Assembly (NCBI GenBank): GCA_018223105.1
Contig: JAAEYY010000001.1
Location: 84,476 to 148,475 of the forward strand
DNA from: a bacterium
GTDB taxonomy: Bacteria; Bacteroidota; Bacteroidia; NS11-12g; UBA9320
Length of the DNA stretch: 64,000 nucleotides
Direction of reading: 5' to 3'
Made by a program: the position numbers and the translations under genes. Below the pieces are notes generated by a model. That model worked only from the letters and a program-made list of their open reading frames with translations. It had not been told where the DNA came from and ran no database searches. Of the stretch, positions 1 through 64,000 are shown piece after piece. The first letter of the stretch is position 1. Each line of letters opens with the position of its first letter.

Positions 1-48
1 GGCTCCTCCGCCTGTAACCAGAATATGTGTTTTCTCTATACGATCCAT
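1..48 (-). CDS. NAD(P)-dependent sugar epimerase/dehydratase, N-terminal fragment
   Basis: The first 16 codons of a minus-strand gene run off the left edge. They read MDRIEKTHILVTGGGA, the first beta strand and start of the glycine-rich dinucleotide loop (TGGxGxxG) of the extended short-chain dehydrogenase family. In a glycan locus this is most likely a nucleotide-sugar epimerase or dehydratase (inference). Its ATG lies 13 bases inside the end of the upstream deacetylase gene, so the two are probably co-transcribed and translationally coupled. Too little is visible to name a substrate. Confidence 0.6.
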   Translation of the reverse strand, partial: MDRIEKTHILVTGGGA

Positions 49-671
49 CTTAACACTTCAAAGACCTCGGCATAGGTTTTACTAATTTGAACACCTCTAG
101 AAATTGCAAGACCCTTGATAAACTCCGGATTACTGTAGGGTCTGTGGGCTTGTGATTTGTATTGTTTAAGGGCTTCTATTTTAGTATGAAGCTGGTTCTC
201 TGTAAGGAGGCTAAAACAGGTAGTATTAAAGTTTAAGTTATTCCACGGCATTTCATAACACAAGATGGAAGTGAACTTAAATGCCCGTAGACCTTCTTCC
301 ATAATGGTTTTATGATCTTGATGGATATCGTTTTTTGATGGCATTAACACAAGATCTGGTTGAATGTCGTTTCTCAATTTTATTAGATCATCCAATATAT
401 CCTGTCTATGATAATTGAAGGTTCTAACATCATAATCAAACAAGATGAGATTTGAAGGTTTTATTCCCAAAACTTGGGTTGCCGCTTTTACTTCGGTGAT
501 GAGGATATCTTCAGGGAATTGGGGTAAAACGGATTGTTTACAGGCAGAAAATGTAGCATAATACACTTCTTTCCCTTCTTCTATCCATTTAGCAATAGAA
601 GCTCCGCAGCCAAATTCGCCATCATCCGTATGTGGAGCGAGTATTAATATTTTTTGTTTTGTGCTAATCAT
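36..671 (-). CDS. PIG-L family deacetylase
   Basis: A 211-residue protein of the PIG-L/LmbE family, zinc enzymes that remove N-acetyl groups from sugars such as GlcNAc conjugates. The N-terminal metal motif reads PHTDDGEFG (the family's (P/A)HPDDE-type motif with an inserted Gly), and the second metal motif is HQDH at about residues 116-119, in the context NDIHQDHKTI. Length fits single-domain family members. It overlaps the following epimerase start and sits beside sulfotransferases and glycosyltransferases, so it probably deacetylates a sugar during surface polysaccharide synthesis (inference). The exact substrate cannot be read from sequence. Cytoplasmic; no signal peptide. Confidence 0.85.
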   Translation of the reverse strand: MISTKQKILILAPHTDDGEFGCGASIAKWIEEGKEVYYATFSACKQSVLPQFPEDILITEVKAATQVLGIKPSNLILFDYDVRTFNYHRQDILDDLIKLRNDIQPDLVLMPSKNDIHQDHKTIMEEGLRAFKFTSILCYEMPWNNLNFNTTCFSLLTENQLHTKIEALKQYKSQAHRPYSNPEFIKGLAISRGVQISKTYAEVFEVLRWIV

Positions 672-801
672 GAAAAGAGCGGTAAATATATCTTATTCTA
701 AGCGATCTTAAATGTAATCCGGAATCTTGACTTATTGCTGAATATGCTTTTTCATTAAGTCGACTAAATGCGATTGTAATTTTTTTGAATTTGAACGTCT
801 T

Positions 802-1839
802 ATGTTAAATTTAAATTACCTTCGACCGCCACAAGTAATAGCGGCATTATTCAATATTTTAAGAGCGTTGGACGAAGAACAAAAGAAAAAGGATATACTA
901 CTCATGGGGGTGCCGAGAAGTGGAACTTCGTGGTTTTCCCAAATATTAAGCGCCAATGGCAAGCTTAAGCTCATTCATGAACCGGATAATGAGCTCAACT
1001 CTTTTCTTGCTCTACACTATAAGGCGGGTTTAAATCGATACCCTTATTTGAAAAAGGTGGAAAAGCACCCCGCTTATAAGAAGCTATTTGATGTAGCTTT
1101 CAATTATCAATATTCCGATCACACTTCTAGGCTCAACCGACTCTCTTTCATTCTGTACAATAAACCTAAGAAAAAACTTCAAGAGAGTATAAAAAAGCAC
1201 GGAACAGCAGCTTTGCAGAAGCCAATTGGATCTTCGGCTATAGCAAAATTTCTGGTCAAAGGAGAGGCGAAGAAAAGGCGCCTGGTGAAAAGTGTTCACG
1301 GTCTATTATCATTACCATTTCTCTTAGACCGCTTTGACGTAAAACCTGTTGTCATTATTAGAAATCCCTTGAGTGTTTATAGCTCATATGTGAGTCTTAA
1401 GATGCCGGATGGTAATCGCAGAATATTCAAACGAAAAAAATTACTCGAAGATTTCGGAGTACACCCTCCAAACTTAGATAATGCAAGCAAAGCTAAACGC
1501 GCAGGATTTCAGTTGGCATTCTTTTATAAAGTAATAGAAAAGTACAATAAGAAATTTGATGATCTATTGGTGGTGAAGTACGAGGATATTCTCGATAATC
1601 CTCTTGATGAAATTAAGGCGATTTGCAGAGAGTTAAATATTGAATACTCCGAGAAAATTCAACAATATATCAAAGATCATATGAAAAAAGGATCGGGTTA
1701 TGCGACTTACAGAGACCCGAAAGAACAGAAAGAGGTTTGGAGGAAAAGGCTGAGCGAAGAAGAAGTGCAAGATTTCTTAGAAGGATATTTCATGCTTGAG
1801 AATGAGTTTAAATTTAATCTGCCTCAATCAAAAAAATGA
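802..1839 (+). CDS. Sulfotransferase family protein
   Basis: A 345-residue PAPS-dependent sulfotransferase candidate. The 5'-phosphosulfate loop is GVPRSGTSWFSQIL at about residues 37-50. The 3'-phosphate binding region is IIRNPLSVYSSY at about residues 185-196, with the usual Arg and Ser. These enzymes move sulfate from PAPS to a hydroxyl or amino group of a sugar. The gene shares an ATGA overlap with the next sulfotransferase, and the first gene of this plus-strand run has no strong promoter match. The acceptor is presumably a surface glycan made by the neighbouring glycosyltransferases (inference). Confidence 0.8.
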   Translation: MLNLNYLRPPQVIAALFNILRALDEEQKKKDILLMGVPRSGTSWFSQILSANGKLKLIHEPDNELNSFLALHYKAGLNRYPYLKKVEKHPAYKKLFDVAFNYQYSDHTSRLNRLSFILYNKPKKKLQESIKKHGTAALQKPIGSSAIAKFLVKGEAKKRRLVKSVHGLLSLPFLLDRFDVKPVVIIRNPLSVYSSYVSLKMPDGNRRIFKRKKLLEDFGVHPPNLDNASKAKRAGFQLAFFYKVIEKYNKKFDDLLVVKYEDILDNPLDEIKAICRELNIEYSEKIQQYIKDHMKKGSGYATYRDPKEQKEVWRKRLSEEEVQDFLEGYFMLENEFKFNLPQSKK

Positions 1840-2675
1840 AAAGAGTTTTTATTGTTGGAACAGCAAGGTCGGGCACAACCCTTTTACAGAGTTTGATTGG
1901 GAGTCATAAAGATATTTTCTCTTTTCCAGAAAGCCATTTCTTCAGTAAAACCATACCGAAAAGAAAAATACTCCAGTGGGTCTATAAACCGTCGGATCAA
2001 GATAAAAACTATATTAAAGATTTCCTCACGGACTTGGGTCAGGAGCAATATTTCCAACCTTTCACTTCAACAAGTTACGGAACAAAAGATTGGGTCAAGT
2101 ACCTGATAGATACTATCGACCGTTTGGCTGAGAGTCAGGGTAAAACAATTTGGCTTGAGAAGACGCCTCTGCACCTTCACTACCTCGATATAATTAAAGA
2201 GTGCATACCGGATGCATACTTTATTCATACGGTAAGAGAGCCTATGGCGAATATTTCATCACTGTATCATATCAGTAATAAGCACCCCGACAACTTCGCT
2301 CAAAAAAAGCTCTCGGCAGCCTATAAACGATATGTGAAAGAAGTGAAACTCACAGAAAAATATATAGATACTCCTCAACACGATCTGGTGTATTATGAAG
2401 ATCTGGTTTTAAAGACGGAAGCTATTCTGCAAAAGATTTGTAAGAGAATAGGGGTAGAATACTCGTCTAATCTGCTGGAATACAGCGGCATGGTAGATCG
2501 TATCGCTAAACAATCTGAATCGTGGAAGGCCAGAAATAAAGAGCCTTTGGCCATTCTAAATCTTATTCGTGATCGTCTTTCAAAGGAGGAATTTTTGTGG
2601 TTGGAAAAGAAAGTATTAAAGTTGAACTACCCGATTCTGGAGCATTATGAGACGATTACAAATCAGTCTTCTTGA
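1836..2675 (+). CDS. Sulfotransferase family protein (second copy)
   Basis: A 279-residue sulfotransferase. The P-loop-like PAPS motif GTARSGTTLLQSLIGSH is at about residues 8-24, and a 3'-phosphate motif HTVREPMANISSLYH is near residue 130. It is clearly diverged from the preceding sulfotransferase (different length and different flanks), so the two probably sulfate different positions or sugars rather than being a recent duplication. Its start overlaps the upstream stop by four bases, and its end overlaps the next gene by 29 bases, indicating a single transcript. Confidence 0.8.
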   Translation: MKRVFIVGTARSGTTLLQSLIGSHKDIFSFPESHFFSKTIPKRKILQWVYKPSDQDKNYIKDFLTDLGQEQYFQPFTSTSYGTKDWVKYLIDTIDRLAESQGKTIWLEKTPLHLHYLDIIKECIPDAYFIHTVREPMANISSLYHISNKHPDNFAQKKLSAAYKRYVKEVKLTEKYIDTPQHDLVYYEDLVLKTEAILQKICKRIGVEYSSNLLEYSGMVDRIAKQSESWKARNKEPLAILNLIRDRLSKEEFLWLEKKVLKLNYPILEHYETITNQSS

Positions 2676-3846
2676 GTTTAACTATCATCCTGAAGTATTA
2701 AGGAGCTTTTGTAAAATTTCAGAAGGCTTGGATATAGATCTTCATATTTACACTAGAGCACGCATATGGAAGTATGTACATCTCTATGAGGATGACAAAG
2801 AGCTCCCGGATAACATTAAACTTAAATTGCTGGTTGATAATTCTTTGGCTAAATTTATCTCAAACAACCTTAATCAGATAAATGGTTCAGATATTTTGAT
2901 ATTCAACACTTTAGCTTCAGATTTTTCAACTTTTCTAAGGTTTCAGTTCAAGCCTAATACCGTACTTCGTATTCATAATAGCAATGCCTATTTTGGCACC
3001 TTAATGGAGTATTTTTCCTTGAAATTGGATCCTTTATATTTATGGAAAGACTTCTCACACTTTGTTCGCAACACAATATATCGTAGACTCGAATTTAACC
3101 GACGGAAATTTGTTGAGAACATAGATTATTTTGCATTTACAACTGAAGAAATCCGGCAATATGCCCTTGAAAAGTTTGAGTTGAAAAGTGAGAACACAGT
3201 GGTACTCCCATTTTCGTTCATTACCGAAAAATCTAAATCAGGAAAAGTTGAAACTGCAGACAAGATAATAACCTGTGGAATAATAGGGAGGGTTGATAAA
3301 CGCAACCGCGATTACCAAGAAGTGGTTGAAGCTGTTAAAAAGTATGTTAAAGAAGACTCAAAAACATTAAAGCTCATTTTGTTAGGCTCAGCAGCGGGAA
3401 AGTATGGGAATTCGATTGTGCAACAATTAAAGCAGCTTCAAGGGCCTAGATTTATTTTGGAATATTTCGAAACGTATATAGATCAGGATACCTTTAATAA
3501 TAAGATCAATGAACTGGACTATATCATAGTTCCTGTTGTGCAGAAAACAAGGTATACAGTTTATACTGAGTATTATGGTTTAACAAAAATATCGGGTAGT
3601 ATAAATGATATCATTACATTCAGAAAGCCCGGGATTGTAAAAGATTTCTATCCATTAGATCAGAAATTAGAATCTATTTGTTTTCGCTATCACGATGCTC
3701 AATCTTTATATGAAGCCATGCTTTCTTGGTCTGATCGTATGAAATTAGATGAACTGGATGTGGACGAAGCTTTATCTGAATATAAGTTGGATAGTGTGAG
3801 GCTGTTTTATAATAGACAGTTTAAAAAAATTATGGGTGAGGAGTGA
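2647..3846 (+). CDS. Glycosyltransferase-like protein (GT-B fold, probable GT4-like)
   Basis: A 399-residue protein without signal peptide or membrane segment. The C-terminal half has the look of a GT-B nucleotide-sugar binding domain: a beta strand and linker at ITCGIIGRVDKRNRDY (about residue 210), LKLILLGSAAG near residue 240, and a late block ISGSINDIITFRKPGIV (about 320) where GT4 enzymes have their donor-binding loop. The canonical EX7E pair is not obvious, so the family assignment is moderate. Start ATG lies inside the preceding gene in another frame; the alternative of a later start would lose the first beta strand. Confidence 0.6.
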   Translation: MRRLQISLLEFNYHPEVLRSFCKISEGLDIDLHIYTRARIWKYVHLYEDDKELPDNIKLKLLVDNSLAKFISNNLNQINGSDILIFNTLASDFSTFLRFQFKPNTVLRIHNSNAYFGTLMEYFSLKLDPLYLWKDFSHFVRNTIYRRLEFNRRKFVENIDYFAFTTEEIRQYALEKFELKSENTVVLPFSFITEKSKSGKVETADKIITCGIIGRVDKRNRDYQEVVEAVKKYVKEDSKTLKLILLGSAAGKYGNSIVQQLKQLQGPRFILEYFETYIDQDTFNNKINELDYIIVPVVQKTRYTVYTEYYGLTKISGSINDIITFRKPGIVKDFYPLDQKLESICFRYHDAQSLYEAMLSWSDRMKLDELDVDEALSEYKLDSVRLFYNRQFKKIMGEE

Positions 3847-3937
3847 AGCATATTATTTTATCGGGAAAAGTGAAGTAACTATGGAAATTCAATAAACTTG
3901 ATACAATATTGTGAATTAAATACAGTGATATCCCAAA

Positions 3938-4783
3938 ATGTCTGAAATCAATACTACGGTGCAATTAACTATTGGTGTCCCAACCTGCGGAAGACCTAAA
4001 GCATTAAGAGAATGTATTGAGAGTATTCAGTCTTATGTGAAGCAACCGTATAAGCTCATAGTTTTAGAAAGCTTATGCAATGATGAAAACAAGGAGTTCT
4101 ATTCAAAGTTAAAAAATGCTGATATCCTAAAGTTTGAAGAGGCATTGAGCCCCGCCCATGCTAGACAAGTAATTGTAGAGAACTGTAACACAGAATTTTT
4201 ACTTTTTTTGGACGACGATAATCAAATCTTACCAGGTACTTTAGAAAAGATGATGGAAGCAATGATCGCTCAGCAGGATATTGATCTTATATGTGGTGCA
4301 TGGAGAGAGCATAAGGGATACAGACCTGTCGGTCAGTTTTTTCACGAGGCTTTGGTCGGTGGCTCGAAGCAGATTTACAAGACTTTCCTGAATTATAAGG
4401 GAACACAAAAAATGGGCTTTGATTTGTTTAAAGTAGACGGGGGAAATGCAACCATGCTCTGCAGAACAGATATGTTTAAGGATGTATCTTTCGATAAAAA
4501 TATCTCCTTTTATTTTGAACTTTTTGATTTCTTCTTGTCCTGCAAAATGAAGAATAAGAATGTGTATGCAATGCCATCTGCACTGTTTATGCATTATCCC
4601 GGCAAATACACGGGCAAAACACTAAAACAGACACATGACCCTAAGGCTGATCGTGCATATTTTTCAAAGAAATGGCAAGTGGTCCCCAAAGGAGGTCTTG
4701 GTGGGAAAATAGATTATACCTCATCTTTAGAGAAGATTCAAGGGTATTTAATCCGACGTTATTACCGTCTTCAGAAGAAATAA
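3938..4783 (+). CDS. Family 2 glycosyltransferase
   Basis: A 281-residue GT-A fold enzyme. The N-terminus LTIGVPTCGRPKALRECIESI is the GT2 nucleotide-binding start, followed by FLLFLDDDNQILPGTLEKM around residue 90, whose DDD supplies the metal-binding DxD motif. It transfers a sugar from a nucleotide donor to a growing glycan at the cytoplasmic face. A 91-base gap separates it from the preceding gene, and one base separates it from the flippase, so it likely shares a transcript with the latter. Acceptor and sugar are unknown. Confidence 0.82.
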   Translation: MSEINTTVQLTIGVPTCGRPKALRECIESIQSYVKQPYKLIVLESLCNDENKEFYSKLKNADILKFEEALSPAHARQVIVENCNTEFLLFLDDDNQILPGTLEKMMEAMIAQQDIDLICGAWREHKGYRPVGQFFHEALVGGSKQIYKTFLNYKGTQKMGFDLFKVDGGNATMLCRTDMFKDVSFDKNISFYFELFDFFLSCKMKNKNVYAMPSALFMHYPGKYTGKTLKQTHDPKADRAYFSKKWQVVPKGGLGGKIDYTSSLEKIQGYLIRRYYRLQKK

Positions 4784-4784
4784 A

Positions 4785-6293
4785 ATGGGGATAATACAGA
4801 GACAGGGTTTTAAAGGGATGATAGGGACCTATGTTGGTTTTGTCCTAGGTTATGTAAATCTCCTTATCTTATATCCTTATTTTTTAAGCTCGGAGGAAAT
4901 TGGGGTTATGCGGGTCTTTATAGATCTTGGATTAGTCCTGGGTACCTTATCGATGCTCGGATCAAATACCAGCATGTTTCGTTTTGCTCCGGTATTTAGG
5001 GAGAAAGATTCAGAAAAACTATCGGGCTTATTCTCCTTCTTTTTTATAGAAGGAGCTATTGGCGTTGCCATTGTCTGTACCTTATTTTATTTCAATAAGT
5101 CTACGTTTCAATGGTTGTTTGCAAAGAACATGGAGGAAATTCTTCCCTATTTCTTATGGATTATTCCGCTGATTGCACTTAATACAGTGAATAATCTCCT
5201 TGAGAGTATTTCTTCAATTCGAGGACGAATAACAATTCCTGTTTTCGTCAGGGAAGTGGTCCTTCGGCTAGGCTATGCCAGTATTGTTTTGCTATATGCC
5301 AAGGGAGTATTGGATTTTGAATCCATGATCAAATGTATCCCCATAATTGTGGCGGTGCAATGCTTCATATTATTATTCTACGTTAAACAGTTAAATATTA
5401 GTTTCTCTCTAAAGTTTAGGTTTTTTCTTCAAGATCCGGAGCTCAGACGAGAATTTCTTGTTTACTCGGGATACTTATTGCTCAGCGTTTTAGCTGGAAT
5501 GTTTATCAACAAAATTGATTATTTCATGCTGGGTGCCATGAAAGGTGCAAGCGTTACCGGGGTATACACTATTGCTTCCTCTATTGGTATTGTTGTGAGT
5601 ATTCCAAAACGAAATCTAAAGCAAATAGCTCAACCTATTGTTGCAGAACTCACCAGAAAAAATGATAAGGCAGGTCTTAGCCTGATGTATAAAGATGCCT
5701 CAATCAATATGATTATGTTAGCGATGCTGATCTTTCAGGTGATCTGGTTCAACATTGATGGCATTTTTGAACTTATGCCCAATGGCGATAACTTTAAGGA
5801 AGGGAAATGGGTAGTATTCATTATCGGAAGTGCTTTTATCATTCAAGTAAGTGCAGGAATTGGGAATATGATTATGTCGTATTCCAACTATTACTTCCAT
5901 TCTTTATGGTATTCGGTTCTTTCCATTATTGTGGCCGTAGTAACTAATTTGTTGCTAATCCCGAAGTACGGGGGTGAAGGTGCGGCTGTAGGAACTCTGA
6001 TAACCAATATTGTGCTCACCGGTACAATTGTGATTATCAATTATATCAAAGGAAATGTTTATCCTTTTGATAAAAGAGCTTTACTTGCTTTAACCCTCTT
6101 TCTAGCTCTCATTGCTGTGAACTCCCTATTCACAATTGATAGCTATGTGGTGATTCTAAATGGGTTGAAATCTATAATTTTTGTACTCATCTTTATCATT
6201 GTTGGGTACAGATTAAACCTCTCATCTCAATTGAGTAAAATTCTTGAGATGGTGCTCGAAAGGGTAGGTTTAAAATCATGGATTAAAGATTAG
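4785..6293 (+). CDS. Oligosaccharide flippase family (Wzx-like) membrane protein
   Basis: A 502-residue, almost entirely hydrophobic protein with about 12-14 predicted membrane spans, starting MGIIQRQGFKGMIGTYVGF. The N-terminal amphipathic start, the first helix pair ending YPYFLSSEEIGVMR and the overall length fit the polysaccharide transport/oligosaccharide flippase (MOP superfamily) proteins. It would flip lipid-linked glycan units across the inner membrane. Position immediately behind a GT2 gene supports a role in the same glycan pathway. It closes the glycan locus; a weak hairpin with a T tract follows. Confidence 0.8.
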   Translation: MGIIQRQGFKGMIGTYVGFVLGYVNLLILYPYFLSSEEIGVMRVFIDLGLVLGTLSMLGSNTSMFRFAPVFREKDSEKLSGLFSFFFIEGAIGVAIVCTLFYFNKSTFQWLFAKNMEEILPYFLWIIPLIALNTVNNLLESISSIRGRITIPVFVREVVLRLGYASIVLLYAKGVLDFESMIKCIPIIVAVQCFILLFYVKQLNISFSLKFRFFLQDPELRREFLVYSGYLLLSVLAGMFINKIDYFMLGAMKGASVTGVYTIASSIGIVVSIPKRNLKQIAQPIVAELTRKNDKAGLSLMYKDASINMIMLAMLIFQVIWFNIDGIFELMPNGDNFKEGKWVVFIIGSAFIIQVSAGIGNMIMSYSNYYFHSLWYSVLSIIVAVVTNLLLIPKYGGEGAAVGTLITNIVLTGTIVIINYIKGNVYPFDKRALLALTLFLALIAVNSLFTIDSYVVILNGLKSIIFVLIFIIVGYRLNLSSQLSKILEMVLERVGLKSWIKD

Positions 6294-6304
6294 ATCTTTT
6301 AGCC

Positions 6305-6323
6305 GGCATTCATTGCCTTTTTT
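6305..6323 (+). terminator. Weak intrinsic terminator after the flippase gene
   Basis: GGCA, a five-base loop and TGCC followed by six T residues lie 11 bases after the flippase stop. The 4-bp stem is short, so this is only a possible rho-independent terminator separating the glycan locus from adk. Confidence 0.3.
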
Positions 6324-6360
6324 CTATTTTCGCAGCGGAATCACAGGCGATTAACAAATT

Positions 6361-6942
6361 ATGCTAAACATCATTCTATTTGGCCCTCCGGGTGCAGGTA
6401 AAGGAACACAATCAAACTTACTTATAGATAAGTTTAATCTTGTACACCTTTCAACCGGAGACATCTTTAGATACAATATCAAAAACGAAACAGAGCTGGG
6501 TAAAACCGCTAATTCATATATTGAAAATGGTAATCTTGTTCCCGATGAAGTGACTATTGGAATGGTAAAAGACTTTCTAGAGCGTCACCCGGATGCTAAT
6601 GGCTTTATTTTCGACGGTTTCCCTAGAACTATTGCACAAGGTGAAGCACTGGACAAAATGCTGGCAGAAAAGGATCATAGTATTGATCTAATGTTGGCAT
6701 TGGAGGTTGAAGATGAAGAATTGATCAAGAGACTACTCGAACGCGGTAAAACTTCTAATCGTGCAGATGATCAAAGCGAAGAGACGATTCAAAATCGACT
6801 GAACGTTTACAAAAAAGAAACTGCTCCTCTTGCCGAGTATTATTCGGAACAGGATAAGTATATGGGAGTACACGGCGTTGGAACCATCGAAGAAATATTT
6901 GAAAGGCTTTGCGCTGCAATCAAAATGAAGACTTCGAGCTAA
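6361..6942 (+). CDS. adk: Adenylate kinase
   Basis: A 193-residue adenylate kinase (ATP + AMP to 2 ADP). The P-loop [10 protein letters not shown] is at residues 6-15, followed by the AMP-binding STGDIFR segment, the FDGFPRT motif near residue 85 and a LID arginine region [14 protein letters not shown]. The LID is the short type without a zinc knuckle, as is usual in Bacteroidota. Length is normal. It lies just upstream of obg, 34 bases away, probably one transcript. Cytoplasmic, essential nucleotide housekeeping. Confidence 0.97.
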
Positions 6943-6976
6943 TTCAGCTTACCTTTGCCATCCAAAGGCATTTATT

Positions 6977-7969
6977 ATCGCAAACGAGAATTTCATAGAT
7001 TATGTCAAGATTTGCTGTCGAACCGGTAGAGGTGGGGCAGGCAGTCATCATTTTTTTCGTGATAAATTCAATTCGAAAGGTGGACCCGACGGGGGCGATG
7101 GAGGCCATGGAGGCTCTGTAGTTCTCAAGGGAAATGCACAGCTTTGGACACTTCTGCATCTGAAGTATAGAAAACATATTATCTGCGAAGCAGGTGCTAA
7201 TGGAGGTGGGGGAAGGAAAACTGGTAAATCCGGTTCCAATCAAATTCTTGAAGTGCCTTTAGGTACTGTTGCTCGTGATGCTGAAACCGGAGAAGAGTTA
7301 TTTGAAATAACAGAAGATGGACAAGAAGAGGTGCTCTTGGAAGGTGGAAGAGGCGGACTCGGAAACTGGCACTTTAAATCTTCAGTGAATCAAGCTCCGA
7401 AATACGCTCAACCCGGAGAAGAAGGTAAAGAAGAATGGAAAATTCTAGAGCTAAAAGTTCTTGCAGATGTTGGACTTGTAGGCTTTCCTAATGCGGGTAA
7501 GTCTACCTTACTTTCTGTTGTTAGTGCGGCTAAACCCGAAATTGCCAATTACCCCTTTACCACAATTACACCGAACTTAGGTATTGTCTCTTATCGAAAT
7601 TACAAGTCGTTTGTAATGGCAGATATCCCGGGAATAATAGAAGGCGCTTCGGAAGGTAAAGGATTAGGACACCGCTTCTTAAAGCACATTGAGCGAAATG
7701 CCGCTCTGCTGTTTATGGTACCTGTAGATAGTGATGATATCGAAACTGAATACAAAGTACTACTTTCAGAACTCGAGAAATTTAATCCCGAATTACTATA
7801 CAAAGATCGCTTGCTGGCGATAACAAAATCAGATATGATCGATGCTGAGTTGGAGACCGAAATTACGCAGTCTTTAAACCTCGATATTCCATGTATCTTT
7901 ATTTCTTCTGTTAGCGGTAAAAATATAGACCAGCTTAAAGATAAGCTGTGGCAGATGATGAATGATTAG
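6977..7969 (+). CDS. obg: Obg family GTPase (CgtA) with a non-canonical start codon
   Basis: The frame encodes the full glycine-rich Obg domain ([33 protein letters not shown]) followed by the GTPase domain with G1 [10 protein letters not shown]3 DIPGIIEGA and G4 TKSD. Homologues begin M-A[10 protein letters not shown], which places initiation at the ATC of 6977-6979 or the preceding ATT at 6974. There is no in-frame ATG, GTG or TTG between the in-frame TGA at 6926 and a GTG at 7253, and starting at 7253 would delete the Obg domain. About 330 residues, no OCT extension, as expected here. Obg acts in 50S ribosome assembly. The start is either AUU/AUC-type or a single-base lesion or assembly error. 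Confidence 0.85.
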
Positions 7970-8730
7970 GCCTGTTTCTTTCGGGCAACTACGAAAATAC
8001 TGGTGCTAAAGAATGGTATTTTAGTGGTTTCGGAGTTGAAAAAAGTAGAAATCACAAAATCTTTGAACTTTCCTTCCGGTAATACATCCATCGGAGCCGT
8101 TATATATTTCATGTCTAATACTTCAAAACCCGATTTCTCCATCAATTTTTTAATCCTGGTCTTTGTATAGATTCTAGCCAATGCCCATTTTTCGTGAATG
8201 GGTCTGGGTAGCCAAGAAAAGAATGGAACTCTATTCCAAGGTAATAATGGCAGTCTTGCGCCGTGTTGTTCAAATATCCACCATTTATTAGGTACAGATA
8301 TTACCGCCAAACCTCCATCTTTTAAACTTTTGGCGTAATTAGCAACACTATCTTCAGATTCTAAATGCTCTATAACTTCGAAACTAACCAGGCGGTCTGC
8401 CTGCTCGGGATAAGGACCTTTCTCGATATTAAATTCCTTAAACTCAACATTTTTAGCTCCTAGTTCAGACTTGAGCTGATTAAATGTGCTCTCATGTCCG
8501 GGAAAGTATTCGAGTCCTAAAACTGATTTGAAATCGGAATAAAGCTGAACAGTACTGGCTCCATTTCCACAGCCGATTTCTATGCAATTCAGTGTTTCCC
8601 CGGTGAAGTTTTCTACAGATCTAAGTAAACCTAGCCTCCTGCCAATAATACGATCTTTCATCTCTGCAGGCTTGCCGAGGTAATGATCTTCTTCAAATAG
8701 TTTAGTATCTACTCTGTCTGTGTTTTTCAC
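7966..8730 (-). CDS. Class I SAM-dependent methyltransferase
   Basis: A 254-residue methyltransferase with the SAM-binding motif [12 protein letters not shown] at about residues 48-58, an acidic loop [10 protein letters not shown] near residue 75, and the post-motif [13 protein letters not shown] near residue 115, the pattern of UbiE/COQ5-like and sugar methyltransferases. The region after residue 150 carries many aromatic residues (KWWIFEQHG), as in small-molecule methyltransferases. Substrate unknown. Convergent with obg: the two stop codons overlap (TTAG). It is the last gene of a minus-strand run upp-yjjG-like-methyltransferase. Confidence 0.8.
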
Positions 8731-8748
8731 TTCGGGCGAAAATAAACT

Positions 8749-9456
8749 CTAAAAATGATTTAATAGTTCCTTCAGCTTTTTAATCCTTACCAATTGAGGA
8801 TGTTCAAAAGCAGGGCGATCTTTCTCTTTTTTTGGAAGGTACCAAAATACATTCCAGCCACTTCGTATTCCTCCCATTACATCGGCATTGAAGTTGTCGC
8901 CCACATACACACCCGTTTTTCTATTCGATCCAGCATTTTTAAGAGCTGTTTCAAAGATGCGAGGATCCGGTTTTTGTATTCCGAGTTCTTCGGAGATGGT
9001 AAGGGTATCGAAAAATTGATCTAAACCTGTATGCTTTAATTTTCTATGCTGGGTTTCTTTAAATCCATTGGTGATTAAGTGCAACTTGTAATTGCTGCTT
9101 AAAAAAGAAAGTACTTCTTTGGCATCCGGAATTAGATTAAGTTTAGTAGGACATATCTCTAAATACTGTTCCCAGAGGTTATTTGGTATTTGCCCTTCGG
9201 GATACCCCATTTCTTTAAAAGTTTGGACAAATCGATTGGTTCTTAAGAATGCCTTCTCAATTTTATGTTCATTGTAAAGTTCCCAGAGTTCATCGTTGAT
9301 CCTATGGTAGATGGCAGCAAATTCTTCGGGTGTATGATCCGAATACTGATTTAATTCATAAATTTCATAGAGCTCTGCCAATGTCTCATCTGCATTTTTT
9401 TCAAAATCCCAAAGAGTATGATCTAAATCGAAGAAAAGTTCTTTTGCGTGGTTCAT
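8749..9456 (-). CDS. yjjG: YjjG-like HAD family pyrimidine nucleotidase
   Basis: A 235-residue haloacid dehalogenase-superfamily phosphatase. Motif I is FFDLDHTLWDF (DxD nucleophile, residues 9-19), motif II LITNGF near residue 127, and motifs III/IV are KPDPRIFE and VGDNFNADVMGG near residues 160-190. The cap sequence and size fit the YjjG/YfnB group, which dephosphorylates non-canonical pyrimidine nucleotides. Its ATG overlaps the end of upp by four bases, linking it with pyrimidine salvage. The family call is firm; the exact substrate is inferred from homologues. Confidence 0.8.
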   Translation of the reverse strand: MNHAKELFFDLDHTLWDFEKNADETLAELYEIYELNQYSDHTPEEFAAIYHRINDELWELYNEHKIEKAFLRTNRFVQTFKEMGYPEGQIPNNLWEQYLEICPTKLNLIPDAKEVLSFLSSNYKLHLITNGFKETQHRKLKHTGLDQFFDTLTISEELGIQKPDPRIFETALKNAGSNRKTGVYVGDNFNADVMGGIRSGWNVFWYLPKKEKDRPAFEHPQLVRIKKLKELLNHF

Positions 9457-10097
9457 AGTTTAGTTCCGAAGCTTAGGTCACCTGCATCTCCTAGTCCGGG
9501 AATGATATATCCGTTTTCATCCAGTTTATCATCAATCGTTCCAATATAAAGGTCAGCTTCCGGTATATGCTGTTGAACATAATCTACACCTGCTTTGCTT
9601 CCTATTACTGAAGCGAGGATTGTTTTTTTAGGTTTTCCTTTTTCCAGGAAAGCTTTATAAGTCTTTACCAGACTTTGCCCTGTGGCGAGCATGGGATCAC
9701 ATAAAATCAAAATTCGGTCTTCAATAGAAGGACTGGCTACATATTCAAGAACAATTTCAAATTGATGGTCTCCTGTATGCTTGCGGTAAGCTGAGATATA
9801 GGCAAGGTCGGCTTGATCAAACATATGCGCTAAGCCACTTTGAAGAGGTAAGCCTGCCCTGAGCACAGTTGCAATTACAGGTTGTTCAGTGAGGACTTCT
9901 ACTTTAGCAATGCCAAGAGGAGTGTGGACATCTTCGGTATGGTGAGGCCACGATTTACTGATTTCATAGGCTAGGAGCTCTCCAATTCGCTCTATATTTC
10001 TTCGAAATTTAAAACGATCCGATTGAATGCCGGTATCTCGTAATTCCTTGAGAATTACAGAAACCAATGAGAATTCTTCGCTAAGAGTGTATATCAA
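9453..10097 (-). CDS. upp: Uracil phosphoribosyltransferase
   Basis: UPRT converts uracil and PRPP to UMP. The PRPP loop is ILILCDPMLATGQS and the uracil-binding end is GLGDAGDLSFGT. The conserved N-terminal block ELRDTGIQSDRFKFRRNIERIGELLAYE is complete. I place the start at a TTG (minus strand 10097-10095), giving a 214-residue protein beginning MIYTLSEEF, the usual length. A longer start at 10160 would add 21 atypical residues that run into the divergent gene. Operon with the YjjG-like nucleotidase (4-base overlap). Confidence 0.93.
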   Translation of the reverse strand: MIYTLSEEFSLVSVILKELRDTGIQSDRFKFRRNIERIGELLAYEISKSWPHHTEDVHTPLGIAKVEVLTEQPVIATVLRAGLPLQSGLAHMFDQADLAYISAYRKHTGDHQFEIVLEYVASPSIEDRILILCDPMLATGQSLVKTYKAFLEKGKPKKTILASVIGSKAGVDYVQQHIPEADLYIGTIDDKLDENGYIIPGLGDAGDLSFGTKL

Positions 10098-10149
10098 TGG
10101 CCTGAATTTTGCGTTAAAATTCGTATTATTACGTTTAAATACAAAAAGA

Positions 10150-10530
10150 ATGCGAATCAAGCTAAAATTACTACTTCTGGCAATTCCTGTATTTCTGCTT
10201 GCACAAAGCAGTATATCTGATAAGCTGGGCGGATTGATTCAGGCGGGGGATGAACACGGTCTGAGATCTTACTTCGATCAGAGTGTTGAAATTATTACAC
10301 CTGAGAATGACGGGGTTTACAGTCAAAATCAAGCAGAGCAAGTATTGAAGTCATTTTTTAATAAGTATCCCTGTAACGATTTTAAAGTGGATCACTTAGG
10401 AAGTTCGGCAGGAGGCTCTCAATTTGTCATTGGAACCTATAACAGCGGTTCAAAATCATTTAGAACCAGTATTTTTTTAAAGCAAGTTGACCAAAAGTTC
10501 CTCATTCAGGAACTGACATTTGAAGAATAG
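10150..10530 (+). CDS. DUF4783 family exported protein
   Basis: A 126-residue protein starting MRIKLKLLLLAIPVFLLAQS, a signal peptide with cleavage after Ala-Gln or nearby. The mature part (SISDKLGGLIQAGDEHGLRSYFDQSVEI, then FNKYPCNDFKVDHLG) has the cystatin/NTF2-like alpha+beta character of DUF4783, a family common in Bacteroidota next to nadC. It probably acts in the periplasm or envelope; its function is not known. I chose the ATG at 10150 because the longer frame upstream lacks a signal peptide shape and overlaps upp. Confidence 0.75.
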   Translation: MRIKLKLLLLAIPVFLLAQSSISDKLGGLIQAGDEHGLRSYFDQSVEIITPENDGVYSQNQAEQVLKSFFNKYPCNDFKVDHLGSSAGGSQFVIGTYNSGSKSFRTSIFLKQVDQKFLIQELTFEE

Positions 10531-10534
10531 ACCA

Positions 10535-10542
10535 TAGCTTTG
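10535..10542 (+). promoter_or_regulatory. Candidate -7 promoter box (TAGCTTTG) before nadC
   Basis: TAGCTTTG matches the Bacteroidota -7 consensus TAnnTTTG. It ends only four bases before the nadC ATG, so transcription would start almost at the start codon (a near-leaderless mRNA). No convincing -33 TTG is at the usual distance, so this is a weak call. Confidence 0.35.
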
Positions 10543-10546
10543 CTTC

Positions 10547-11395
10547 ATGGATATAAACCATCATTTTATTACCAAGGCTATTGATCTGGCTATTGCTGAG
10601 GATATTGGAGATGGAGACCATAGCAGCATGGGTTCTATTCCCATGGGCACTGAGGGTAGAGCTCGTCTTTTAATTAAGGAAGACGGTATACTCGCAGGTG
10701 TAGCGGTTGCTCAAAAAATAATTTCACTAATCGACCCGCATTGTGCGCTACAACCAAAATTTCAAGATGGCATGAGCGTTAAAGAAGGAGATGTTGCTTT
10801 TGTGGTGAATGGATCTGTTCATACCATCCTACAAGCTGAGCGTATCATGCTCAACTTCATGCAAAGAATGAGCGGCATCTCTACTTATACCAAACGGTTG
10901 GTAGATATTATTGAGGGGACAGGTGCGTCATTACTCGACACTAGAAAAACAACGCCGGGCTTAAGAGCTTTTGAAAAATGGGCGGTTAAAATTGGCGGCG
11001 GAATGAACCACAGGTTTGGATTGTTTGATATGGTGATGCTTAAAGACAACCATATTGATTATGCCGGTGGAGTGGTGCCCGCAATAGAAAAAGTACATGA
11101 TTATCTGAAGCAAAGCGGAAGAAAACTTCAAATAGAAGTGGAAACCCGAAATATGGAAGAAGTTGAACAAGCTCTGTCTACTGGTAAAGTTGATCGTATA
11201 ATGTTTGATAATTTTGATCCCGCTGCAATGAAAGAAGCAGTGCAACTGGTTAATAAAAGATGTGAAACAGAAGCTTCAGGAGGGATTACCGAGAAAAATA
11301 TTAGAGAATATGCTGAAACCGGAGTGCAGTTTATTTCGGTTGGCGCTTTAACTCATAGCGTGAAAAGTTTGGATATGAGCCTGAAGCAGTATTAG
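10547..11395 (+). CDS. nadC: Nicotinate-nucleotide pyrophosphorylase (quinolinate phosphoribosyltransferase)
   Basis: A 282-residue NadC of normal length, the de novo NAD enzyme converting quinolinate and PRPP to nicotinate mononucleotide. Visible motifs are EDIGDGDHSS at the N-terminus, LNFMQRMSGIST, the active-site block LLDTRKTTPGLRAFEKWAVKIGGG, and the C-terminal ASGGITEKNIREYAETGVQFISVGALTHS barrel end (about residues 243-270). Its stop codon overlaps that of the convergent sulfatase-fold gene (TTAG). Confidence 0.97.
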   Translation: MDINHHFITKAIDLAIAEDIGDGDHSSMGSIPMGTEGRARLLIKEDGILAGVAVAQKIISLIDPHCALQPKFQDGMSVKEGDVAFVVNGSVHTILQAERIMLNFMQRMSGISTYTKRLVDIIEGTGASLLDTRKTTPGLRAFEKWAVKIGGGMNHRFGLFDMVMLKDNHIDYAGGVVPAIEKVHDYLKQSGRKLQIEVETRNMEEVEQALSTGKVDRIMFDNFDPAAMKEAVQLVNKRCETEASGGITEKNIREYAETGVQFISVGALTHSVKSLDMSLKQY

Positions 11396-12933
11396 TTTAA
11401 ACTGTCGGTTACATTGTAAAACTTATACGGATAATTCCAGCTCGAATAGAAACTTTGATCCTTCAATAATGGTAAATCCATCTTGAAGTATTTATTCATG
11501 ATTACCCTGTAACTATTAACAGGGCTAATTGAGTCGTTGAGCATTGAATAATCCCCGTCAGGGAAATAATAGGCATTTAAAATAGGCATTCGCTCACCAA
11601 AATTATTGTCTTCAAAGCCTTGTGTATTCAGAAGTTCGGAGCATGGACCATGGTCGCCTTGCAAAATGATAATGGGTGGCTCCTCGCTCTGAGCAAGAAT
11701 AGCATCGATGGTCTCTTTGAGTTTTTTATTTACAAACTTTAATTGCTCTATATATTCTTTTTTGTACTTCTCCGGATCTCGTCCTTTCTCTATCGGGCGC
11801 CAAATTGTGTAAGAATGATTGGGCTGAACAGCATTTCCCTCAGCATCAAAAACAAAGGGTTGGTGAGGTGCTAAGACATGTCCGTGAACGTAAAATTTCC
11901 CTGGAGTTTTAGATATATCCTTAATTCGTTCAAAAGCATTGAGTATTTTCTTGCGATGATGCCCGTAAGCGTCTTTAGTTGAAATTATTGGTTCTCTATG
12001 AAAGGCTCGGATTGCAGTACTATTCACCAACTCATTTTGGAATAAATTTACATAGGCATCCGGAGTATGAAAGAAGTGGTCTGCACTGTCTAAAAATACT
12101 GCTGTGAACATTGCGGCATCAAATGCAATGGAAGTGTAGCCTTGAGCTTTCAGTTTGTTAATGACTTTACTGTCATCAATTAAAGTTTTTAATGGCCAAC
12201 GATCGTCATTTTCTAGTCCCACCTTCTTAGCAAAACTATCGAGGTACATCATGTTGAGCGTTGAAGTAACAGAAAGTATAGTTTGTCCGTAGCTTGCGAA
12301 GCTCTTATCCGCTACGTAAAACCCTTTATCTTCCAGGTAATTTATAAAATCGCCATTATCAAAATTATAAATGTCTTTTAAAACATCAGCCCTGCCATAA
12401 GCATCAGCTATGAGATAATAAATACTGGGTGTATTTAACTGTTCTTTATCTTGCTCAATTTGCTTTTTGCCAATTATATCAGATGTATCCCTAGTACTAT
12501 ACTCGAAAATCGTATACAAGGGCATGCAAAGAAGTAAGATGCTAATAAAGTTGAATAGTTTATGGGTTTTAAGAGGTACTACCTTTTTAAACTTAAATCT
12601 CCAGATTAGAAATAAGAGAATTAGCAGACTCGACCATTTATAAAAGTTTTGATCCAGTCTAATACCTGTAAGTGGGATTTTCTCTGGATAGAATAACTCG
12701 TAATAATGGCCATAGCTAAAAAAAAGGAAGGCCACTATAGTAGTAAATATTCCCGCTTGAATAATGTTCCTGAAAAAAAGATACACTAAGCCGAAAAGAA
12801 CAATCAGTCCGCCAAAAACTACTCCTAAAGGAGGTAGGACATCCTTGATTCTAACTAAAGCAATATTTTCTGCATATAGAAAAACAACGGCATACAATAC
12901 AATTAAGATGCTATGCCAAGGGAACTTTTTCAT
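11392..12933 (-). CDS. Membrane-anchored sulfatase-fold hydrolase/transferase
   Basis: A 513-residue protein of the alkaline phosphatase/sulfatase superfamily. About five membrane helices occupy residues 1-150, followed by the catalytic domain beginning PSIYYLIADAYGRAD. A conserved nucleophile region SFASYGQTILSVTSTLNMMYLD follows around residue 215, with a probable Thr or Ser nucleophile, and a metal site LQGDHGP lies near residue 430. This architecture is shared by phosphoethanolamine and glycerol phosphate transferases and related membrane sulfatases. The ATG at 12933 makes an ATGA overlap with the upstream gene. Its neighbours suggest action on an envelope polymer (inference). Confidence 0.75.
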   Translation of the reverse strand: MKKFPWHSILIVLYAVVFLYAENIALVRIKDVLPPLGVVFGGLIVLFGLVYLFFRNIIQAGIFTTIVAFLFFSYGHYYELFYPEKIPLTGIRLDQNFYKWSSLLILLFLIWRFKFKKVVPLKTHKLFNFISILLLCMPLYTIFEYSTRDTSDIIGKKQIEQDKEQLNTPSIYYLIADAYGRADVLKDIYNFDNGDFINYLEDKGFYVADKSFASYGQTILSVTSTLNMMYLDSFAKKVGLENDDRWPLKTLIDDSKVINKLKAQGYTSIAFDAAMFTAVFLDSADHFFHTPDAYVNLFQNELVNSTAIRAFHREPIISTKDAYGHHRKKILNAFERIKDISKTPGKFYVHGHVLAPHQPFVFDAEGNAVQPNHSYTIWRPIEKGRDPEKYKKEYIEQLKFVNKKLKETIDAILAQSEEPPIIILQGDHGPCSELLNTQGFEDNNFGERMPILNAYYFPDGDYSMLNDSISPVNSYRVIMNKYFKMDLPLLKDQSFYSSWNYPYKFYNVTDSLN

Positions 12934-14291
12934 TTTGACTTGAAGCAATAAAGCGTTCTTTCACTGCCTTCTACTTTTGACTTTTCCATTAGATCAAAAT
13001 AGGTAGAGAATGCATCCTCAAATCCGACTTCAGTATATTCTGGAAATATATCTTCTCTTGTTGCAAGTAAAATTTTCACCTTAGAATCGGTCTTTGGTAC
13101 AAACTCGATGATCAAATGCTGTCCCAGTTTTGAGAAATATTCGGCAATCATTTCCAGTGGTAAATTATTGCTGATGGCCAAATGGTGAACCAATGCGAGG
13201 GCCATAATACATCCTGCCGGACCTCTTTGCTCCAAGCTATCTCTTTCTTTGTGTGCCCAACCAAGAGCAGGACTTGGATTCGTAAGGTCGAGCATAAGAG
13301 GGAGCATATGCTTTTGCTTTTCTTCCTTTACCTTTCTGTAATTTTGGTTTACTGCAATTGGATCAATGTCAAAAGCAATGGTTGGGATCTTTTGATCAGC
13401 AGCGATTTTACTAAAAGTACCGTCATTAGCGCCTAAGTCCCAGAGGGTCTCAGGTTTGATCAGGTCAATGTACTTCTTAACCAATACAAACTTGGCTTTA
13501 TGTGCCTCTTCAGAGTAATTCGTGTTGTTGTAATAATCACCCCATTCTGTTTCGCCGGGCTCCCATGAGAGTTTCAAAATAGAAGATTCCAGGTTTTTTA
13601 GTATGCCGCGTAGTCCGCTGCTGCTTACCTGTGCCTTCTTTTTTGTATCCTCTGCTTTATTGGCGTGTTTGCCTTGTGCTTTTGCGTGCCAATGTATATG
13701 ACTTGCAATTGATAAATTAAATCTGGTTTTCCAGGGGAGAAGCTTTGAAGCTAGATCTAGAGGAATACCGTCTATGTATGAATGAAACAGATGGTTTAAC
13801 CTAATATCTTTTATAGATGCTAATAAGAGGGGTGCGTAGAAGTGCTGGCAAAACTGACGATATGCAACCCAAGGCGATCCTTCTTCATATCTCTCAAAGG
13901 ATAGCGTATCTATTAGCATGGCTTTGCCATTCACAAACTGCACATTATATGCGCTGGCGTCTTTCAGGCTTAAGCCTTTCTTCAATGCAGTAAGCTGAAC
14001 ACGAAGAGTAAGTAAAGCAGCGTCCTTTAATTGTTCAAAAGACCATTCATAAGGGTAAGAAATGAAATCAAGCTGTTGAGGTAGAATTGTTTTATATGCA
14101 TCAGGATTCACATTCTCTACTTCCTCATGTGGAATCAAGGCTTTTTTCTCAACTAAAAGCTCATATAAACCTGAGCTCATCAAAAGCTCATAGTCAGTTT
14201 CAGCTTTGTGCTGTATTTGTCGCATAATGCGACCCTCATGTTTGAAAATAAATCCGGAAGGATCCCGGAAAGAAGAAGGAAGCCTATTCAT
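12930..14291 (-). CDS. Kinase-like domain fused to SAM methyltransferase (NoeA-like)
   Basis: A 453-residue two-part protein. Residues 85-131 contain D111, N116 and D128 (DASAYNVQFVNGKAMLID), spaced like the catalytic loop and metal Asp of kinase-fold phosphotransferases. Residues about 260-440 form a class I methyltransferase with LWDLGANDGTFSK (motif I), AFDIDPIAVNQNY and MALALVHHLAIS. It resembles proteins annotated as NoeA-like nodulation methyltransferases (recollection, not searched). It overlaps the downstream sulfatase gene by four bases and the upstream small membrane protein by eight, so the three are made together. Substrate unknown; the kinase-like reading is inference. Confidence 0.7.
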   Translation of the reverse strand: MNRLPSSFRDPSGFIFKHEGRIMRQIQHKAETDYELLMSSGLYELLVEKKALIPHEEVENVNPDAYKTILPQQLDFISYPYEWSFEQLKDAALLTLRVQLTALKKGLSLKDASAYNVQFVNGKAMLIDTLSFERYEEGSPWVAYRQFCQHFYAPLLLASIKDIRLNHLFHSYIDGIPLDLASKLLPWKTRFNLSIASHIHWHAKAQGKHANKAEDTKKKAQVSSSGLRGILKNLESSILKLSWEPGETEWGDYYNNTNYSEEAHKAKFVLVKKYIDLIKPETLWDLGANDGTFSKIAADQKIPTIAFDIDPIAVNQNYRKVKEEKQKHMLPLMLDLTNPSPALGWAHKERDSLEQRGPAGCIMALALVHHLAISNNLPLEMIAEYFSKLGQHLIIEFVPKTDSKVKILLATREDIFPEYTEVGFEDAFSTYFDLMEKSKVEGSERTLYCFKSK

Positions 14292-14508
14292 TCCCTAAAT
14301 CATCCTCTGAATCAGAATCGTTTGAATTTCCTTTGATGAAGTTGATGATTTTATTCCAGTAGAGTTTTATTGCATAAAATCCACCTAAAACACCGGCAAT
14401 GATCATTTGAAGAATGTATGATCCCGATCCCGGATCCAAATATGCAAATGCAGAAGGGAGGAAACATAGGGTCATTGCCAGAATAAGTACTTGCCTTTTA
14501 GCCATCAT
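14284..14508 (-). CDS. Small membrane protein with LDPGSG motif
   Basis: A 74-residue protein starting at the ATG of 14508 (a second ATG follows directly). The first hydrophobic segment, LILAMTLCFLPSAFA, looks like a signal peptide ending just before AYLDPGSGSYILQMIIAG; the second helix runs to about residue 42, followed by an acidic tail rich in Asp, Asn and Ser. Small proteins with the YLDPGSG motif recur beside methyltransferase and sulfatase genes in envelope glycan loci (recollection). It overlaps the kinase-like/methyltransferase gene by eight bases. No known function; probably an assembly or anchoring factor (inference). Confidence 0.65.
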   Translation of the reverse strand: MMAKRQVLILAMTLCFLPSAFAYLDPGSGSYILQMIIAGVLGGFYAIKLYWNKIINFIKGNSNDSDSEDDLGNE

Positions 14509-14523
14509 AACTGAAAATTTCGG

Positions 14524-14531
14524 CAAACGTA
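14524..14531 (-). promoter_or_regulatory. Candidate -7 promoter box for the three-gene cassette
   Basis: On the minus strand the bases read TACGTTTG, a match to TAnnTTTG, 15 bases before the ATG of the LDPGSG gene. A TTG-containing segment lies about 25 bases further upstream, slightly farther than the usual -33 distance. It would drive the 14508-11392 operon. Confidence 0.4.
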
Positions 14532-14595
14532 AGTGAATTAATTAAGATTAACGAAACAATTATTTAACGTAAGTGCAATATTTGAGCGGGAAGTG

Positions 14596-15222
14596 CTAGT
14601 TGATGAGTGCCTCATGAACGGATGCATAATGCACTGTATGCGCGCCTTCAAACTCGGTATGCCGAATATTCAAGTCGAATTTCTTTAGCTTCTGTACAAA
14701 CTCTAGAACTTCAGGACTATCCCTGAAAGGGTCTTTGTTGCCACTGATGTAATCGTACTTTAAGTCTTTAAATTTTGGTGTGTTTAGTTCGAGTTCTATT
14801 TCAGGAGGTATCATTCCACTACACATTATCAGCTGCTTAAAGTGTATTTCAGAATGAAATAACCACCTGAATGCTGTCGCAACTCCTTGTGAGAACCCGA
14901 GGAGGTAAGCAGATGAAATTTGAGGTAATTCACCATGAATTGTGTTGAGCTGAGCTACATAATTGTCAATATCTACTAATCGGTCTTCTTTAGTCATCCA
15001 AGATGCACCAACTCTGCCGGAAAATCCTTCCAAGTAAAAACGGTGCATTCCCTCAGGAACAACTACGCACCAACCTTCTTCAACTAATGGCTCAAATTTT
15101 CTTGAAAAATAAGTAGCAAGCTGTCCGTATCCATGCAGAGCATAAAGTCTTTTTTGGGATTCAGGATTGCCTAAAATTACTACACGCGCTTTTTGTTTTA
15201 CCTCGAAATATTTAGTCGTCAT
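14596..15222 (-). CDS. Alpha/beta-hydrolase esterase
   Basis: A 208-residue alpha/beta hydrolase of the carboxylesterase/phospholipase type. The oxyanion region is LYALHGYGQLATYF (HGxG) near residue 27, the nucleophile elbow is LLGFSQGVATAFRW near residue 108 (GxSxG), and the catalytic His is in FEGAHTVHYASVHEAL near the C-terminus; Asp is likely in GNKDPF. No signal peptide, so cytoplasmic. Alone on its strand behind the beta-barrel gene; substrate unknown. Confidence 0.75.
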   Translation of the reverse strand: MTTKYFEVKQKARVVILGNPESQKRLYALHGYGQLATYFSRKFEPLVEEGWCVVVPEGMHRFYLEGFSGRVGASWMTKEDRLVDIDNYVAQLNTIHGELPQISSAYLLGFSQGVATAFRWLFHSEIHFKQLIMCSGMIPPEIELELNTPKFKDLKYDYISGNKDPFRDSPEVLEFVQKLKKFDLNIRHTEFEGAHTVHYASVHEALIN

Positions 15223-15327
15223 TTAGCCGCAAATCTAATTTCACTATGCCATAAACATTGGACATTCTTGTTAATAATGAATTCTGTAACCGGAAAATTA
15301 GAGTTAATTTGGCTGAAACACATGACT

Positions 15328-16149
15328 ATGAAAAACATAAAAAGAACAATGATGATTTGTGCTGCATCCCTATTCGCATTTGCGGCGCAAGCTCAGTTTG
15401 AACTTTCTCTATCTACCGGATATTGGGGAGGTGCATTCAAAGGAAATGTAGGTCAGGCATTAGAAGTGGATAATGATGGAGATGCTACAAGAACGAATAT
15501 TTATTACTCTTTAGGAGGTGGAATTCCTATTACAGTTACAGCAGGAGTGCCACTGGGAGACAATATTAAATTTGATTTTGGTTTAAATCTGCTTTTAGGA
15601 TCTGAAGTAACAATTGGTACACTGCAAAATGATGTTTCGGAGTCTGAAATAATGACTACAGCTCAAACTAGACAGGTGAGAATTATGACGGGGATCACCG
15701 CAATTTCCGATGATGGTATTTATGCAAAAGGAGGTTTGGTATTACCGGTAGCAGGTTCTACCCGAGGTTATCGCCTTTTCGAAACTACTTCAGGTGAAAT
15801 GGAGACTCGTACCGTAACAATGGGTTACTTTTCTGTGGGTACTTATTTCGCGGCAGGTTATAGATTAGAAGTAGGTAATGACCTGTATCTTTTTGGAGAG
15901 CTTCAGGCACTTGCTTTGAGCATAAAGAGTAAAAGTATGGAGGTTACAGAGTTTGAAGGGTTTAATGGTGAAGATGAAGGAGATTTGCCTGATTCTCAAA
16001 TATATACAGAGTACTATCATGAGCTAGATAGTGATGCCAACAATGACGACAATATGGATTTTGACCCGGATGATCCTACAGAAGCATTATCTACTCCAAC
16101 CTCTTTCGGAGCTTGGGGAATCAATCTCGGAGTGGTTTTAACATTTTAA
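15328..16149 (+). CDS. Outer membrane beta-barrel protein
   Basis: A 273-residue exported protein starting MKNIKRTMMICAASLFAFAAQAQ, a clear signal peptide (an alternative ATG lies two codons earlier). The mature part alternates hydrophobic and polar residues with Gly-rich turns (LSLSTGYWGGAFKG, GLNLLLGSEV, MGYFSVGTYFAAGYRLEVGNDLYLFGE) and ends ...INLGVVLTF, the C-terminal aromatic strand of barrels. An acidic loop (DSDANNDDNMDFDPDD) near residue 235 may bind calcium. Family not recognised; likely a small integral outer membrane protein. Confidence 0.65.
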   Translation: MKNIKRTMMICAASLFAFAAQAQFELSLSTGYWGGAFKGNVGQALEVDNDGDATRTNIYYSLGGGIPITVTAGVPLGDNIKFDFGLNLLLGSEVTIGTLQNDVSESEIMTTAQTRQVRIMTGITAISDDGIYAKGGLVLPVAGSTRGYRLFETTSGEMETRTVTMGYFSVGTYFAAGYRLEVGNDLYLFGELQALALSIKSKSMEVTEFEGFNGEDEGDLPDSQIYTEYYHELDSDANNDDNMDFDPDDPTEALSTPTSFGAWGINLGVVLTF

Positions 16150-16169
16150 GATCACATTATAAGAATACT

Positions 16170-16203
16170 AAAAAGCATGGGGTGACTCATGCTTTTTGTT
16201 TTT
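16170..16203 (+). terminator. Intrinsic terminator after the beta-barrel gene
   Basis: A 10-bp perfect stem AAAAAGCATG / CATGCTTTTT with an eight-base loop, followed by a T-rich stretch, 20 bases after the stop. The A-tract on the other side makes it usable in both directions. It insulates the beta-barrel gene from folA. Confidence 0.75.
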
Positions 16204-16213
16204 TATTTGCGCT

Positions 16214-16714
16214 ATGATCGTTTCCTTAATTGTAGCTATGGGTGAAGATCGCGCTATTGGTGCGAATAATGACTTGCTTTGGAAAATTAAGGATGATCTA
16301 CGTTTGTTTATGAAGACCACTGCTAATCATGCAGTTATACATGGTAGAAAGTCTTTTGAAAGTATTGGTACACCGCTCAGGAATAGAACCAATATTATTA
16401 TTACAAGAGATGAAAGCTATAGTTTTCCCGGATGTTTTGTCTCCAACTCCATAGATGAGTCTATATCAATGGCGAAAAAACTGGAACAACACGATGAGAT
16501 TTTTATTTTGGGTGGAGCTCAAATCTACAAACTTACCTTGGAGGATGTAGATCGTATGTATATCTCCCATGTCAAAGGAAGCTTCCCTAAAGCTGATGCG
16601 CATTTTCCCGAAGTTAATTTTGACGAATGGAACCTTGTAAACTCAAGGTCGTATCCTCAAAATGAGGAGAATGAATACGCTTTCGATTTCTGTATCTACG
16701 AACGAAAAAAATAG
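16214..16714 (+). CDS. folA: Dihydrofolate reductase
   Basis: A 166-residue DHFR: MIVSLIVAMGEDRAIGANNDLLWKIKDDLRLF carries the canonical start, the Ala-Ile-Gly NADPH strand and the substrate Asp (D27 equivalent in KIKDDLRLF). HAVIHGRKSFESIG, NIIITRD and FILGGAQIYKL complete the NADPH site. It reduces dihydrofolate to tetrahydrofolate. The ATG at 16214 gives the standard length; longer starts add residues not found in the family. Convergent with asnS, one base between stop codons. Confidence 0.95.
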   Translation: MIVSLIVAMGEDRAIGANNDLLWKIKDDLRLFMKTTANHAVIHGRKSFESIGTPLRNRTNIIITRDESYSFPGCFVSNSIDESISMAKKLEQHDEIFILGGAQIYKLTLEDVDRMYISHVKGSFPKADAHFPEVNFDEWNLVNSRSYPQNEENEYAFDFCIYERKK

Positions 16715-16715
16715 A

Positions 16716-18230
16716 TCAAGGTGCGATTCTTCCGTAGTATCTCGGGAATGGAATAGTTTCTCGAACGTGCTCTAGCTTGCAAATCCAAGCGACCATTCTC
16801 TCTAGACCCAATCCAAACCCTGAATGAGGCACGGAACCAAATCTTCTTAAGTCCAAATACCACTCAAAGGCTTTCATAGGTAGGCCGTGTTCTACAATCT
16901 TTTCTTTTAGCCATTCTTCGCTGGTTTCACGTTCCCCACCACCTACAATCTCTCCATAGCCTTCAGGTGCCAATACATCCACACCTCTTGCGAACTTTGG
17001 ATTCTCTGGATTGCGTTTCATGTAGAAGGCTTTCACCTCATGAGGCCAGTCGTACACCATAATTGGAAGATCAAATAGACGGGTAATTACCGTCTCATCA
17101 GATCCGCCAAAATCATTTCCATACTGGAAATTCTTCGCAGATTCTATCCAGTTTGGAATATTTCTCTCGTCTTCTTCCAGCTGTTTCAACTCCTGTTTTA
17201 AAGTGTCGATTTTATTCTGGTTGAAGTTGATTTGGCCTTTCTTCATTCCGCCTGCAGCAATGGCTGCTTCGCGTTCTGCGATTTCTGTGTTCTTCGCAGA
17301 AATTGAGGCTTTAACGGCGCTCAAATCGTTCTCGAGGGTTTGAATGCTGTTTTGACCATCAACGTCTTGCTCGCCTTTTAATATTTTTACAGCTTCATCG
17401 TAGGTAAGTCGTGGGAATTTTTTACCTACAGTAAGGAGCTTGCTTGTATCACGTTCAAGTATTTCTAATTCCTCTTTGCAGTGCTCAACCACATCTTCAA
17501 CCACATATCTCAAAAACTCCTCAATTACATCCATGTTCCCGAAAATGTCGCAGAAGGTCATTTCTGGCTCAATCATCCAGAATTCACTTAAATGTCTTCT
17601 GGTTTTTGATTTTTCAGATCTAAAAGTGGGTCCGAAAGTGTAGATCTTACCCATGGCCATAGCCATAGCTTCTCCATAAAGCTGACCACTTTGCGATAAA
17701 TATGCGGGTTGTCCGAAATAATCCGTTTCAAAAAGGTCAGTGGTGCCCTCGGCTGCGTTTTCTGTGAAGATAGGTGCATCCATTTGGACAAAGCCGCGTT
17801 CTTGAAAGAAGGAATGAATAGAAAATATAATGCGGTTCCTCACCTTCATTACCGCCCACTGTCTTTTACTTCTCAACCAAAGATGACGGTTATCCATTAA
17901 GAATTCAATTCCGTGTTCTTTCTTGGCAATGGGATAATCGCTTACGGCTTGAAGTACCTTCAATGCGGTGACATGAAGTTCGTATCCCCCAATTTGGCGC
18001 TCGTCTTCTACCACTTTACCGGTCATTTCAACAGAGCTTTCAAGTCCTAGGGTACGCGAGTCGTTAAACTGCTCATCGCCAACATTTTGCTGATCAATGA
18101 TGCACTGACAGAAACCGAAACCATCGCGAAGCACCACAAAGGTGATGGTCTTACTTTCGCGTTTATTTGATACCCATCCTTTAAGGGTAACTTCTTTGCC
18201 TACAAACTGTTTTAATTCTTTGGTATACAT
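16716..18230 (-). CDS. asnS: Asparaginyl-tRNA synthetase
   Basis: A 504-residue class IIb synthetase. The N-terminal OB domain (VTLKGWVSNKRESKTITFVVLRDGFGFCQC) is followed by the catalytic core with motif 2 FGPTFRSEKSKTRRHLSEFWMIEPEM and motif 3 GFGLGLERMVAWIC. A 60-70 residue helical, charged insertion (about residues 280-355: Lys/Glu/Gln-rich, predicted coiled coil) separates the conserved blocks compared with the E. coli enzyme of 466 residues. The start at 18230 (MYTKELKQF) is favoured over an upstream non-conserved extension. Attaches Asn to tRNA-Asn in the cytoplasm. Confidence 0.95.
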   Translation of the reverse strand: MYTKELKQFVGKEVTLKGWVSNKRESKTITFVVLRDGFGFCQCIIDQQNVGDEQFNDSRTLGLESSVEMTGKVVEDERQIGGYELHVTALKVLQAVSDYPIAKKEHGIEFLMDNRHLWLRSKRQWAVMKVRNRIIFSIHSFFQERGFVQMDAPIFTENAAEGTTDLFETDYFGQPAYLSQSGQLYGEAMAMAMGKIYTFGPTFRSEKSKTRRHLSEFWMIEPEMTFCDIFGNMDVIEEFLRYVVEDVVEHCKEELEILERDTSKLLTVGKKFPRLTYDEAVKILKGEQDVDGQNSIQTLENDLSAVKASISAKNTEIAEREAAIAAGGMKKGQINFNQNKIDTLKQELKQLEEDERNIPNWIESAKNFQYGNDFGGSDETVITRLFDLPIMVYDWPHEVKAFYMKRNPENPKFARGVDVLAPEGYGEIVGGGERETSEEWLKEKIVEHGLPMKAFEWYLDLRRFGSVPHSGFGLGLERMVAWICKLEHVRETIPFPRYYGRIAP

Positions 18231-18266
18231 TTTGCTTGAACGGAAAATCTTCGTAATTTTGAGGTG

Positions 18267-18274
18267 CAAAAGTA
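18267..18274 (-). promoter_or_regulatory. Candidate -7 promoter box for asnS
   Basis: The minus strand reads TACTTTTGCACC, matching TAnnTTTG with the CACC extension often seen in this phylum, about 37 bases before the asnS ATG. It lies in the 77-base divergent region shared with rpoN. Confidence 0.45.
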
Positions 18275-18307
18275 GCATTTAAGGCTGTTTGCGGAACTAA
18301 ACTATTT

Positions 18308-19765
18308 ATGATTAAGCAACAATTAAGTCAGAAACTACTCCAGAAGCTCTCGCCTCAGCAGATTCAGTTTATAAAACTGCTGCAATTGAATACCCTAAAT
18401 TTTGAGGAAAGAGTGGATGAAGAACTCCTCGAAAACCCCGCTTTGGAGAATGGAAAGGATGAAGATGAGTACGAGTCACTAGACCAGCAAGAAGACTTTG
18501 ATCAAGACTCCCGCGATAATTTTGAAGATGAGTTCGATATCAGCGATTATCTCAATGATGCAGATGACGGAATAAAGCTCAGTGGCGACTATAGATCTTC
18601 GGATGAAGAGCCGGACTATATGCCCGCAGTTTATTATACTTCGTTTCGGGAAAGAATCATGGAGCAATTAACTTCCGTGCTCAAGAATGACCATGAAGAA
18701 ACGCTTGCAGATCAACTTGTAGGTACTATTGATGATGATGGCTATCTAAGACGGCCTTTATCTTCCATCAAGAACGATTTACTTTTCACTCAGAACATCA
18801 AATGCGAAGAAGAGGAGCTGGAAAGGATCTTAGGTTATATCCAGGAAATGGACCCTCCCGGGATTGGTGCACGAGACTTGAAAGAGTGCTTATTGCTTCA
18901 AATTCAGAGAAAGCAAGAGACCGGAAATAACGCGATTTACAGACTGGCAGAGGAGATCATCAGTAAGCATATGGATGACTTCTCGAAGAAGCACTATTCC
19001 AGATTGACCAAAAAGCTAGATGTTTCCGAAGATTACCTCAAAGAAGCACTTTTGTTTATCGCGAAGCTAAACCCAAAACCTGCTCAATCGGGTTCGGAAG
19101 GATCAAGTAATAAAGACTTTATTATCCCGGATTTTATCGTGAAAGAAAACTACGGTGAACTGGAGGTAACCCTAAACTCTAAGAATGCTCCAGAGTTAAA
19201 GGTGAATAAATCATATAAAGAAACTTTGAAGAGCTTTGAGGCGAGCAAACAGAAAAGTAAATCTCAAAAAGATACGGTTCAATTTATTAAGCAGAAATTA
19301 GATAGCGCCAAGTGGTTCATCGATTCTGTAAAGCAAAGACAACATACTTTGCTCACCACCATGAGTAAAATTGTGGAGTTGCAGAAGGAGTTTTTCCTTT
19401 CAGGAGACGAATCTGATTTGAGGCCCATGATCCTGAAAGACATTGCGGAGCAGGTAGGTCTTGATATTTCAACGATCTCAAGGGTGGCGAGCAGTAAATA
19501 TGTTGAAACTGATTTCGGGATCTTCTTATTAAAAGACTTTTTCACCGAAGGTATTACTACTGCGAGTGGAGAGGAGGTTTCGAACCGAGAAGTGAAGAAA
19601 ATCCTTCGCGAAGCAGTAGAAGCTGAGAATAAAAAGAAGCCGCTTACCGACGAAGCTTTGAAGAAATTACTGCAGGATAAAGGGTACAATATTGCTCGGA
19701 GAACCGTGGCGAAGTACAGAGAACAACTTAATATTCCGGTAGCGCGATTGAGAAAAGAGCTGTAA
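18308..19765 (+). CDS. rpoN: RNA polymerase sigma-54 factor
   Basis: A 485-residue sigma-54. Region I is Gln/Leu rich (QLSQKLLQKLSPQQIQFIKLLQL), an acidic linker follows (residues 45-110), the core-binding domain occupies the middle, and the C-terminus has the HTH and the RpoN box ARRTVAKYRE (residues about 464-473), which contacts the -24 element. Length is normal. It needs AAA+ activators; none is encoded in this window. One-base overlap with the next membrane-protein gene. Confidence 0.95.
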   Translation: MIKQQLSQKLLQKLSPQQIQFIKLLQLNTLNFEERVDEELLENPALENGKDEDEYESLDQQEDFDQDSRDNFEDEFDISDYLNDADDGIKLSGDYRSSDEEPDYMPAVYYTSFRERIMEQLTSVLKNDHEETLADQLVGTIDDDGYLRRPLSSIKNDLLFTQNIKCEEEELERILGYIQEMDPPGIGARDLKECLLLQIQRKQETGNNAIYRLAEEIISKHMDDFSKKHYSRLTKKLDVSEDYLKEALLFIAKLNPKPAQSGSEGSSNKDFIIPDFIVKENYGELEVTLNSKNAPELKVNKSYKETLKSFEASKQKSKSQKDTVQFIKQKLDSAKWFIDSVKQRQHTLLTTMSKIVELQKEFFLSGDESDLRPMILKDIAEQVGLDISTISRVASSKYVETDFGIFLLKDFFTEGITTASGEEVSNREVKKILREAVEAENKKKPLTDEALKKLLQDKGYNIARRTVAKYREQLNIPVARLRKEL

Positions 19766-20334
19766 TGAAGGAAAGGATTTTATTTTTCCTGTCTTTTATA
19801 ACTCATCCTATTTTTTTGCCCCTGGTGGTGCTTCTTCTTCTGACAAACATACCAATTAGTCTATATCTGCTGCTAATCTGTCTTATATTTCCGGTAGTGC
19901 TTTTAAAATTAGCCGGTATTGATCTGAAATCTCCTGATTTAGCAGAACGACGTTTAATCTTTGTTGCACTTGCATTATCCTATCTTTCAGCATCGGCAAT
20001 TTGGCAAAGTGATATGATAATTAAGCTGTTTTATATGGCTTGGTTTTTTGGGATGATTGTTTTGGCTTTTTGTTCTTTTCGGATAAAAGTGAGTTGGCAT
20101 GCCTTGGGATGGGGAATTCTTGCGACTTTTTTGTTGCTTGTGCTTTGGTCGATAAAAGGATACATAAAGTATTTGGGGCCATTGGAAGCGATGGTTGTAG
20201 GTGTGCTCGTGTTTGGTGGGTTGCCGGTTATGTTTCTGCGATACGTTCAAAAAGCCCATACTCTTAAAGAGCTTTTATTGGGATATGCAATAGGTTTGAG
20301 CATTCCCGGATTATTATATTTTCTTTGTACCTGA
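19765..20334 (+). CDS. PAP2-like membrane protein
   Basis: A 189-residue protein with about six membrane helices and almost no soluble part. The sequence FRIKVSWHALGWG (residues about 105-117) and AHTLKELLLGYAIG (near 165) sit where PAP2-superfamily phosphatases have the S-x-H and late His motifs, but the full KxxxxxxRP/SRxxxxxH signatures are degenerate, so an active phosphatase is not assured. It starts on the last base of rpoN and is followed after three bases by a PaaG-like gene. Could act on undecaprenyl or phospholipid phosphates (inference). Confidence 0.5.
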   Translation: MKERILFFLSFITHPIFLPLVVLLLLTNIPISLYLLLICLIFPVVLLKLAGIDLKSPDLAERRLIFVALALSYLSASAIWQSDMIIKLFYMAWFFGMIVLAFCSFRIKVSWHALGWGILATFLLLVLWSIKGYIKYLGPLEAMVVGVLVFGGLPVMFLRYVQKAHTLKELLLGYAIGLSIPGLLYFLCT

Positions 20335-20337
20335 TTT

Positions 20338-21120
20338 ATGGATTTTAACTGCTTAAGCTATACTAACAAAGACGGAGTTACTACAATAACCTTAAACCGT
20401 CCCGACCGATTTAATGCCTTCAATAATGAAATGAGCTTTGAGCTTCAAGATGCCTTGAAAGCTGCAAAGCGAGATGCTGAAACCAGAGTGATAGTGCTGA
20501 CCGGGGAAGGCAAAGCATTTTGTTCGGGGCAAGATTTGAAGGATATAGCCGGACAGAGCAAGAGAGATCTTTCAGAATCGCTATACAAGCGTTATAATCC
20601 CATTATTCGCGCTATGCGCAATATGCCGAAACCGATTATTTGCCGGTTAAACGGAGTTGCAGCGGGAGCGGGATGCTCATTAGCTTTGGCCTGTGATATG
20701 ATCGTGGCGAGTAAAGCAGCGGCCATGATTGAGGTTTTTATCAATGTAGGTCTGGTTCTCGATTCAGGTTCTTCGTATTTCTTGCCAAGAGTGGTAGGGA
20801 GTCAGAAAGCCTTTGAATGGGCCACAATGGGAACCAAGGTAAGCGCTGAAGAAGCTTTTGATTTGGGCATTGTGAATCGTCTAGCTGAGCCTGAGGATTT
20901 AGATGCTGAAGTAGAAAAAATTACTTCGTACTATGCACAAGCTCCTACAAAAGCAATTGCAATGATTAAAAAGATGCTAAATCAATCTACACATTCGGAT
21001 TTAGACACGATGTTAGAGCAGGAAGCATTTAATCAATTGATTGCCGGAAGATCGAAAGATTATCAAGAAGGCGTTACTGCTTTTGTAGAAAAGCGCAAAC
21101 CCAATTTCACGGGAGAATAA
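20338..21120 (+). CDS. Enoyl-CoA hydratase/isomerase, PaaG-like
   Basis: A 260-residue crotonase-fold enzyme. The oxyanion-hole motif GAGCSLALACDMIVAS is near residue 110, and VGLVLDSGSSYFLPRVVG near residue 136 carries the Asp typical of PaaG (2,3-epoxy phenylacetyl-CoA isomerase) rather than the Glu pair of classical hydratases. The start VTTITLNRPDRFNAFNNEM is canonical. No other phenylacetate genes are in the window, so it could equally serve another CoA-ester ring or double-bond isomerisation. Cytoplasmic. Confidence 0.8.
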   Translation: MDFNCLSYTNKDGVTTITLNRPDRFNAFNNEMSFELQDALKAAKRDAETRVIVLTGEGKAFCSGQDLKDIAGQSKRDLSESLYKRYNPIIRAMRNMPKPIICRLNGVAAGAGCSLALACDMIVASKAAAMIEVFINVGLVLDSGSSYFLPRVVGSQKAFEWATMGTKVSAEEAFDLGIVNRLAEPEDLDAEVEKITSYYAQAPTKAIAMIKKMLNQSTHSDLDTMLEQEAFNQLIAGRSKDYQEGVTAFVEKRKPNFTGE

Positions 21121-21289
21121 ACATTTCTGATTTTTTAATGCGATGCTCCTGTCTTGTATTTAATACAATCAGGTTATTATTATCTTGTTGCTTATTGCGC
21201 TGTTATTCAGCGGTTTATGCTGAGTTTGTTGTTTCTAAATGATGCGTAAAAATGCAATGGAATGTACTTTGTTTATTATGTTATTAAAA

Positions 21290-21429
21290 GCGTGAAAGTT
21301 AGTCACACTTTTGAATCACAATCTTAGAAGAAAGCAACATAAAAATATACGATAAACTGGACTAACTACTCACCTGCATCTAAACTATTCTTAAGAAATT
21401 TAACCGGGGGCCTAGAGCCCCTTTTTTTT
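21290..21429 (+). ncRNA. Possible structured small RNA ending in a terminator
   Basis: In the 360-base gap before aconitase, GTTAGTC (21298-21304) pairs perfectly with GACTAAC (21360-21366), and GTGA (21292-21295) pairs with TCAC (21370-21373) outside an asymmetric internal loop. This makes a long rod-shaped hairpin with a large apical region. A strong intrinsic terminator follows at 21407-21429. No reading frame of note spans it. A 6S-type RNA of Flavobacteria is one possibility, but I cannot confirm it; a long 3' untranslated region of the PaaG-like gene is the alternative. Confidence 0.35.
21407..21429 (+). terminator. Intrinsic terminator upstream of aconitase
   Basis: GGGGC, five-base loop CTAGA, GCCCC and then eight T residues: a classical strong rho-independent terminator. 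It is nearly 290 bases after the PaaG-like stop codon, which suggests it ends a separate short transcript. Confidence 0.8.
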
Positions 21430-21465
21430 GCTCTAATTCTTAGTGATATTCTGCTTGCATTTTAC

Positions 21466-21473
21466 TACCTTTG
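21466..21473 (+). promoter_or_regulatory. Candidate -7 promoter box for aconitase
   Basis: TACCTTTG matches TAnnTTTG and ends nine bases before the aconitase ATG, between the preceding terminator and the gene. No clear -33 TTG at the standard distance was seen. Confidence 0.45.
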
Positions 21474-21481
21474 CCAACCTC

Positions 21482-23758
21482 ATGAGTAAGCAAGAAGTAT
21501 TTGATTTAGACCTGATTAAGAATTTATACAAACAGATTGGTGAGAAAGTAAATGCTGCCAAATCTGTTGTAAATAGACCCCTCACTTTAGCAGAAAAGAT
21601 TTTGTACAGCCATCTTTGGGATGGTACACCTGAGAAGGCATTTGTTCGTGGTAAAGACTATGTTGACTTTGCACCGGATAGAATCGCTTGTCAGGATGCC
21701 ACCGCTCAAATGGCCCTTTTGCAATTTATGCAAGCGGGTAAGAAGAAAGTAGCGGTGCCAACTACAGTGCATTGCGATCACTTGATTCAGGCTAAGATGG
21801 GAGCTGAGAAGGATTTGCAGGAAGCCTACAATCAGTCTAACGAAGTATTTAACTTTCTTGCTTCAGTTTCTGATAAATACGGAATAGGTTTTTGGAAACC
21901 GGGTGCAGGAATCATTCACCAGGTTGTTCTTGAAAACTATGCCTTCCCGGGTGGAATGATGATTGGAACCGATTCACATACCGTAAATGCGGGTGGATTG
22001 GGAATGGTAGCAATTGGGGTCGGCGGTGCCGATGCAGTTGATGTTATGGCCGGTATGCCTTGGGAGTTGAAATTCCCTAAACTAATCGGTGTTAAGCTTA
22101 CAGGAAGCATGAGTGGCTGGACTGCCCCTAAAGACGTAATTCTAAAAGTGGCCGGTATTCTTACCGTGAAAGGTGGAACCGGAGCCATTATAGAGTATTT
22201 TGGTGAAGGTGCTAAGTCTATGTCTTGCACAGGTAAAGGTACGATTTGTAACATGGGAGCAGAAGTGGGAGCAACTACTTCAACTTTCGGTTACGACGAC
22301 TCTATGGAGCGATATTTAAGAGCTACAGGAAGAGCTGAAGTTGCGGATCTTGCAAATGGAGTGAGAGAGCACTTAACAGGAGATCCTGAAGTGTATGCTA
22401 ATCCTGAAGAATACTTTGATCAAGTGATTGAAATCAACCTCGATACATTAAAACCACACTTGAATGGTCCGTTTACTCCCGACCTTGATACTCCTGTAGG
22501 AGAGATCAAAGAGAAGGCGGAGAGCAATGGCTGGCCATTAGAGGTGAAGTGGGGATTGATTGGATCTTGTACAAACTCATCTTATGAGGATTTGTCGAGA
22601 GCAGCAAGTATTGCTCAACAGGCAATCGATAAGAAATTAAAGACCAAAGCTAAGTTTGGTATAAACCCGGGTTCTGAGCAAGTGAGATTCACTGCAGAAC
22701 GCGATGGCTTACTTCAGGTTTTTGAAAACCTTGGAGCAACCATTTTTACAAATGCATGCGGGCCGTGTATCGGACAGTGGGATAGAGAAGGAGCGGATAG
22801 AAAAGAAGTAAACACCATTGTACACTCTTTCAATAGAAACTTTGCTAAAAGAGCGGATGGTAATCCAAATACTCATGCCTTTGTTGCTTCTCCTGAGATT
22901 GTTGCAGCTATTGCAATCGCCGGTAGATTAGACTTTGATCCATACAAAGACACTTTAACAAATGAAGATGGGGAAGAGGTAATGCTAGACCTTCCAACCG
23001 GATTGGAGTTGCCTCCAAAGGGCTTTGATGTTGAAGATAATGGATATCAGGATCCGAAGGCTGATGGTTCGGATGTTGAGGTTGTAGTTAAGCCGGATAG
23101 CAAGAGACTTCAGTTGCTTACTCCATTCCAAGCTTGGGAAGGAAAGGACTTGAAAGGCTTGAAGCTTTTGATTAAGACCAAAGGGAAATGTACTACAGAT
23201 CATATCTCCATGGCGGGACCTTGGTTGACGTATAGAGGTCATTTAGACAATATCTCAAACAACTTACTCATTGGCGCTGTGAATGCTTACAATGACAAGA
23301 CCGATGAAGTTCTCAATCCTTACACAGGCAAATACGAAGGAGTACCTAAAGTAGCAAGAGCAATTAAAGCTAGCGGCGACTTCTCAATTGTATTTGGTGA
23401 GGATAATTACGGTGAAGGTTCTTCAAGAGAACATGCGGCAATGGAGCCAAGACACTTGGCAGTAAGAGCTGTTGTTGTTAAATCATTCGCCAGAATTCAC
23501 GAAACAAATTTGAAGAAGCAAGGTATGTTAGCCTTAACATTTGCAAATCCGGATGATTATGCATTGATAAAGGAAACAGACACTTTCGATATTATAGGCT
23601 TAGAGTCGTTTAGAGAAGGTGAGCCTTTAACAGTAGTTGCACATCACGAAGACGGTTCTAAAGATGAGTTTAAGGTGAATCATACCTATAACGAAGCTCA
23701 AATCGGCTGGTTTAAAGCGGGTTCCGCTTCGAATCTGATTGCGGCTCAAAATAAATAA
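21482..23758 (+). CDS. acn: Aconitate hydratase (mitochondrial-type aconitase)
   Basis: A 758-residue aconitase, interconverting citrate and isocitrate in the TCA cycle. Iron-sulfur ligands are visible as the Cys in [11 protein letters not shown] (about residue 360) and the CGPC pair in [12 protein letters not shown] (about 425). Conserved substrate blocks include [12 protein letters not shown] and [14 protein letters not shown] (here [14 protein letters not shown]). The sequence resembles the mitochondrial aconitase type common in Bacteroidota rather than E. coli AcnB. Start at 21482 ([10 protein letters not shown]) is preferred; an upstream start adds 13 unconserved residues. Confidence 0.93.
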
Positions 23759-23780
23759 TCACAGAAATGTCTGATTTTAA

Positions 23781-23788
23781 TACATTTG
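23781..23788 (+). promoter_or_regulatory. Candidate -7 promoter box before the coiled-coil gene
   Basis: TACATTTG matches TAnnTTTG, 32 bases before the ATG at 23821. It would drive the coiled-coil gene and probably rbfA and the following permease. Confidence 0.4.
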
Positions 23789-23820
23789 TATATAAGGGGA
23801 CACAAATCCGTTTTTAAATT

Positions 23821-24750
23821 ATGGCACTAAAAGAAGAGAATAAAAGCAAAAAGAGTAAGGTCTATTTATTTGTCATTGTATTGGCATTATTCCTTATCAA
23901 TCTACTTATGTTGTACAAGCTCATATCTAATGATAGAGAGCTAGAACAAACCCAAACTGAACTTGTAAGTACTCAAGAAGAACTCGCTGAAATTGAGCAA
24001 CTCAAACTCGATTTAGAAGACGAACTCGAGATTTACAAGGGTCAGAACGAAAAAATGGATTCTGTGATTTCGGTGAGAGATGCAGAAATTCAAGCTAAGG
24101 TGGCGGAAATTAAAAGACTTCTTCAGAAAGACGGAGTAACCAAAGCTGAATTAAATCGTGCACGTTCAGAGATAGCCAGTCTCCGAAGTGAAGTGCAAGC
24201 ATTAACCATGGAAATCGATTCACTTTCAAAAGAAAACCAGTATTTGAAAGATGAAAACTACATCCAGTTGAAACAATTGGAAGCGAAAGACAAGAAAATC
24301 CAACAAATTGATTCTGTCAACACGGATTTGAGCAAGCAAGTGAAAGTAGGAGAGCGAATCTTCTTGAAATCACTTACTGCAACTCCTTTGCGTTCAGCAC
24401 TTATTGGCGACTACAAAGCCACCGATAAATTGTCGAGATTAGAGCGCATTGAAATCAGCTTCACACTTGCAAACAATGATTTGGCCACGAAGGGAGAGAA
24501 AGTCTTGTATTTCAAGATTCAAACCCCGAACAAATCTACTTTGGTAGATCCGGCTGCAGGATCAGGAAACTTTAATTATCAGGGTGGTGAGAGCACCTAT
24601 ACACTTAAGAAGAGTGTTGATTTCCAGAATACAAATGAATCCGGTACAGTTTCCTTTGATAAAGTTGAAGGCATGACTCCTGGTGAATATTCTGTAACTG
24701 TTTACAGTGAAACACATGAAATGGGCAACATCAAATTTGAGTTGCGCTAA
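23821..24750 (+). CDS. Single-pass membrane protein with long coiled coil
   Basis: A 309-residue protein of unknown function. A basic N-terminus (KEENKSKKSKVY) precedes one membrane helix (VYLFVIVLALFLINLLMLYKL, residues 14-34). Residues 38-175 are a continuous Glu/Lys/Leu-rich coiled coil. The last 130 residues form a beta-rich domain with blocks LRSALIGDYKATDKLSRLERIEISFTLANND and VEGMTPGEYSVTVYSETHEMGNIKFEL, which looks like an immunoglobulin-like fold (inference). It faces the periplasm. Three bases from rbfA. No homologous family recognised. Confidence 0.6.
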   Translation: MALKEENKSKKSKVYLFVIVLALFLINLLMLYKLISNDRELEQTQTELVSTQEELAEIEQLKLDLEDELEIYKGQNEKMDSVISVRDAEIQAKVAEIKRLLQKDGVTKAELNRARSEIASLRSEVQALTMEIDSLSKENQYLKDENYIQLKQLEAKDKKIQQIDSVNTDLSKQVKVGERIFLKSLTATPLRSALIGDYKATDKLSRLERIEISFTLANNDLATKGEKVLYFKIQTPNKSTLVDPAAGSGNFNYQGGESTYTLKKSVDFQNTNESGTVSFDKVEGMTPGEYSVTVYSETHEMGNIKFELR

Positions 24751-24753
24751 TCT

Positions 24754-25095
24754 ATGAGCATAAGACAAGAACGAGTAGCAAGGGAAATACAGCGTGGTTT
24801 AGCAAGAGTAATGGACCAAATGGCTCCGCGATTGCTAGACGATGTTATGGTGACGGTGATTGATGTGGATGTTACTGCCGATCTTGGAGTTGCTAAAGTA
24901 TATCTGGGATTTCTAAACACATCTGATAAACAGAAATGTTTAGAAATCCTTGATTTTCACAATAAAGAAATCAGGAAAAACTTTGCTTCCGGTCCTGGAA
25001 AAAGCATGAAAAAAGTTCCTGAATTTCGTTTCTTTTTGGACGATACCATAGACAATATCGAACGCATCGATAAGTTGTTAAGGAATCTAAAGTAA
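24754..25095 (+). CDS. rbfA: 30S ribosome-binding factor A
   Basis: A 113-residue RbfA with the KH-like fold: MSIRQERVAREIQRGLARVM, VTVIDVDVTADLGVAKVYLG and the C-terminal FRFFLDDTIDNIERIDKLL. It binds the 30S subunit during 16S rRNA 5' end maturation and cold adaptation. Length is typical for the phylum. It lies between a coiled-coil membrane protein and a FtsX/LolE-like permease, separated from the latter by one base. Confidence 0.92.
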   Translation: MSIRQERVAREIQRGLARVMDQMAPRLLDDVMVTVIDVDVTADLGVAKVYLGFLNTSDKQKCLEILDFHNKEIRKNFASGPGKSMKKVPEFRFFLDDTIDNIERIDKLLRNLK

Positions 25096-25096
25096 G

Positions 25097-26311
25097 GTGA
25101 GATTATCACTTTTTATTGCGTATCGTTACCTTTTCTCAAAAAAGAAAATCAATGCTATAAATATTATTAATGCTATTGCCATGTTGGGCTTTGGTGTTGG
25201 TGCTTTTGCTATGATTGTGATCTTGTCTGCCTTCAATGGATTTGAAACCTTGGTAGAAGGACTTATCAATAGCTATGATCCCGATATAAAAATCAGCGCT
25301 AAGCACAAAAAGGTTTTCGAACGAGACGAAGCCTTGAATGAAAAAATTCTTGCTTTTGATGAAGTCTTAGGACTCAGTGAAGTTCTCGAGGAGAAAGTAG
25401 TAATCAAATTTAATGATCGGCAAGAAATAGCTAGGATTAAAGGGGTTGACCGCAACTACAACAGCTCAGGTTTTGATTCCTTAATGGTACTTGGAACTTT
25501 TGACTTAGGCGATACTTCAGACTTTGCTGCGGTTTTTGGAGCAGGACTTGCGGGCAAGCTGGGAATATTCCCTGGGAGTCATAGTCCGGTTACCGTTTTT
25601 GTGCCAAAGCGCGATGTGGAGTATAGTAGTTTGAATCCATCTGCTTCTCTTAGCATGAGTTATACAAGGGCCAGTGGGCTTTTTATTGTTCATGAGGAGA
25701 TTGATAATGAGGTTTTTATTGCGGATAAGGGGTTCGCCGAGAGCTTGTTAGATTATAAAGGGTATAGCTCGGCTATTGAACTAAAGCTCAAGAAGTCTGC
25801 AGATCGAGATGATGTAAAAGAAGAACTAGTTGCAAAGTTGGGCCCTTCCTGGAGGATTGAGACCAGAGAAGAACAGAATGAGTTAATCTATAAAATATTT
25901 CGCTCTGAGAAATGGTTCACTTATGCCGTTTTAAGTTTGGTATTGCTCATTTGTGCTTTCAATATTTTTGGATCCTTGATAATGTTGGTACTTGATAAAA
26001 GAAGAGATATTTCCATTTTGAAAAGTATGGGCGCGGCCAAGAGTACCATTCGTAGAGTATTTATTTGGCAAGGGTCATACATCGCATTAATTGGCGGCGG
26101 TGTTGGTCTAGGACTTGGTATTCTGGCGGTATGGCTACAAGATAAATTTGGCTTAATCGAGCTTCAAAATAGTATCGTTGATGCTTACCCGGTTGATATG
26201 TTTTGGGGTGATGTCCTTATTACTTTTCTCACGGTTTTGGTTTTGGGATATTTAATTTCTTTGTACCCGGCTAAACGTGCGGCGAATACCGCAATCGAAC
26301 AGTTGAATTAA
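25097..26311 (+). CDS. FtsX/LolE-like ABC transporter permease
   Basis: A 404-residue permease starting with GTG. It has the N-terminal helix (INIINAIAMLGFGVGAFAMIVILSAFNGF, about residues 20-48), a large periplasmic MacB-PCD-like domain (residues 50-265) and three C-terminal helices around 275-400 (VLSLVLLICAFNIFGSLIMLVL, YIALIGGGVGLGLGILAVWL, VLITFLTVLVLGYLISLYPA). LolCE-type proteins extract lipoproteins with LolD. The C-terminal PAKRAANTAI is typical. No ATPase gene is adjacent; whether lipoprotein release or another export role applies is not settled. It overlaps pth by one base. Confidence 0.85.
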   Translation: MRLSLFIAYRYLFSKKKINAINIINAIAMLGFGVGAFAMIVILSAFNGFETLVEGLINSYDPDIKISAKHKKVFERDEALNEKILAFDEVLGLSEVLEEKVVIKFNDRQEIARIKGVDRNYNSSGFDSLMVLGTFDLGDTSDFAAVFGAGLAGKLGIFPGSHSPVTVFVPKRDVEYSSLNPSASLSMSYTRASGLFIVHEEIDNEVFIADKGFAESLLDYKGYSSAIELKLKKSADRDDVKEELVAKLGPSWRIETREEQNELIYKIFRSEKWFTYAVLSLVLLICAFNIFGSLIMLVLDKRRDISILKSMGAAKSTIRRVFIWQGSYIALIGGGVGLGLGILAVWLQDKFGLIELQNSIVDAYPVDMFWGDVLITFLTVLVLGYLISLYPAKRAANTAIEQLN

Positions 26312-26868
26312 TGAAGTTTTTAATTGTAGGATTAGGAAATATAGGTCCGGAGTATGAGCATACCCGGCACAATATTGGTTTTGATGTACTGGATGCATGG
26401 GCAAAGAAGCATGAGGCTACTTTCGAACTTGGACGACACGCATATCACTGCACCATATCATATAAAGGAAGAAAAGCAATATTAATCAAGCCAACCACCT
26501 ATATGAATTTGAGTGGAAAGGCGGTCAAGCATTGGATGAGCGTTGAAAAGATTCCATTAGATCGAGTTTTGGTGATTACAGATGATCTAGCTCTTCCTCT
26601 CGGTAAAATAAGAATGCGGGGAAAAGGAAGCGCCGGGGGACATAATGGATTAAAAGATATTATAGTTCAATTGGGAACAGATCAATACTCGCGAATAAAA
26701 TTTGGAATCGGCGATAACTTCAGACCCGGCAGACAGGTTGAATATGTCTTAGGGAAGTGGAATGCCGAAGAAGAAATTGATTGTAATCTTGCAATTGATA
26801 AGTCTATTGAGATGATTGAGTCTTTTATAACTCAGGGCTTGGAGCGCACGATGAATCAGTTTAATTAA
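26311..26868 (+). CDS. pth: Peptidyl-tRNA hydrolase
   Basis: A 185-residue Pth, which releases tRNA from stalled peptidyl-tRNA. Visible catalytic and binding residues are in LIVGLGNIGPEYEHTRHNIGFDVLD (catalytic His near residue 20), TTYMNLSGKAV (Asn), ITDDLALPLGKIRMRGKGSAGGHNGLKDI and YSRIKFGIGDNFRPG. Length is standard. Its ATG overlaps the upstream stop codon (TAATG). Ends before a long gene-poor repeat-rich region; no clear terminator seen. Confidence 0.95.
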   Translation: MKFLIVGLGNIGPEYEHTRHNIGFDVLDAWAKKHEATFELGRHAYHCTISYKGRKAILIKPTTYMNLSGKAVKHWMSVEKIPLDRVLVITDDLALPLGKIRMRGKGSAGGHNGLKDIIVQLGTDQYSRIKFGIGDNFRPGRQVEYVLGKWNAEEEIDCNLAIDKSIEMIESFITQGLERTMNQFN

Positions 26869-27001
26869 CTTTTCTATTAATTCATTTTTTAAGATTTCCT
26901 TAACCGCCAGTTTGCGGACATCGGTGCTCACATGCTATTAAAGAAACTCTAGCAAAATCGCCTGCGAATCACTTTTTAAAAAGCCTTTAGTCACCCGTAA
27001 G

Positions 27002-27040
27002 GCCTGCCTCCCTATCGAGAGATAAACCTGTGGGCAGACA
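27002..27040. repeat. Direct repeat copy 1 (39 bases)
   Basis: GCCTGCCTCCCTATCGAGAG starts a 39-base sequence that recurs at 27549 with one mismatch. It is bounded by partly inverted GCCTGCC/GGGCAGAC ends. It looks like a REP-type intergenic element. Confidence 0.75.
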
Positions 27041-27070
27041 TGGATGGGCCAGCAACCCAAGCTTCTTTCC

Positions 27071-27094
27071 TTTCTTTTTGAGACTAAAAAGAAA
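27071..27094. repeat. TTTCTTTTT/AAAAAGAAA hairpin
   Basis: A 9-bp perfect stem with a six-base loop GAGACT. T and A tracts on both arms could act as a bidirectional terminator, but it is embedded in repeat sequence, so it may just be part of the repeat cluster. Confidence 0.55.
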
Positions 27095-27098
27095 CAAA

Positions 27099-27118
27099 CC
27101 TGCCTGCCGGCAGGCAGG
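27099..27118. repeat. Perfect 20-base palindrome
   Basis: CCTGCCTGCCGGCAGGCAGG is fully self-complementary and GC-rich in an AT-rich gap. Palindromes of this kind recur between genes in Bacteroidota and give spurious LPAGRQ peptides when translated. Confidence 0.8.
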
Positions 27119-27135
27119 AAGTCTTTCACAATATA

Positions 27136-27297
27136 ATGCTTCCGGCGCTCTCTCAGCTTATTGAAGAAAATTTAATAAAAGCAACAAATCTGTTAACCTC
27201 TGAAGAAACTGTAATCCTCTTGGTTATTATTACCTTTTTCCTTCTTATTTGGGTTTTTTGCATCAGCCACAGATTTAAATGCAAGCACTTTTATTAA
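27136..27297 (+). CDS. Possible 53-residue single-pass membrane protein
   Basis: An ATG-initiated frame of 53 codons reads MLPALSQLIEENLIKATNLL, then a helix ILLVIITFFLLIWVFCISH, then a short basic tail RFKCKHFY. The hydrophobic helix and positive inside tail are what a real small membrane protein would show. Against it: it sits in a repeat-rich, otherwise gene-poor gap, and no promoter box is obvious. No function known. Confidence 0.3.
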   Translation: MLPALSQLIEENLIKATNLLTSEETVILLVIITFFLLIWVFCISHRFKCKHFY

Positions 27298-27441
27298 TTT
27301 TCTAATCAATAACCTGATTCACCCCAACGCCGGCCCGCAATATTGTGAAGCCCGCCCACAGTCTCGTCATTATGTCAACCTTGTTAACAAGACGAATTGC
27401 TTGGTTATTTAATATCTAAATTTTGTTGTTGAATGCCCACG

Positions 27442-27467
27442 CTGTCCGAAGCCTTGGCGTAGGACAG
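27442..27467. repeat. Hairpin repeat CTGTCC...GGACAG
   Basis: A 6-bp stem closing the loop GAAGCCTTGGCGTA. The loop edges CGAAG and GTAGG are shared with the hairpin at 27490-27514, so both look like members of one small palindromic repeat family. Confidence 0.6.
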
Positions 27468-27489
27468 GATCTTTTCTGGAGTTTGCTTG

Positions 27490-27514
27490 CCTCCCGAAAC
27501 GAAGAGTAGGGAGG
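27490..27514. repeat. Hairpin repeat CCTCCC...GGGAGG
   Basis: A 6-bp stem with loop GAAACGAAGAGTA. Same layout as the neighbour at 27442 but with a different, still complementary, stem sequence. Confidence 0.6.
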
Positions 27515-27548
27515 GAATTTCTGAATTGATTATTCCTTGGAATTTGGT

Positions 27549-27590
27549 GCCTGCCTCCCTATCGAGAGATAAACCTGTCGGCAGACAGGC
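27549..27590. repeat. Direct repeat copy 2
   Basis: Matches the copy at 27002 over 39 bases with one mismatch and here ends in an extended inverted match: GCCTG at the start and CAGGC at the end. This gives a complete hairpin that copy 1 lacks. Confidence 0.75.
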
Positions 27591-27742
27591 TTTTAATTGG
27601 GTGTTTCATCCTATGTGTGTGATCAGCACGGAGGTGTGAGTTTTAGAAAAATTTTGGTCTAATGCAACAAAGTTAGTCCCTTATGTGTCTGTCTAGTGGA
27701 GTAAATAGTGAATGGTATCAGTAGAACCATTAATTCACAAAT

Positions 27743-30700
27743 ATGAACTCCATACCATTACCAAAAATTAGCAATCCGTTTTCAGGATTCATTTCAAAAA
27801 CAAATTTTAATCGTGTAAGAATGGTTTTGAGCATAGCTCTTAGCCTCTGTTTCTTGCTGTTACTACCCGGAAAAGCGAGAGCTACCCACGTGATGGGGGC
27901 AGACATTACATATAAATGTATTGATTCATTAAAATTTGAATTTACAATTAAGTATTACCGCGATTGTCGTGGGGTTGCATTTTCAAATCCTTCAAGCCAA
28001 ACAACAATTCGGTGTTTAACCGGTGGAAGTCAAGGAGTTAATCTTACCCTTGATGAGATCGCTGAAATTACACCTGTTTGTGCCTCAGCTTCCGGAGGTT
28101 GTAACCCGAGTAACACGCGTTATTCCGGTGATGGTATTGAGCAACATACCTATAAAACCACCATTGATTTTAGTCAAAGCCCTTATAATTCCCTGATTAG
28201 CTCAGGCTGCTGCAAGTTGAGAATGATTACCCAGCAATGCTGCAGAAATGGGGCTATTAATACAGGTGCTGCGAATCAAAATTTTTATACCTATGCAGAC
28301 ATTGATCTTTGCTCTGCCCCATGTAATAGTTCGCCATCTCTTACTCAGGAACCAATAGGGATCTTATGCTGTAACCAGCCGTTCTACTATAATAATGGTG
28401 CTGCAGATACAAATGACTTCGACTCCTTATCTTATTCTTGGGCAAATCCTTTGACTTATAACGGAGCGAATATTAGTTACAGTGGTCAGTATTCTTATAA
28501 CCGTCCTTTCCAGGATTACAGACCCGGAGGACCGAACTATACAAATCCTAATGCTACACCTCCAATTGGAACTTATTTAGATCCACTTACCGGTGATATA
28601 ATAGTAACACCAACTCGCTGCGATGAAGTAACCGTTGCTGTGATTGAAGTAAAAGAATGGAGAAAAGATTCAACAGGCACATACAAATTAATAGGTACCA
28701 CAAGGCGTGATATGCAATTTATTACCGAAACCTGTGCAGGTAATAATCCTCCAATTGTGGAAGGCCCATATTCTTATGATGTCTGTGCCGGTAGTCAGCT
28801 TTGTTTTGAGGTAACTACAGATGATAAGGTATTCGTTCCGCCACCACCTGCATCTTCACCTCCGCCAGATTCAGTAAAGATTAGCTGGAATAAAGGTATT
28901 CCCGGGGCAACATTTACCATTACAAATCCTACAGCTAGATTACAATCAGGTCAGTTCTGCTGGACTCCATCCTTAGATCAAGCCTCAGATTTACCTTATA
29001 CGTTCACCGTAACAGCCAGAGATAATGCATGTAGATTGAATGCGGTTACTGTACGTGGTTTTAGAGTACTCGTTAAACCGCGTGCTCAGGCAGAGCGCAA
29101 TATTGATACACTTCCATGTGGTAGATATTCAGTAGAATCTCTCCCTATTGCAGGTTTTAAAGGCACTCCGGTCTATCGATGGCAAATTCTGGATTCTAAT
29201 CTGAATATTGTATTTGATCGGAGAACCGCCTCATTTGCTTCTACCGGTTCTTTCTTGAGTGTTAAGAAATCCGATTCCATTACTTTCCGTAAAGGGGGCT
29301 TTTATATCATCCAACATACCATAAATAATGCACCTCAAAATTGTCCAAACACCTATTACGACACTCTTGTGGTCCCTGAACCTTTTAGAGCAGATTTATC
29401 CATAGGTAAGGATACCTTTATCTGTGCTAAAACTACTTTATCAATTCAGCCCTACATCTACAATGGTGGTGCACCTTATGATTTTCAATGGGCGACAATG
29501 GGGATTGATGATGATGGAAATACCTTACCAAATGGAGTAATAAGACTCCAAGATACTCTTCCTTATTATGATCTCACTTTGCCTGTAGGACAGTACGATA
29601 CTGCAATTGCTCTTTTTGCAAGAGATGTATCAGGCTGTACCTCCGTCGATACTATCAGGGTCTTCCAAAAAGAGAATCCCAAAGTATTCTTACCCGAAGA
29701 TCCCAGAATTTGTACCTATGATTCGCTTATGGTGATACCCACTTTTGATACTGCATACTGGGTTGATCGCGAGAGTATAGATAGTTTAGGTAATTACGAT
29801 ACGGTAAGACAAGGAGATACTCTTTTTAAAAAGTGGTTTTTGAATGGAGCATCATCTTATTTCAGCGAAGCTGATTCAAATAATATCAATATTAGAGGCG
29901 AGTACATAGTTAGAGTAACAGACGAACTAGGTTGTTATGCTGAGGATACTCTGTTCTTGAATGTAAATGATACAGTTAAGGCCTTTGCCGGATTAGATCA
30001 GGAATTGTGTTATAATGACATTCTTAGTCTGCAGGCTCAAGGAATGGACACAGCAGGCAATGGTAAATCAGCTTTGTATCGCTGGTATGAAATACGAGAT
30101 AATAATACAGATCGATATTGGGGTAAATTCACAAGTAAGGATACTCAGGCTATTGATACCACTGATTTAAAACTATATCTATCCGTGACCGAAGGAGGAG
30201 TTCAGTGTCATGATAGTGATCTTGTGCATATTGATGTAAATCCTTTACCCGAACTTACGCTCAAGCCTGATTTTGCGGTGTGCTGCGATTATGGAATTGT
30301 TGATCTTAACTTTAATGCTTTGGCAAACTCCGACCCAAAAGGCGGAACCTGGTGGGTGAGAAATCAACCAACTTATATAGTTGGGAAAGACTTCTATCCC
30401 GATAGAGCTTGTATGAGCACAACAAACCCGGTTTGGGTAATATATACTTATACTCATCCTACAACAGGCTGTGTTAATTCAGATTCGATTAGAATTACAG
30501 TTAACCCACTTCCACAAATCAAGACGGAGGCACCAACTTTTTGTCAGGACCTGGGAAGCTTTGATATGGAAGATGAGATCATTCTTATTCCCGGTAACAC
30601 CAATAATGGAACTCAGGAATGGGAGTGCGTTCAGTGTAACGGTAATGAACTAGAAGACTTTATTGAGGATGAATTGGGCGGCGTTGGCCCATCTAGTTTC

Positions 30701-32494
30701 ATTGTTACGATAAGTGAGCCTAATTATATCATGAAAAATGATGATAAAGACACGGTCATTCTTATTTATACCTTTACTAATGCCTTTGGTTGCGTGAACT
30801 CAGACACTGTTAAGTTTTACATCATTAAAGTTCCAAGTATCAAGTTTAATACACTCCGCGACTTATGCTGGGATGAAGGCATCGTTGACTTAAACGACCT
30901 AAGTCAAGTGAGTCCGGATGATGGTGTGTGGACAGTTCATTCAGGAGCAGCTTATAGAAATGCCAATGCTCTTGGCGGAATAACAGATAGCAGTATTATA
31001 AATACTACCGCTTCGGTTGAATTGGCAAATGCTTCTGTAAGTCCAAATGCATTCTTGATTCGATATACGCATGAAGCAACCGGTTGTCCAATCTCCAGAG
31101 ATACTACATTGGTTATTAACCCTCTTCCAAATATCACATTGTCTCAAGATAAAGATGAAGCCTGTGATGTAGATGACCCTATCAATATTGGGGCAAACCC
31201 TGCAGGGGGTACATGGACGTCAAGTGTTGGTCCAAACGCATTCACAGGAACTCCGAAGCAGTTTAATCCTCAGTTGGGAATTAATGATGAAGAAATTACT
31301 CTGATTTACAGCTATACTAATCCTAGTACATTCTGTGAAAGCTCAGACAGTATAACCATGTTTGTGGAATCTAGTCCAAAGCTTGGTTTACCGGATGATC
31401 TAGAATTTTGTAGAACTAAGGGTGAATCTACAATTCTGCAAACTATTGATCTGGTTACAGCAGAAAACTTGCCTGCTGATCCTGCAGATATTTCCTGGAC
31501 TGTGTTTACTCCAAATGGAGCTTCTATTAGCAAAGTAGCAGAAACCACAACCTCGGTTGATTTAAGCATGACGATGTCTAATGACACAATTCATACTTAC
31601 TATATCGACGTAAGGACAGAACCAACAGGAGTATGTCCTCAGTCTCAGGATGCAATGGAAATAAAAATCCATCCAATACCTGCTGCTGAAATTCTTGCAA
31701 GCTTAGATGCCGCATGTAATCCTTTGGAGACAGATTTTAGGGTCGATATTAGTAATGCGATAGATGCTTCAACAGCAACTTATAACTGGAATTTAGGAAA
31801 TGGAGAGACTTCTTCACTGAGCAATCCATTTACAAGTTATAATACAGATGGAACAACTGATGTTAGTTTAGTTTTAACATCAGCCTTTGGCTGCGACACT
31901 ACAATTACAAGCACTGTAGATGTTTGGCCAATTCCGCTTGCAAACTTTACCCCGGATCCTAATAATTTTACCACTGCTGCCTTGCCGAGGTTTAAGTTTA
32001 GCAATCAAAGCTCGGTTGATCCAATACTTGGAAGCTCTATTGTGAAGAATTATTGGGACTTTGGAGATTTAGCCACGGATAGCGATACTTCTAATGAAGA
32101 AAGTCCGTCCTATTATTATGAAGCGGATACGAATACCTACCAGGTAGAGCTCGTAGTGGAAACCAATTTTGGTTGCAGGGATACCTTTATTTATCCCGTA
32201 GTGGTAGGACCCGATCTTATTGTATATATCCCAAATGCCTTCACTCCTAATAATGCAGGACCCACGGAAAATGATGATTTTAAAGCCATTATTAGCGGCG
32301 AAAAATCGATGGAACTTATCATCTTCGATCGATGGGGTGAAATAATGTTCCGTACAACAGATAAAGAAGATGAATGGGATGGTACTTACAAGGGAGAGCC
32401 CGTTCAACAAGACGTTTATTCATACTTGTTAAAAGCTACCGCTTTAAACGATGAAGTCTATACCTATACAGGTACAATCACATTGATAAGGTAG
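27743..32494 (+). CDS. Giant secreted protein with T9SS type B (gliding-associated) C-terminal domain
   Basis: 1583 residues. A signal peptide sits near residues 26-48 (MVLSIALSLCFLLLLPGKARA, with a second possible start at 27821). The mature start THVMGADITYKC begins a Cys-rich domain. Many Ig-like/PKD-like repeats follow, each with a Cys pair and Pro-Leu-Pro turns (NPLPELTLKP, NPLPQIKTEA, NPLPNITLSQ). A PKD-type block (YNWNLGNGETSSLSNPF, about residue 1350) precedes the C-terminal sorting domain (IYIPNAFTPNN ... FDRWGEIMFRT ... YSYLLKATA, last 90 residues). The protein is exported by type IX secretion and likely attached to or released from the surface, probably as an adhesin (inference). 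Confidence 0.9.
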   Translation: MNSIPLPKISNPFSGFISKTNFNRVRMVLSIALSLCFLLLLPGKARATHVMGADITYKCIDSLKFEFTIKYYRDCRGVAFSNPSSQTTIRCLTGGSQGVNLTLDEIAEITPVCASASGGCNPSNTRYSGDGIEQHTYKTTIDFSQSPYNSLISSGCCKLRMITQQCCRNGAINTGAANQNFYTYADIDLCSAPCNSSPSLTQEPIGILCCNQPFYYNNGAADTNDFDSLSYSWANPLTYNGANISYSGQYSYNRPFQDYRPGGPNYTNPNATPPIGTYLDPLTGDIIVTPTRCDEVTVAVIEVKEWRKDSTGTYKLIGTTRRDMQFITETCAGNNPPIVEGPYSYDVCAGSQLCFEVTTDDKVFVPPPPASSPPPDSVKISWNKGIPGATFTITNPTARLQSGQFCWTPSLDQASDLPYTFTVTARDNACRLNAVTVRGFRVLVKPRAQAERNIDTLPCGRYSVESLPIAGFKGTPVYRWQILDSNLNIVFDRRTASFASTGSFLSVKKSDSITFRKGGFYIIQHTINNAPQNCPNTYYDTLVVPEPFRADLSIGKDTFICAKTTLSIQPYIYNGGAPYDFQWATMGIDDDGNTLPNGVIRLQDTLPYYDLTLPVGQYDTAIALFARDVSGCTSVDTIRVFQKENPKVFLPEDPRICTYDSLMVIPTFDTAYWVDRESIDSLGNYDTVRQGDTLFKKWFLNGASSYFSEADSNNINIRGEYIVRVTDELGCYAEDTLFLNVNDTVKAFAGLDQELCYNDILSLQAQGMDTAGNGKSALYRWYEIRDNNTDRYWGKFTSKDTQAIDTTDLKLYLSVTEGGVQCHDSDLVHIDVNPLPELTLKPDFAVCCDYGIVDLNFNALANSDPKGGTWWVRNQPTYIVGKDFYPDRACMSTTNPVWVIYTYTHPTTGCVNSDSIRITVNPLPQIKTEAPTFCQDLGSFDMEDEIILIPGNTNNGTQEWECVQCNGNELEDFIEDELGGVGPSSFIVTISEPNYIMKNDDKDTVILIYTFTNAFGCVNSDTVKFYIIKVPSIKFNTLRDLCWDEGIVDLNDLSQVSPDDGVWTVHSGAAYRNANALGGITDSSIINTTASVELANASVSPNAFLIRYTHEATGCPISRDTTLVINPLPNITLSQDKDEACDVDDPINIGANPAGGTWTSSVGPNAFTGTPKQFNPQLGINDEEITLIYSYTNPSTFCESSDSITMFVESSPKLGLPDDLEFCRTKGESTILQTIDLVTAENLPADPADISWTVFTPNGASISKVAETTTSVDLSMTMSNDTIHTYYIDVRTEPTGVCPQSQDAMEIKIHPIPAAEILASLDAACNPLETDFRVDISNAIDASTATYNWNLGNGETSSLSNPFTSYNTDGTTDVSLVLTSAFGCDTTITSTVDVWPIPLANFTPDPNNFTTAALPRFKFSNQSSVDPILGSSIVKNYWDFGDLATDSDTSNEESPSYYYEADTNTYQVELVVETNFGCRDTFIYPVVVGPDLIVYIPNAFTPNNAGPTENDDFKAIISGEKSMELIIFDRWGEIMFRTTDKEDEWDGTYKGEPVQQDVYSYLLKATALNDEVYTYTGTITLIR

Positions 32495-32520
32495 TATATT
32501 GAAAGCCCGTTTAGTTTTGA

Positions 32521-32547
32521 GGGAGGACAGAAGTTCTCCCTTTTTTT
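32521..32547 (+). terminator. Intrinsic terminator after the T9SS gene
   Basis: GGGAGGAC, loop AGAA and GTTCTCCC form an 8-bp stem with one G-T pair, followed by seven T residues, 26 bases after the stop. The gene on the other strand ends inside the T run. Confidence 0.85.
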
Positions 32548-33649
32548 ATATGTTTTTAGTAAGACCCTGGACGACTTTATAACCATTAAAAAACTCCTTG
32601 GCCACAATTCTGATAAAGCTATACGCAGGGACTGCAAGAATCATCCCTACAACACCGGCTAAACTTCCGGCGGCAAGAATGACGATAAAAATTTCTAAGG
32701 GATGCGCTTTCACACTTTTGGAGAAAATGAGGGGTTGAAGCACAAAATTGTCTACCATTTGAGCTACAACAAAAACACTGAGCACGCGGAAGAGAAACGA
32801 GCTAACATCAAAATCGGGTACCACTTGCAGCTGAGTAGTTAAGGCGAGACTCATGCCAATTAAGCCGCCAATAATAGGACCTAGGTATGGAATGATATTA
32901 AAGATTCCTGCCACTAAACCAATAATGATCGCATTTTCAACTCCCACAATACCAAGACCTACAGAGATGATGGTCATGATGATTAGAATTTGAAGTACAA
33001 CTCCAATAAAGTATCTTGATAGCAGATTCTTTGTTTGTTTGAATATAGCTTTAATTTTTTCCAAATATTTATCGGGAGTCAAGCTTTCAACAACGTTGTC
33101 GACAATCGTTCCGTCTTTCAGTAAAAAAAAGCTGATAAAAAGAATGGAGAATAATGCGATAAGGCTATCTGTAAGTCCACTCAGAATGTTAGTGAAGTAA
33201 GAGCTTATCTCCGATACCTGAAAAATCTTACTCACTTCAGTGGTAATCATTTCTTCAAGCTCTTTCTCGTTAAAGTCGAATTTGTCTAACCAACCAACTG
33301 TTCTTTCAATATGGGGTTGGAGTTGCTCTACTAAGGCATCCGGTTCAATTTCTGAAATGATGTTAGCCTGAGAAATCACTTTTGGAATGATCATTTGGAA
33401 AAATCCAAAGAGGATTCCAAGAAAAGTAAAAAGAACAACAAGGGATTTCAGCCAGTTTGGTAAATACCAATTTTTAAAATGAACCTGACCTAATAGTGCC
33501 ATCAAAGGTCTACCAATAAATGCTATAATTACGGCCGTGAAAAAGTAGTAAATAATGGTACGTACGTTCCACAGCACATATACCAATAGAATTACGCCTA
33601 TTACACCGAGAAGTATTCTTAGATTTCTATTTAGGTTGCTTGTCTGCAC
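32546..33649 (-). CDS. AI-2E family transporter (PerM-like)
   Basis: A 367-residue membrane protein with about eight helices and the AI-2E-exporter family arrangement: two helices at the N-terminus (ILLGVIGVILLVYVLWNV and IIYYFFTAVIIAFIGRPLMALL), a charged periplasmic part around residues 90-150, a block SLIALFSILFISFFLLKDG, and the C-terminal GIFNIIPYLGPIIGG motif near residue 250. Start is GTG. Despite the name many members move other substrates or ions. It overlaps the epimerase gene by 23 bases, so both probably share a transcript. Confidence 0.85.
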   Translation of the reverse strand: MQTSNLNRNLRILLGVIGVILLVYVLWNVRTIIYYFFTAVIIAFIGRPLMALLGQVHFKNWYLPNWLKSLVVLFTFLGILFGFFQMIIPKVISQANIISEIEPDALVEQLQPHIERTVGWLDKFDFNEKELEEMITTEVSKIFQVSEISSYFTNILSGLTDSLIALFSILFISFFLLKDGTIVDNVVESLTPDKYLEKIKAIFKQTKNLLSRYFIGVVLQILIIMTIISVGLGIVGVENAIIIGLVAGIFNIIPYLGPIIGGLIGMSLALTTQLQVVPDFDVSSFLFRVLSVFVVAQMVDNFVLQPLIFSKSVKAHPLEIFIVILAAGSLAGVVGMILAVPAYSFIRIVAKEFFNGYKVVQGLTKNI

Positions 33650-34034
33650 AGATTTCGGTTAAGACTTTATTGGTTGATTTAGGATGTAGAAATGCAATTA
33701 CTTTCCCGTCTGCACCGTCCTTAGCTTCACTGTGTATTGTTTCAAAACCTTCGTTTTTGAGCCTTTCCAGCTCAGAATTAACATCATGTACTGCAAATGC
33801 AATATGGTGAATTCCTTCACCTCGTTTTTCTATATGCTTGTGTATTGCGCTATTTTCTGAGGTAGCTTGTAAGAGTTCAATTTTCACATCCCCTATTTTA
33901 AAGAAGGATGTTATTACGCCTTCAGATTCCACTTCTTCCATTTTGTAATGGGCAGAACCTAAAAGCTTCTTAAAACGCTCATTGGATTCCTCTATATCTT
34001 TTACCGCAATTCCTATATGTTCTATCTTCTGCAT
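33627..34034 (-). CDS. mce: Methylmalonyl-CoA epimerase
   Basis: A 135-residue VOC-fold protein with the metal ligands H5 (IEHIGIAVKDIEES), the Glu/Gln positions in LLQATSENSAIHKHI, and HHIAFAVHDVNSEL, ending FLHPKSTNKVLTEIC. The enzyme converts (S)- to (R)-methylmalonyl-CoA in propionate metabolism. Family length is normal. It overlaps the AI-2E permease. Convergent transcription is not involved; it is divergent from the isc operon. Confidence 0.9.
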   Translation of the reverse strand: MQKIEHIGIAVKDIEESNERFKKLLGSAHYKMEEVESEGVITSFFKIGDVKIELLQATSENSAIHKHIEKRGEGIHHIAFAVHDVNSELERLKNEGFETIHSEAKDGADGKVIAFLHPKSTNKVLTEICADKQPK

Positions 34035-34116
34035 TCTACGGTATTACAAGAGTAGTAATAATTTGACTATCAAAAAAATCAATAGCTTTAACAAAACATT
34101 TTTGGTCTTTGGAGGT

Positions 34117-34124
34117 TATATTTG
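34117..34124 (+). promoter_or_regulatory. Candidate -7 promoter box for the isc operon
   Basis: TATATTTG (with the CACC extension following) matches TAnnTTTG, 28 bases before the iscS ATG. TTTTTGG lies upstream but nearer than the usual -33 spacing. Confidence 0.5.
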
Positions 34125-34128
34125 CACC

Positions 34129-34143
34129 TTAGATTTAATCTAA
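34129..34143 (+). promoter_or_regulatory. Palindromic operator candidate at the isc transcription start
   Basis: TTAGATT-T-AATCTAA is a perfect 15-base palindrome (7-base arms, one central T). It begins five bases after the -7 box, so it covers the likely transcription start site. The location and sequence style suit a metal- or iron-sulfur-responsive repressor (Fur, DtxR or Rrf2 class), but I cannot tell which; that is inference. Confidence 0.4.
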
Positions 34144-34152
34144 ATAAACATA

Positions 34153-35367
34153 ATGCTAAAGTTACCAATATATCTAGACAATAACGCAACCACGCCAATG
34201 GACCCTAGAGTTCTAGAAGCGATGTTGCCGTATTTCAACGAGCGTTTTGGGAATGCAGCCAGCCGTAACCACAGTTTTGGTTGGACTGCAGAAGAGGCGG
34301 TAGACTACGCAAGAGAGCAGGTAGCAGCTCTGATCAATTGTAGCGCGAAAGAAATAATTTTCACTTCAGGAGCTACTGAATCAGATAACCTTGCAATTAA
34401 GGGAGTATATGAAATGTATGGTGCTAAGGGCAATCATATCATTACTGCAACTACTGAGCATAAAGCCATTCTGGATGCTTGTAAGATAGCGCAGAAAAAA
34501 GGAGCGGAGGTAACCTACCTCAATCCAGGCAGAGATGGTTTAATCGATTTAAATGAACTTGAAGCGGCCATCACCGATAAAACGATTTTGATTTCCATCA
34601 TGTATGGAAATAATGAAATTGGAGTAATTCAGGATATTCCTGCAATTTCGGCGATAGCTAAAAAGCACGGCGTTTTATTTCATACAGATGCAACCCAAGC
34701 AGTAGGAAAAATTCCGGTAGACGTAGTTGCAGATGGAATTGATCTAATGTCGTTCAGTGCACATAAAATGTACGGTCCTAAAGGAGTTGGTGCTTTATAT
34801 GTGAGAAGAAAAAATCCACGTGTTAAAGTAACCAGTCAGATGGATGGCGGTGGTCATGAAAGAGGCATGAGAAGTGGTACGCTTAACGTACCCGGTATCG
34901 TTGGTCTTGGCAAGGCTTGTGAAATCGCTAAGAATGAAATGGTGGATGAAGCGATCAGACTTAGTGCGATGCGCGATAAATTGGAGAAAGAACTTCTCAC
35001 GATAGAAGAAGCATACGTGAATGGTAGCATTGAAAGAAGGCTTCCTCATGTAACCAATATATCCTTTAAGTTTGTTGAAGGTGAAGGTTTGATGATGGGA
35101 GTGAAAGATATCGCAGTAAGTTCAGGATCAGCTTGTACCAGCGCGAGTTTAGAACCTTCTTATGTGCTTAAAGCTCTGGGTTTGGATGATGAATTAGCTC
35201 ATTCTTCCTTGAGGTTTGGCTTGGGACGATTCACTACAGATGAAGAAATAGAGTACACCATAGGTCACGTGAAGACTGCGGTAGATAAATTAAGAGAAAT
35301 GAGTCCACTATGGGAGATGTTCAAAGAAGGCATCGACCTTAAATCAGTGGCTTGGCAAGAACACTAA
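34153..35367 (+). CDS. iscS: Cysteine desulfurase
   Basis: A 404-residue class V PLP enzyme that takes sulfur from cysteine for iron-sulfur cluster assembly. PLP-Lys is in [12 protein letters not shown] (about residue 200), substrate motif [15 protein letters not shown] near residue 70, and the catalytic Cys loop is [21 protein letters not shown] near residue 325 (IscS-type long loop). N-terminus [18 protein letters not shown] is canonical. First of three genes iscS-iscU-iscA. Cytoplasmic. Confidence 0.95.
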
Positions 35368-35380
35368 AAAAAGAAAAGAT

Positions 35381-35797
35381 ATGGCATATTCAGATAAAGT
35401 AATTGATCACTACAACAATCCAAGAAACATTGGAACACTTGATAAGAGCAGCGAAAATGTTGGAACAGGATTAGTTGGAGCACCTGAGTGCGGTGACGTA
35501 ATGCGTCTTCAAATTGAAGTAGATGATAGTACAGGTTTGATTAAAGATGCAAAATTTAAAACTTTTGGATGCGGTTCTGCAATCGCGTCTTCTTCTTTGG
35601 CTACTGAGTGGTTAAAAGGAAAAACCGTTGATGAAGCTTTGAAAATTGACAACATGGCAATTGTAGAAGAGCTTTCATTGCCTCCGGTTAAAATTCACTG
35701 TTCAGTATTAGCAGAAGATGCAATTAAGACTGCTATTAATGACTACCGTGTTAAGAAAGGTTTAGAGCCTATCGAAGACACTAAAAAACATTATTAA
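35381..35797 (+). CDS. iscU: Iron-sulfur cluster scaffold
   Basis: A 138-residue IscU with the three Cys ligands: VGAPECGDVMRLQ, FKTFGCGSAIASSS and LPPVKIHCSVLAEDAI. The LPPVK motif for HscA chaperone docking is present. N-terminus SDKVIDHYNNPRNIGTLD is standard. Accepts sulfur from IscS and holds a [2Fe-2S] cluster before transfer. Follows iscS by 13 bases. Confidence 0.96.
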   Translation: MAYSDKVIDHYNNPRNIGTLDKSSENVGTGLVGAPECGDVMRLQIEVDDSTGLIKDAKFKTFGCGSAIASSSLATEWLKGKTVDEALKIDNMAIVEELSLPPVKIHCSVLAEDAIKTAINDYRVKKGLEPIEDTKKHY

Positions 35798-35805
35798 TAT
35801 TTGTT

Positions 35806-36132
35806 ATGATTACAGTTTCTGACAGAGCGTCTGAGCGCGTAAAAGGATTGATGAGCGATGAAGGTCTTGGTGAAGACTATTTCATTCGCGTGTCTGTAGT
35901 TGGAGGGGGATGTTCAGGTTTGAGTTACAAACTCGACTTCGATAATGAAGATAAAGAAGGTGATCAGGTATTTGAAAGCAATGGCCAGAAGGTGGTTTGC
36001 GACATGAAAAGCTTCTTGTATCTCTGTGGAACAGAACTCGACTTTACAGATGGTTTAAACGGTAAAGGTTTTCAGTTTAACAACCCAAATGCGAGTCGTA
36101 CTTGCGGTTGTGGCGAAAGCTTTGCAGTTTAA
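35806..36132 (+). CDS. iscA: Iron-sulfur cluster carrier of the IscA/HesB family
   Basis: A 108-residue A-type carrier: MITVSDRASERVKGLMSDE, VVGGGCSGLSYKLDF (first Cys) and SRTCGCGESFAV (Cys pair). Passes clusters from IscU to apo-proteins. It closes the isc operon, followed by an intrinsic terminator. HscA, HscB and Fdx are not present nearby. Confidence 0.93.
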   Translation: MITVSDRASERVKGLMSDEGLGEDYFIRVSVVGGGCSGLSYKLDFDNEDKEGDQVFESNGQKVVCDMKSFLYLCGTELDFTDGLNGKGFQFNNPNASRTCGCGESFAV

Positions 36133-36159
36133 TTTTTAGGAAAATATAACCTAATAAGA

Positions 36160-36182
36160 GGTGCCCAAGGGCACCTTTTTTT
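36160..36182 (+). terminator. Intrinsic terminator after iscA
   Basis: GGTGCCC and GGGCACC, directly joined through AA (a loop of four if the inner pair opens), then seven T residues, 27 bases after the iscA stop. The next gene on the minus strand ends at the T tract. Confidence 0.85.
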
Positions 36183-36714
36183 ATGCCAAATGTTTGAGAT
36201 TGGCAGAGTACATAATCACGAATATTAGTCCGAAAAAGGAATTGATCACTCCAACAACCAAACCTAAATTTCCGCCGAGCAAGATCATCGGACCAAAAAG
36301 TAGAATAGCAATTCCTATTACATACATGTAATAACCAAACTTTCTCAGCTGAAACATAAAAATGGCACCAAGAAGCGTGAGAAAGCATGAACCGAATGAT
36401 ATTGCTGCTAACATTCGCGCATTTTCTTCTTCCAGTACGGTCATGACACCGCCTTTAATTAGCTCTATTATGTCTAATGCCTCTTGGGCATCTTCCTCGT
36501 ACTCCATTTGTTCAGTGGCTTCATCAAATGCAGCTTCAACTTCTTCTTGAGCCTGTCCCAAGTTTGTTGAAAATAATGATATACCTGCATTAATTAAACC
36601 CCAACCGGAACCTATGAAAGTAAGGATACAGATCACAGTTAGGAAATCAGGGCGCTTCTTCTTTTGAGGAACCTCAATAAAATCTTCTTCGTGATTAGAA
36701 ATAGTGTCGGTCAT
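36181..36714 (-). CDS. Four-helix membrane protein of unknown function
   Basis: A 177-residue protein. A hydrophilic N-terminus MTDTISNHEEDFIEVPQKKKRPDF leads to a helix FLTVICILTFIGSGWGLINAGISLF; an acidic amphipathic stretch (QAQEEVEAAFDEATEQMEYEEDAQE, about residues 62-86) is between helices; three further helices end in LIFVIMYSANLKHLA. The start at 36714 is preferred over an upstream ATG (36768) because the extra 18 residues look unrelated. Family not recognised. A possible integral membrane partner, no role visible. Confidence 0.6.
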   Translation of the reverse strand: MTDTISNHEEDFIEVPQKKKRPDFLTVICILTFIGSGWGLINAGISLFSTNLGQAQEEVEAAFDEATEQMEYEEDAQEALDIIELIKGGVMTVLEEENARMLAAISFGSCFLTLLGAIFMFQLRKFGYYMYVIGIAILLFGPMILLGGNLGLVVGVINSFFGLIFVIMYSANLKHLA

Positions 36715-37103
36715 GACTGCTTGATTTAGACTGCCAATATACTCAATTTTCAAAGGGGCATTTATCAAGGCAATAAAAAATCTGCCACTCTCTTCTGACC
36801 TAAACAGACTAAACTTTCGCCCAAAGGCTGAGTCTAGAATGTTCTAAAGATAACTACCAATTAACTTCAAACTTTCAATATGAATGCTTGGCAGAAGAGA
36901 AGTGACAGAAGAGGGTTAACGAAAAACAGTTTTATTTAGATCCTGATACAGGCTTTCAGGACCTACAACTTCGCAGGCTTTTAACGAAGCAAACCAATTC
37001 ATACGAAAACTTAAGTCTTCCGGTAGCTTTTAGAACATAACTTGATACAAAGGTCGGGTGGAGATTGTTGCCAAACAGTTACGAAATGAATACAATTTTG
37101 GGC
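36715..37103. other. Non-coding gap between the membrane protein and response regulator genes
   Basis: About 390 bases. A TCCTG ... CAGGA hairpin lies near 36952-36973. One stretch (about 36917-37029) reads as a stop-free peptide without a start codon or family likeness; I do not call it a gene. No promoter box stands out. Nothing else supported. Confidence 0.5.
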
Positions 37104-37748
37104 TTAAATGCGGAAAATACCTTCTTGAATAGCATAAACCACTAAACCGGCAGAATTTTTCATACCCGTTTTTTGAAGCAGCCTATTTCTATAGGTATTT
37201 GCAGTATTGATGGTGATATTGAGACTATCCGAAATTTCTTTATTGGTCTTTTGTTCGCAGATCAGCTTAAGCATTTCTAATTCAGAATCTGAGAGTGGAT
37301 CTTTTTTGAAGAGACTTTTTTTGCCGTCTTTCTTGGTGTAGATCTGTTTGGAGATTAAAGGACTGATATAAAATTCAATATCTAACACCCTTCGAATAGC
37401 CAAAAACAGTTCGTCTGAACTTGCATCTTTTGTTACAAAACCATTGGCTCCGGCATCCAGCATTTCATTGACAAGACGGGGTTCTTTATGAATGGATAAG
37501 GTTAGAACCTTAACCTTGTTGCCAAAGTTTTTCCTGATTTGCTTAACGGTCTCAGGTCCGTCCATCAAGGGCATTTCAAAGTCAACAAGAATAACATCTG
37601 TAGGTTCTTTACCCAGCATTTGGTCCAGGAAATCTCTTCCGTTCGAAGCTGTTATTTGCACTTCTAATTCCTCTCTATCGCTGAGAAGATTTGCCAGCGC
37701 TTTTCTAAATATTTCGTGATCTTCTATGATGCTAATGCTGATGCTCAT
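37104..37748 (-). CDS. LuxR/NarL-family response regulator
   Basis: A 214-residue regulator. The receiver domain has IIEDHEIFRKAL with the acidic pair, phosphoacceptor D56 in VILVDFEMPLMDGP, Thr-like LSIH and Lys near residue 105. The C-terminal LuxR helix-turn-helix is LSDSELEMLKLICEQKTNKEISDSLNITINTANTYRNRLLQKTG. I start it at the ATG of 37748, overlapping the kinase by 17 bases; a TTG start four codons earlier is possible. It pairs with the histidine kinase directly before it. Confidence 0.93.
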   Translation of the reverse strand: MSISISIIEDHEIFRKALANLLSDREELEVQITASNGRDFLDQMLGKEPTDVILVDFEMPLMDGPETVKQIRKNFGNKVKVLTLSIHKEPRLVNEMLDAGANGFVTKDASSDELFLAIRRVLDIEFYISPLISKQIYTKKDGKKSLFKKDPLSDSELEMLKLICEQKTNKEISDSLNITINTANTYRNRLLQKTGMKNSAGLVVYAIQEGIFRI

Positions 37749-38520
37749 ATGGAATTGCAATTTTAATATCTACACCCTGATTGGGAGCAGATTCTACCGA
37801 TAAGTTTCCACCAATGGCATTGATTCTACCCAGAATACTATTAAGCCCTAGTCCTTCGAACACTTTTGTGGTGTCGTAGCCAATTCCATCATCTTTGTAA
37901 TTCAATAAAATCTGATGTGGTTCCTGATGTACTTCTATTGATACGGAATTAGCTCTGGAATGTTTGCTGGCATTGGTGCATAGCTCTTGACATACCCTGT
38001 AGATGGAAGTGCTCACTACTTCTCTTTTAATATTGAGATCATCGATATTAAAGGTGAATTCAATGTCACTACCGGCATTGGCCTTAGCTTCAATATCGAG
38101 CAGAGCCTCGTTAATACCAAAGCGGTTCAGAATAACAGGGTAAAGCATCCTGGTAAGATTGGAAAACTGAGCCATAGCGGCACCCAAACTTTCTTCGGCA
38201 TCTTCCGCTATTTTTCTGAGATCTTCTTGTGAATCCGGTTTGTGACTCATGTTTTGAATCCGGGAAATATTCATTCTTGTGGCGGCGAACATGGGCCCGA
38301 GTTCATCGTGGAGCTCCATGCTAATGCGTTGTCTCTCGTTTTCTTGAGAGATCAAGGTGTTTTCTGAAATCTCTTTTTGTTTTTGCAGTTCCAGTTCCTG
38401 CATCTCGATTAAGAGTTTATCTTTTTTTCGCTGCGCTGAAAAGATGATAAATGCAGCCAAGCCGATAATGAGCAAGGTGAAGGCGGTGCCTATGATGATG
38501 ACGGAGGCGATGTTTTCCAT
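37732..38520 (-). CDS. DesK/NarX-type sensor histidine kinase
   Basis: A 262-residue kinase with one N-terminal membrane helix (VIIIGTAFTLLIIGLAAFIIF), a coiled-coil signalling helix (residues 30-60), the HisKA_3 phosphoacceptor H71 in RISMELHDELGPMF, and an ATPase domain with an N box equivalent HSRANSVSIE region and G1 DGIGYD, then GLGLNSILGRINAIGG. No sensor domain of its own is large enough to explain sensing, so the neighbouring membrane protein and small protein may supply input (inference). It overlaps both neighbours. Confidence 0.9.
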   Translation of the reverse strand: MENIASVIIIGTAFTLLIIGLAAFIIFSAQRKKDKLLIEMQELELQKQKEISENTLISQENERQRISMELHDELGPMFAATRMNISRIQNMSHKPDSQEDLRKIAEDAEESLGAAMAQFSNLTRMLYPVILNRFGINEALLDIEAKANAGSDIEFTFNIDDLNIKREVVSTSIYRVCQELCTNASKHSRANSVSIEVHQEPHQILLNYKDDGIGYDTTKVFEGLGLNSILGRINAIGGNLSVESAPNQGVDIKIAIPYEHQH

Positions 38521-39173
38521 AGTAAACCGATTAAGATTCCAGTGTAATATAAGAAGTAAATCGGGATATAGACGTTATACCAGATTTGTTGCCATTGAAA
38601 GGTTTCTGCAAGAAGTAACCTTGAAAAAGCAATAGTGAAAAAACTTCCACCAAAGAATATAAGAAATGAAAAGGCATAAATGAGCTTTTTATTCCTTAGT
38701 CGAGGATTATGTTCGGATTTATTCACTAAATTCCAGATCCAATGAAAAGTTAAAACCGTGATAATGAATCCATTAAGACTGGCTAGGTCAAAAAATTGAA
38801 TGGATTCAGAAATTCTCCAATCCTCTACTTCTAGTGAGTCGGTGAGAACTGATAAAATTGAATAATCAGAAAATATTTGAGTTAAAGATTCTGCAGATAT
38901 CGTTCCAATCGCAAGAATATATGGTGTTTTAACAAATGTGTCTTTATAAAAGATTATTGAAAGAATGATCATCTCAACAATCATGAAACTTCTATAGATA
39001 TTTACATTGAATTTAGGGAAAACCCATAATCCAAAAATTTCAGTTATAAATACTATGGATACTAATACGAGTATTAATTGATCTATTTTGGGCTTAGCCT
39101 TTTTAGCTATACCTATGAATAGTATCAGAGCTAGTAGAGATTGAGCTATAACAATAGCTACTTCTCTGTTCAT
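38490..39173 (-). CDS. Multi-pass membrane protein, probable sensor of the kinase unit
   Basis: A 227-residue protein with six or seven membrane helices, e.g. AIVIAQSLLALILFIGIA at the start, LILVLVSIVFITEIFGLWVF, FMIVEMIILSIIFY and FFGGSFFTIAFSRLLLA. Short loops carry charged residues (SLEVEDWRISESIQFFD). It overlaps the histidine kinase by 31 bases and the small upstream gene by four, so the four proteins are translationally coupled. 7TM-type intracellular-kinase sensors in Bacteroidota are a plausible analogy. Function inferred only. Confidence 0.6.
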   Translation of the reverse strand: MNREVAIVIAQSLLALILFIGIAKKAKPKIDQLILVLVSIVFITEIFGLWVFPKFNVNIYRSFMIVEMIILSIIFYKDTFVKTPYILAIGTISAESLTQIFSDYSILSVLTDSLEVEDWRISESIQFFDLASLNGFIITVLTFHWIWNLVNKSEHNPRLRNKKLIYAFSFLIFFGGSFFTIAFSRLLLAETFQWQQIWYNVYIPIYFLYYTGILIGLLWKTSPPSSS

Positions 39174-39481
39174 GAATTTAGTGGGTTAACCGCTGAATTA
39201 TCTGGAGGAGATGGTAAACAATACTCCGCCAAATTCCCATTGTATAAATCATTCCCGTTTACATCTACTCCTGTCACAATCAAATTGCGTTCTCCGGCAT
39301 TGGTTTGCCCAAAGTAAATTCTAATTCCGGTGCAGTTGGGTTGATTTAAAATATCTTGAATGGCAGTCTTACCAAAAGCAAAACCTAATTTTCCGGCAGG
39401 GTTTGCATTTCTGTAATTTCCGGTCATTTCAGACGCTTCTGCCAATGTGATGTTGTGGTCTTCGTTTCCTGTAATAGTCAT
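39170..39481 (-). CDS. Conserved small soluble protein of the kinase unit
   Basis: A 103-residue protein with no membrane helix or signal peptide. It reads ITLAEASEMTGNYRNAN, LGFAFGKTAIQDILNQPNCTGIRIYFGQT and ERNLIVTGVDVNGNDLYNG. I recall similar proteins with a conserved FGKxAIxxILNQPxCxGIRIYYG core across Bacteroidota, annotated only as hypothetical. It opens the overlapping four-gene operon with a membrane protein, histidine kinase and LuxR regulator. It could be a ligand, an effector or a receptor cofactor. Unknown role. Confidence 0.65.
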   Translation of the reverse strand: MTITGNEDHNITLAEASEMTGNYRNANPAGKLGFAFGKTAIQDILNQPNCTGIRIYFGQTNAGERNLIVTGVDVNGNDLYNGNLAEYCLPSPPDNSAVNPLNS

Positions 39482-39677
39482 GATTTTTGGAGCTATTTGT
39501 TATAATTTATTATTTGAGTTTGCTAATTTAATATCATTTTATTCCTAAAACATGATTCTGATCTTTTTTATAAGTAGACTAATTAAGCCACTTAATTCTC
39601 TGCTTTTGACGGTAGCTATAGAATTATAAGCGGAATGTTAAAAAATGCCCACTGTGTATTTTTCGTTTTTTTCTGGA

Positions 39678-39685
39678 TATATTTG
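39678..39685 (+). promoter_or_regulatory. Candidate -7 promoter box for the lipoprotein gene
   Basis: TATATTTG matches TAnnTTTG, 20 bases before the ATG. Downstream, GAACCATCAAT (39689-39699) is almost repeated behind the next gene's box at 40358-40368. Confidence 0.5.
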
Positions 39686-39705
39686 ATTGAACCATCAATA
39701 TGACT

Positions 39706-40293
39706 ATGAATAAAATTTTTACTTACGCTTTATTATTAGGGCTTGTGGCAATTTCAGCCTGTAAAGATGCTCCACCCGAAACCACCTTTGATACTACAGA
39801 GTACAAAAACGACAGTTACACCGAGGGTGATACCAACAATATCATTTTTCAGGCGGGTTTCACTGCAACAGAAAGAGCAGCTGTTGTGCTTGGACCTATT
39901 AATGAGACCTTCATTATCAATGAAATTAAATTTATGTTTGGAGGTGAACTCGATTCAAAAGATGTGATCGTTCGAATTTATTGGGATGAAGGCAAAGCTA
40001 ATCCTGGCGAAAAAATGTATGAAGGAACTCACACAATTTCAAATCCTAGTGTGACAAGCTTTCAAACAATAAATCTTAGAAACGAGGAGATTACCTTCCA
40101 TTCCGGAGGTACTTTTAGGGTGACCCTTGAATTTAAACATGCAGGATTACCATGTGTCGCAAGAGACAACGATGGTAATTTTAGCAATACCAAAAACTGG
40201 GTTTATGAAAATAGCAACTGGATCGGACCTGACCTCATCGGTATTAAAGACGACTTTATTATCCGGGCTACAGTTGATACAAAAGCAAAATAA
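39706..40293 (+). CDS. Lipoprotein of unknown function
   Basis: A 195-residue protein with a lipoprotein signal: MNKIFTYALLLGLVAISACKD, lipobox AISAC, the Cys at about residue 19 (the ATG two codons earlier is equally possible). The mature protein is beta-rich, with repeated short strands (FTATERAAVVLGPINETFIINEIKFMFGG, DVIVRIYWDEGKANPGEKMYEG, TFRVTLEFKHAGLPCVARDN), resembling a jelly-roll or Ig-like domain. Exported to the outer membrane. Divergent from the sensor operon and followed by a beta-barrel gene with a matching promoter; possible joint envelope function. Confidence 0.65.
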   Translation: MNKIFTYALLLGLVAISACKDAPPETTFDTTEYKNDSYTEGDTNNIIFQAGFTATERAAVVLGPINETFIINEIKFMFGGELDSKDVIVRIYWDEGKANPGEKMYEGTHTISNPSVTSFQTINLRNEEITFHSGGTFRVTLEFKHAGLPCVARDNDGNFSNTKNWVYENSNWIGPDLIGIKDDFIIRATVDTKAK

Positions 40294-40350
40294 TCGGGTC
40301 AGTCACTCTTAATGAATATGACAGAGTGGGGTACCGGCTTAACAATCCTA

Positions 40351-40358
40351 TATATTTG
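40351..40358 (+). promoter_or_regulatory. Candidate -7 promoter box for the beta-barrel gene
   Basis: TATATTTG again matches TAnnTTTG, 21 bases before the ATG at 40380. The GAACCACCAAT directly after it matches the sequence behind the preceding gene's box in 10 of 11 positions. Confidence 0.5.
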
Positions 40359-40379
40359 AACCACCAATTAATTAATCCA

Positions 40380-41123
40380 ATGAAAAAACTCATCATTTTA
40401 GTCCTTCTTAGCGGACTTGGCTTTCAATCATTTGCAGGAGTAGGCGACCTAGGTCCTAGAAACATCATTAAGACGAATTTAATAAGTGATGCATTCCTGA
40501 TTATCAACTTGAACTATGAGCTTAAAATTAGCAATTCATATAGTGTAGGTATGATAGCCGGTGTGATGCCGGAACGTACGTACTCACTCGATGCTTCTGC
40601 TTTCAACAACGACGGAGATGATATTGCTTATTCCGGTGAAATATCTCCTTCAGGCGTGTTTGTGAGTCCATACATTAGAAAATATTTTAAAGGTGCCATG
40701 ACCGGTTTTTACATGGAGCTCTTTACCAAATATTATAACTATGGATTTGAAATTCCATATGATTATGAGAAAAACAATTCAACTGTAATGACTGCCGCTG
40801 TCGGTAAGGCTTCTGCAATTGGAGGTGGACTTTCAGCAGGAACCCAAATTTCTTTAGGGAAACTTTTTGTACTTGATTTTTATGCCGGACTTGGACTCGG
40901 TTATGCTACTGCAAGAGCAGAAACCAATGATCCGCAACTCGATGCACAAGACTATGCTGACATTAAAGAAGAAATGCAGGGCATTTCAGATGTTGAAGTA
41001 AGCTATGGTGATTTTATCATATCAAACCTTGAATATGATGCCACTAGCGATATGGCTTGGATTCAATCCAAAACTGTTGTTCCTATGCTTAAAGCAGGGA
41101 TTTCTTTCGGAATTGTATTCTAG
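40380..41123 (+). CDS. Outer membrane beta-barrel protein (DUF3575-like)
   Basis: A 247-residue protein starting MKKLIILVLLSGLGFQSFAG (signal peptide). The mature N-terminus ...PRNIIKTNLISDAFLIINLNYELKISNSYSVGMIAGVMPERTYS and the C-terminal QSKTVVPMLKAGISFGIVF show alternating barrel strands; DUF3575-type proteins start similarly with KTNLL. Acidic loops are present between strands. Located behind a lipoprotein gene and before an intrinsic terminator. Role unknown; outer membrane. Confidence 0.65.
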   Translation: MKKLIILVLLSGLGFQSFAGVGDLGPRNIIKTNLISDAFLIINLNYELKISNSYSVGMIAGVMPERTYSLDASAFNNDGDDIAYSGEISPSGVFVSPYIRKYFKGAMTGFYMELFTKYYNYGFEIPYDYEKNNSTVMTAAVGKASAIGGGLSAGTQISLGKLFVLDFYAGLGLGYATARAETNDPQLDAQDYADIKEEMQGISDVEVSYGDFIISNLEYDATSDMAWIQSKTVVPMLKAGISFGIVF

Positions 41124-41147
41124 ATTTAAAATATTTAAGACTAAAAA

Positions 41148-41172
41148 GCGTCGTACTTGCGACGCTTTTTTT
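41148..41172 (+). terminator. Intrinsic terminator after the beta-barrel gene
   Basis: GCGTCG, loop TACTTG, CGACGC and then seven T residues, preceded by an A tract: strong rho-independent terminator, possibly bidirectional. Confidence 0.88.
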
Positions 41173-41216
41173 ATTTATTCATTTAGCGATTCAATCAATA
41201 TTATTATCTTTTCAAG

Positions 41217-41615
41217 GTGAATAAATACACTTGTCCATATTGTGAAGCTCAATTAAATGCTGAGGGATTTATTGTTCTCGCAGCTCATTGCGAATCCGGA
41301 GACCGTGGTTTGATCTTTTTTTCTGATGAACTTGGAAATTTCTCTGTTAGCTTAACAGACAACCTGAAACCACTGGTGAAAGAAGGCGATAAATTGCATT
41401 TTCACTGTTCCGCTTGTCAGGAAACTTTGGAATATCACGAGAATAATAAACTAGCAAGACTTGTGAAGCACGACGAAGACGGTTCCAAGCACGCCATCAT
41501 TTTCTCTACCATATTTGGTGAACAAAGTACCTATAAGATCAGCGAAGAACGCACCTTGAGTTTTGGTGAGAATGCGCTGAAATACATGGATCCGGACTGG
41601 TATCGCAAATTGTAA
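41217..41615 (+). CDS. Zinc-ribbon-like protein of unknown function
   Basis: A 132-residue protein starting at GTG. CPYC (residues 6-9) and CSAC (64-67) could jointly bind zinc; the segment between is beta-rich (GLIFFSDELGNFSVSLTDN). The C-terminal half (ARLVKHDEDGSKHAIIFSTIFGEQSTYKISEERTLSFGENA) is polar with several strands. No family recognised. Its stop codon directly abuts the convergent HerA-like gene, with no gap. Confidence 0.6.
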   Translation: MNKYTCPYCEAQLNAEGFIVLAAHCESGDRGLIFFSDELGNFSVSLTDNLKPLVKEGDKLHFHCSACQETLEYHENNKLARLVKHDEDGSKHAIIFSTIFGEQSTYKISEERTLSFGENALKYMDPDWYRKL

Positions 41616-43148
41616 TTAACGGCGTTTAACACCTAGTACGCCCAATATTCCTCGGGTTAGTTCCCTCACAATAGTTCTGGTTACTGAACTATTAGCAATC
41701 TTTTCTAAAGTACTTTTCTCTTTTCTTGTTGATCTTCTTGAACTGCTTGTAGTCTTGGCTTCTTTTTCTGCCTCTTTCTTGGCAATCTCCTCTTCCTTTT
41801 CAATTTTTTCTAACAGAATTTCATATGCACTTTCACGATCTATACTCTCATTGTATTTCTCCATGATGTCAGAAGCTCTCATCACTTCCTTCTTCTCTTT
41901 TTCAGTAATAACATCCATGCGAGAGGATGGAGCTGTGAGCAGAGTATGTGCAAGTGGTGTTGGAATTCCCTTTTCATTCAATACGGAAACAATTGCTTCT
42001 CCAATCCCTAGTTTCGTTAGCAATTCATCCGTTTCGTAAAACTCTGTTATGGGATAATTTTCAGCGGTCAGTTTGATTGCTTTTCTATCCTTCGCAGTGA
42101 AAGCTCTTAAGGCATGCTGAATTTTCATACCTAATTGGGCCAACACATCTTCCGGGATGTCGGTTGGGTTTTGAGTTACGAAAAACAGCCCAACGCCCTT
42201 AGATCGTATCAGTTTAACAATGGTTTCGATCTGATCAAGTAATGCTTTTGTGGCTTCTTCAAAAATGAGATGAGCTTCGTCAATAAAGATGACCAATTCG
42301 GGTTTGTCGCTGTCTCCTTGTTCCGGTAGTTTATTGTAGATCTCCGCTAGAAGACATAACATGAAAGTAGAGAATAATTGAGGCTTATTCTGAATATCGT
42401 CCAGCCTCAAAATATTGATGTAGCCAAGGCCGTCTTTGTCTTTTCTCATGAGATCATCCACTTCAAAAGAGCGCTCTCCAAAGAAAAGATCAGCACCCTG
42501 CTCTTCAATGCGGATGAGGCTTCGCATAATCGCGCCGACACTTGCGCTGCTTACCCTGCCGTAATCTTTTTCTATATCATCTTTGCCTTCGTTGCTGATA
42601 TACTGCAGTACTTTTCTGAAATCTTTGATATCCAGAAGCGGCAACTTCTCATCATCACAATATTTAAAAACAATACTCACTATTCCACTCTGAGTATCGT
42701 TCAATTCTAGAATTTTTGAAAGAAGCACAGGTCCAAATTCAGATATGGTAGCACGCATTCTCGTTCCTTCCTGTTCCGAGATGGTAAGCAATTCACAAGG
42801 GTAGGCACGTCCTTCCCATGGAGTCCCAATCATGTTGTGACGCTCGTCAATTTTTGGGTGACCACCCGCTGCTTGAGTGAGTCCGCTTAGATCGCCCTTC
42901 ACATCCATTAATAAAACAGGTACTCCTTTTTCCGACAAACGTTCTGCAATGTTTTGAAGGGTTTTTGTCTTACCGGTACCTGTAGCTCCTGCAATTAATC
43001 CATGGCGGTTTAAAGTTTTTAAGGGAGCTTTAATCAAACTGCCAGTAAGTGCTTCGCCTTCAAGCATAGCGGCTCCTAGCAGTATGCTGTCGCCTTTGTA
43101 GGTATATCCTTTTTCTAGTACTTCGCGGAATTCTTCTTTCTTACTCAT
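41616..43148 (-). CDS. HerA-like helicase/ATPase (DUF853/YjgR family)
   Basis: A 510-residue P-loop ATPase. N-terminal region GDSILLGAAMLEGEALTG, Walker A GLIAGATGTGKTKTLQ near residue 50, Walker B LVIFIDEAHLIFEEATK near residue 285, and RSKGVGLFFVTQNPTDIPEDVLAQLG with the Arg-finger region. A Glu/Lys-rich helical stretch and basic tail finish the protein. YjgR-type proteins are related to bacterial HerA/FtsK DNA translocases; the biological role is unsettled. Convergent and abutting with the zinc-ribbon protein gene. Confidence 0.85.
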   Translation of the reverse strand: MSKKEEFREVLEKGYTYKGDSILLGAAMLEGEALTGSLIKAPLKTLNRHGLIAGATGTGKTKTLQNIAERLSEKGVPVLLMDVKGDLSGLTQAAGGHPKIDERHNMIGTPWEGRAYPCELLTISEQEGTRMRATISEFGPVLLSKILELNDTQSGIVSIVFKYCDDEKLPLLDIKDFRKVLQYISNEGKDDIEKDYGRVSSASVGAIMRSLIRIEEQGADLFFGERSFEVDDLMRKDKDGLGYINILRLDDIQNKPQLFSTFMLCLLAEIYNKLPEQGDSDKPELVIFIDEAHLIFEEATKALLDQIETIVKLIRSKGVGLFFVTQNPTDIPEDVLAQLGMKIQHALRAFTAKDRKAIKLTAENYPITEFYETDELLTKLGIGEAIVSVLNEKGIPTPLAHTLLTAPSSRMDVITEKEKKEVMRASDIMEKYNESIDRESAYEILLEKIEKEEEIAKKEAEKEAKTTSSSRRSTRKEKSTLEKIANSSVTRTIVRELTRGILGVLGVKRR

Positions 43149-43225
43149 GATGCTACTTGATGCGAAGATATTTTATTTGATAAAACCCTTCAATTTATTA
43201 AATCTTTAAAGCGTTAAACAATTCG

Positions 43226-43233
43226 TATTTTTG
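43226..43233 (+). promoter_or_regulatory. Candidate -7 promoter box for the CNNM-like gene
   Basis: TATTTTTG plus a CACA extension matches TAnnTTTG, 13 bases before the ATG at 43247. Confidence 0.45.
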
Positions 43234-43246
43234 CACAGAATACTGA

Positions 43247-44509
43247 ATGACTCCGGTTACTATCGTTATACTCATGCTGATCTTCTCTGCCTTTTTCTCC
43301 GGCTTAGAGATTGCCTTTATCAGCGCCAACAGATTGAGAATTGAACTCAAGAGTAATCAGGGGAAGCATTGGGCTCAAATCTGCTCTGATTATTTTAAGT
43401 CGCCATCTAAATTTATAAGCACAATACTGGTTGGAAACAATGTGGCCCTTGTGATCTATGGTGTTACCATGGAGCTCATTTTCGCAGATCCGGTTGATGG
43501 TGTATTTAGTATGATTACAAATCCCGGACTCAGAATTATTCTGGCAACCATTGTATCAACCATGATCGTATTAGTTACAGCGGAGTTTTTGCCTAAGGCT
43601 TTGTTCAGGATTAACCCTGCGGGGATGTTAAAAGTGCTTATTTATCCTTTTCAGTTATTCTACTTTTTGCTCTGGCCTTTGGTTCAGTTTGTAATGTGGC
43701 TGAGTAAATATGTATTAAGTGGATTGTTTAATGCTGAATTTACTGAAAAGTCACCTGTTTTTACTAAAGTTGATCTGGACCACTTCATCTCGCAAAGTGC
43801 ACAGCATTACGAGAAAGATGATGAAAATGACGTAGATACAGATATCTTGAAGAATGCTTTGGATTTCGGTAATGTAAGAGTGAGAGATTGCCTAATTCCG
43901 AGAACGGATATTGTTGCTATTGATATTAATGAGACCATTCAGGACTTAGAGAAACTCTTTATTGAATCTCGTCATTCTAAAATTTTGGTCTACGAGGATA
44001 ATATCGACCATATCATAGGCTATGTTCATCACCTCGATTTACACAAGGGTCCAAAAAATATTAGGGCTGCGCTCTTAAGCATACTCATAACCAATGAATC
44101 TAAATCTGCGAATGAGATGCTGAATGAATTCAGTACCACTCAAAAAAGTATCGCTTTAGTTGTAGACGAATACGGTGGCACTGCGGGAATTATTACAGTT
44201 GAGGATATTATGGAGGAGATCTTCGGTGAGATTGAAGATGAGCACGATGATAATTCTGATCAGATGGAGATTGTGGTGGATGAAGGAGTATATGTGTTTT
44301 CTGCTAAGCAAGAAGTTGACCTCATTAATGAAAAATATGAGCTCAACATCCCCGAAGGGGAATATGAAACCTTAGGAGGATATGTCGTAGCAAACCTTGA
44401 AGATATCCCAAAGGAAGGTGAAACCTATGTTATTGGGCAATATGAGATTAAAATTCTCGAAGCATCGGAACAAAGAATTGAACGAATCCGATTGAGTATA
44501 CTCGAGTAA
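43247..44509 (+). CDS. CNNM/CorC-HlyC family transporter with CBS domains
   Basis: A 420-residue protein. The CNNM membrane domain has three or four helices in the first 160 residues (MTPVTIVILMLIFSAFFSGLEIAFISANRLRIE to FYFLLWPLVQFVMWLSKYVL). The CBS pair (VRVRDCLIPRTDIVAIDI and SIALVVDEYGGTAGIITVEDIMEEIFGEIEDE) and a C-terminal CorC/HlyC domain with EGEYETLGGYVV follow. Relatives affect Mg2+ or Co2+ homeostasis; GldE of gliding bacteria is a sister, but it is typically next to gldD and ssb, which are absent here. Inner membrane. Confidence 0.85.
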   Translation: MTPVTIVILMLIFSAFFSGLEIAFISANRLRIELKSNQGKHWAQICSDYFKSPSKFISTILVGNNVALVIYGVTMELIFADPVDGVFSMITNPGLRIILATIVSTMIVLVTAEFLPKALFRINPAGMLKVLIYPFQLFYFLLWPLVQFVMWLSKYVLSGLFNAEFTEKSPVFTKVDLDHFISQSAQHYEKDDENDVDTDILKNALDFGNVRVRDCLIPRTDIVAIDINETIQDLEKLFIESRHSKILVYEDNIDHIIGYVHHLDLHKGPKNIRAALLSILITNESKSANEMLNEFSTTQKSIALVVDEYGGTAGIITVEDIMEEIFGEIEDEHDDNSDQMEIVVDEGVYVFSAKQEVDLINEKYELNIPEGEYETLGGYVVANLEDIPKEGETYVIGQYEIKILEASEQRIERIRLSILE

Positions 44510-45784
44510 TCAATAGCCGTACTTATCCTTCCAAAGCAATCTCAATTTCTTTTTCATTTCTTCTTCTCGTGGATTATTTCCGGGTTCAAATAAAGTCTGA
44601 CCTTTTATCTCGTCCGGCATAAATTCCATCTCGGCAAAATTGTTCTCAGCATCATGGGCGTATTTATAATCCTTACCGTAATTTAATTGCTTCATGAGTT
44701 TGGTTGGAGCATTTCTCAAGGCCAGTGGAACAGACAAATCACCTGTGTTTCTTACCAATTGTTGAGCAGCGCCAATCGCTTTATATGCCGCATTACTTTT
44801 AGGACTACATGCCAGATAAATGGTAACCTGACTCAAATTGATTCTGCATTCAGGATATCCAATTACATTCACTGCTCGGAAACATGCATCTGCCAGAATC
44901 AAGGCATTGGGGTTCGCATTACCAATGTCTTCACTGGCTAGAATCATGAGTCGTCTCGCAATGAATTTGGGATCCTCACCTCCTTCTATGAGTCGTGCTA
45001 AATAGTAAACCGCAGCGTTGGGATCCGAACCTCTTATCGACTTTATAAAAGCGGAAATAATATCGTAATGCTGTTCCCCGCCTTTGTCGAAGAGCGCGAG
45101 TTTTCGCTGCACAGATTCTTCAATGAGTTCATCGGTGATCACAATAGGTTCACTATTTGAATTTACTGCAATTTCCATGGCGTTCAGCAATTTTCGGGCA
45201 TCTCCACCGCTGATTCTAAACAGGGAATTCCATTCCTGGATTTCAATTTGTTTTTTCTTGAGGATTTCATCCTTTTCAATAGCCTGAGTTGCTAAAGATT
45301 TTAAATCATCTGCTGAAAGCGGCTGCAAAACAAAAACCTCACATCGCGAAAGCAAAGCAGCATTTACCTCAAAACTCGGATTTTCCGTGGTGGCGCCGAT
45401 GAGCGTGATAATACCTTTCTCTACGGCTCCCAACAAAGCATCCTGTTGGGATTTATTAAAACGGTGAATTTCATCAATAAACAAGATGGCAGAACCTCCC
45501 GAACCTAGAAATTTGGAGCTTCTGGCTCGTTCAATCACTTCTCGTACATCTTTCACGCCGGCATTGATCGCACTCAATTGATGGAAAGGTCGGTTTAGGC
45601 TGGATGAAATAATAGAAGCCAAACTGGTTTTTCCTACACCGGGTGGTCCCCAAAAAATGCAGGAATAAATGTTGCCATTTTCTATGGCCTTTCGCAAAGG
45701 TTTGTTTTTGCCGATGATATGGCTTTGGCCGATGTAATCGTCCAGCGATTTAGGCCTCATTCTTTCTGCGAGTGGTGGAATCAT
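44510..45784 (-). CDS. rarA: Replication-associated recombination protein A
   Basis: A 424-residue AAA+ clamp-loader-like ATPase (RarA/MgsA). Walker A is [13 protein letters not shown], Walker [19 protein letters not shown], sensor 1 [20 protein letters not shown]. Start [20 protein letters not shown] at 45784 matches the family's usual opening; a longer start at 45811 adds nine residues. Abuts the CNNM gene end to end. It functions at stalled replication forks. Divergent from rdgB, separated by 38 bases. Confidence 0.93.
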
Positions 45785-45822
45785 TGCTTCGTAGCCTCCA
45801 AATGTCGTCATTTGCAAGCAGT

Positions 45823-46401
45823 ATGGCAAAGTTGATTGTAGCTACTCAAAATCCGAATAAATTAGCCGAAATCAGGCAGAAGTTAGATTCCATTGAAGTG
45901 GAAGGATTAGACCCCGATTTGTTTCCCGATGAACTGTTAGAAACCGGTGAAACGCTAGAAGAAAATGCCCGACAAAAAGTGGAGCAGGTCTATGCCAAAA
46001 CGAAGGCGAATTGCTTTGCAGACGATACCGGACTTGAAGTAGAAGCGTTGAATAATGCTCCCGGAGTGTATTCTGCTAGATATGCCGGGGAAGAAAAAAG
46101 TGACTCGGCCAATATTCAGAAACTATTGGAAGAGTTAGCGGGTAAAGAGAATAGAAAAGCGCGATTTAGGACGGTAATTTCATTGTTATGGGATGGGGAG
46201 TTTTACGAGTTTGAAGGAATTTGTTCCGGAATAATTTCTGAAGAATTGAAAGGCGACCAAGGGTTTGGCTACGACCCTGTTTTTGTACCTGAGGGTTATG
46301 ATCGCTCTTTTGCAGAGATGAGCATGGAGGAAAAGGGAGCTATAAGTCATAGAGGTTTGGCGGTGGAAGCACTGATTCAATTTATAAAAAGCAAAATTTG
46401 A
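45823..46401 (+). CDS. rdgB: RdgB/HAM1 family XTP/dITP diphosphatase
   Basis: A 192-residue non-canonical purine NTP pyrophosphatase. Substrate motifs are ATQNPNKLAEIRQKL (residues about 6-20), FADDTGLEVEALNNAPGVYSARYAG, and GFGYDPVFVPEGYDRSFAEMSMEEKGAISHRGLA. It hydrolyses ITP and XTP to keep them out of nucleic acid. The ATG at 45823 gives the standard MAKLIVATQNPNK start; longer starts are in the rarA overlap region. Confidence 0.95.
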   Translation: MAKLIVATQNPNKLAEIRQKLDSIEVEGLDPDLFPDELLETGETLEENARQKVEQVYAKTKANCFADDTGLEVEALNNAPGVYSARYAGEEKSDSANIQKLLEELAGKENRKARFRTVISLLWDGEFYEFEGICSGIISEELKGDQGFGYDPVFVPEGYDRSFAEMSMEEKGAISHRGLAVEALIQFIKSKI

Positions 46402-46436
46402 TTTACCATTTTATCTAAATTGGTATTAATAAATAT

Positions 46437-47246
46437 ATGAAAGCAATTCAAGGGTTAATATTGGTTATTCTGCTGGCTTCTTGTGGAGGTGATCGTGCAG
46501 AATCTGTGAATGCAGCAGGGATGGAATACAAATCTTTTGCTGAGTCTGATGGGGAAGAAATGGTTATGCGCGAAGATGCTCAAACGACTGCCCCTCAACA
46601 AGGAAAGGAACAAAAACTGATTAAAACCGGTAACTTGAATTATAAAGTAGATGAAATTCAAAAAGAACAAGATCGCCTTCTTGCCATTGTGAAAGCCCAT
46701 AAAGGCTATGTGAGCAGTGAGAACACATACAGAAACGATTACAGGGTGAGTCAGAATATGCAGATTAGGATTCCGGCGACTCACTTTGACCAAGTATTGA
46801 AGGAAATTGAAGTAGGAGTGGAGTTTTTTGAAAATAAGTCGGTGAATGTTTCCGATGTTTCGGAAGAGTATTACGATTTAGAAGCTCGATTAAAAACGAA
46901 GAAAGCATTGGAGCAACGGTATATGGATCTCTTGAATTCAGCTAAATCTGTTTCTGAAATTTTGGAAGTGGAAAGAGAACTATACAAGGTGATAGAAGAA
47001 ATTGAGTCGGTAGAAGGCCGCTTTAAATATTTAAATGATCAAGTGGGCATGTCGACCCTCAACATTGGATTCTACACTACTACAGAAGACCGTGGCCGAT
47101 TTGGCTACGAAGGCATGAAAAGCTTGAGCAGAGGCTGGGAACATTTCAAATCTTTTGTGCTCTGGTTTATTGCACAATGGCCATTCTTGATTGTGATTGG
47201 GTTCTTGTGGTTCTTGGTGAGAAGAAGGTGGAAGAGGCGAGGGTGA
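46437..47246 (+). CDS. DUF4349 lipoprotein
   Basis: A 269-residue lipoprotein with lipobox LLASC at residues 12-16 (MKAIQGLILVILLASCGG). The central region is DUF4349-like: LIKTGNLNYKVDEIQKEQDRLLAIVKAHKGYVSSENTYRND, followed by a long helical hairpin (LEARLKTKKALEQRYMDLLNSAKSVSEILEVERELYKVIEEIES), then a membrane helix FVLWFIAQWPFLIVIGFLWFLV close to the basic C-terminus. DUF4349 proteins are envelope proteins; function unknown. Cotranscription with rdgB possible (35-base gap). Confidence 0.8.
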   Translation: MKAIQGLILVILLASCGGDRAESVNAAGMEYKSFAESDGEEMVMREDAQTTAPQQGKEQKLIKTGNLNYKVDEIQKEQDRLLAIVKAHKGYVSSENTYRNDYRVSQNMQIRIPATHFDQVLKEIEVGVEFFENKSVNVSDVSEEYYDLEARLKTKKALEQRYMDLLNSAKSVSEILEVERELYKVIEEIESVEGRFKYLNDQVGMSTLNIGFYTTTEDRGRFGYEGMKSLSRGWEHFKSFVLWFIAQWPFLIVIGFLWFLVRRRWKRRG

Positions 47247-47279
47247 TTAGCAGTTAGAACTTGGTATACTCAAAGCCCT

Positions 47280-47287
47280 TATCTTTG
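47280..47287 (+). promoter_or_regulatory. Candidate -7 promoter box for the T9SS type A gene
   Basis: TATCTTTG matches TAnnTTTG and ends seven bases before the ATG. A TTG at 47261-47263 is 16 bases upstream, near the usual -33 distance. Confidence 0.5.
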
Positions 47288-47294
47288 AATATCC

Positions 47295-49448
47295 ATGCTT
47301 ACATTGCCTCAACTCAATTTATTCATTCTCATCGTTTGCGCAATGTTGGCGATAAAGGTTGATGCTCAGGTGCCTGAAACAAACCCGGAAGCAAATGCTG
47401 CGAATCATTGGATATTTGGGAAGGACATACATCTAAAGTTCACACAAGATTCTGTTATTGAACTAAAGTTTAATAGAATTGACTTTTTAGAAGGAGCTAC
47501 TTCATACTATTCTGAAATTGATTCATTACTTATATATGCTTGTTTAAATAATGGAACTAAACTAGCAGTTAACGACTCCTTATATAATGTTGGCTTAAAT
47601 AGAGAAGGCACACAAGGTAATTTAATACTTAGGCAGAATGCTTCTGATAGCCTATATATCTTGGTGTCGTATATTACTGGGTATTCCGGTTATTATACCT
47701 TAAACCTTAAAACTGGGGAAATATATTCTTTTAGAAGGTTTGCGATGTTAGGAGGAGAGAAACAACAAGCGATTAACCACCAAAACAGTCGAGACATTTG
47801 GTATGCAAATCATGCAAGAGAAGGTGACAGTATATATTTTTACTTGGTTAAAAATGACGGTATAGTTTCCTGTCCAGTAAAAGCATTTACGGACCTACCT
47901 TACCAACACGGAACTTTAGGCTTTGCTACACAAGGGCAAATGAAATTTAGTTCTGATGGACAATATTTGGCAGAAGTAAGTAATAATAGTCCATTTGGTT
48001 ATGGATTGTATAATGTAGATTTAGAATATCCAGTCATTGAGAAAATCTATGTTTACTATAAAGGATTTACTTCTGATTACACAAAACGATGGCCATCTGG
48101 TTTAGAATTTAGTGCAAATGGTAAATATCTGTACATTACTGCTGGAAGAAACACGATTCAGGAAATAGACTATCCTCCAGTATTATATCAAATAAATATT
48201 GACAGTTTAGCGCATTATAAGAATTTTGATCAGTGGATTTCACTTGACACATTTTGGGGAAATGATATAGGCGACCTTCAACTTGGACCAGATCATAAGA
48301 TCTATTACTCTGCACCTGGTAAGGAATATTTAGGAGTGATAAAAAAGCCTGAGGAGTATGGCTTAGCATGTGAGTATGATTCAATTGGATTTACAATAGA
48401 TAGTGGTGGTTATTGCTGGTATGGCCTACCCACCTTTAACCAAAGCTACTTCTATACACCGGCTATAGACTTCAAATACAAGGAGTATTGTTTTAGCAAT
48501 ACGTATCAGTTTGAAGGCTTGGATACATTCGGTGCAAATGAACATTCATGGCGCATAGAGAATGTGAACTCGGGAACCGTTTCAACCCAAAATCAAAAGA
48601 ATATTGAGTTTCAGTTTGAGGCAAATGGTCTTGAAAATAAATACAAGGTAACTTATATAGCCAACAATGGGGTTATTTCAGATTCGGTATCCAAAACAAT
48701 CACGATTAGACCTAAACTAGTTCGTGATTTCTTGGGTAGAGATAGTTTTTATTGCAAAGGCGAAACAGCATTTGAGCTTACATTAAATACTCCACCGGAT
48801 TTACATTGCATCCATTGGAACGGAGAAGAACCTTATCGCAACTTATTGGGGGATACTATCATTGGTTATGAAAATTTTTATGGTCATGTGCATGAAAATC
48901 AATCTTTGATGGTCGACACCGCAGGAACCTACACCTGCAGAATCACCAACAAAACCTTTTGTCAAGCCTGGGATACGATAACTATTGAGGAAAAACCATT
49001 GCCCGATCAACCGAGTATATTGAGGTCAGGTCAGACTATCAATTCATCTATTGCAGCTGCACAGTATCACTGGTATAGAAATGGGGAACTGGTATCAAGT
49101 TCTTTTGATGATGAAATCACACCTGATACAAATGGCTATTATCAACTTCAATTGGAGTCGGAATTTGGATGCTTAAGTACGCTAAGTGACTCTTTTTTAG
49201 TCGATTTTGCGAGTATAGAAGACCCAAATAAAATTCAGTTTTCAATTTACCCAAATCCGAGTAATGGAACAGTTAATATCTCACTGGGGCAAATAGAAAA
49301 CTATGGAATCAAAGTCTATGATGCCCAAGGAAAATTGGTCCTGCAAGCGGCAAATGTCAAGCAATTTGAACTGAGTGAAGCCGGGCATTATGTTGTGGAG
49401 GTTCATACTGAGAAGGGAGTAGTAAGTAAGGCTGTTGTGATACAGTGA
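47295..49448 (+). CDS. Secreted protein with T9SS type A C-terminal sorting domain
   Basis: A 717-residue exported protein. Signal peptide: MLTLPQLNLFILIVCAMLAIKVDA. The first 400 residues hold beta-propeller-like strands (LEFSANGKYLYITAGRN, GDLQLGPDHKIYYSAPG), followed by Ig/PKD-like domains with Cys (about 400-630). The C-terminus IQFSIYPNPSNGTVNISLGQIENY ... KLVLQAANVK ... GHYVVEVHTEKGVVSKAVVIQ is the type A sorting signal. Exported by type IX secretion and released or anchored on the surface. Biological substrate unknown; adhesion or binding is inference. Confidence 0.88.
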   Translation: MLTLPQLNLFILIVCAMLAIKVDAQVPETNPEANAANHWIFGKDIHLKFTQDSVIELKFNRIDFLEGATSYYSEIDSLLIYACLNNGTKLAVNDSLYNVGLNREGTQGNLILRQNASDSLYILVSYITGYSGYYTLNLKTGEIYSFRRFAMLGGEKQQAINHQNSRDIWYANHAREGDSIYFYLVKNDGIVSCPVKAFTDLPYQHGTLGFATQGQMKFSSDGQYLAEVSNNSPFGYGLYNVDLEYPVIEKIYVYYKGFTSDYTKRWPSGLEFSANGKYLYITAGRNTIQEIDYPPVLYQINIDSLAHYKNFDQWISLDTFWGNDIGDLQLGPDHKIYYSAPGKEYLGVIKKPEEYGLACEYDSIGFTIDSGGYCWYGLPTFNQSYFYTPAIDFKYKEYCFSNTYQFEGLDTFGANEHSWRIENVNSGTVSTQNQKNIEFQFEANGLENKYKVTYIANNGVISDSVSKTITIRPKLVRDFLGRDSFYCKGETAFELTLNTPPDLHCIHWNGEEPYRNLLGDTIIGYENFYGHVHENQSLMVDTAGTYTCRITNKTFCQAWDTITIEEKPLPDQPSILRSGQTINSSIAAAQYHWYRNGELVSSSFDDEITPDTNGYYQLQLESEFGCLSTLSDSFLVDFASIEDPNKIQFSIYPNPSNGTVNISLGQIENYGIKVYDAQGKLVLQAANVKQFELSEAGHYVVEVHTEKGVVSKAVVIQ

Positions 49449-49518
49449 ATTGATGTCATTTTATTCAATTTGGGATTTCCACTTGCGAACAAGCCTACAG
49501 GCAGCTTGAAGTGTTAGG

Positions 49519-49583
49519 AACGAGGGCGAAATTTACCTTCGAGTTTTAAACGAGGGCAAAAAATCGCTATATTTGCCCTCGTT
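49519..49583 (+). promoter_or_regulatory. Operator-like repeats before the Fic gene
   Basis: AACGAGGGCAAA (49549-49560) and TTTGCCCTCGTT (49572-49583) form a perfect 12-base inverted repeat with an 11-base spacer. A near copy AACGAGGGCGAA (49519-49530) lies exactly 30 bases upstream of the first arm, in the same orientation, about three helical turns. The right arm overlaps a TATATTTG promoter box. This is a typical repressor operator layout. The Fic protein's own winged helix C-terminus could be the binder (inference). Confidence 0.6.
49568..49575 (+). promoter_or_regulatory. Candidate -7 promoter box for the Fic gene
   Basis: TATATTTG matches TAnnTTTG, 33 bases before the ATG. Its last four bases are inside the right arm of the inverted repeat, so a bound repressor would block it. 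Confidence 0.55.
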
Positions 49584-49608
49584 GCGTTTGTTTATGTAAA
49601 GCACGCCC

Positions 49609-50694
49609 ATGTTTGATCCAATATTACCATATAACGATCTTCCACCTTTACCGCCAAAAGGAGAGCTTGAAACTAAAGAGATTCTAAAAAAAGTAATTTC
49701 TGCAAGTCGGTCGCTTTCTGAATTAAAAGGTGCTATTACCAATTTACCTAATCCTCTATTGTTCATAGACACAATTAATCTAAAAGAGGCAAAAGCAAGC
49801 TCAGAAATAGAGAATATTATAACTACGCAAGACGAATTATTCAAAGCAAGTATAGCCGAGAAGAAAGTACAAAACAGCGCAACAAAAGAAGTGATCCATT
49901 ACAAGGATGCGCTTTGGCATGGGTATCAAACAATAAAAAAGAAAGGAATTTTAACCACAAATACTTTTGTAGAGTTAGTTCAAATTATCAAAGAGAACAA
50001 TGCAGGGATTCGGAAAGTACCCGGAACACAATTGAAGAATCCTGTTTCGGGCGAAGTAATATACACACCGCCGGAAGGAGAAAATATCATTAGGTCTAAG
50101 CTTCAAGAGTTAGAAGAGTTTATTCATGCTGAAGATAATTTAGATCATCTTATAAGATTAGCATTGATCCACTATCAATTTGAGGCGATTCACCCATTTT
50201 ACGACGGGAATGGGAGGACAGGTCGAATTGTGTTACTTCTTTACTTACAGCTTACGGGATTGTTAGAAATTCCGGCCCTATACCTAAGTGGTTATATCTT
50301 AGAAAATAGAGGAAAGTATTATTCCTTGTTACGTGAGGTTACAGAAAAAGACAATTGGGAACCTTGGATCTTGTATGTTTTAGATATGATCGAGGTTACA
50401 AGCACTGCGGGGCGGAAGCTAATCAACGAGATTGAAGTCCTTATGTCTGAATTGAGCAATGAAATTCAAGAAGTACTTCCTCGAGTCTATTCCAGAGACC
50501 TTATTGAGGTAATTTTTCGACTTCCATACACAAAACGATCGTCGCTAGTAGATGCCGGAATTGGTAATGCTAAAACAGCCGGGTCTTATCTTCAAGATCT
50601 TGAAGAAGCAGGGATTATGACAAGTGAGATGGTGGGTAAAGAGAAACTGTATCTCAACACAAAACTGATCGCTTTATTAAAAGAAAGAAAGTAA
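49609..50694 (+). CDS. Fic family AMPylase (class II, autoinhibited)
   Basis: A 361-residue Fic protein. The catalytic motif HPFYDGNGRTGR is at residues 195-206 (H195 catalytic, full HPFxxGNGRxxR). An N-terminal inhibitory helix motif SSEIEN (residues 64-69, Glu68, [S/T]xxxE[N/G]) classifies it as class II, autoinhibited. The C-terminal 80 residues (IFRLPYTKRSSLVDAGIGNAKTAGSYLQDLEEAGIMTS) form a winged helix. Fic enzymes transfer AMP to Ser, Thr or Tyr hydroxyls. No separate antitoxin gene is adjacent. Preceded by an operator-like inverted repeat. Target unknown. Confidence 0.92.
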   Translation: MFDPILPYNDLPPLPPKGELETKEILKKVISASRSLSELKGAITNLPNPLLFIDTINLKEAKASSEIENIITTQDELFKASIAEKKVQNSATKEVIHYKDALWHGYQTIKKKGILTTNTFVELVQIIKENNAGIRKVPGTQLKNPVSGEVIYTPPEGENIIRSKLQELEEFIHAEDNLDHLIRLALIHYQFEAIHPFYDGNGRTGRIVLLLYLQLTGLLEIPALYLSGYILENRGKYYSLLREVTEKDNWEPWILYVLDMIEVTSTAGRKLINEIEVLMSELSNEIQEVLPRVYSRDLIEVIFRLPYTKRSSLVDAGIGNAKTAGSYLQDLEEAGIMTSEMVGKEKLYLNTKLIALLKERK

Positions 50695-50863
50695 TGAAGA
50701 TAACTATACTTCAACAAGTGTAGGAATCTTATGGCTTGAATACATGCATCAAAATTTAGGGCTGGCTTTTACAAAGTGATCTCTGAGAAGATGCAGAAAC
50801 CACCAACAATTTTCCACTTCAACTTGCATTATTCCCTAAAATTATAGCACTATTGTATTTCAA

Positions 50864-51232
50864 ATGGCGAAGAAAAGTCTTCAAAATATTCTCATTATCG
50901 CAGTAATAGCACTTGTAGTGATCCTGATTGCTGTGAAGTATATGTACAATGTTCAAAGCAATAAATTCCAATGGACCGATGAAGATCGGAAACGACTGGT
51001 AGAGCAATGTATTCTGGATACTGAAGGGTATGCTATTCGCTTTCCTAAGATCACCCAAGAATACTGTGAGTGTTCTACCGATAGCATCATGGCTCACTTT
51101 AAGAAAGCAGATTATCTTCAAATAGAAAATTCCTCTTACAAAGAAAGAGCAGAGAAATTCTTGCCGGTAATAAAAGATTGCTACAATACCTATCAGAACG
51201 GCATTTTCGAACGCTCTGAAATGCCGGATTAA
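50864..51232 (+). CDS. Small single-pass membrane protein of unknown function
   Basis: A 122-residue protein with a helix LQNILIIAVIALVVILIAVKYMY at residues 6-28 and a soluble domain containing three or four Cys (EQCILDTEGYAIRF, YCECSTDSIMAHFKKADY, KDCYNTYQNGIFE). The Cys are distributed in a way that may form disulfides in the periplasm (inference). No family recognised; a short gap upstream carries no clear promoter. It ends with a stop codon overlapping that of the convergent biotin carboxylase gene. Confidence 0.65.
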   Translation: MAKKSLQNILIIAVIALVVILIAVKYMYNVQSNKFQWTDEDRKRLVEQCILDTEGYAIRFPKITQEYCECSTDSIMAHFKKADYLQIENSSYKERAEKFLPVIKDCYNTYQNGIFERSEMPD

Positions 51233-52704
51233 GACTTCTTATTTCTCGATTTCCAAGCAGAACTTGAACTTTCTGCTACCACCAATTCTTTGTTCTCAGA
51301 TAGGAGTCGGTAGGTGAATAATGCCGCAGCCGACATCAAATCTTCGTCCATTTTAGCCATGGCTTCCGGACTAAAATACTTTCCAATAAATCCGGTGTCA
51401 AAATCGCCACTAATAAAAGCTTCGTGATTCATTACAAACCTTCCGAAATCAAGGGTAGTTGGTACACCTTCAATCTTGAAATTATCGATAGCTTGTTTCA
51501 TGCGCTCAATGGCTTCGTTTCTGTCCTTTCCATGCACAATCAACTTCGCAAACATATTGTCGTAATAGATTGGTATTTCGTAACCTTCATACACGAAATC
51601 ATCTATTCTTACAAAGTCAAATGTAGGAGGGTTGTAACGCTCTAGTTTGCCAACTGCAGGTAAGAAATCTTGGGTCGGATCTTCTGCGCAGATCCTTAAC
51701 TCTATAGAGTGCCCATTGCATGGAATTTCCTCCTGGGTGAATTGAAGTTTTTCACCTCGCGCAACTAAAATTTGCTGTTCTACGAGGTCTAAATCCGTGA
51801 TTAATTCCGTTACCGGATGCTCCACTTGCAAACGGGTATTCATCTCTAAGAAGTAGAAAGAATGACTCGCATCCAATAAGAATTCAACTGTTCCGGCACC
51901 TACGTATTTACATGCACGAGCTACGTTCACCGCAGCTTCCCCCATTTGTTTTCTGAGCTCAGGAGTGAGCACAGATGAAGGCGCTTCTTCCACTAGTTTC
52001 TGATGCCTTCTTTGGACTGAACATTCTCTTTCGTGCAGATAAACGATGTTTCCGTGTTTATCTGCCAGAATTTGAATTTCGATGTGACGAGGTTTCTCTA
52101 CGAACTTTTCTATGAAGACCGAACCATCGCCAAAGGAAGATTGTGCTTCAGAAATTGAAGCCTTCATTCCCGCGGCTAATTCAGCTTCAGATTTTACTAT
52201 TCGCATTCCTTTTCCACCGCCACCGGCACTGGCTTTCACCAATACTGGATAACCAATTTCATTGGCAATTTTTTGTGCTTCTTCAGTTGATTCGATGGCA
52301 TGATTCACGCCCGGAACTAATGGAACGCCGTATTTCTCAACCGCTTGTTTTGAAGCTATTTTGCTCCCCATTAAATCAATGGCATGCGCCGATGGGCCAA
52401 TAAATTCAACTGATGCAGCCTCTGCCTTTTTTACGAAATCTGCATTTTCAGAAAGAAATCCGTAGCCCGGATGTATGCCGTCGACATTGTGTTTTTTGCA
52501 GATCTCCAGAATTTTGTCGGCCTGAAGATAAGATTGAGCAGATGCAGGCGGTCCTACACAAATAGCTTCATCTGCTAATTGAACATGAAGGGAATTCCGA
52601 TCTGCTTCAGAGTAAATAGCAACGGTTTCAATACCCATTCTTTTGCAAGTGCGAATCACTCGAACTGCGATTTCTCCTCTGTTAGCGATCAGTATTTTTT
52701 TCAT
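51229..52704 (-). CDS. Biotin carboxylase subunit of an acyl-CoA carboxylase
   Basis: A 491-residue ATP-grasp biotin carboxylase. It opens MKKILIANRGEIAVRVIRTCKRMG. ATP site GGGGKGMRIV is near residue 165, ECSVQRRHQKLVEEAPS near 230, and FLEMNTRLQVEHPVTE near 285. It carboxylates the biotin of a carrier protein. A 40-residue extension beyond the standard 449-residue AccC suggests an acetyl- or propionyl-CoA carboxylase subunit (inference). No biotin-carrier or carboxyltransferase gene is adjacent. Downstream of a small helical protein, 4-base overlap. Confidence 0.88.
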   Translation of the reverse strand: MKKILIANRGEIAVRVIRTCKRMGIETVAIYSEADRNSLHVQLADEAICVGPPASAQSYLQADKILEICKKHNVDGIHPGYGFLSENADFVKKAEAASVEFIGPSAHAIDLMGSKIASKQAVEKYGVPLVPGVNHAIESTEEAQKIANEIGYPVLVKASAGGGGKGMRIVKSEAELAAGMKASISEAQSSFGDGSVFIEKFVEKPRHIEIQILADKHGNIVYLHERECSVQRRHQKLVEEAPSSVLTPELRKQMGEAAVNVARACKYVGAGTVEFLLDASHSFYFLEMNTRLQVEHPVTELITDLDLVEQQILVARGEKLQFTQEEIPCNGHSIELRICAEDPTQDFLPAVGKLERYNPPTFDFVRIDDFVYEGYEIPIYYDNMFAKLIVHGKDRNEAIERMKQAIDNFKIEGVPTTLDFGRFVMNHEAFISGDFDTGFIGKYFSPEAMAKMDEDLMSAAALFTYRLLSENKELVVAESSSSAWKSRNKKS

Positions 52705-53159
52705 GGCTTTTGTATCATTGGTAAGTCTAAATAATGCTCTTCTGCATCATTTATATTTCCGATTCCCAATACACCTCCTTCAGATTTTGCAATATGAAGT
52801 GCAATGTTTTTTAGGCTTTTGTAAAATTGAACAGCATAAGTATGCTCAAGTTTTGGGAGAATGTCGTTTAACTGCGCCAGTTTAGCCTCAAAGTATTTGA
52901 TTCTTTCTTTTGGGTCTTGTGGCATTGCAGCACTCTCAGTTTCTACAGTTGCATCGATGTTATGATCTAATTCAGTGTAAAGATTTCTGACATCGCTCGC
53001 TTCTGAAAAGGTCTTCACATGTACAATTTTCTTTGCTGTTTCGATTTCATGCTCATCCAAATGCTGGTCTGCGCATGCTACCAATAAACTCACCCAAACC
53101 GGGGATTTAAGCATGATCTCTTGTTCGGAACTGCTTAATTTTCTTAATTGATATAACAT
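52701..53159 (-). CDS. Helical protein of unknown function next to biotin carboxylase
   Basis: A 152-residue all-helical soluble protein. SPVWVSLLVACADQHLDEHEIETAKKIVHVKTFSEASDVRNLY resembles the acidic EF-hand-like/TerB helices, but this is only suggestive. Later segments (FEAKLAQLNDILPKLEHTYAVQFYKSLKNIALHIAKSEGG) are amphipathic. It overlaps the biotin carboxylase gene by four bases and is probably translated together with it. Function unknown; could be a regulator or carboxylase partner (inference). Confidence 0.55.
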   Translation of the reverse strand: MLYQLRKLSSSEQEIMLKSPVWVSLLVACADQHLDEHEIETAKKIVHVKTFSEASDVRNLYTELDHNIDATVETESAAMPQDPKERIKYFEAKLAQLNDILPKLEHTYAVQFYKSLKNIALHIAKSEGGVLGIGNINDAEEHYLDLPMIQKP

Positions 53160-53239
53160 TCAAGTACTTTTGCTGGCAAACCAACAGAAAAAAAATAATT
53201 TAAACTATCACTGTTGTAAAAAAGTGAATCATCTTTATC

Positions 53240-53908
53240 GTGAAAAGTAATAGCTTGATATATCAAACCTTAACTCTGGTTAAGAAAGAAATACAGGTAG
53301 AGTGGAGGAATAAGTATGCTTTGTACTCCATTATTTTAATGTTGGTGACCTCCGTTTTTATCGTGTTTACAATTCAGGGAAGCACTGATAACACAAGCTG
53401 GCACTCACTTTTCTATATCTTATTGGTTTTTGGAGTAGTTCAAAATATTGGCAGAAGTTTTTTGTCTGAAAATCCCGGAACTCTGCTTTACATGAAGTTC
53501 ATGGCCCATAATAAATCGGTAATCAGCTCCAAACTGATTTATCAATTTTTACTGAACTCGGTTTTTTTATTTGTGCTTTTTATTCTGATGAATTTTTTTC
53601 TCGATCAGGATATTCAGCATTTATGGGAATACATTGTAACCACTGTTCTTTTCACCCTCTGCAACTCGGCCATCTTTACCTTTAACGCAGCCATTGCCCT
53701 TGGTGCTAAGAACAGCAGCTTGGTGGCATCGGTCCTTAGTTTTCCTCTGTTAATTCCAAATCTCATCGTAAGCCTAAAAATTTCAAGCAAATGTTTGCTC
53801 ACCATTGAAAATGTGAACTTTGCTCAGGATTGGCTAATCATGCTGCTTTTAACAGGCATGACCTGCATTTTAGCGGTGGTTCTGTTTAGAAATATTTGGA
53901 CAGAGTAA
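53240..53908 (+). CDS. ccmB: Heme exporter membrane subunit CcmB
   Basis: A 222-residue protein with six membrane helices, starting at a GTG. The segment KKEIQVEWRNKYALYSIILMLVTSVFIVFTIQG and the C-terminal LVASVLSFPLLIPNLIVSLKISSK fit CcmB, the permease of the ABC complex CcmAB used in cytochrome c maturation system I. No CcmA ATPase is adjacent. First gene of the ccmBCDEF run. Inner membrane. Confidence 0.88.
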   Translation: MKSNSLIYQTLTLVKKEIQVEWRNKYALYSIILMLVTSVFIVFTIQGSTDNTSWHSLFYILLVFGVVQNIGRSFLSENPGTLLYMKFMAHNKSVISSKLIYQFLLNSVFLFVLFILMNFFLDQDIQHLWEYIVTTVLFTLCNSAIFTFNAAIALGAKNSSLVASVLSFPLLIPNLIVSLKISSKCLLTIENVNFAQDWLIMLLLTGMTCILAVVLFRNIWTE

Positions 53909-53953
53909 AAATTAAGATCACTTGCCAATTTCGGGCAGAAAATAACTTATTAA

Positions 53954-54631
53954 ATGTACATTTGTCGCGTGAAACATTGGTGGAAGGTACTGGCAGTTTT
54001 GTTGATCTCTTACTCTATTGTAGGAGGCTTCTTAATGGATGTTCCTGATCTTGGGATTCTAGGCAAAACAATTCGAAACCTACACTTCCACGTTCCGATG
54101 TGGTTCACCATGATATTTTTACTGTTGATTTCCTACATCTACAGTATCATGTACTTGGCAAAAGGTAAAGCCGCATTAGATACCAAAGCGGAAAGTTTTA
54201 TTGAAGCTGCTGTGCTTTTTGGTTTGCTTGGAGTTGCTACCGGTGCTTTTTGGGCCTGGAACACTTGGGGTAAACCTTGGGTGAATGATCCCAAGCTCAA
54301 TGGAGTGGCCATTGGTATGCTCATCTACTTCGCTTACTTCCTTCTACGAAACAATATTGAAGACGAACTCAAACGCGGAAAATTTGCCGCAGTATATAAT
54401 CTCTTTGCATTCCCGATATTTATTGTGCTGATTATCGTTCTGCCCAAGATGGCGGAGAATTCATTGCATCCCGGAAGTGGAGATACTGTAGGCTTTAGCA
54501 GCTATAAGTTGGATAGCGATCTTAGAAAGGTTTTTTATCCGGCAGTGTTGGGTTGGATGTTATTTGGGATATGGGTGGCCGGACTAAGAAGTAGATTTGT
54601 TAATTTGAAATTGAAACATGAGAATAGGTAG
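53954..54631 (+). CDS. ccmC: Heme-handling membrane protein CcmC
   Basis: A 225-residue protein of the heme-handling CcmC/CcsA family, six helices with His ligands (FHVPMWFTMIFLL and NSLHPGSGDTV regions). The WWD-type tryptophan-rich loop is GAFWAWNTWGKPWVNDPKLNG at about residue 93. ATG at 53954 gives MYICRVKHWW; GTG at 53969 gives MKHWWKVLAVLL, closer to homologues, and a TACATTTG promoter-like box lies just before it. Transfers heme to CcmE. Ends overlapping ccmD. Confidence 0.9.
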   Translation: MYICRVKHWWKVLAVLLISYSIVGGFLMDVPDLGILGKTIRNLHFHVPMWFTMIFLLLISYIYSIMYLAKGKAALDTKAESFIEAAVLFGLLGVATGAFWAWNTWGKPWVNDPKLNGVAIGMLIYFAYFLLRNNIEDELKRGKFAAVYNLFAFPIFIVLIIVLPKMAENSLHPGSGDTVGFSSYKLDSDLRKVFYPAVLGWMLFGIWVAGLRSRFVNLKLKHENR

Positions 54632-54815
54632 TCTGATATTTTTTATCTTGGCTGGGTTTAGCGCTATAGCTAGCGATGCACGAGATTTCTTTTACAGCTC
54701 AGGTAAAATCTATGTAGTAGTTAGCGTATTACTCATCATATTCCTTGGAATTGTGTTATATTTAATACGTCTCGAACGTAAAATTAAAAAATTAGAAGAT
54801 AAAGATGAAGCCTAA
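54618..54815 (+). CDS. ccmD: Small CcmD-like membrane protein
   Basis: A 65-residue protein: a signal-like start MRIGSLIFFILAGFSAIASDARD, then the helix KIYVVVSVLLIIFLGIVLYLIRLERKIKKLEDKDEA. The C-terminal charged tail is typical of CcmD, which stabilises the CcmC-CcmE complex. The double-hydrophobic layout is common in Bacteroidota. Overlaps ccmC by 14 bases and ccmE by 11. Confidence 0.8.
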   Translation: MRIGSLIFFILAGFSAIASDARDFFYSSGKIYVVVSVLLIIFLGIVLYLIRLERKIKKLEDKDEA

Positions 54816-55203
54816 AGTAATAGCCTTAATCGCAATCATGGCAGTGGTAATTGCTGTTATTGTTGCATCATACGGTGAAACCAGCACAACGGTTACTTTT
54901 ACCGAAGCCGAGAGTAATCCGGATGATGATTTTTATATCACAGGGCAGTTGATGAAAGATATGCCGGTGGAGTACGATCCGGTGAAAGATCCAAATTACT
55001 TTTCTTTTTATCTAAAGGATAAAGATGGAGAAGTGAGAAAGGTGGTCGCACATGAGCCTAAATTACAGGATTTTGAACGAGCAACTGAAGTTACCATGAT
55101 GGGTACAGCTCGTGATGATCATTTTGAAGCGAAAAAAGTAATGCCCAAATGTCCTTCCAAGTACGAGGAGGAGTTAGAACCTGCGCAAGCAGATAACAGA
55201 TAG
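54805..55203 (+). CDS. ccmE: Periplasmic heme chaperone CcmE with CxxxY motif
   Basis: A 132-residue protein, with an N-terminal membrane anchor (VIALIAIMAVVIAVIVASYG) and OB-fold domain (FYITGQLMKDMP, FYLKDKDGEVRKVVA, VTMMGTARDDHFEAKKV). The covalent heme site is CPSKY (C116, Y120), not the usual HxxxY. CXXXY CcmE proteins are known in some lineages and go with altered CcmH systems. It presents heme to CcmF. Overlaps ccmD. Confidence 0.9.
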   Translation: MKPKVIALIAIMAVVIAVIVASYGETSTTVTFTEAESNPDDDFYITGQLMKDMPVEYDPVKDPNYFSFYLKDKDGEVRKVVAHEPKLQDFERATEVTMMGTARDDHFEAKKVMPKCPSKYEEELEPAQADNR

Positions 55204-55204
55204 T

Positions 55205-57700
55205 ATGGATACCATCCTCTACGAAGGCGAACATTTATTTATTGGAAATCTCGGACACTTCTTGGTGGTCCTTGCATTTGTTTCTGCCATTGCCAGCGGA
55301 ATACTCTACCTTTTTTCAAAAGACAATAAGCTCAACAAGAACTTAGCAAGGGGAACGTTTATTCTCCACGCACTCAGTGTTTTTGGGATCTTTATTACGC
55401 TTTTTGTCATCATTCAAAACCACTATTTCGAGTATCAATACGCCTACCAGCACAGTTCCCGAGAGCTGCCAATGAAATACCTGGTCTCCTGTTTCTGGGA
55501 GGGTCAGGAAGGGAGTTTCTTGCTTTGGATGGTATGGAATGCCGTTTTAGGACTTCTGTTGATTCCATTCTCTAAGAAGTGGGAAAGCGGTGTGATGCCG
55601 ATAATGGCACTCGCTCAGCTGGTCCTAAGCAGCATGCTCTTAGGAATTGAAGTTGGAGACCTATACGTTATTGGTAGTAGTCCTTTTGAATTACTCAGAG
55701 TTAAAATGATAGATCAGGCGCCGATTTTCTCGAGACCTGATTATCTCAATTTCATACAGGATGGAACCGGATTAAATCCACTATTACAGAATTATTGGAT
55801 GGTAATTCATCCACCAACTCTATTCTTGGGATTTGCTCTCACTATCGTTCCTTTTGCTTTTGCTATAACCGGTCTGTTTAGAAAGTATCACAGGGGCTGG
55901 ATTAAGCCTGCACTGCCTTGGGCTTTAGTCGGCGGTATGATTCTGGGAACCGGAATTATCATGGGTGGATTTTGGGCCTATGAATCTCTGAGCTTCGGCG
56001 GCTATTGGGCCTGGGATCCGGTAGAAAATGCGTCCCTGGTACCTTGGTTGTTGCTGATTGCAGGGATTCACCTGATGCTGATAAAGAAAGTGACTAACAC
56101 GGCAACCATTGCCGCATATATTCTGGTAATCGCATCTTTTATTTTGGTGCTTTACGCTACATTCTTAACTAGATCCGGGGTGTTGGGTGAAACCTCGGTG
56201 CACTCTTTTACAGATTTAGGTTTAGCAGGACAGCTCATGCAATTTGTGGTGATCTTTATCTGGTTGCCCATCATCGCAGTTACAAGAAATAACAAGCTCA
56301 GATGGGGCTTCGGAATTCCGGTCATCCTCTTTATTCTACTCCTGCCTTTTTATAAGACTGTGGCATTCTATATGTTGCTCAGCTTGAGTTTAGGTGGTAT
56401 TGTTTGGTTTGCCATAGCCTTAAACAAAGAGCTTTCAAGCAATGCTTCTGAAGATAATGTCTGGAGCAGAGAGTTTTGGATGTTTATCGGTGCTCTAATT
56501 TTAGTCTTGTCTGCAGTTCAAGTTATTGTTACTACTTCAATTCCGGTATTCAATAAAGTATTTGGATTGAATGCTGCACCTCCGGTAGATCCGGTGGGGC
56601 ATTACAATAAATATCAATTACCAATAGCTATTGTAATCACTATTCTTACAGCGATAGGTCAGTATTTTCACTACAGAAAAACTCCGGATAAGAAACGATT
56701 TAAAAGAGATTTACTCATTGTAATTGGTGCTGCAATTGCTTTAACTGCATTTGAAGCCTATATATATCCAATTAGGACACCTTTTTATATCTTGTTCCTA
56801 TTCACTTGTACTTATGCCGTTGTAGCAAACATTTGGTATGTTATCAGCCATTTAAAAGGCAGGCTGATTTTATCAGGTGCAAGTATTGCCCATGTCGGCT
56901 TTGGTCTGATGTTAATTGGAGTCTTGGTTTCTTCGGCAAATAAAAGAGTAATTACTCAAGATAGATCGGGTTTAATGTCGGGATTTGATGAACAAGTGAG
57001 AAGAGAAAACATGCTTCTCATGAAGGATAATCCTACCTTACTTGGTAATTATTGGGTTACCTATCAAGGCGATTCTTCTCATGGTCCGGATGTGTTTTTC
57101 AAGGTGAATTACATGTCGAGAGACAGTCAGGAAAGCTTTACGCTTTATCCTAATGCTCAGATCAGCAGCAATGAAGGATTAATGGCAAATCCGGATACTC
57201 GACACTATATAACCTACGATGTTTACACGCATATCACGTCTATCCCTAAACCTGTAGATTCAACAACTTGGGAGAAGGTACAAGAGTATGTAGTGCAGCC
57301 TGGCGATACTATTCAAACCTCTAATGGTGCCGTGTTCTTTAAGGGAATGGAGCAAGCAGAAATGCAAGGTGATAAACTCAAAGATGCCCAGGTATTTAAA
57401 GCGAACTTAGTTGTGCAGTCCATCAGCGGAGTGAAGGAGGTAAGCCCCATGTATGTGCTCATGCCTAATACCTATTTTGGTATTCGTGAAGAAATGCCTG
57501 AAATTGGGCTGAGATTCCTGTTTGAGATCAGACCGGATGAAGAAGGTGCAAAAGCTGTACTCGAAATTGCCGAAGCAAAACCTCAGCCTAAGTACATTGT
57601 AATGAAGGCCATTATCTTCCCTTACATCAACTTACTCTGGCTGGGAACCATCGTGATGGTGATTGGCTTTGGCCTCGCTGCAGTGCAACGATTGAAGTAA
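55205..57700 (+). CDS. ccmF: Cytochrome c heme lyase CcmF
   Basis: An 831-residue protein with about 14-15 helices. The WWD-type heme motif is GGYWAWDPVENASLVPW at residues about 262-280, and His-containing loops such as NPLLQNYWMVIHPPTLFLG (conserved P-His) are present. The C-terminal periplasmic domain (residues about 590-790) and last helix complete the CcmF architecture. It ligates heme to c-type apocytochromes. Last gene of ccmBCDEF; overlaps the next gene by one base. Confidence 0.93.
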   Translation: MDTILYEGEHLFIGNLGHFLVVLAFVSAIASGILYLFSKDNKLNKNLARGTFILHALSVFGIFITLFVIIQNHYFEYQYAYQHSSRELPMKYLVSCFWEGQEGSFLLWMVWNAVLGLLLIPFSKKWESGVMPIMALAQLVLSSMLLGIEVGDLYVIGSSPFELLRVKMIDQAPIFSRPDYLNFIQDGTGLNPLLQNYWMVIHPPTLFLGFALTIVPFAFAITGLFRKYHRGWIKPALPWALVGGMILGTGIIMGGFWAYESLSFGGYWAWDPVENASLVPWLLLIAGIHLMLIKKVTNTATIAAYILVIASFILVLYATFLTRSGVLGETSVHSFTDLGLAGQLMQFVVIFIWLPIIAVTRNNKLRWGFGIPVILFILLLPFYKTVAFYMLLSLSLGGIVWFAIALNKELSSNASEDNVWSREFWMFIGALILVLSAVQVIVTTSIPVFNKVFGLNAAPPVDPVGHYNKYQLPIAIVITILTAIGQYFHYRKTPDKKRFKRDLLIVIGAAIALTAFEAYIYPIRTPFYILFLFTCTYAVVANIWYVISHLKGRLILSGASIAHVGFGLMLIGVLVSSANKRVITQDRSGLMSGFDEQVRRENMLLMKDNPTLLGNYWVTYQGDSSHGPDVFFKVNYMSRDSQESFTLYPNAQISSNEGLMANPDTRHYITYDVYTHITSIPKPVDSTTWEKVQEYVVQPGDTIQTSNGAVFFKGMEQAEMQGDKLKDAQVFKANLVVQSISGVKEVSPMYVLMPNTYFGIREEMPEIGLRFLFEIRPDEEGAKAVLEIAEAKPQPKYIVMKAIIFPYINLLWLGTIVMVIGFGLAAVQRLK

Positions 57701-58467
57701 TGAAGTACAAGATTAGTTTCGTGGGTAGTGGGAATGTAGCCTGGAATTTGGCCAAGGCACTTGATCTTGCGGGTCATACCATCAATCAGGTAGTTAGTAG
57801 AAACGAAGAGCATGCAAAAGCTTTAGCAGAACAATTCGGAGCCTATTACGGAAGCGATTTCTCCTCTCTTTATAACGATTCAGATTTTATCATATTAAGT
57901 GTACACGACGATGCGTATGCAGATGTGATAAAGAATTTGAGTCCCGAGATTAAAGGAATTGTTTGTCATACGAGCGGAGCTACTGATATTTCTGTATTTA
58001 AGGACACCGGCTTCAAATGCGGGGTGTTTTATCCTTTACAATCCTTCAAAAAAGATAGAATCCTAGATTTTTTGAATATCCCGATGATGGTAGAATCGGA
58101 AAGTGAGGCGATTCAAAAACAACTTTTTCAATTAGCGGATGATATCTCCAACAAGGTGAGTATCGTCAATTCTTCTGAAAGATTGCGATATCATCTCGCA
58201 GCCGTTTTTGCCAATAATTTCACCAACTTTATGTACGTCTGTGCCAAACGATATCTGGATCAGAATGCCTTAGATTTTCAATATTTGATACCCTTGATTC
58301 AGGAAACTGCAAAGCGATTAGACTTTGATCATCCCGAGAATTTGCAAACCGGACCTGCTAAAAGAGGAGATAAAGAAGTGATCCAAAAGCAAATTGATAT
58401 GTTGAGTGATGAGGAGCTTAAAAAGCTGTATGAAATCCTTTCACAAAGTATCATGACCTTAAATTGA
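57700..58467 (+). CDS. Rossmann-type reductase with DUF2520 domain
   Basis: A 255-residue protein with an NAD(P)-binding fold, ISFVGSGNVAWNLAKALDLAGH (GxGxxA-like), and a C-terminal DUF2520 helical domain (LRYHLAAVFANNFTNFMYVCAKRYL, QETAKRLDFDHPENLQTGPAKRGD). Family members resemble F420/NADP-dependent oxidoreductases such as ProC-like enzymes; specific reaction unknown. It overlaps the stop of ccmF, probably by compact gene packing. Confidence 0.8.
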   Translation: MKYKISFVGSGNVAWNLAKALDLAGHTINQVVSRNEEHAKALAEQFGAYYGSDFSSLYNDSDFIILSVHDDAYADVIKNLSPEIKGIVCHTSGATDISVFKDTGFKCGVFYPLQSFKKDRILDFLNIPMMVESESEAIQKQLFQLADDISNKVSIVNSSERLRYHLAAVFANNFTNFMYVCAKRYLDQNALDFQYLIPLIQETAKRLDFDHPENLQTGPAKRGDKEVIQKQIDMLSDEELKKLYEILSQSIMTLN

Positions 58468-58513
58468 CATTGATCGTGGGCCTTTGTATATTAGTCGATT
58501 CATTGAACTTTTT

Positions 58514-58651
58514 ATGGAGGAGACCAGTTTTAACAAGAAGTATTACAATGTATTTCAAGTATGTGAGGACTTTAGGCAACGCTTAAGAGAATTGCAGCGT
58601 CTTAGAATACGAAAGGATAATGAATCTGAGAAAGAAGAGAATGTTAGCTAA
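58514..58651 (+). CDS. Possible 45-residue basic small protein
   Basis: An ATG frame of 45 codons reads MEETSFNKKYYNVFQVCEDF, then RQRLRELQRLRIRKDNESEK. It is highly charged and helical, with no membrane segment. It overlaps the start of the next exported-protein gene (58620 or 58641), so translational coupling is plausible. No family recognised; marginal evidence. Confidence 0.35.
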   Translation: MEETSFNKKYYNVFQVCEDFRQRLRELQRLRIRKDNESEKEENVS

Positions 58652-59063
58652 GAATTTGATAAAATATACATTTTTGAGCCTTGCCTTTTTGTTGGTGAAT
58701 CAGGCTCAAGCGCAGATAGAAGAAGTTAATCCCAATATCAAGTGGAAATACATACGATCACAGGATCTCGATTTTTCTGCAGGTAGTGTATATCAGTTTG
58801 AGTTTCCGGCAGAAAAAGGCTTTGATTATATGTTTAACTTAAGCCATAATCTCAACGGAATTACAGCTCAGATGTATGTTTACGACATGCAATACAAACC
58901 CGTTGCTAAGATTAGCGATTCAACAAGCAATATAGCGAGTGACCTTCACTTTAATGTTGAATCAAATGGCACTTTTATTATCGTGCTAAGAATAACCGGA
59001 GATAAGATCGAGAATCAGGTGGTACCCACCAAACTCACTCTCATTCGAAGAGAAACGCTTTAA
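58620..59063 (+). CDS. Small exported protein of unknown function
   Basis: A 147-residue protein with an N-terminal basic region and hydrophobic signal (LIKYTFLSLAFLLVNQAQAQ); a start at the internal ATG 58641 is equally plausible. The mature portion (IEEVNPNIKWKYIRSQDLDFSAGSVYQFEF, FDYMFNLSHNLNGITAQMYVYDMQYKPVAK, NGTFIIVLRITGDK) has several beta strands and looks like a periplasmic or surface beta-sandwich. No motif tells its role. The stop abuts the convergent comA gene. Confidence 0.6.
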   Translation: MNLRKKRMLAKNLIKYTFLSLAFLLVNQAQAQIEEVNPNIKWKYIRSQDLDFSAGSVYQFEFPAEKGFDYMFNLSHNLNGITAQMYVYDMQYKPVAKISDSTSNIASDLHFNVESNGTFIIVLRITGDKIENQVVPTKLTLIRRETL

Positions 59064-59828
59064 TTACAGCCAGAAGTTAAAACTATCGCCTCGCAAACCT
59101 AGTCTTAGGGTTTCAAGCGGAATAACTTCATTCGGAGCGATATTACCAAGGTTCACATTATGGCCGTAAAGGTTAAGGAACCACACTTGCTGAGCTTTTA
59201 AGGGTGCTTCCCAGAGAATGGTGTCTTGAGGGATTTTAGTTAAGATTTCCTCGATTAAACCTGAACGGATTTCACCGGATTTTCTGAAAATACCAACTGT
59301 CCCGGATTCTCTTGCTTCGGCAATCACCTTCCAAACACCGGCATCGATTTCAGCCTGCATCATCTGTATCCATTTATAAGGTGGTATGATCTTTTCAGCA
59401 TCCTTTGATCCTACTTCACTAAGAACAGTTACGTCTTTTGCAAGTGTGCGGATATAACCGCATTTTTCTTCTTCTGAGATGTCGATAGAACCATCGGATA
59501 TCTCAGCATGAGTAATGCCGTAGGTATCTAAAAGTCTTCTGTAATCTTCAAACTGACCGCGGATTACATACGCTTCAAAAAGAGTTCCTCCAAAATAAAC
59601 CGGGATACCGGCATTCTGATAGGTCTTAATTTTTTCTTTAAGATTAGGAGTAACAGCCGAAGTACCAAAGCCTAGCTTTACAATATCTGTTAAATCAGCA
59701 GATACACTAAGAAACTGTTCTACCTCCGGTATGCTCAAGCCCTTATCCATTACCATAGTTAATCCACTCTCACGCGGCTTCTGGGTACGGTTAGGAAGAT
59801 TTTTTAGATTGAAGTCAGTATTTACCAT
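59064..59828 (-). CDS. comA: Phosphosulfolactate synthase (ComA)
   Basis: A 254-residue TIM-barrel protein of the ComA family (GLTMVMDKGLS, VKLGFGTSAV, PVYFGGTLFEAYV, HAEISDGSIDIS, LSEVGSKDAEK, LWEAPLKAQQVW). ComA adds sulfite to phosphoenolpyruvate to form phosphosulfolactate, the first step to sulfopyruvate and sulfonates. In Bacteroidota the likely product is cysteate for capnine-type sulfonolipids, which gliding members contain (inference). Three bases before it on the same transcript lies a TPR protein gene. Cytoplasmic. Confidence 0.85.
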   Translation of the reverse strand: MVNTDFNLKNLPNRTQKPRESGLTMVMDKGLSIPEVEQFLSVSADLTDIVKLGFGTSAVTPNLKEKIKTYQNAGIPVYFGGTLFEAYVIRGQFEDYRRLLDTYGITHAEISDGSIDISEEEKCGYIRTLAKDVTVLSEVGSKDAEKIIPPYKWIQMMQAEIDAGVWKVIAEARESGTVGIFRKSGEIRSGLIEEILTKIPQDTILWEAPLKAQQVWFLNLYGHNVNLGNIAPNEVIPLETLRLGLRGDSFNFWL

Positions 59829-59831
59829 GCT

Positions 59832-61232
59832 CTATTTTGAGAGGTACAAATCTATAATATTTGAGATAGTTTCATTGCTTTCCAGGAAGGGAGCGTACTC
59901 ATACAGTAAGAAATACTCCTCGGAGTTCTGTTGTAGCGCGAGATGCAGGATTTCGTAGCCCTTCTGATAATTTCCTTTTTGAAATAAATAAGAAGCTAGT
60001 CTATAACTAAATCTATGATCATCTATGAAATCGGGTTGATGCTTCATGAGGGTCTCAATTGCAGCATCGATATCTTCAAATTCAAAAAGTGCCTGGGCAA
60101 GATCGAGGATGATTTCCGGTGTCTCCGGATCTATTTCAGCTGCTTTTTGATAGTGGAATATTGCCTTTTCCTTTTCTTGAGTAATAAGGTAGACTTCTGC
60201 CAATTCAATATGATATAGACTCTCAAATGGATCGTAGTCTATGGCGTAAAGTAGGTTTTTTGAAGCATCCCTGTACAAACCTTCTTTTTTATAAACTACT
60301 CCGAGTCCGTAGTAGGCGTCAGACAATCTACTGTCTATTTTAATTGCTTTGAGATAGAAATATTTTGCAGAATTATAATTGTCTAAATTCTCGTAACACT
60401 CTGCAATATTGCAATACACCTCAGCATCTGTAAGGTCGTTGTCCAATGCTTGATTTAAGAATTCAATCGCTTCTTCAAAAAGATCTAATTCCATTAAAGC
60501 ATTGCCCTTGCCGAGATACCCCATGGTATTCTCATCATCAATGGCAATTGCATATTCAAAAGCAGTGATGGCCTTTCTGTAGTTTTCCAGTTTCTGATAA
60601 GTGAAACCTAAGAAGTACCACGCTGAATAATTAAAAGGATCTTCGTCAATAATGCGCTCGAGGAATTCTACCGCTTTTGGAGCATATCCATAATCGTAGA
60701 ATAGCTTAACCAAATCCGGTAATACCGTATCATCAAAAAAGAAATCTTTAGGGAAAGAATTGAGGTAAGACAATGCTTTTCCCGGTTTGTTCAACAGAAA
60801 GTGGATTCTGGCTAGCTTAATGATCAGTTCTTCAGCATCCAGCCCCTCCTTTAAAGCCAGATGGTAGAAATCCACAGCTCTTTTGAACTGCATGTTTTGA
60901 TAATAGGCATCGCCTAATAAACGTGCAATATCTCCATTATGTGGCTCCCTTGATAGTACATCCTCTAAAATTAAAATAGCAGATTTGGTGTCTTTTTTTG
61001 CAATGAGAACCTCAGCTTTTTTAATCTGATAGTAAGACTCAAAAGGGTAGGTGTGAATGCCGTAATTGATAGCACGTAAGGCTTTAGACCATTGCTCTTC
61101 ATCGAGGTAGTAGTCTATAATCTCTTCGAGTTCATCGGTGTCGTAGAAAAAACTTTCACCACTTTCAAGCTGATGTTCAAAGTGTTTTGCTCTCTCCGCG
61201 ATATCCCGATTATAAAGTTCTTCTGAATCCAT
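59832..61232 (-). CDS. Tetratricopeptide repeat protein
   Basis: A 466-residue soluble protein built of about a dozen TPR units, seen as W-LG-Y-A-P-type 34-residue repeats (AWYFLGFTYQKLENYRKAITAFEYAIAIDD, YCNIAECYENLDNYNSAKYFYLKAIKID, AYYGLGVVYKKEGLYRDASKNLLYAIDYDP). No signal peptide or membrane segment. TPRs mediate protein-protein binding; the partner is unknown. Close to comA and divergent from an M1 peptidase gene. Confidence 0.9.
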   Translation of the reverse strand: MDSEELYNRDIAERAKHFEHQLESGESFFYDTDELEEIIDYYLDEEQWSKALRAINYGIHTYPFESYYQIKKAEVLIAKKDTKSAILILEDVLSREPHNGDIARLLGDAYYQNMQFKRAVDFYHLALKEGLDAEELIIKLARIHFLLNKPGKALSYLNSFPKDFFFDDTVLPDLVKLFYDYGYAPKAVEFLERIIDEDPFNYSAWYFLGFTYQKLENYRKAITAFEYAIAIDDENTMGYLGKGNALMELDLFEEAIEFLNQALDNDLTDAEVYCNIAECYENLDNYNSAKYFYLKAIKIDSRLSDAYYGLGVVYKKEGLYRDASKNLLYAIDYDPFESLYHIELAEVYLITQEKEKAIFHYQKAAEIDPETPEIILDLAQALFEFEDIDAAIETLMKHQPDFIDDHRFSYRLASYLFQKGNYQKGYEILHLALQQNSEEYFLLYEYAPFLESNETISNIIDLYLSK

Positions 61233-61297
61233 TAATTGCTTTGAACGTTTAACAAATCTATCTCATTGTTGATTATATTTTGACCAATTATCATGTA

Positions 61298-61305
61298 TAG
61301 CTTTG
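61298..61305 (+). promoter_or_regulatory. Candidate -7 promoter box for the M1 peptidase gene
   Basis: TAGCTTTG matches TAnnTTTG, 24 bases before the ATG. TTTTG at 61278-61282 could be the -33 element with 15 bases in between. Confidence 0.45.
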
Positions 61306-61329
61306 TTATTTTGCTAACATATTTTCCGC

Positions 61330-64000
61330 ATGAAAAAAAGATTCTTCCTTATACTACTGGCTTTCTCTTTCATATCCGCGAAAGCGCAAATCATTACGCA
61401 GTCCGATTGGCAACAGCATATTTCATACCAGATTGAAGTAAGTCTGGATGATGTAAACCATACGCTGAAAGGTAAGCTAAACCTGGTGTATACTAATAAT
61501 TCGCCTGACACACTGGCATCATTTTATATGCACCTTTGGCCGAATGCGTACAGCAGCGATAAAACGGCCTTGGCTAAGCAGCTGCTTGGAAATGGAAAAA
61601 CCGATATGTACTATGCCGATGATGATGAACGAGGCGGGATTTCAGGAGTCAATTTTTTTGTAAACGGAGATGCAGTGACCTGGAATTACTATCAGAAACA
61701 ACTCGATATTGCAGAATTAAAATTGAATGAGCCTCTGCTACCCGGTGAATCATTAACATTGAGCACCGATTTTATGGTGGATATCCCACTGGTATTTTCA
61801 AGATTAGGCCATGATGATCAGGATTACTACATCACCCAATGGTACCCTAAACCTGCGGTTTATGATGTGAATGGCTGGAATCCAATGCCGTACCTAGACC
61901 AAGGTGAGTTTTATTCTGAATTTGGAGAGTTTGAAGTGAGTGTTACCCTACCCGAAAACTATGTGATTGCGGCTACAGGAGAACTTCAGACGGAAAGTGA
62001 AAAAGAATTCAGACAAGAAAGAATCGACAATAGATTTGAAGAGGATACAGTACCACCAAGCTCTTCAACCATGAAAACTGTAGTGTTTACCGCTGAAAAT
62101 GTGCATGATTTTGCTTGGTTCGCTTCCAAGAGCTTCAATATTGCAAAGTCTGAAGTTGAATTCGGAGGTAAAACCATCGAGACCTATGTCTATGCATACG
62201 AATACTCACCTCGTTTACTAGATCCTATTGCTACAGCTATCAAGCATTACTCTTCTCACGTAGGTCCGTATCCATATCCTCACGCTTCTGTTGTAGTTGG
62301 TGAATTGGAAGCCGGTGGAGGGATGGAGTATCCTATGATCACGCTCTGTGATATGACCCTCGACGAAGTGATTATTCACGAAGTAGGTCATAACTGGTTT
62401 TATGGAGTTTTGGGCTCAAATGAACGAGTTTATCCCTGGATGGACGAGTCTATCAATAGTTTTTATGATGGTACAGCCGAAGAACGCAATAAGTTTAGCG
62501 ATGGGCAGGATCTTGCCTTTAGCGTGTTTTATAAAGATGCTGTTCTGGCGAATGAGAGCCAGCCTATTGGCGGACATTCAGCAGATTTTACCTGGAATAA
62601 TTACGGGATCGTGGTGTATGGTATAGGTTCTGGTACATTTCATCATTTAAGAGAGTACTTAGGTCAGGCTGTTTATGACTCTGCTATGCATCATTACTAC
62701 GAGAAGTGGATGTTTAAGCATCCTTTACCGGGTGATATGAAGCAAGCTTTCGAAGAGTCTACAGGCGAAGACTTATCTTGGTTTTTCAATGATATTATCG
62801 CCGAAGGCAAAAAAATGGACTACGGCTTGAAGGTGAAGAATGGCAAAGCAGTTTTATATAATAAAGGCGAAACGGCCGCTCCTGTTCCGGTAACCTATCC
62901 TCTTTTTGGCAAGGCAAAAACGGAATGGTATAGCGTTGCTCCGGGCGAAGAACTTATTTTGGAATTAGGAGATAAAGCCAGTACCGCCAGAGTTGATCCG
63001 GAAGGCTTAACCACAGATATTTTTTCAAATAATGATGCACCGGGAGCAAGAATAGTAGCCAAACCGTTTATTGGTAAAGATCTTAAAGGTGTGCGAGAGC
63101 TTTACCTTGCGCCCGCTATGGGCTGGAATCAGTACAATGGTTTTATGCTGGGTTTACTGATGCATAATTACAGTTTATCAAATAAAAGATTCCAATATCA
63201 TCTGGCTCCGATGTATAGCTTTACTCAGAGTACTCTAGCAGGAGTGGCTCAGCTGAGCTATCATGGCGATATGAAAGGTCCGGGTGCAGGTATAGATTAT
63301 AAATTGGACGTACGAAGATTTACCTGGACTCAGAACAATTTCACAGAGTTTCATTATAATAAAGTTTCTCCTTCTATAGAATTTCTCCTACCTAGAAAAT
63401 CATATAGAAGCAAAAAAGAGAAAAAGATAGTAGTGGGAGTGGATCATATCTTTTTTAATCCGGCTTATGACGTGGAGGAAGCACGAAAAGAGAGTTTTAA
63501 TCCGAACTATACGTATTTAAACCAGTGGTCTTTCATCACAATGGAATATCAATTTAAGAATGATCAGGAAATCAATCCACTCAGTTTCTCACTCGAATTA
63601 GAACAAGGATTTACAAGTAATAATATTCTGTTCGGTATGAGGGATACAAGCTTTGCCGGTGGTGATACGCTAGTTAGCTTCCCAAGAACGGGTGATAGCT
63701 TATCTAAGAGTAATCACACCAAAATTTCAGCAACTTTTAATTATAAATTAGACATTGGAATCAAGAACAAACCCCTTGAGATTAGGGTATTTGCTTCATA
63801 TTTTATTGAGCCTGCCGAGAACGGTTACTTCGACCATTTAGTGAGCAATGCAGGTTTAACACGTGACTACCGCTTTAGAGAGTATGCATTACACAGAAAT
63901 GCAGACTACGGCATGTTTAGGAATCAAATTTCAACCTTTAAGGAGCAATCCAAATTTGTTGGAATCCTTGGGCAGTCTGATCGAATGATTGCCAATATCA
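61330..64000 (+). CDS. M1 family metallopeptidase, partial at window end
   Basis: 890 codons are visible before the edge. A signal peptide (MKKRFFLILLAFSFISAKAQ) leads to an M1 fold: N-terminal beta domain, the substrate motif GGMEYP (GxMEN equivalent) near residue 330, and the zinc site HEVGH at about residue 352, plus the distal Glu 18 residues after it (MDESINSF). After residue about 600 the sequence becomes alternating beta strands with aromatic ends (YHLAPMYSFTQSTLAGVAQLSYHGDM, FITMEYQFKNDQEINPLSFSLEL), resembling an outer membrane barrel. Its end is not in the window. An outer-membrane-anchored aminopeptidase is the inference. Confidence 0.88.
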   Translation, partial: MKKRFFLILLAFSFISAKAQIITQSDWQQHISYQIEVSLDDVNHTLKGKLNLVYTNNSPDTLASFYMHLWPNAYSSDKTALAKQLLGNGKTDMYYADDDERGGISGVNFFVNGDAVTWNYYQKQLDIAELKLNEPLLPGESLTLSTDFMVDIPLVFSRLGHDDQDYYITQWYPKPAVYDVNGWNPMPYLDQGEFYSEFGEFEVSVTLPENYVIAATGELQTESEKEFRQERIDNRFEEDTVPPSSSTMKTVVFTAENVHDFAWFASKSFNIAKSEVEFGGKTIETYVYAYEYSPRLLDPIATAIKHYSSHVGPYPYPHASVVVGELEAGGGMEYPMITLCDMTLDEVIIHEVGHNWFYGVLGSNERVYPWMDESINSFYDGTAEERNKFSDGQDLAFSVFYKDAVLANESQPIGGHSADFTWNNYGIVVYGIGSGTFHHLREYLGQAVYDSAMHHYYEKWMFKHPLPGDMKQAFEESTGEDLSWFFNDIIAEGKKMDYGLKVKNGKAVLYNKGETAAPVPVTYPLFGKAKTEWYSVAPGEELILELGDKASTARVDPEGLTTDIFSNNDAPGARIVAKPFIGKDLKGVRELYLAPAMGWNQYNGFMLGLLMHNYSLSNKRFQYHLAPMYSFTQSTLAGVAQLSYHGDMKGPGAGIDYKLDVRRFTWTQNNFTEFHYNKVSPSIEFLLPRKSYRSKKEKKIVVGVDHIFFNPAYDVEEARKESFNPNYTYLNQWSFITMEYQFKNDQEINPLSFSLELEQGFTSNNILFGMRDTSFAGGDTLVSFPRTGDSLSKSNHTKISATFNYKLDIGIKNKPLEIRVFASYFIEPAENGYFDHLVSNAGLTRDYRFREYALHRNADYGMFRNQISTFKEQSKFVGILGQSDRMIANI

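What the first reader, a model, noticed from the sequence alone, without database searches (positions are those of the whole stretch)
49519..49583. Triple operator overlapping the Fic promoter
A perfect 12-base inverted repeat plus an upstream same-orientation copy at exactly 30 bases (about three turns) overlaps the -7 box. The spacing suggests cooperative repressor binding. No separate regulator gene is adjacent, so the Fic protein's C-terminal winged helix may regulate its own gene.
Basis: partly seen in the sequence, partly recalled or inferred. Interest (0 to 1): 0.5.

Follow-up and report, generated by a model that had tools for sequence, protein, structure and literature searches.

The report
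Fic enzyme's self-repression operator
A bacterial toxin-like enzyme (Fic) has, in front of its own gene, a set of mirrored DNA sites that its own DNA-binding tail very probably reads to keep the gene switched down, and many relatives show the same layout with the letters changed in step with the protein.

Summary
The repeats are real: AACGAGGGCAAA occurs exactly twice in the 3.09-Mb genome (90% complete), both here. Relatives show a larger structure of dyads whose axes lie 35 bp apart: a central 35-bp dyad (49549-49583) over the -7 box, a 25-bp dyad upstream (49519-49543, right half weak), and a degenerate one over the ATG (49589-49613). The gene is a SoFic-like class II Fic protein.

Of 51 relatives with the same helix type (class A), 47 have the central dyad. 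Of 52 with RQTA/RKTA or similar helices, 29 have a different one (TGTCGA...TCGACA). In both groups flanking dyads peak at exactly -30/+40. Across 102 loci operator similarity follows recognition-helix similarity after allowing for overall relatedness (partial r 0.78, 0 of 2000 permutations). A rule fixed beforehand gave the right operator class in 28 of 34 assignable new loci (43 examined). So Fic itself is very probably the DNA reader, most likely repressing its own gene. In a few relatives inside type I restriction operons the operator lies after fic, before hsdR or hsdS. Binding, repression and cooperativity are untested at the bench.

The parts
49519..49543 (.). P1: upstream 25-bp dyad; left half AACGAGGGC intact, right half ACCTTCGAG weak (6 of 9 if C or T is allowed at the last base)
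   Evidence: offset -30 from P2 conserved in both operator classes
49549..49583 (.). P2: central 35-bp dyad, perfect 12-bp arms 49549-49560 and 49572-49583
   Evidence: only exact copy in the genome as held; conserved in 47 of 51 class-A loci
49568..49575 (+). TATATTTG, putative -7 box, overlapped by the right arm of P2
   Evidence: TAnnTTT at this offset in 43 of 48 class-A loci with the dyad against 1 of 48 on the mirrored strand; 10 of 29 against 1 of 29 in class B
49589..49613 (.). P3: degenerate downstream 25-bp dyad; right half 7 of 9, left half not recognisable; overlaps the ATG
   Evidence: offset +40 conserved in both classes
49609..50694 (+). SoFic-like class II Fic protein, 361 aa (Fic_N, Fic, SoFic-like_C)
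   Evidence: predicted fold matches SoFic 3zcn_A, Z 48.6, rmsd 1.4 over 359 residues
49798..49815 (+). inhibitory motif (S/T)xxxE(G/N), residues 64-69 SSEIEN
   Evidence: sequence; S64, E68, N69 invariant in 42 sequences
50191..50226 (+). FIC active-site motif HPFYDGNGRTGR, residues 195-206
   Evidence: sequence; mostly invariant in 42 sequences
50440..50667 (+). C-terminal winged-helix domain PF21248, residues 278-353
   Evidence: model pLDDT 82-95 by blocks of ten
50569..50607 (+). recognition helix, residues 321-333; its N-terminal residues covary with the operator
   Evidence: helix H321-333; best six-residue window 320-325

Best explanation
The region is the autoregulatory operator of a SoFic-like fic gene. 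A Fic dimer binds the central 35-bp dyad through the C-terminal winged helices, covers the -7 box and blocks RNA polymerase, so the AMPylating, potentially toxic enzyme keeps its own level low. Flanking 25-bp dyads, with axes 35 bp either side, take further dimers. Shown by computation: the sites, their fixed geometry, their overlap with the putative promoter, and covariation of the operator with the recognition helix. Inferred: physical binding, repression rather than activation, cooperativity, and the inducing signal.
For: The dyad is upstream of fic in 47 of 51 class-A loci. In one search (class labels mis-indexed there, so counted over all loci) the class-A consensus scored 16 or more of 20 in 48 of 110 loci but in 0 of the 44 labelled B; shuffles gave 0.05 per 65 loci. 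A different dyad of the same 35-bp size is in 29 of 52 B and near-B loci. In both groups 25-bp dyads peak at -30 and +40 (0.67/0.71 and 0.59/0.56 of maximum, against a mean of 0.28, sd 0.07-0.08). Operator similarity against similarity at residues 321-326, given catalytic-domain identity: partial r 0.776, 0 of 2000 permutations (largest 0.087), n=102 loci. Of 115 six-residue windows along the protein the best is 320-325 (0.807), then two overlapping it (0.70, 0.52); median -0.03. The structure model places the recognition helix at 321-333. Held-out: own-class operator strictly best in 28 of 34 assignable loci, of 43. The genome as held has no second exact dyad. Precedent: CccR, another class II Fic, represses its own promoter (PMC9755527, passages).
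Against: No binding or expression data. 74 of 176 loci gave no operator with the class-blind finder: some class-A sites break its base rules, others look like real absences. 23 of 52 B and near-B loci had no upstream dyad. Held-out success in class B was 2 of 5, and the one N-class locus failed. Four class-A loci scored only 13-15 of 20. Windows outside the winged helix also correlate, though less (50-55: 0.49; 209-214: 0.46), as shared descent would give; permutations do not model the tree. Exceptions to the code exist (L098, L189, L190, L106). P3 in this window is degenerate. One rigid dimer could hardly span the 25-bp and 35-bp dyads alike.
Confidence: 0.87

Rival explanations
1. A separate, unlinked host regulator binds the array and controls fic.
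For: No binding data; autoregulation is inferred from comparison only.
Against: The operator changes in step with Fic's own recognition-helix residues, with the same geometry. No known regulator gene is adjacent: neighbours are a T9SS-sorted protein, a 122-aa protein without a family match, and biotin carboxylase.
Confidence: 0.06
2. The repeats act as RNA structure (hairpin, attenuator) in the fic leader rather than as a DNA operator.
For: The sense strand folds strongly (-33.9 kcal/mol for 96 nt; not compared with shuffles); comparable repeats in some phages sit where related phages have a terminator-like hairpin (judged by eye).
Against: P1 and the left half of P2 lie upstream of the putative -7 box and would not be transcribed from that promoter; the covariation is with protein residues.
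Confidence: 0.03
3. Fic binds the array but activates, or binding serves mainly to hold the enzyme in an inactive DNA-bound state.
For: In EcSofic the C-terminal domain sits differently from the ATP-bound SoFic form and is needed for toxicity (PMC12249575, parts 1-2 of 4 read).
Against: The central dyad covers the putative -7 box, which fits repression best.
Confidence: 0.1

Closest known systems
CccR of Yersinia pseudotuberculosis (class II Fic, T6SS effector and autorepressor; PMC9755527, passages read)
   Same: Fic enzyme with a C-terminal HTH, N-terminal inhibitory helix, dimer; binds inverted repeats near its own -35/-10 and represses itself
   Different: A single dyad AGATAATCAT-N26-ATGATAATCT (46 nt); 29% identity over 45% coverage to SoFic as the paper gives it; no multi-dyad array described in the passages read
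SoFic / Sofic (Shewanella SO_4266, PDB 3eqx and 3zcn; E. coli Sofic, PMC12249575)
   Same: Same domain order and fold, 42% identity to 3zcn_A; PADLOC SoFic match
   Different: No operator or DNA binding is described in the parts read; PMC10628234 (passage) states that SoFic DNA binding had not been shown; E. coli Sofic has a downstream 47-aa antitoxin AS1, which was not searched for here
CbFic2 of Coxiella burnetii (PMC10628234, passages read)
   Same: Fic enzyme with C-terminal wHTH that binds DNA; DNA affects activity
   Different: Random DNA sequences were used; no operator known from the passages read
RptR (PMC12255303, passages read)
   Same: Autorepressor with three sites over the -10 box, linked to type I restriction systems
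   Different: A 79-aa unrelated protein with a 6-bp palindrome TAGCTA

Membership tests
SoFic-like class II Fic protein | FIC motif HPFx(D/E)GNGRxxR | tested here: met
   HPFYDGNGRTGR at residues 195-206
SoFic-like class II Fic protein | N-terminal inhibitory motif (S/T)xxxE(G/N) | tested here: met
   SSEIEN, residues 64-69
SoFic-like class II Fic protein | SoFic-like C-terminal winged-helix domain PF21248 | tested here: met
   82.7 bits, cut-off 27; helices and two wing strands in the model
SoFic-like class II Fic protein | AMPylation activity | not testable with these tools
   needs an enzyme assay
NCBIfam equivalog ProtAdlyltaseSoFic (NF046030) | score over the curated cut-off 550 | tested here: not met
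   431 bits over residues 2-359; called SoFic-like, not filed as this equivalog
Sofic anti-phage defence system | protection against phage | not testable with these tools
   PADLOC profile SoFic 367.6 bits, E 2e-110, is only a sequence match
Autorepressing Fic protein (CccR-like mechanism) | inverted repeat over the own promoter | tested here: met
   the promoter itself is putative
Autorepressing Fic protein (CccR-like mechanism) | CccR operator sequence AGATAATCAT-N26-ATGATAATCT | tested here: not met
   different half-site and spacing (operator quoted)
Autorepressing Fic protein (CccR-like mechanism) | binding and repression of the own promoter | not testable with these tools
   comparative support only
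Controller-like regulator of a linked restriction system | operator in front of a linked restriction gene | tested here: not met
   not so in this window, where the operator is upstream of fic and the adjacent genes checked are not restriction genes; it is so in relatives L031, L105, L099 (hsdR) and L086 (hsdS)

The most novel reading that the evidence does not exclude
SoFic-type Fic enzymes are, across bacterial phyla, a family of sequence-specific repressors with a readable helix-to-base code and a fixed dyad geometry. Each gates its own toxin and, when embedded in a type I restriction operon, the linked restriction or specificity gene, a controller-like role. DNA occupancy may be coupled to the enzyme's AMPylation state, so that loss of operator binding both derepresses and arms it.
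Probability: 0.3. Interest if true: 0.82.

Novelty: new variant of a known kind. Interest (0 to 1): 0.62.

Why it matters
The role of the C-terminal winged helix of SoFic-type Fic proteins is an open question: PMC10628234 (passage) says SoFic DNA binding had not been shown, and PMC12249575 (parts read) treats the domain only as a modulator of toxicity. The comparison here proposes an operator for about a hundred relatives, gives a testable amino-acid-to-base rule, and suggests how cells tolerate an enzyme whose E. coli relative is hard to clone as wild type. It also links a few Fic proteins to control of type I restriction genes.

Tried and rejected
Promoter scan with sigma-70 consensus: 4 sites against 3.9 expected, uninformative. 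One search covered the own genome with the wrong spacer (N19) and was repeated with N17. In one search my class labels were mis-indexed, so most class-A loci appear there under 'o'; classes were redone from protein sequence alone. Minus-strand loci from the genome search were read in the wrong orientation and corrected. The base rules of the class-blind finder (A/T at 5, G at 6, A/C at 10) were set, so it is not blind to the general half-site shape. L086 passes but not; L099 passes in neither, though both score 15 of 18. Only exact duplicate proteins were removed, so close relatives are counted more than once.

Phage lead, weakened: 71 viral stretches hold the class-A dyad exactly against 6 for the reversed pattern and 14 for a spacer two bases longer. 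In the stretches held, none of the 71 shows a Fic gene (tblastn E up to 1e-5) or the C-terminal domain (best E 1.1), nor did 22 of these records searched whole with PF21248 (records may be fragments). 38 of 71 are one phage family with the array just after a capsid-like gene. Three named relatives have, by eye, a terminator-like hairpin at that place, and the phage transcript also folds into a hairpin there, so an RNA element is at least as likely as a Fic decoy. Not claimed.

Structure search: the 50 listed rows are Fic-domain proteins; the C-terminal domain was not searched alone, so no DNA-bound homologue was identified. I could not tell which pairs of half-sites one dimer spans. Literature listings showed, by title and abstract start, no paper on an operator for SoFic-type Fic proteins or on Fic control of hsdR; the library holds open-licence papers only.

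Full report
What was found. The window lies in a 3.09-Mb, 49-contig genome, 90% complete; that it is Bacteroidota is inferred from its relatives. The gene at 49609-50694 encodes a 361-residue protein with Fic_N, Fic and SoFic-like_C domains. The FIC motif HPFYDGNGRTGR and the class II inhibitory motif SSEIEN are intact. The predicted model (mean pLDDT 90.8) matches Shewanella SoFic 3zcn_A with Z 48.6, rmsd 1.4 over 359 residues, 42% identity. It misses the NCBIfam SoFic equivalog cut-off (431 against 550 bits), so it is called SoFic-like. The gene is patchy: relatives at E up to 1e-40 in 5 of 97 near genomes, at E up to 1e-60 in 79 of 395 across the phylum.

The observation. A perfect 12-bp inverted repeat with an 11-bp spacer lies at 49549-49583 and a one-mismatch direct copy starts 30 bp upstream. 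A perfect repeat of this size arose in 0.055% of Markov resamplings of the 160-bp intergenic region. The 12-mer is exact nowhere else in the genome as held. The whole dyad is exact only here; three other places have two mismatches, against 14 places with up to two for the reversed pattern. The putative -7 box TATATTTG overlaps the right arm.

Relatives. I collected 110 distinct fic loci including the window (four exact duplicates removed). Sorted by recognition helix alone, 51 are class A (xxKT[VASI]GxYL), 40 are B (R[QK]TA[AS]), 12 near-B and 6 other; L087 is frameshifted before the helix. A 35-bp dyad AACGAGNGYAA-N13-TTRCNCTCGTT scores 16 or more of 20 in 47 of the 51 A loci and in L087 (48 of 52); the other four score 13-15. 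A dyad NACRTGTCGA-N15-TCGACAYGTN scores 14 or more of 18 upstream of 29 of the 52 B and near-B loci; 23 do not reach it. The six others were not scored there. In both groups a 25-bp dyad scan around the central dyad peaks at exactly -30 and +40, so the dyad axes are 35 bp apart. A consensus-free scan shows excess palindromes at odd total lengths (dyad on a base) in both groups. TAnnTTT sits at the same place in the central dyad in 43 of 48 class-A loci with the dyad and in 1 of 48 on the mirrored strand; in class B 10 of 29 against 1 of 29.

Who reads it. I added 60 further loci from the same phylum and nine plasmid loci, giving 179 proteins, 176 of them long enough to align. A class-blind finder based on geometry and a loose half-site shape found an operator above the 95th percentile of shuffles in 102 of 176 (about nine expected by chance): 84 upstream and 18 downstream of fic. 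Operator similarity follows similarity at residues 321-326 after allowing for catalytic-domain identity: partial r 0.776, 0 of 2000 permutations, largest permuted value 0.087. Pairs with catalytic identity 0.42-0.50 share 0.87 of core bases when helices match (47 pairs) and 0.41 when they differ (1306 pairs). Of 115 six-residue windows along the protein, 320-325 is best (0.807), followed by two windows overlapping it (0.70, 0.52); next come 50-55 (0.49) and 47-52 (0.48), then 209-214 (0.46); the median is -0.03. The structure model, made later, places the recognition helix at 321-333. Examples of the code: KT[VA]G reads GAGNGYAA; RQTA reads TGTCGA; RKTA reads TGTCCA (L081, L102); R[PLI]TA reads TGTAAAG or TGTATAG; RNTAS reads TGCACA (L156); RQAAG reads TGTCGC (L104). 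Exceptions: RQAAS proteins L098, L189 and L190 keep TGTCGA, L137 (RITAS) has TGATAAG, and L106 (RKTAS) has TGGGTA.

Held-out test. A rule fixed before looking was applied to 43 new loci from other genomes of the same class (two of 45 dropped as already seen). 34 were assignable. The own-class operator was strictly the best of five in 28 and tied in one. By class, 11 of 12 A and 13 of 15 C loci reached 11 of 12 (3.3% and 1.8% of shuffles); B succeeded in 2 of 5, K 1 of 1 (the tie), N 0 of 1. These genomes are related to the first set, so the test is not fully independent.

Downstream operators. Of the 18 loci with the operator after fic, 7 have fic starting within 40 nt of, or overlapping, an upstream gene, against 1 of 84 with an upstream operator and 6 of 74 with none. 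In L105 and L031 the next gene is hsdR by Pfam. In L099 it is hsdR and in L086 hsdS, but these two are not among the 18: L099 passes only the class-specific scan, L086 that and (for the families). L028's next gene has no Pfam match and L081's is another Fic. In several others no gene follows closely on the same strand (L039, L089, L103), which is unexplained.

Mechanism. The best reading is negative autoregulation: a Fic dimer on the central dyad covers the -7 box, and flanking dyads take further dimers. Shown: sequences, geometry, covariation. Inferred: binding, repression, cooperativity and signal. In E. coli, wild-type Sofic could not be cloned with a single lac operator (PMC12249575, parts 1-2 of 4 read), which fits a need for tight control. 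CccR shows that a class II Fic protein can repress its own promoter through an inverted repeat (PMC9755527, passages). PMC10628234 (passages) states that DNA binding by SoFic had not been demonstrated.

Novelty. Among the papers seen, autoregulation by a Fic enzyme of class II is shown for CccR. New here are the SoFic-type operator, its conserved multi-dyad geometry, its covariation with the recognition helix and its placement before restriction genes in a few relatives. My listings showed no report of these in the open-licence library, which leaves out most subscription papers.

Noticed in passing
L201-L271 (viral contigs), e.g. L210:2760-2860, L216:7283-7380: 71 viral stretches carry the class-A dyad (6 and 14 in two control scans) with no Fic gene found in them; 38 belong to one phage family with the array directly after a capsid-like gene. 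Possibly an RNA hairpin; a decoy or host-Fic-controlled site is not excluded.
   Followed up: partly
L031, L105, L099, L086 (3' of fic): Fic next to type I restriction genes (L105 also after a TIR-domain gene), with an operator between fic and hsdR or hsdS.
   Followed up: partly
L039, L089, L103, L104: Helix-matched operators downstream of fic with no close downstream gene found on the same strand.
   Followed up: no
L081, L194: A second Fic gene lies downstream of the SoFic-type gene (L194 as annotated: methyltransferase, Fic, specificity subunit, Fic, PD-(D/E)XK nuclease).
   Followed up: no
Loci with NTAR helices, e.g. L169, L172, L185: Another helix class whose upstream regions show ACCTTAA / ACATTAA-like repeats, mostly below threshold; the base rules of the later finder miss them.
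   Followed up: no
window 24907-24949: A second perfect inverted repeat (13-bp arms, 17-bp spacer), far from fic.
   Followed up: no
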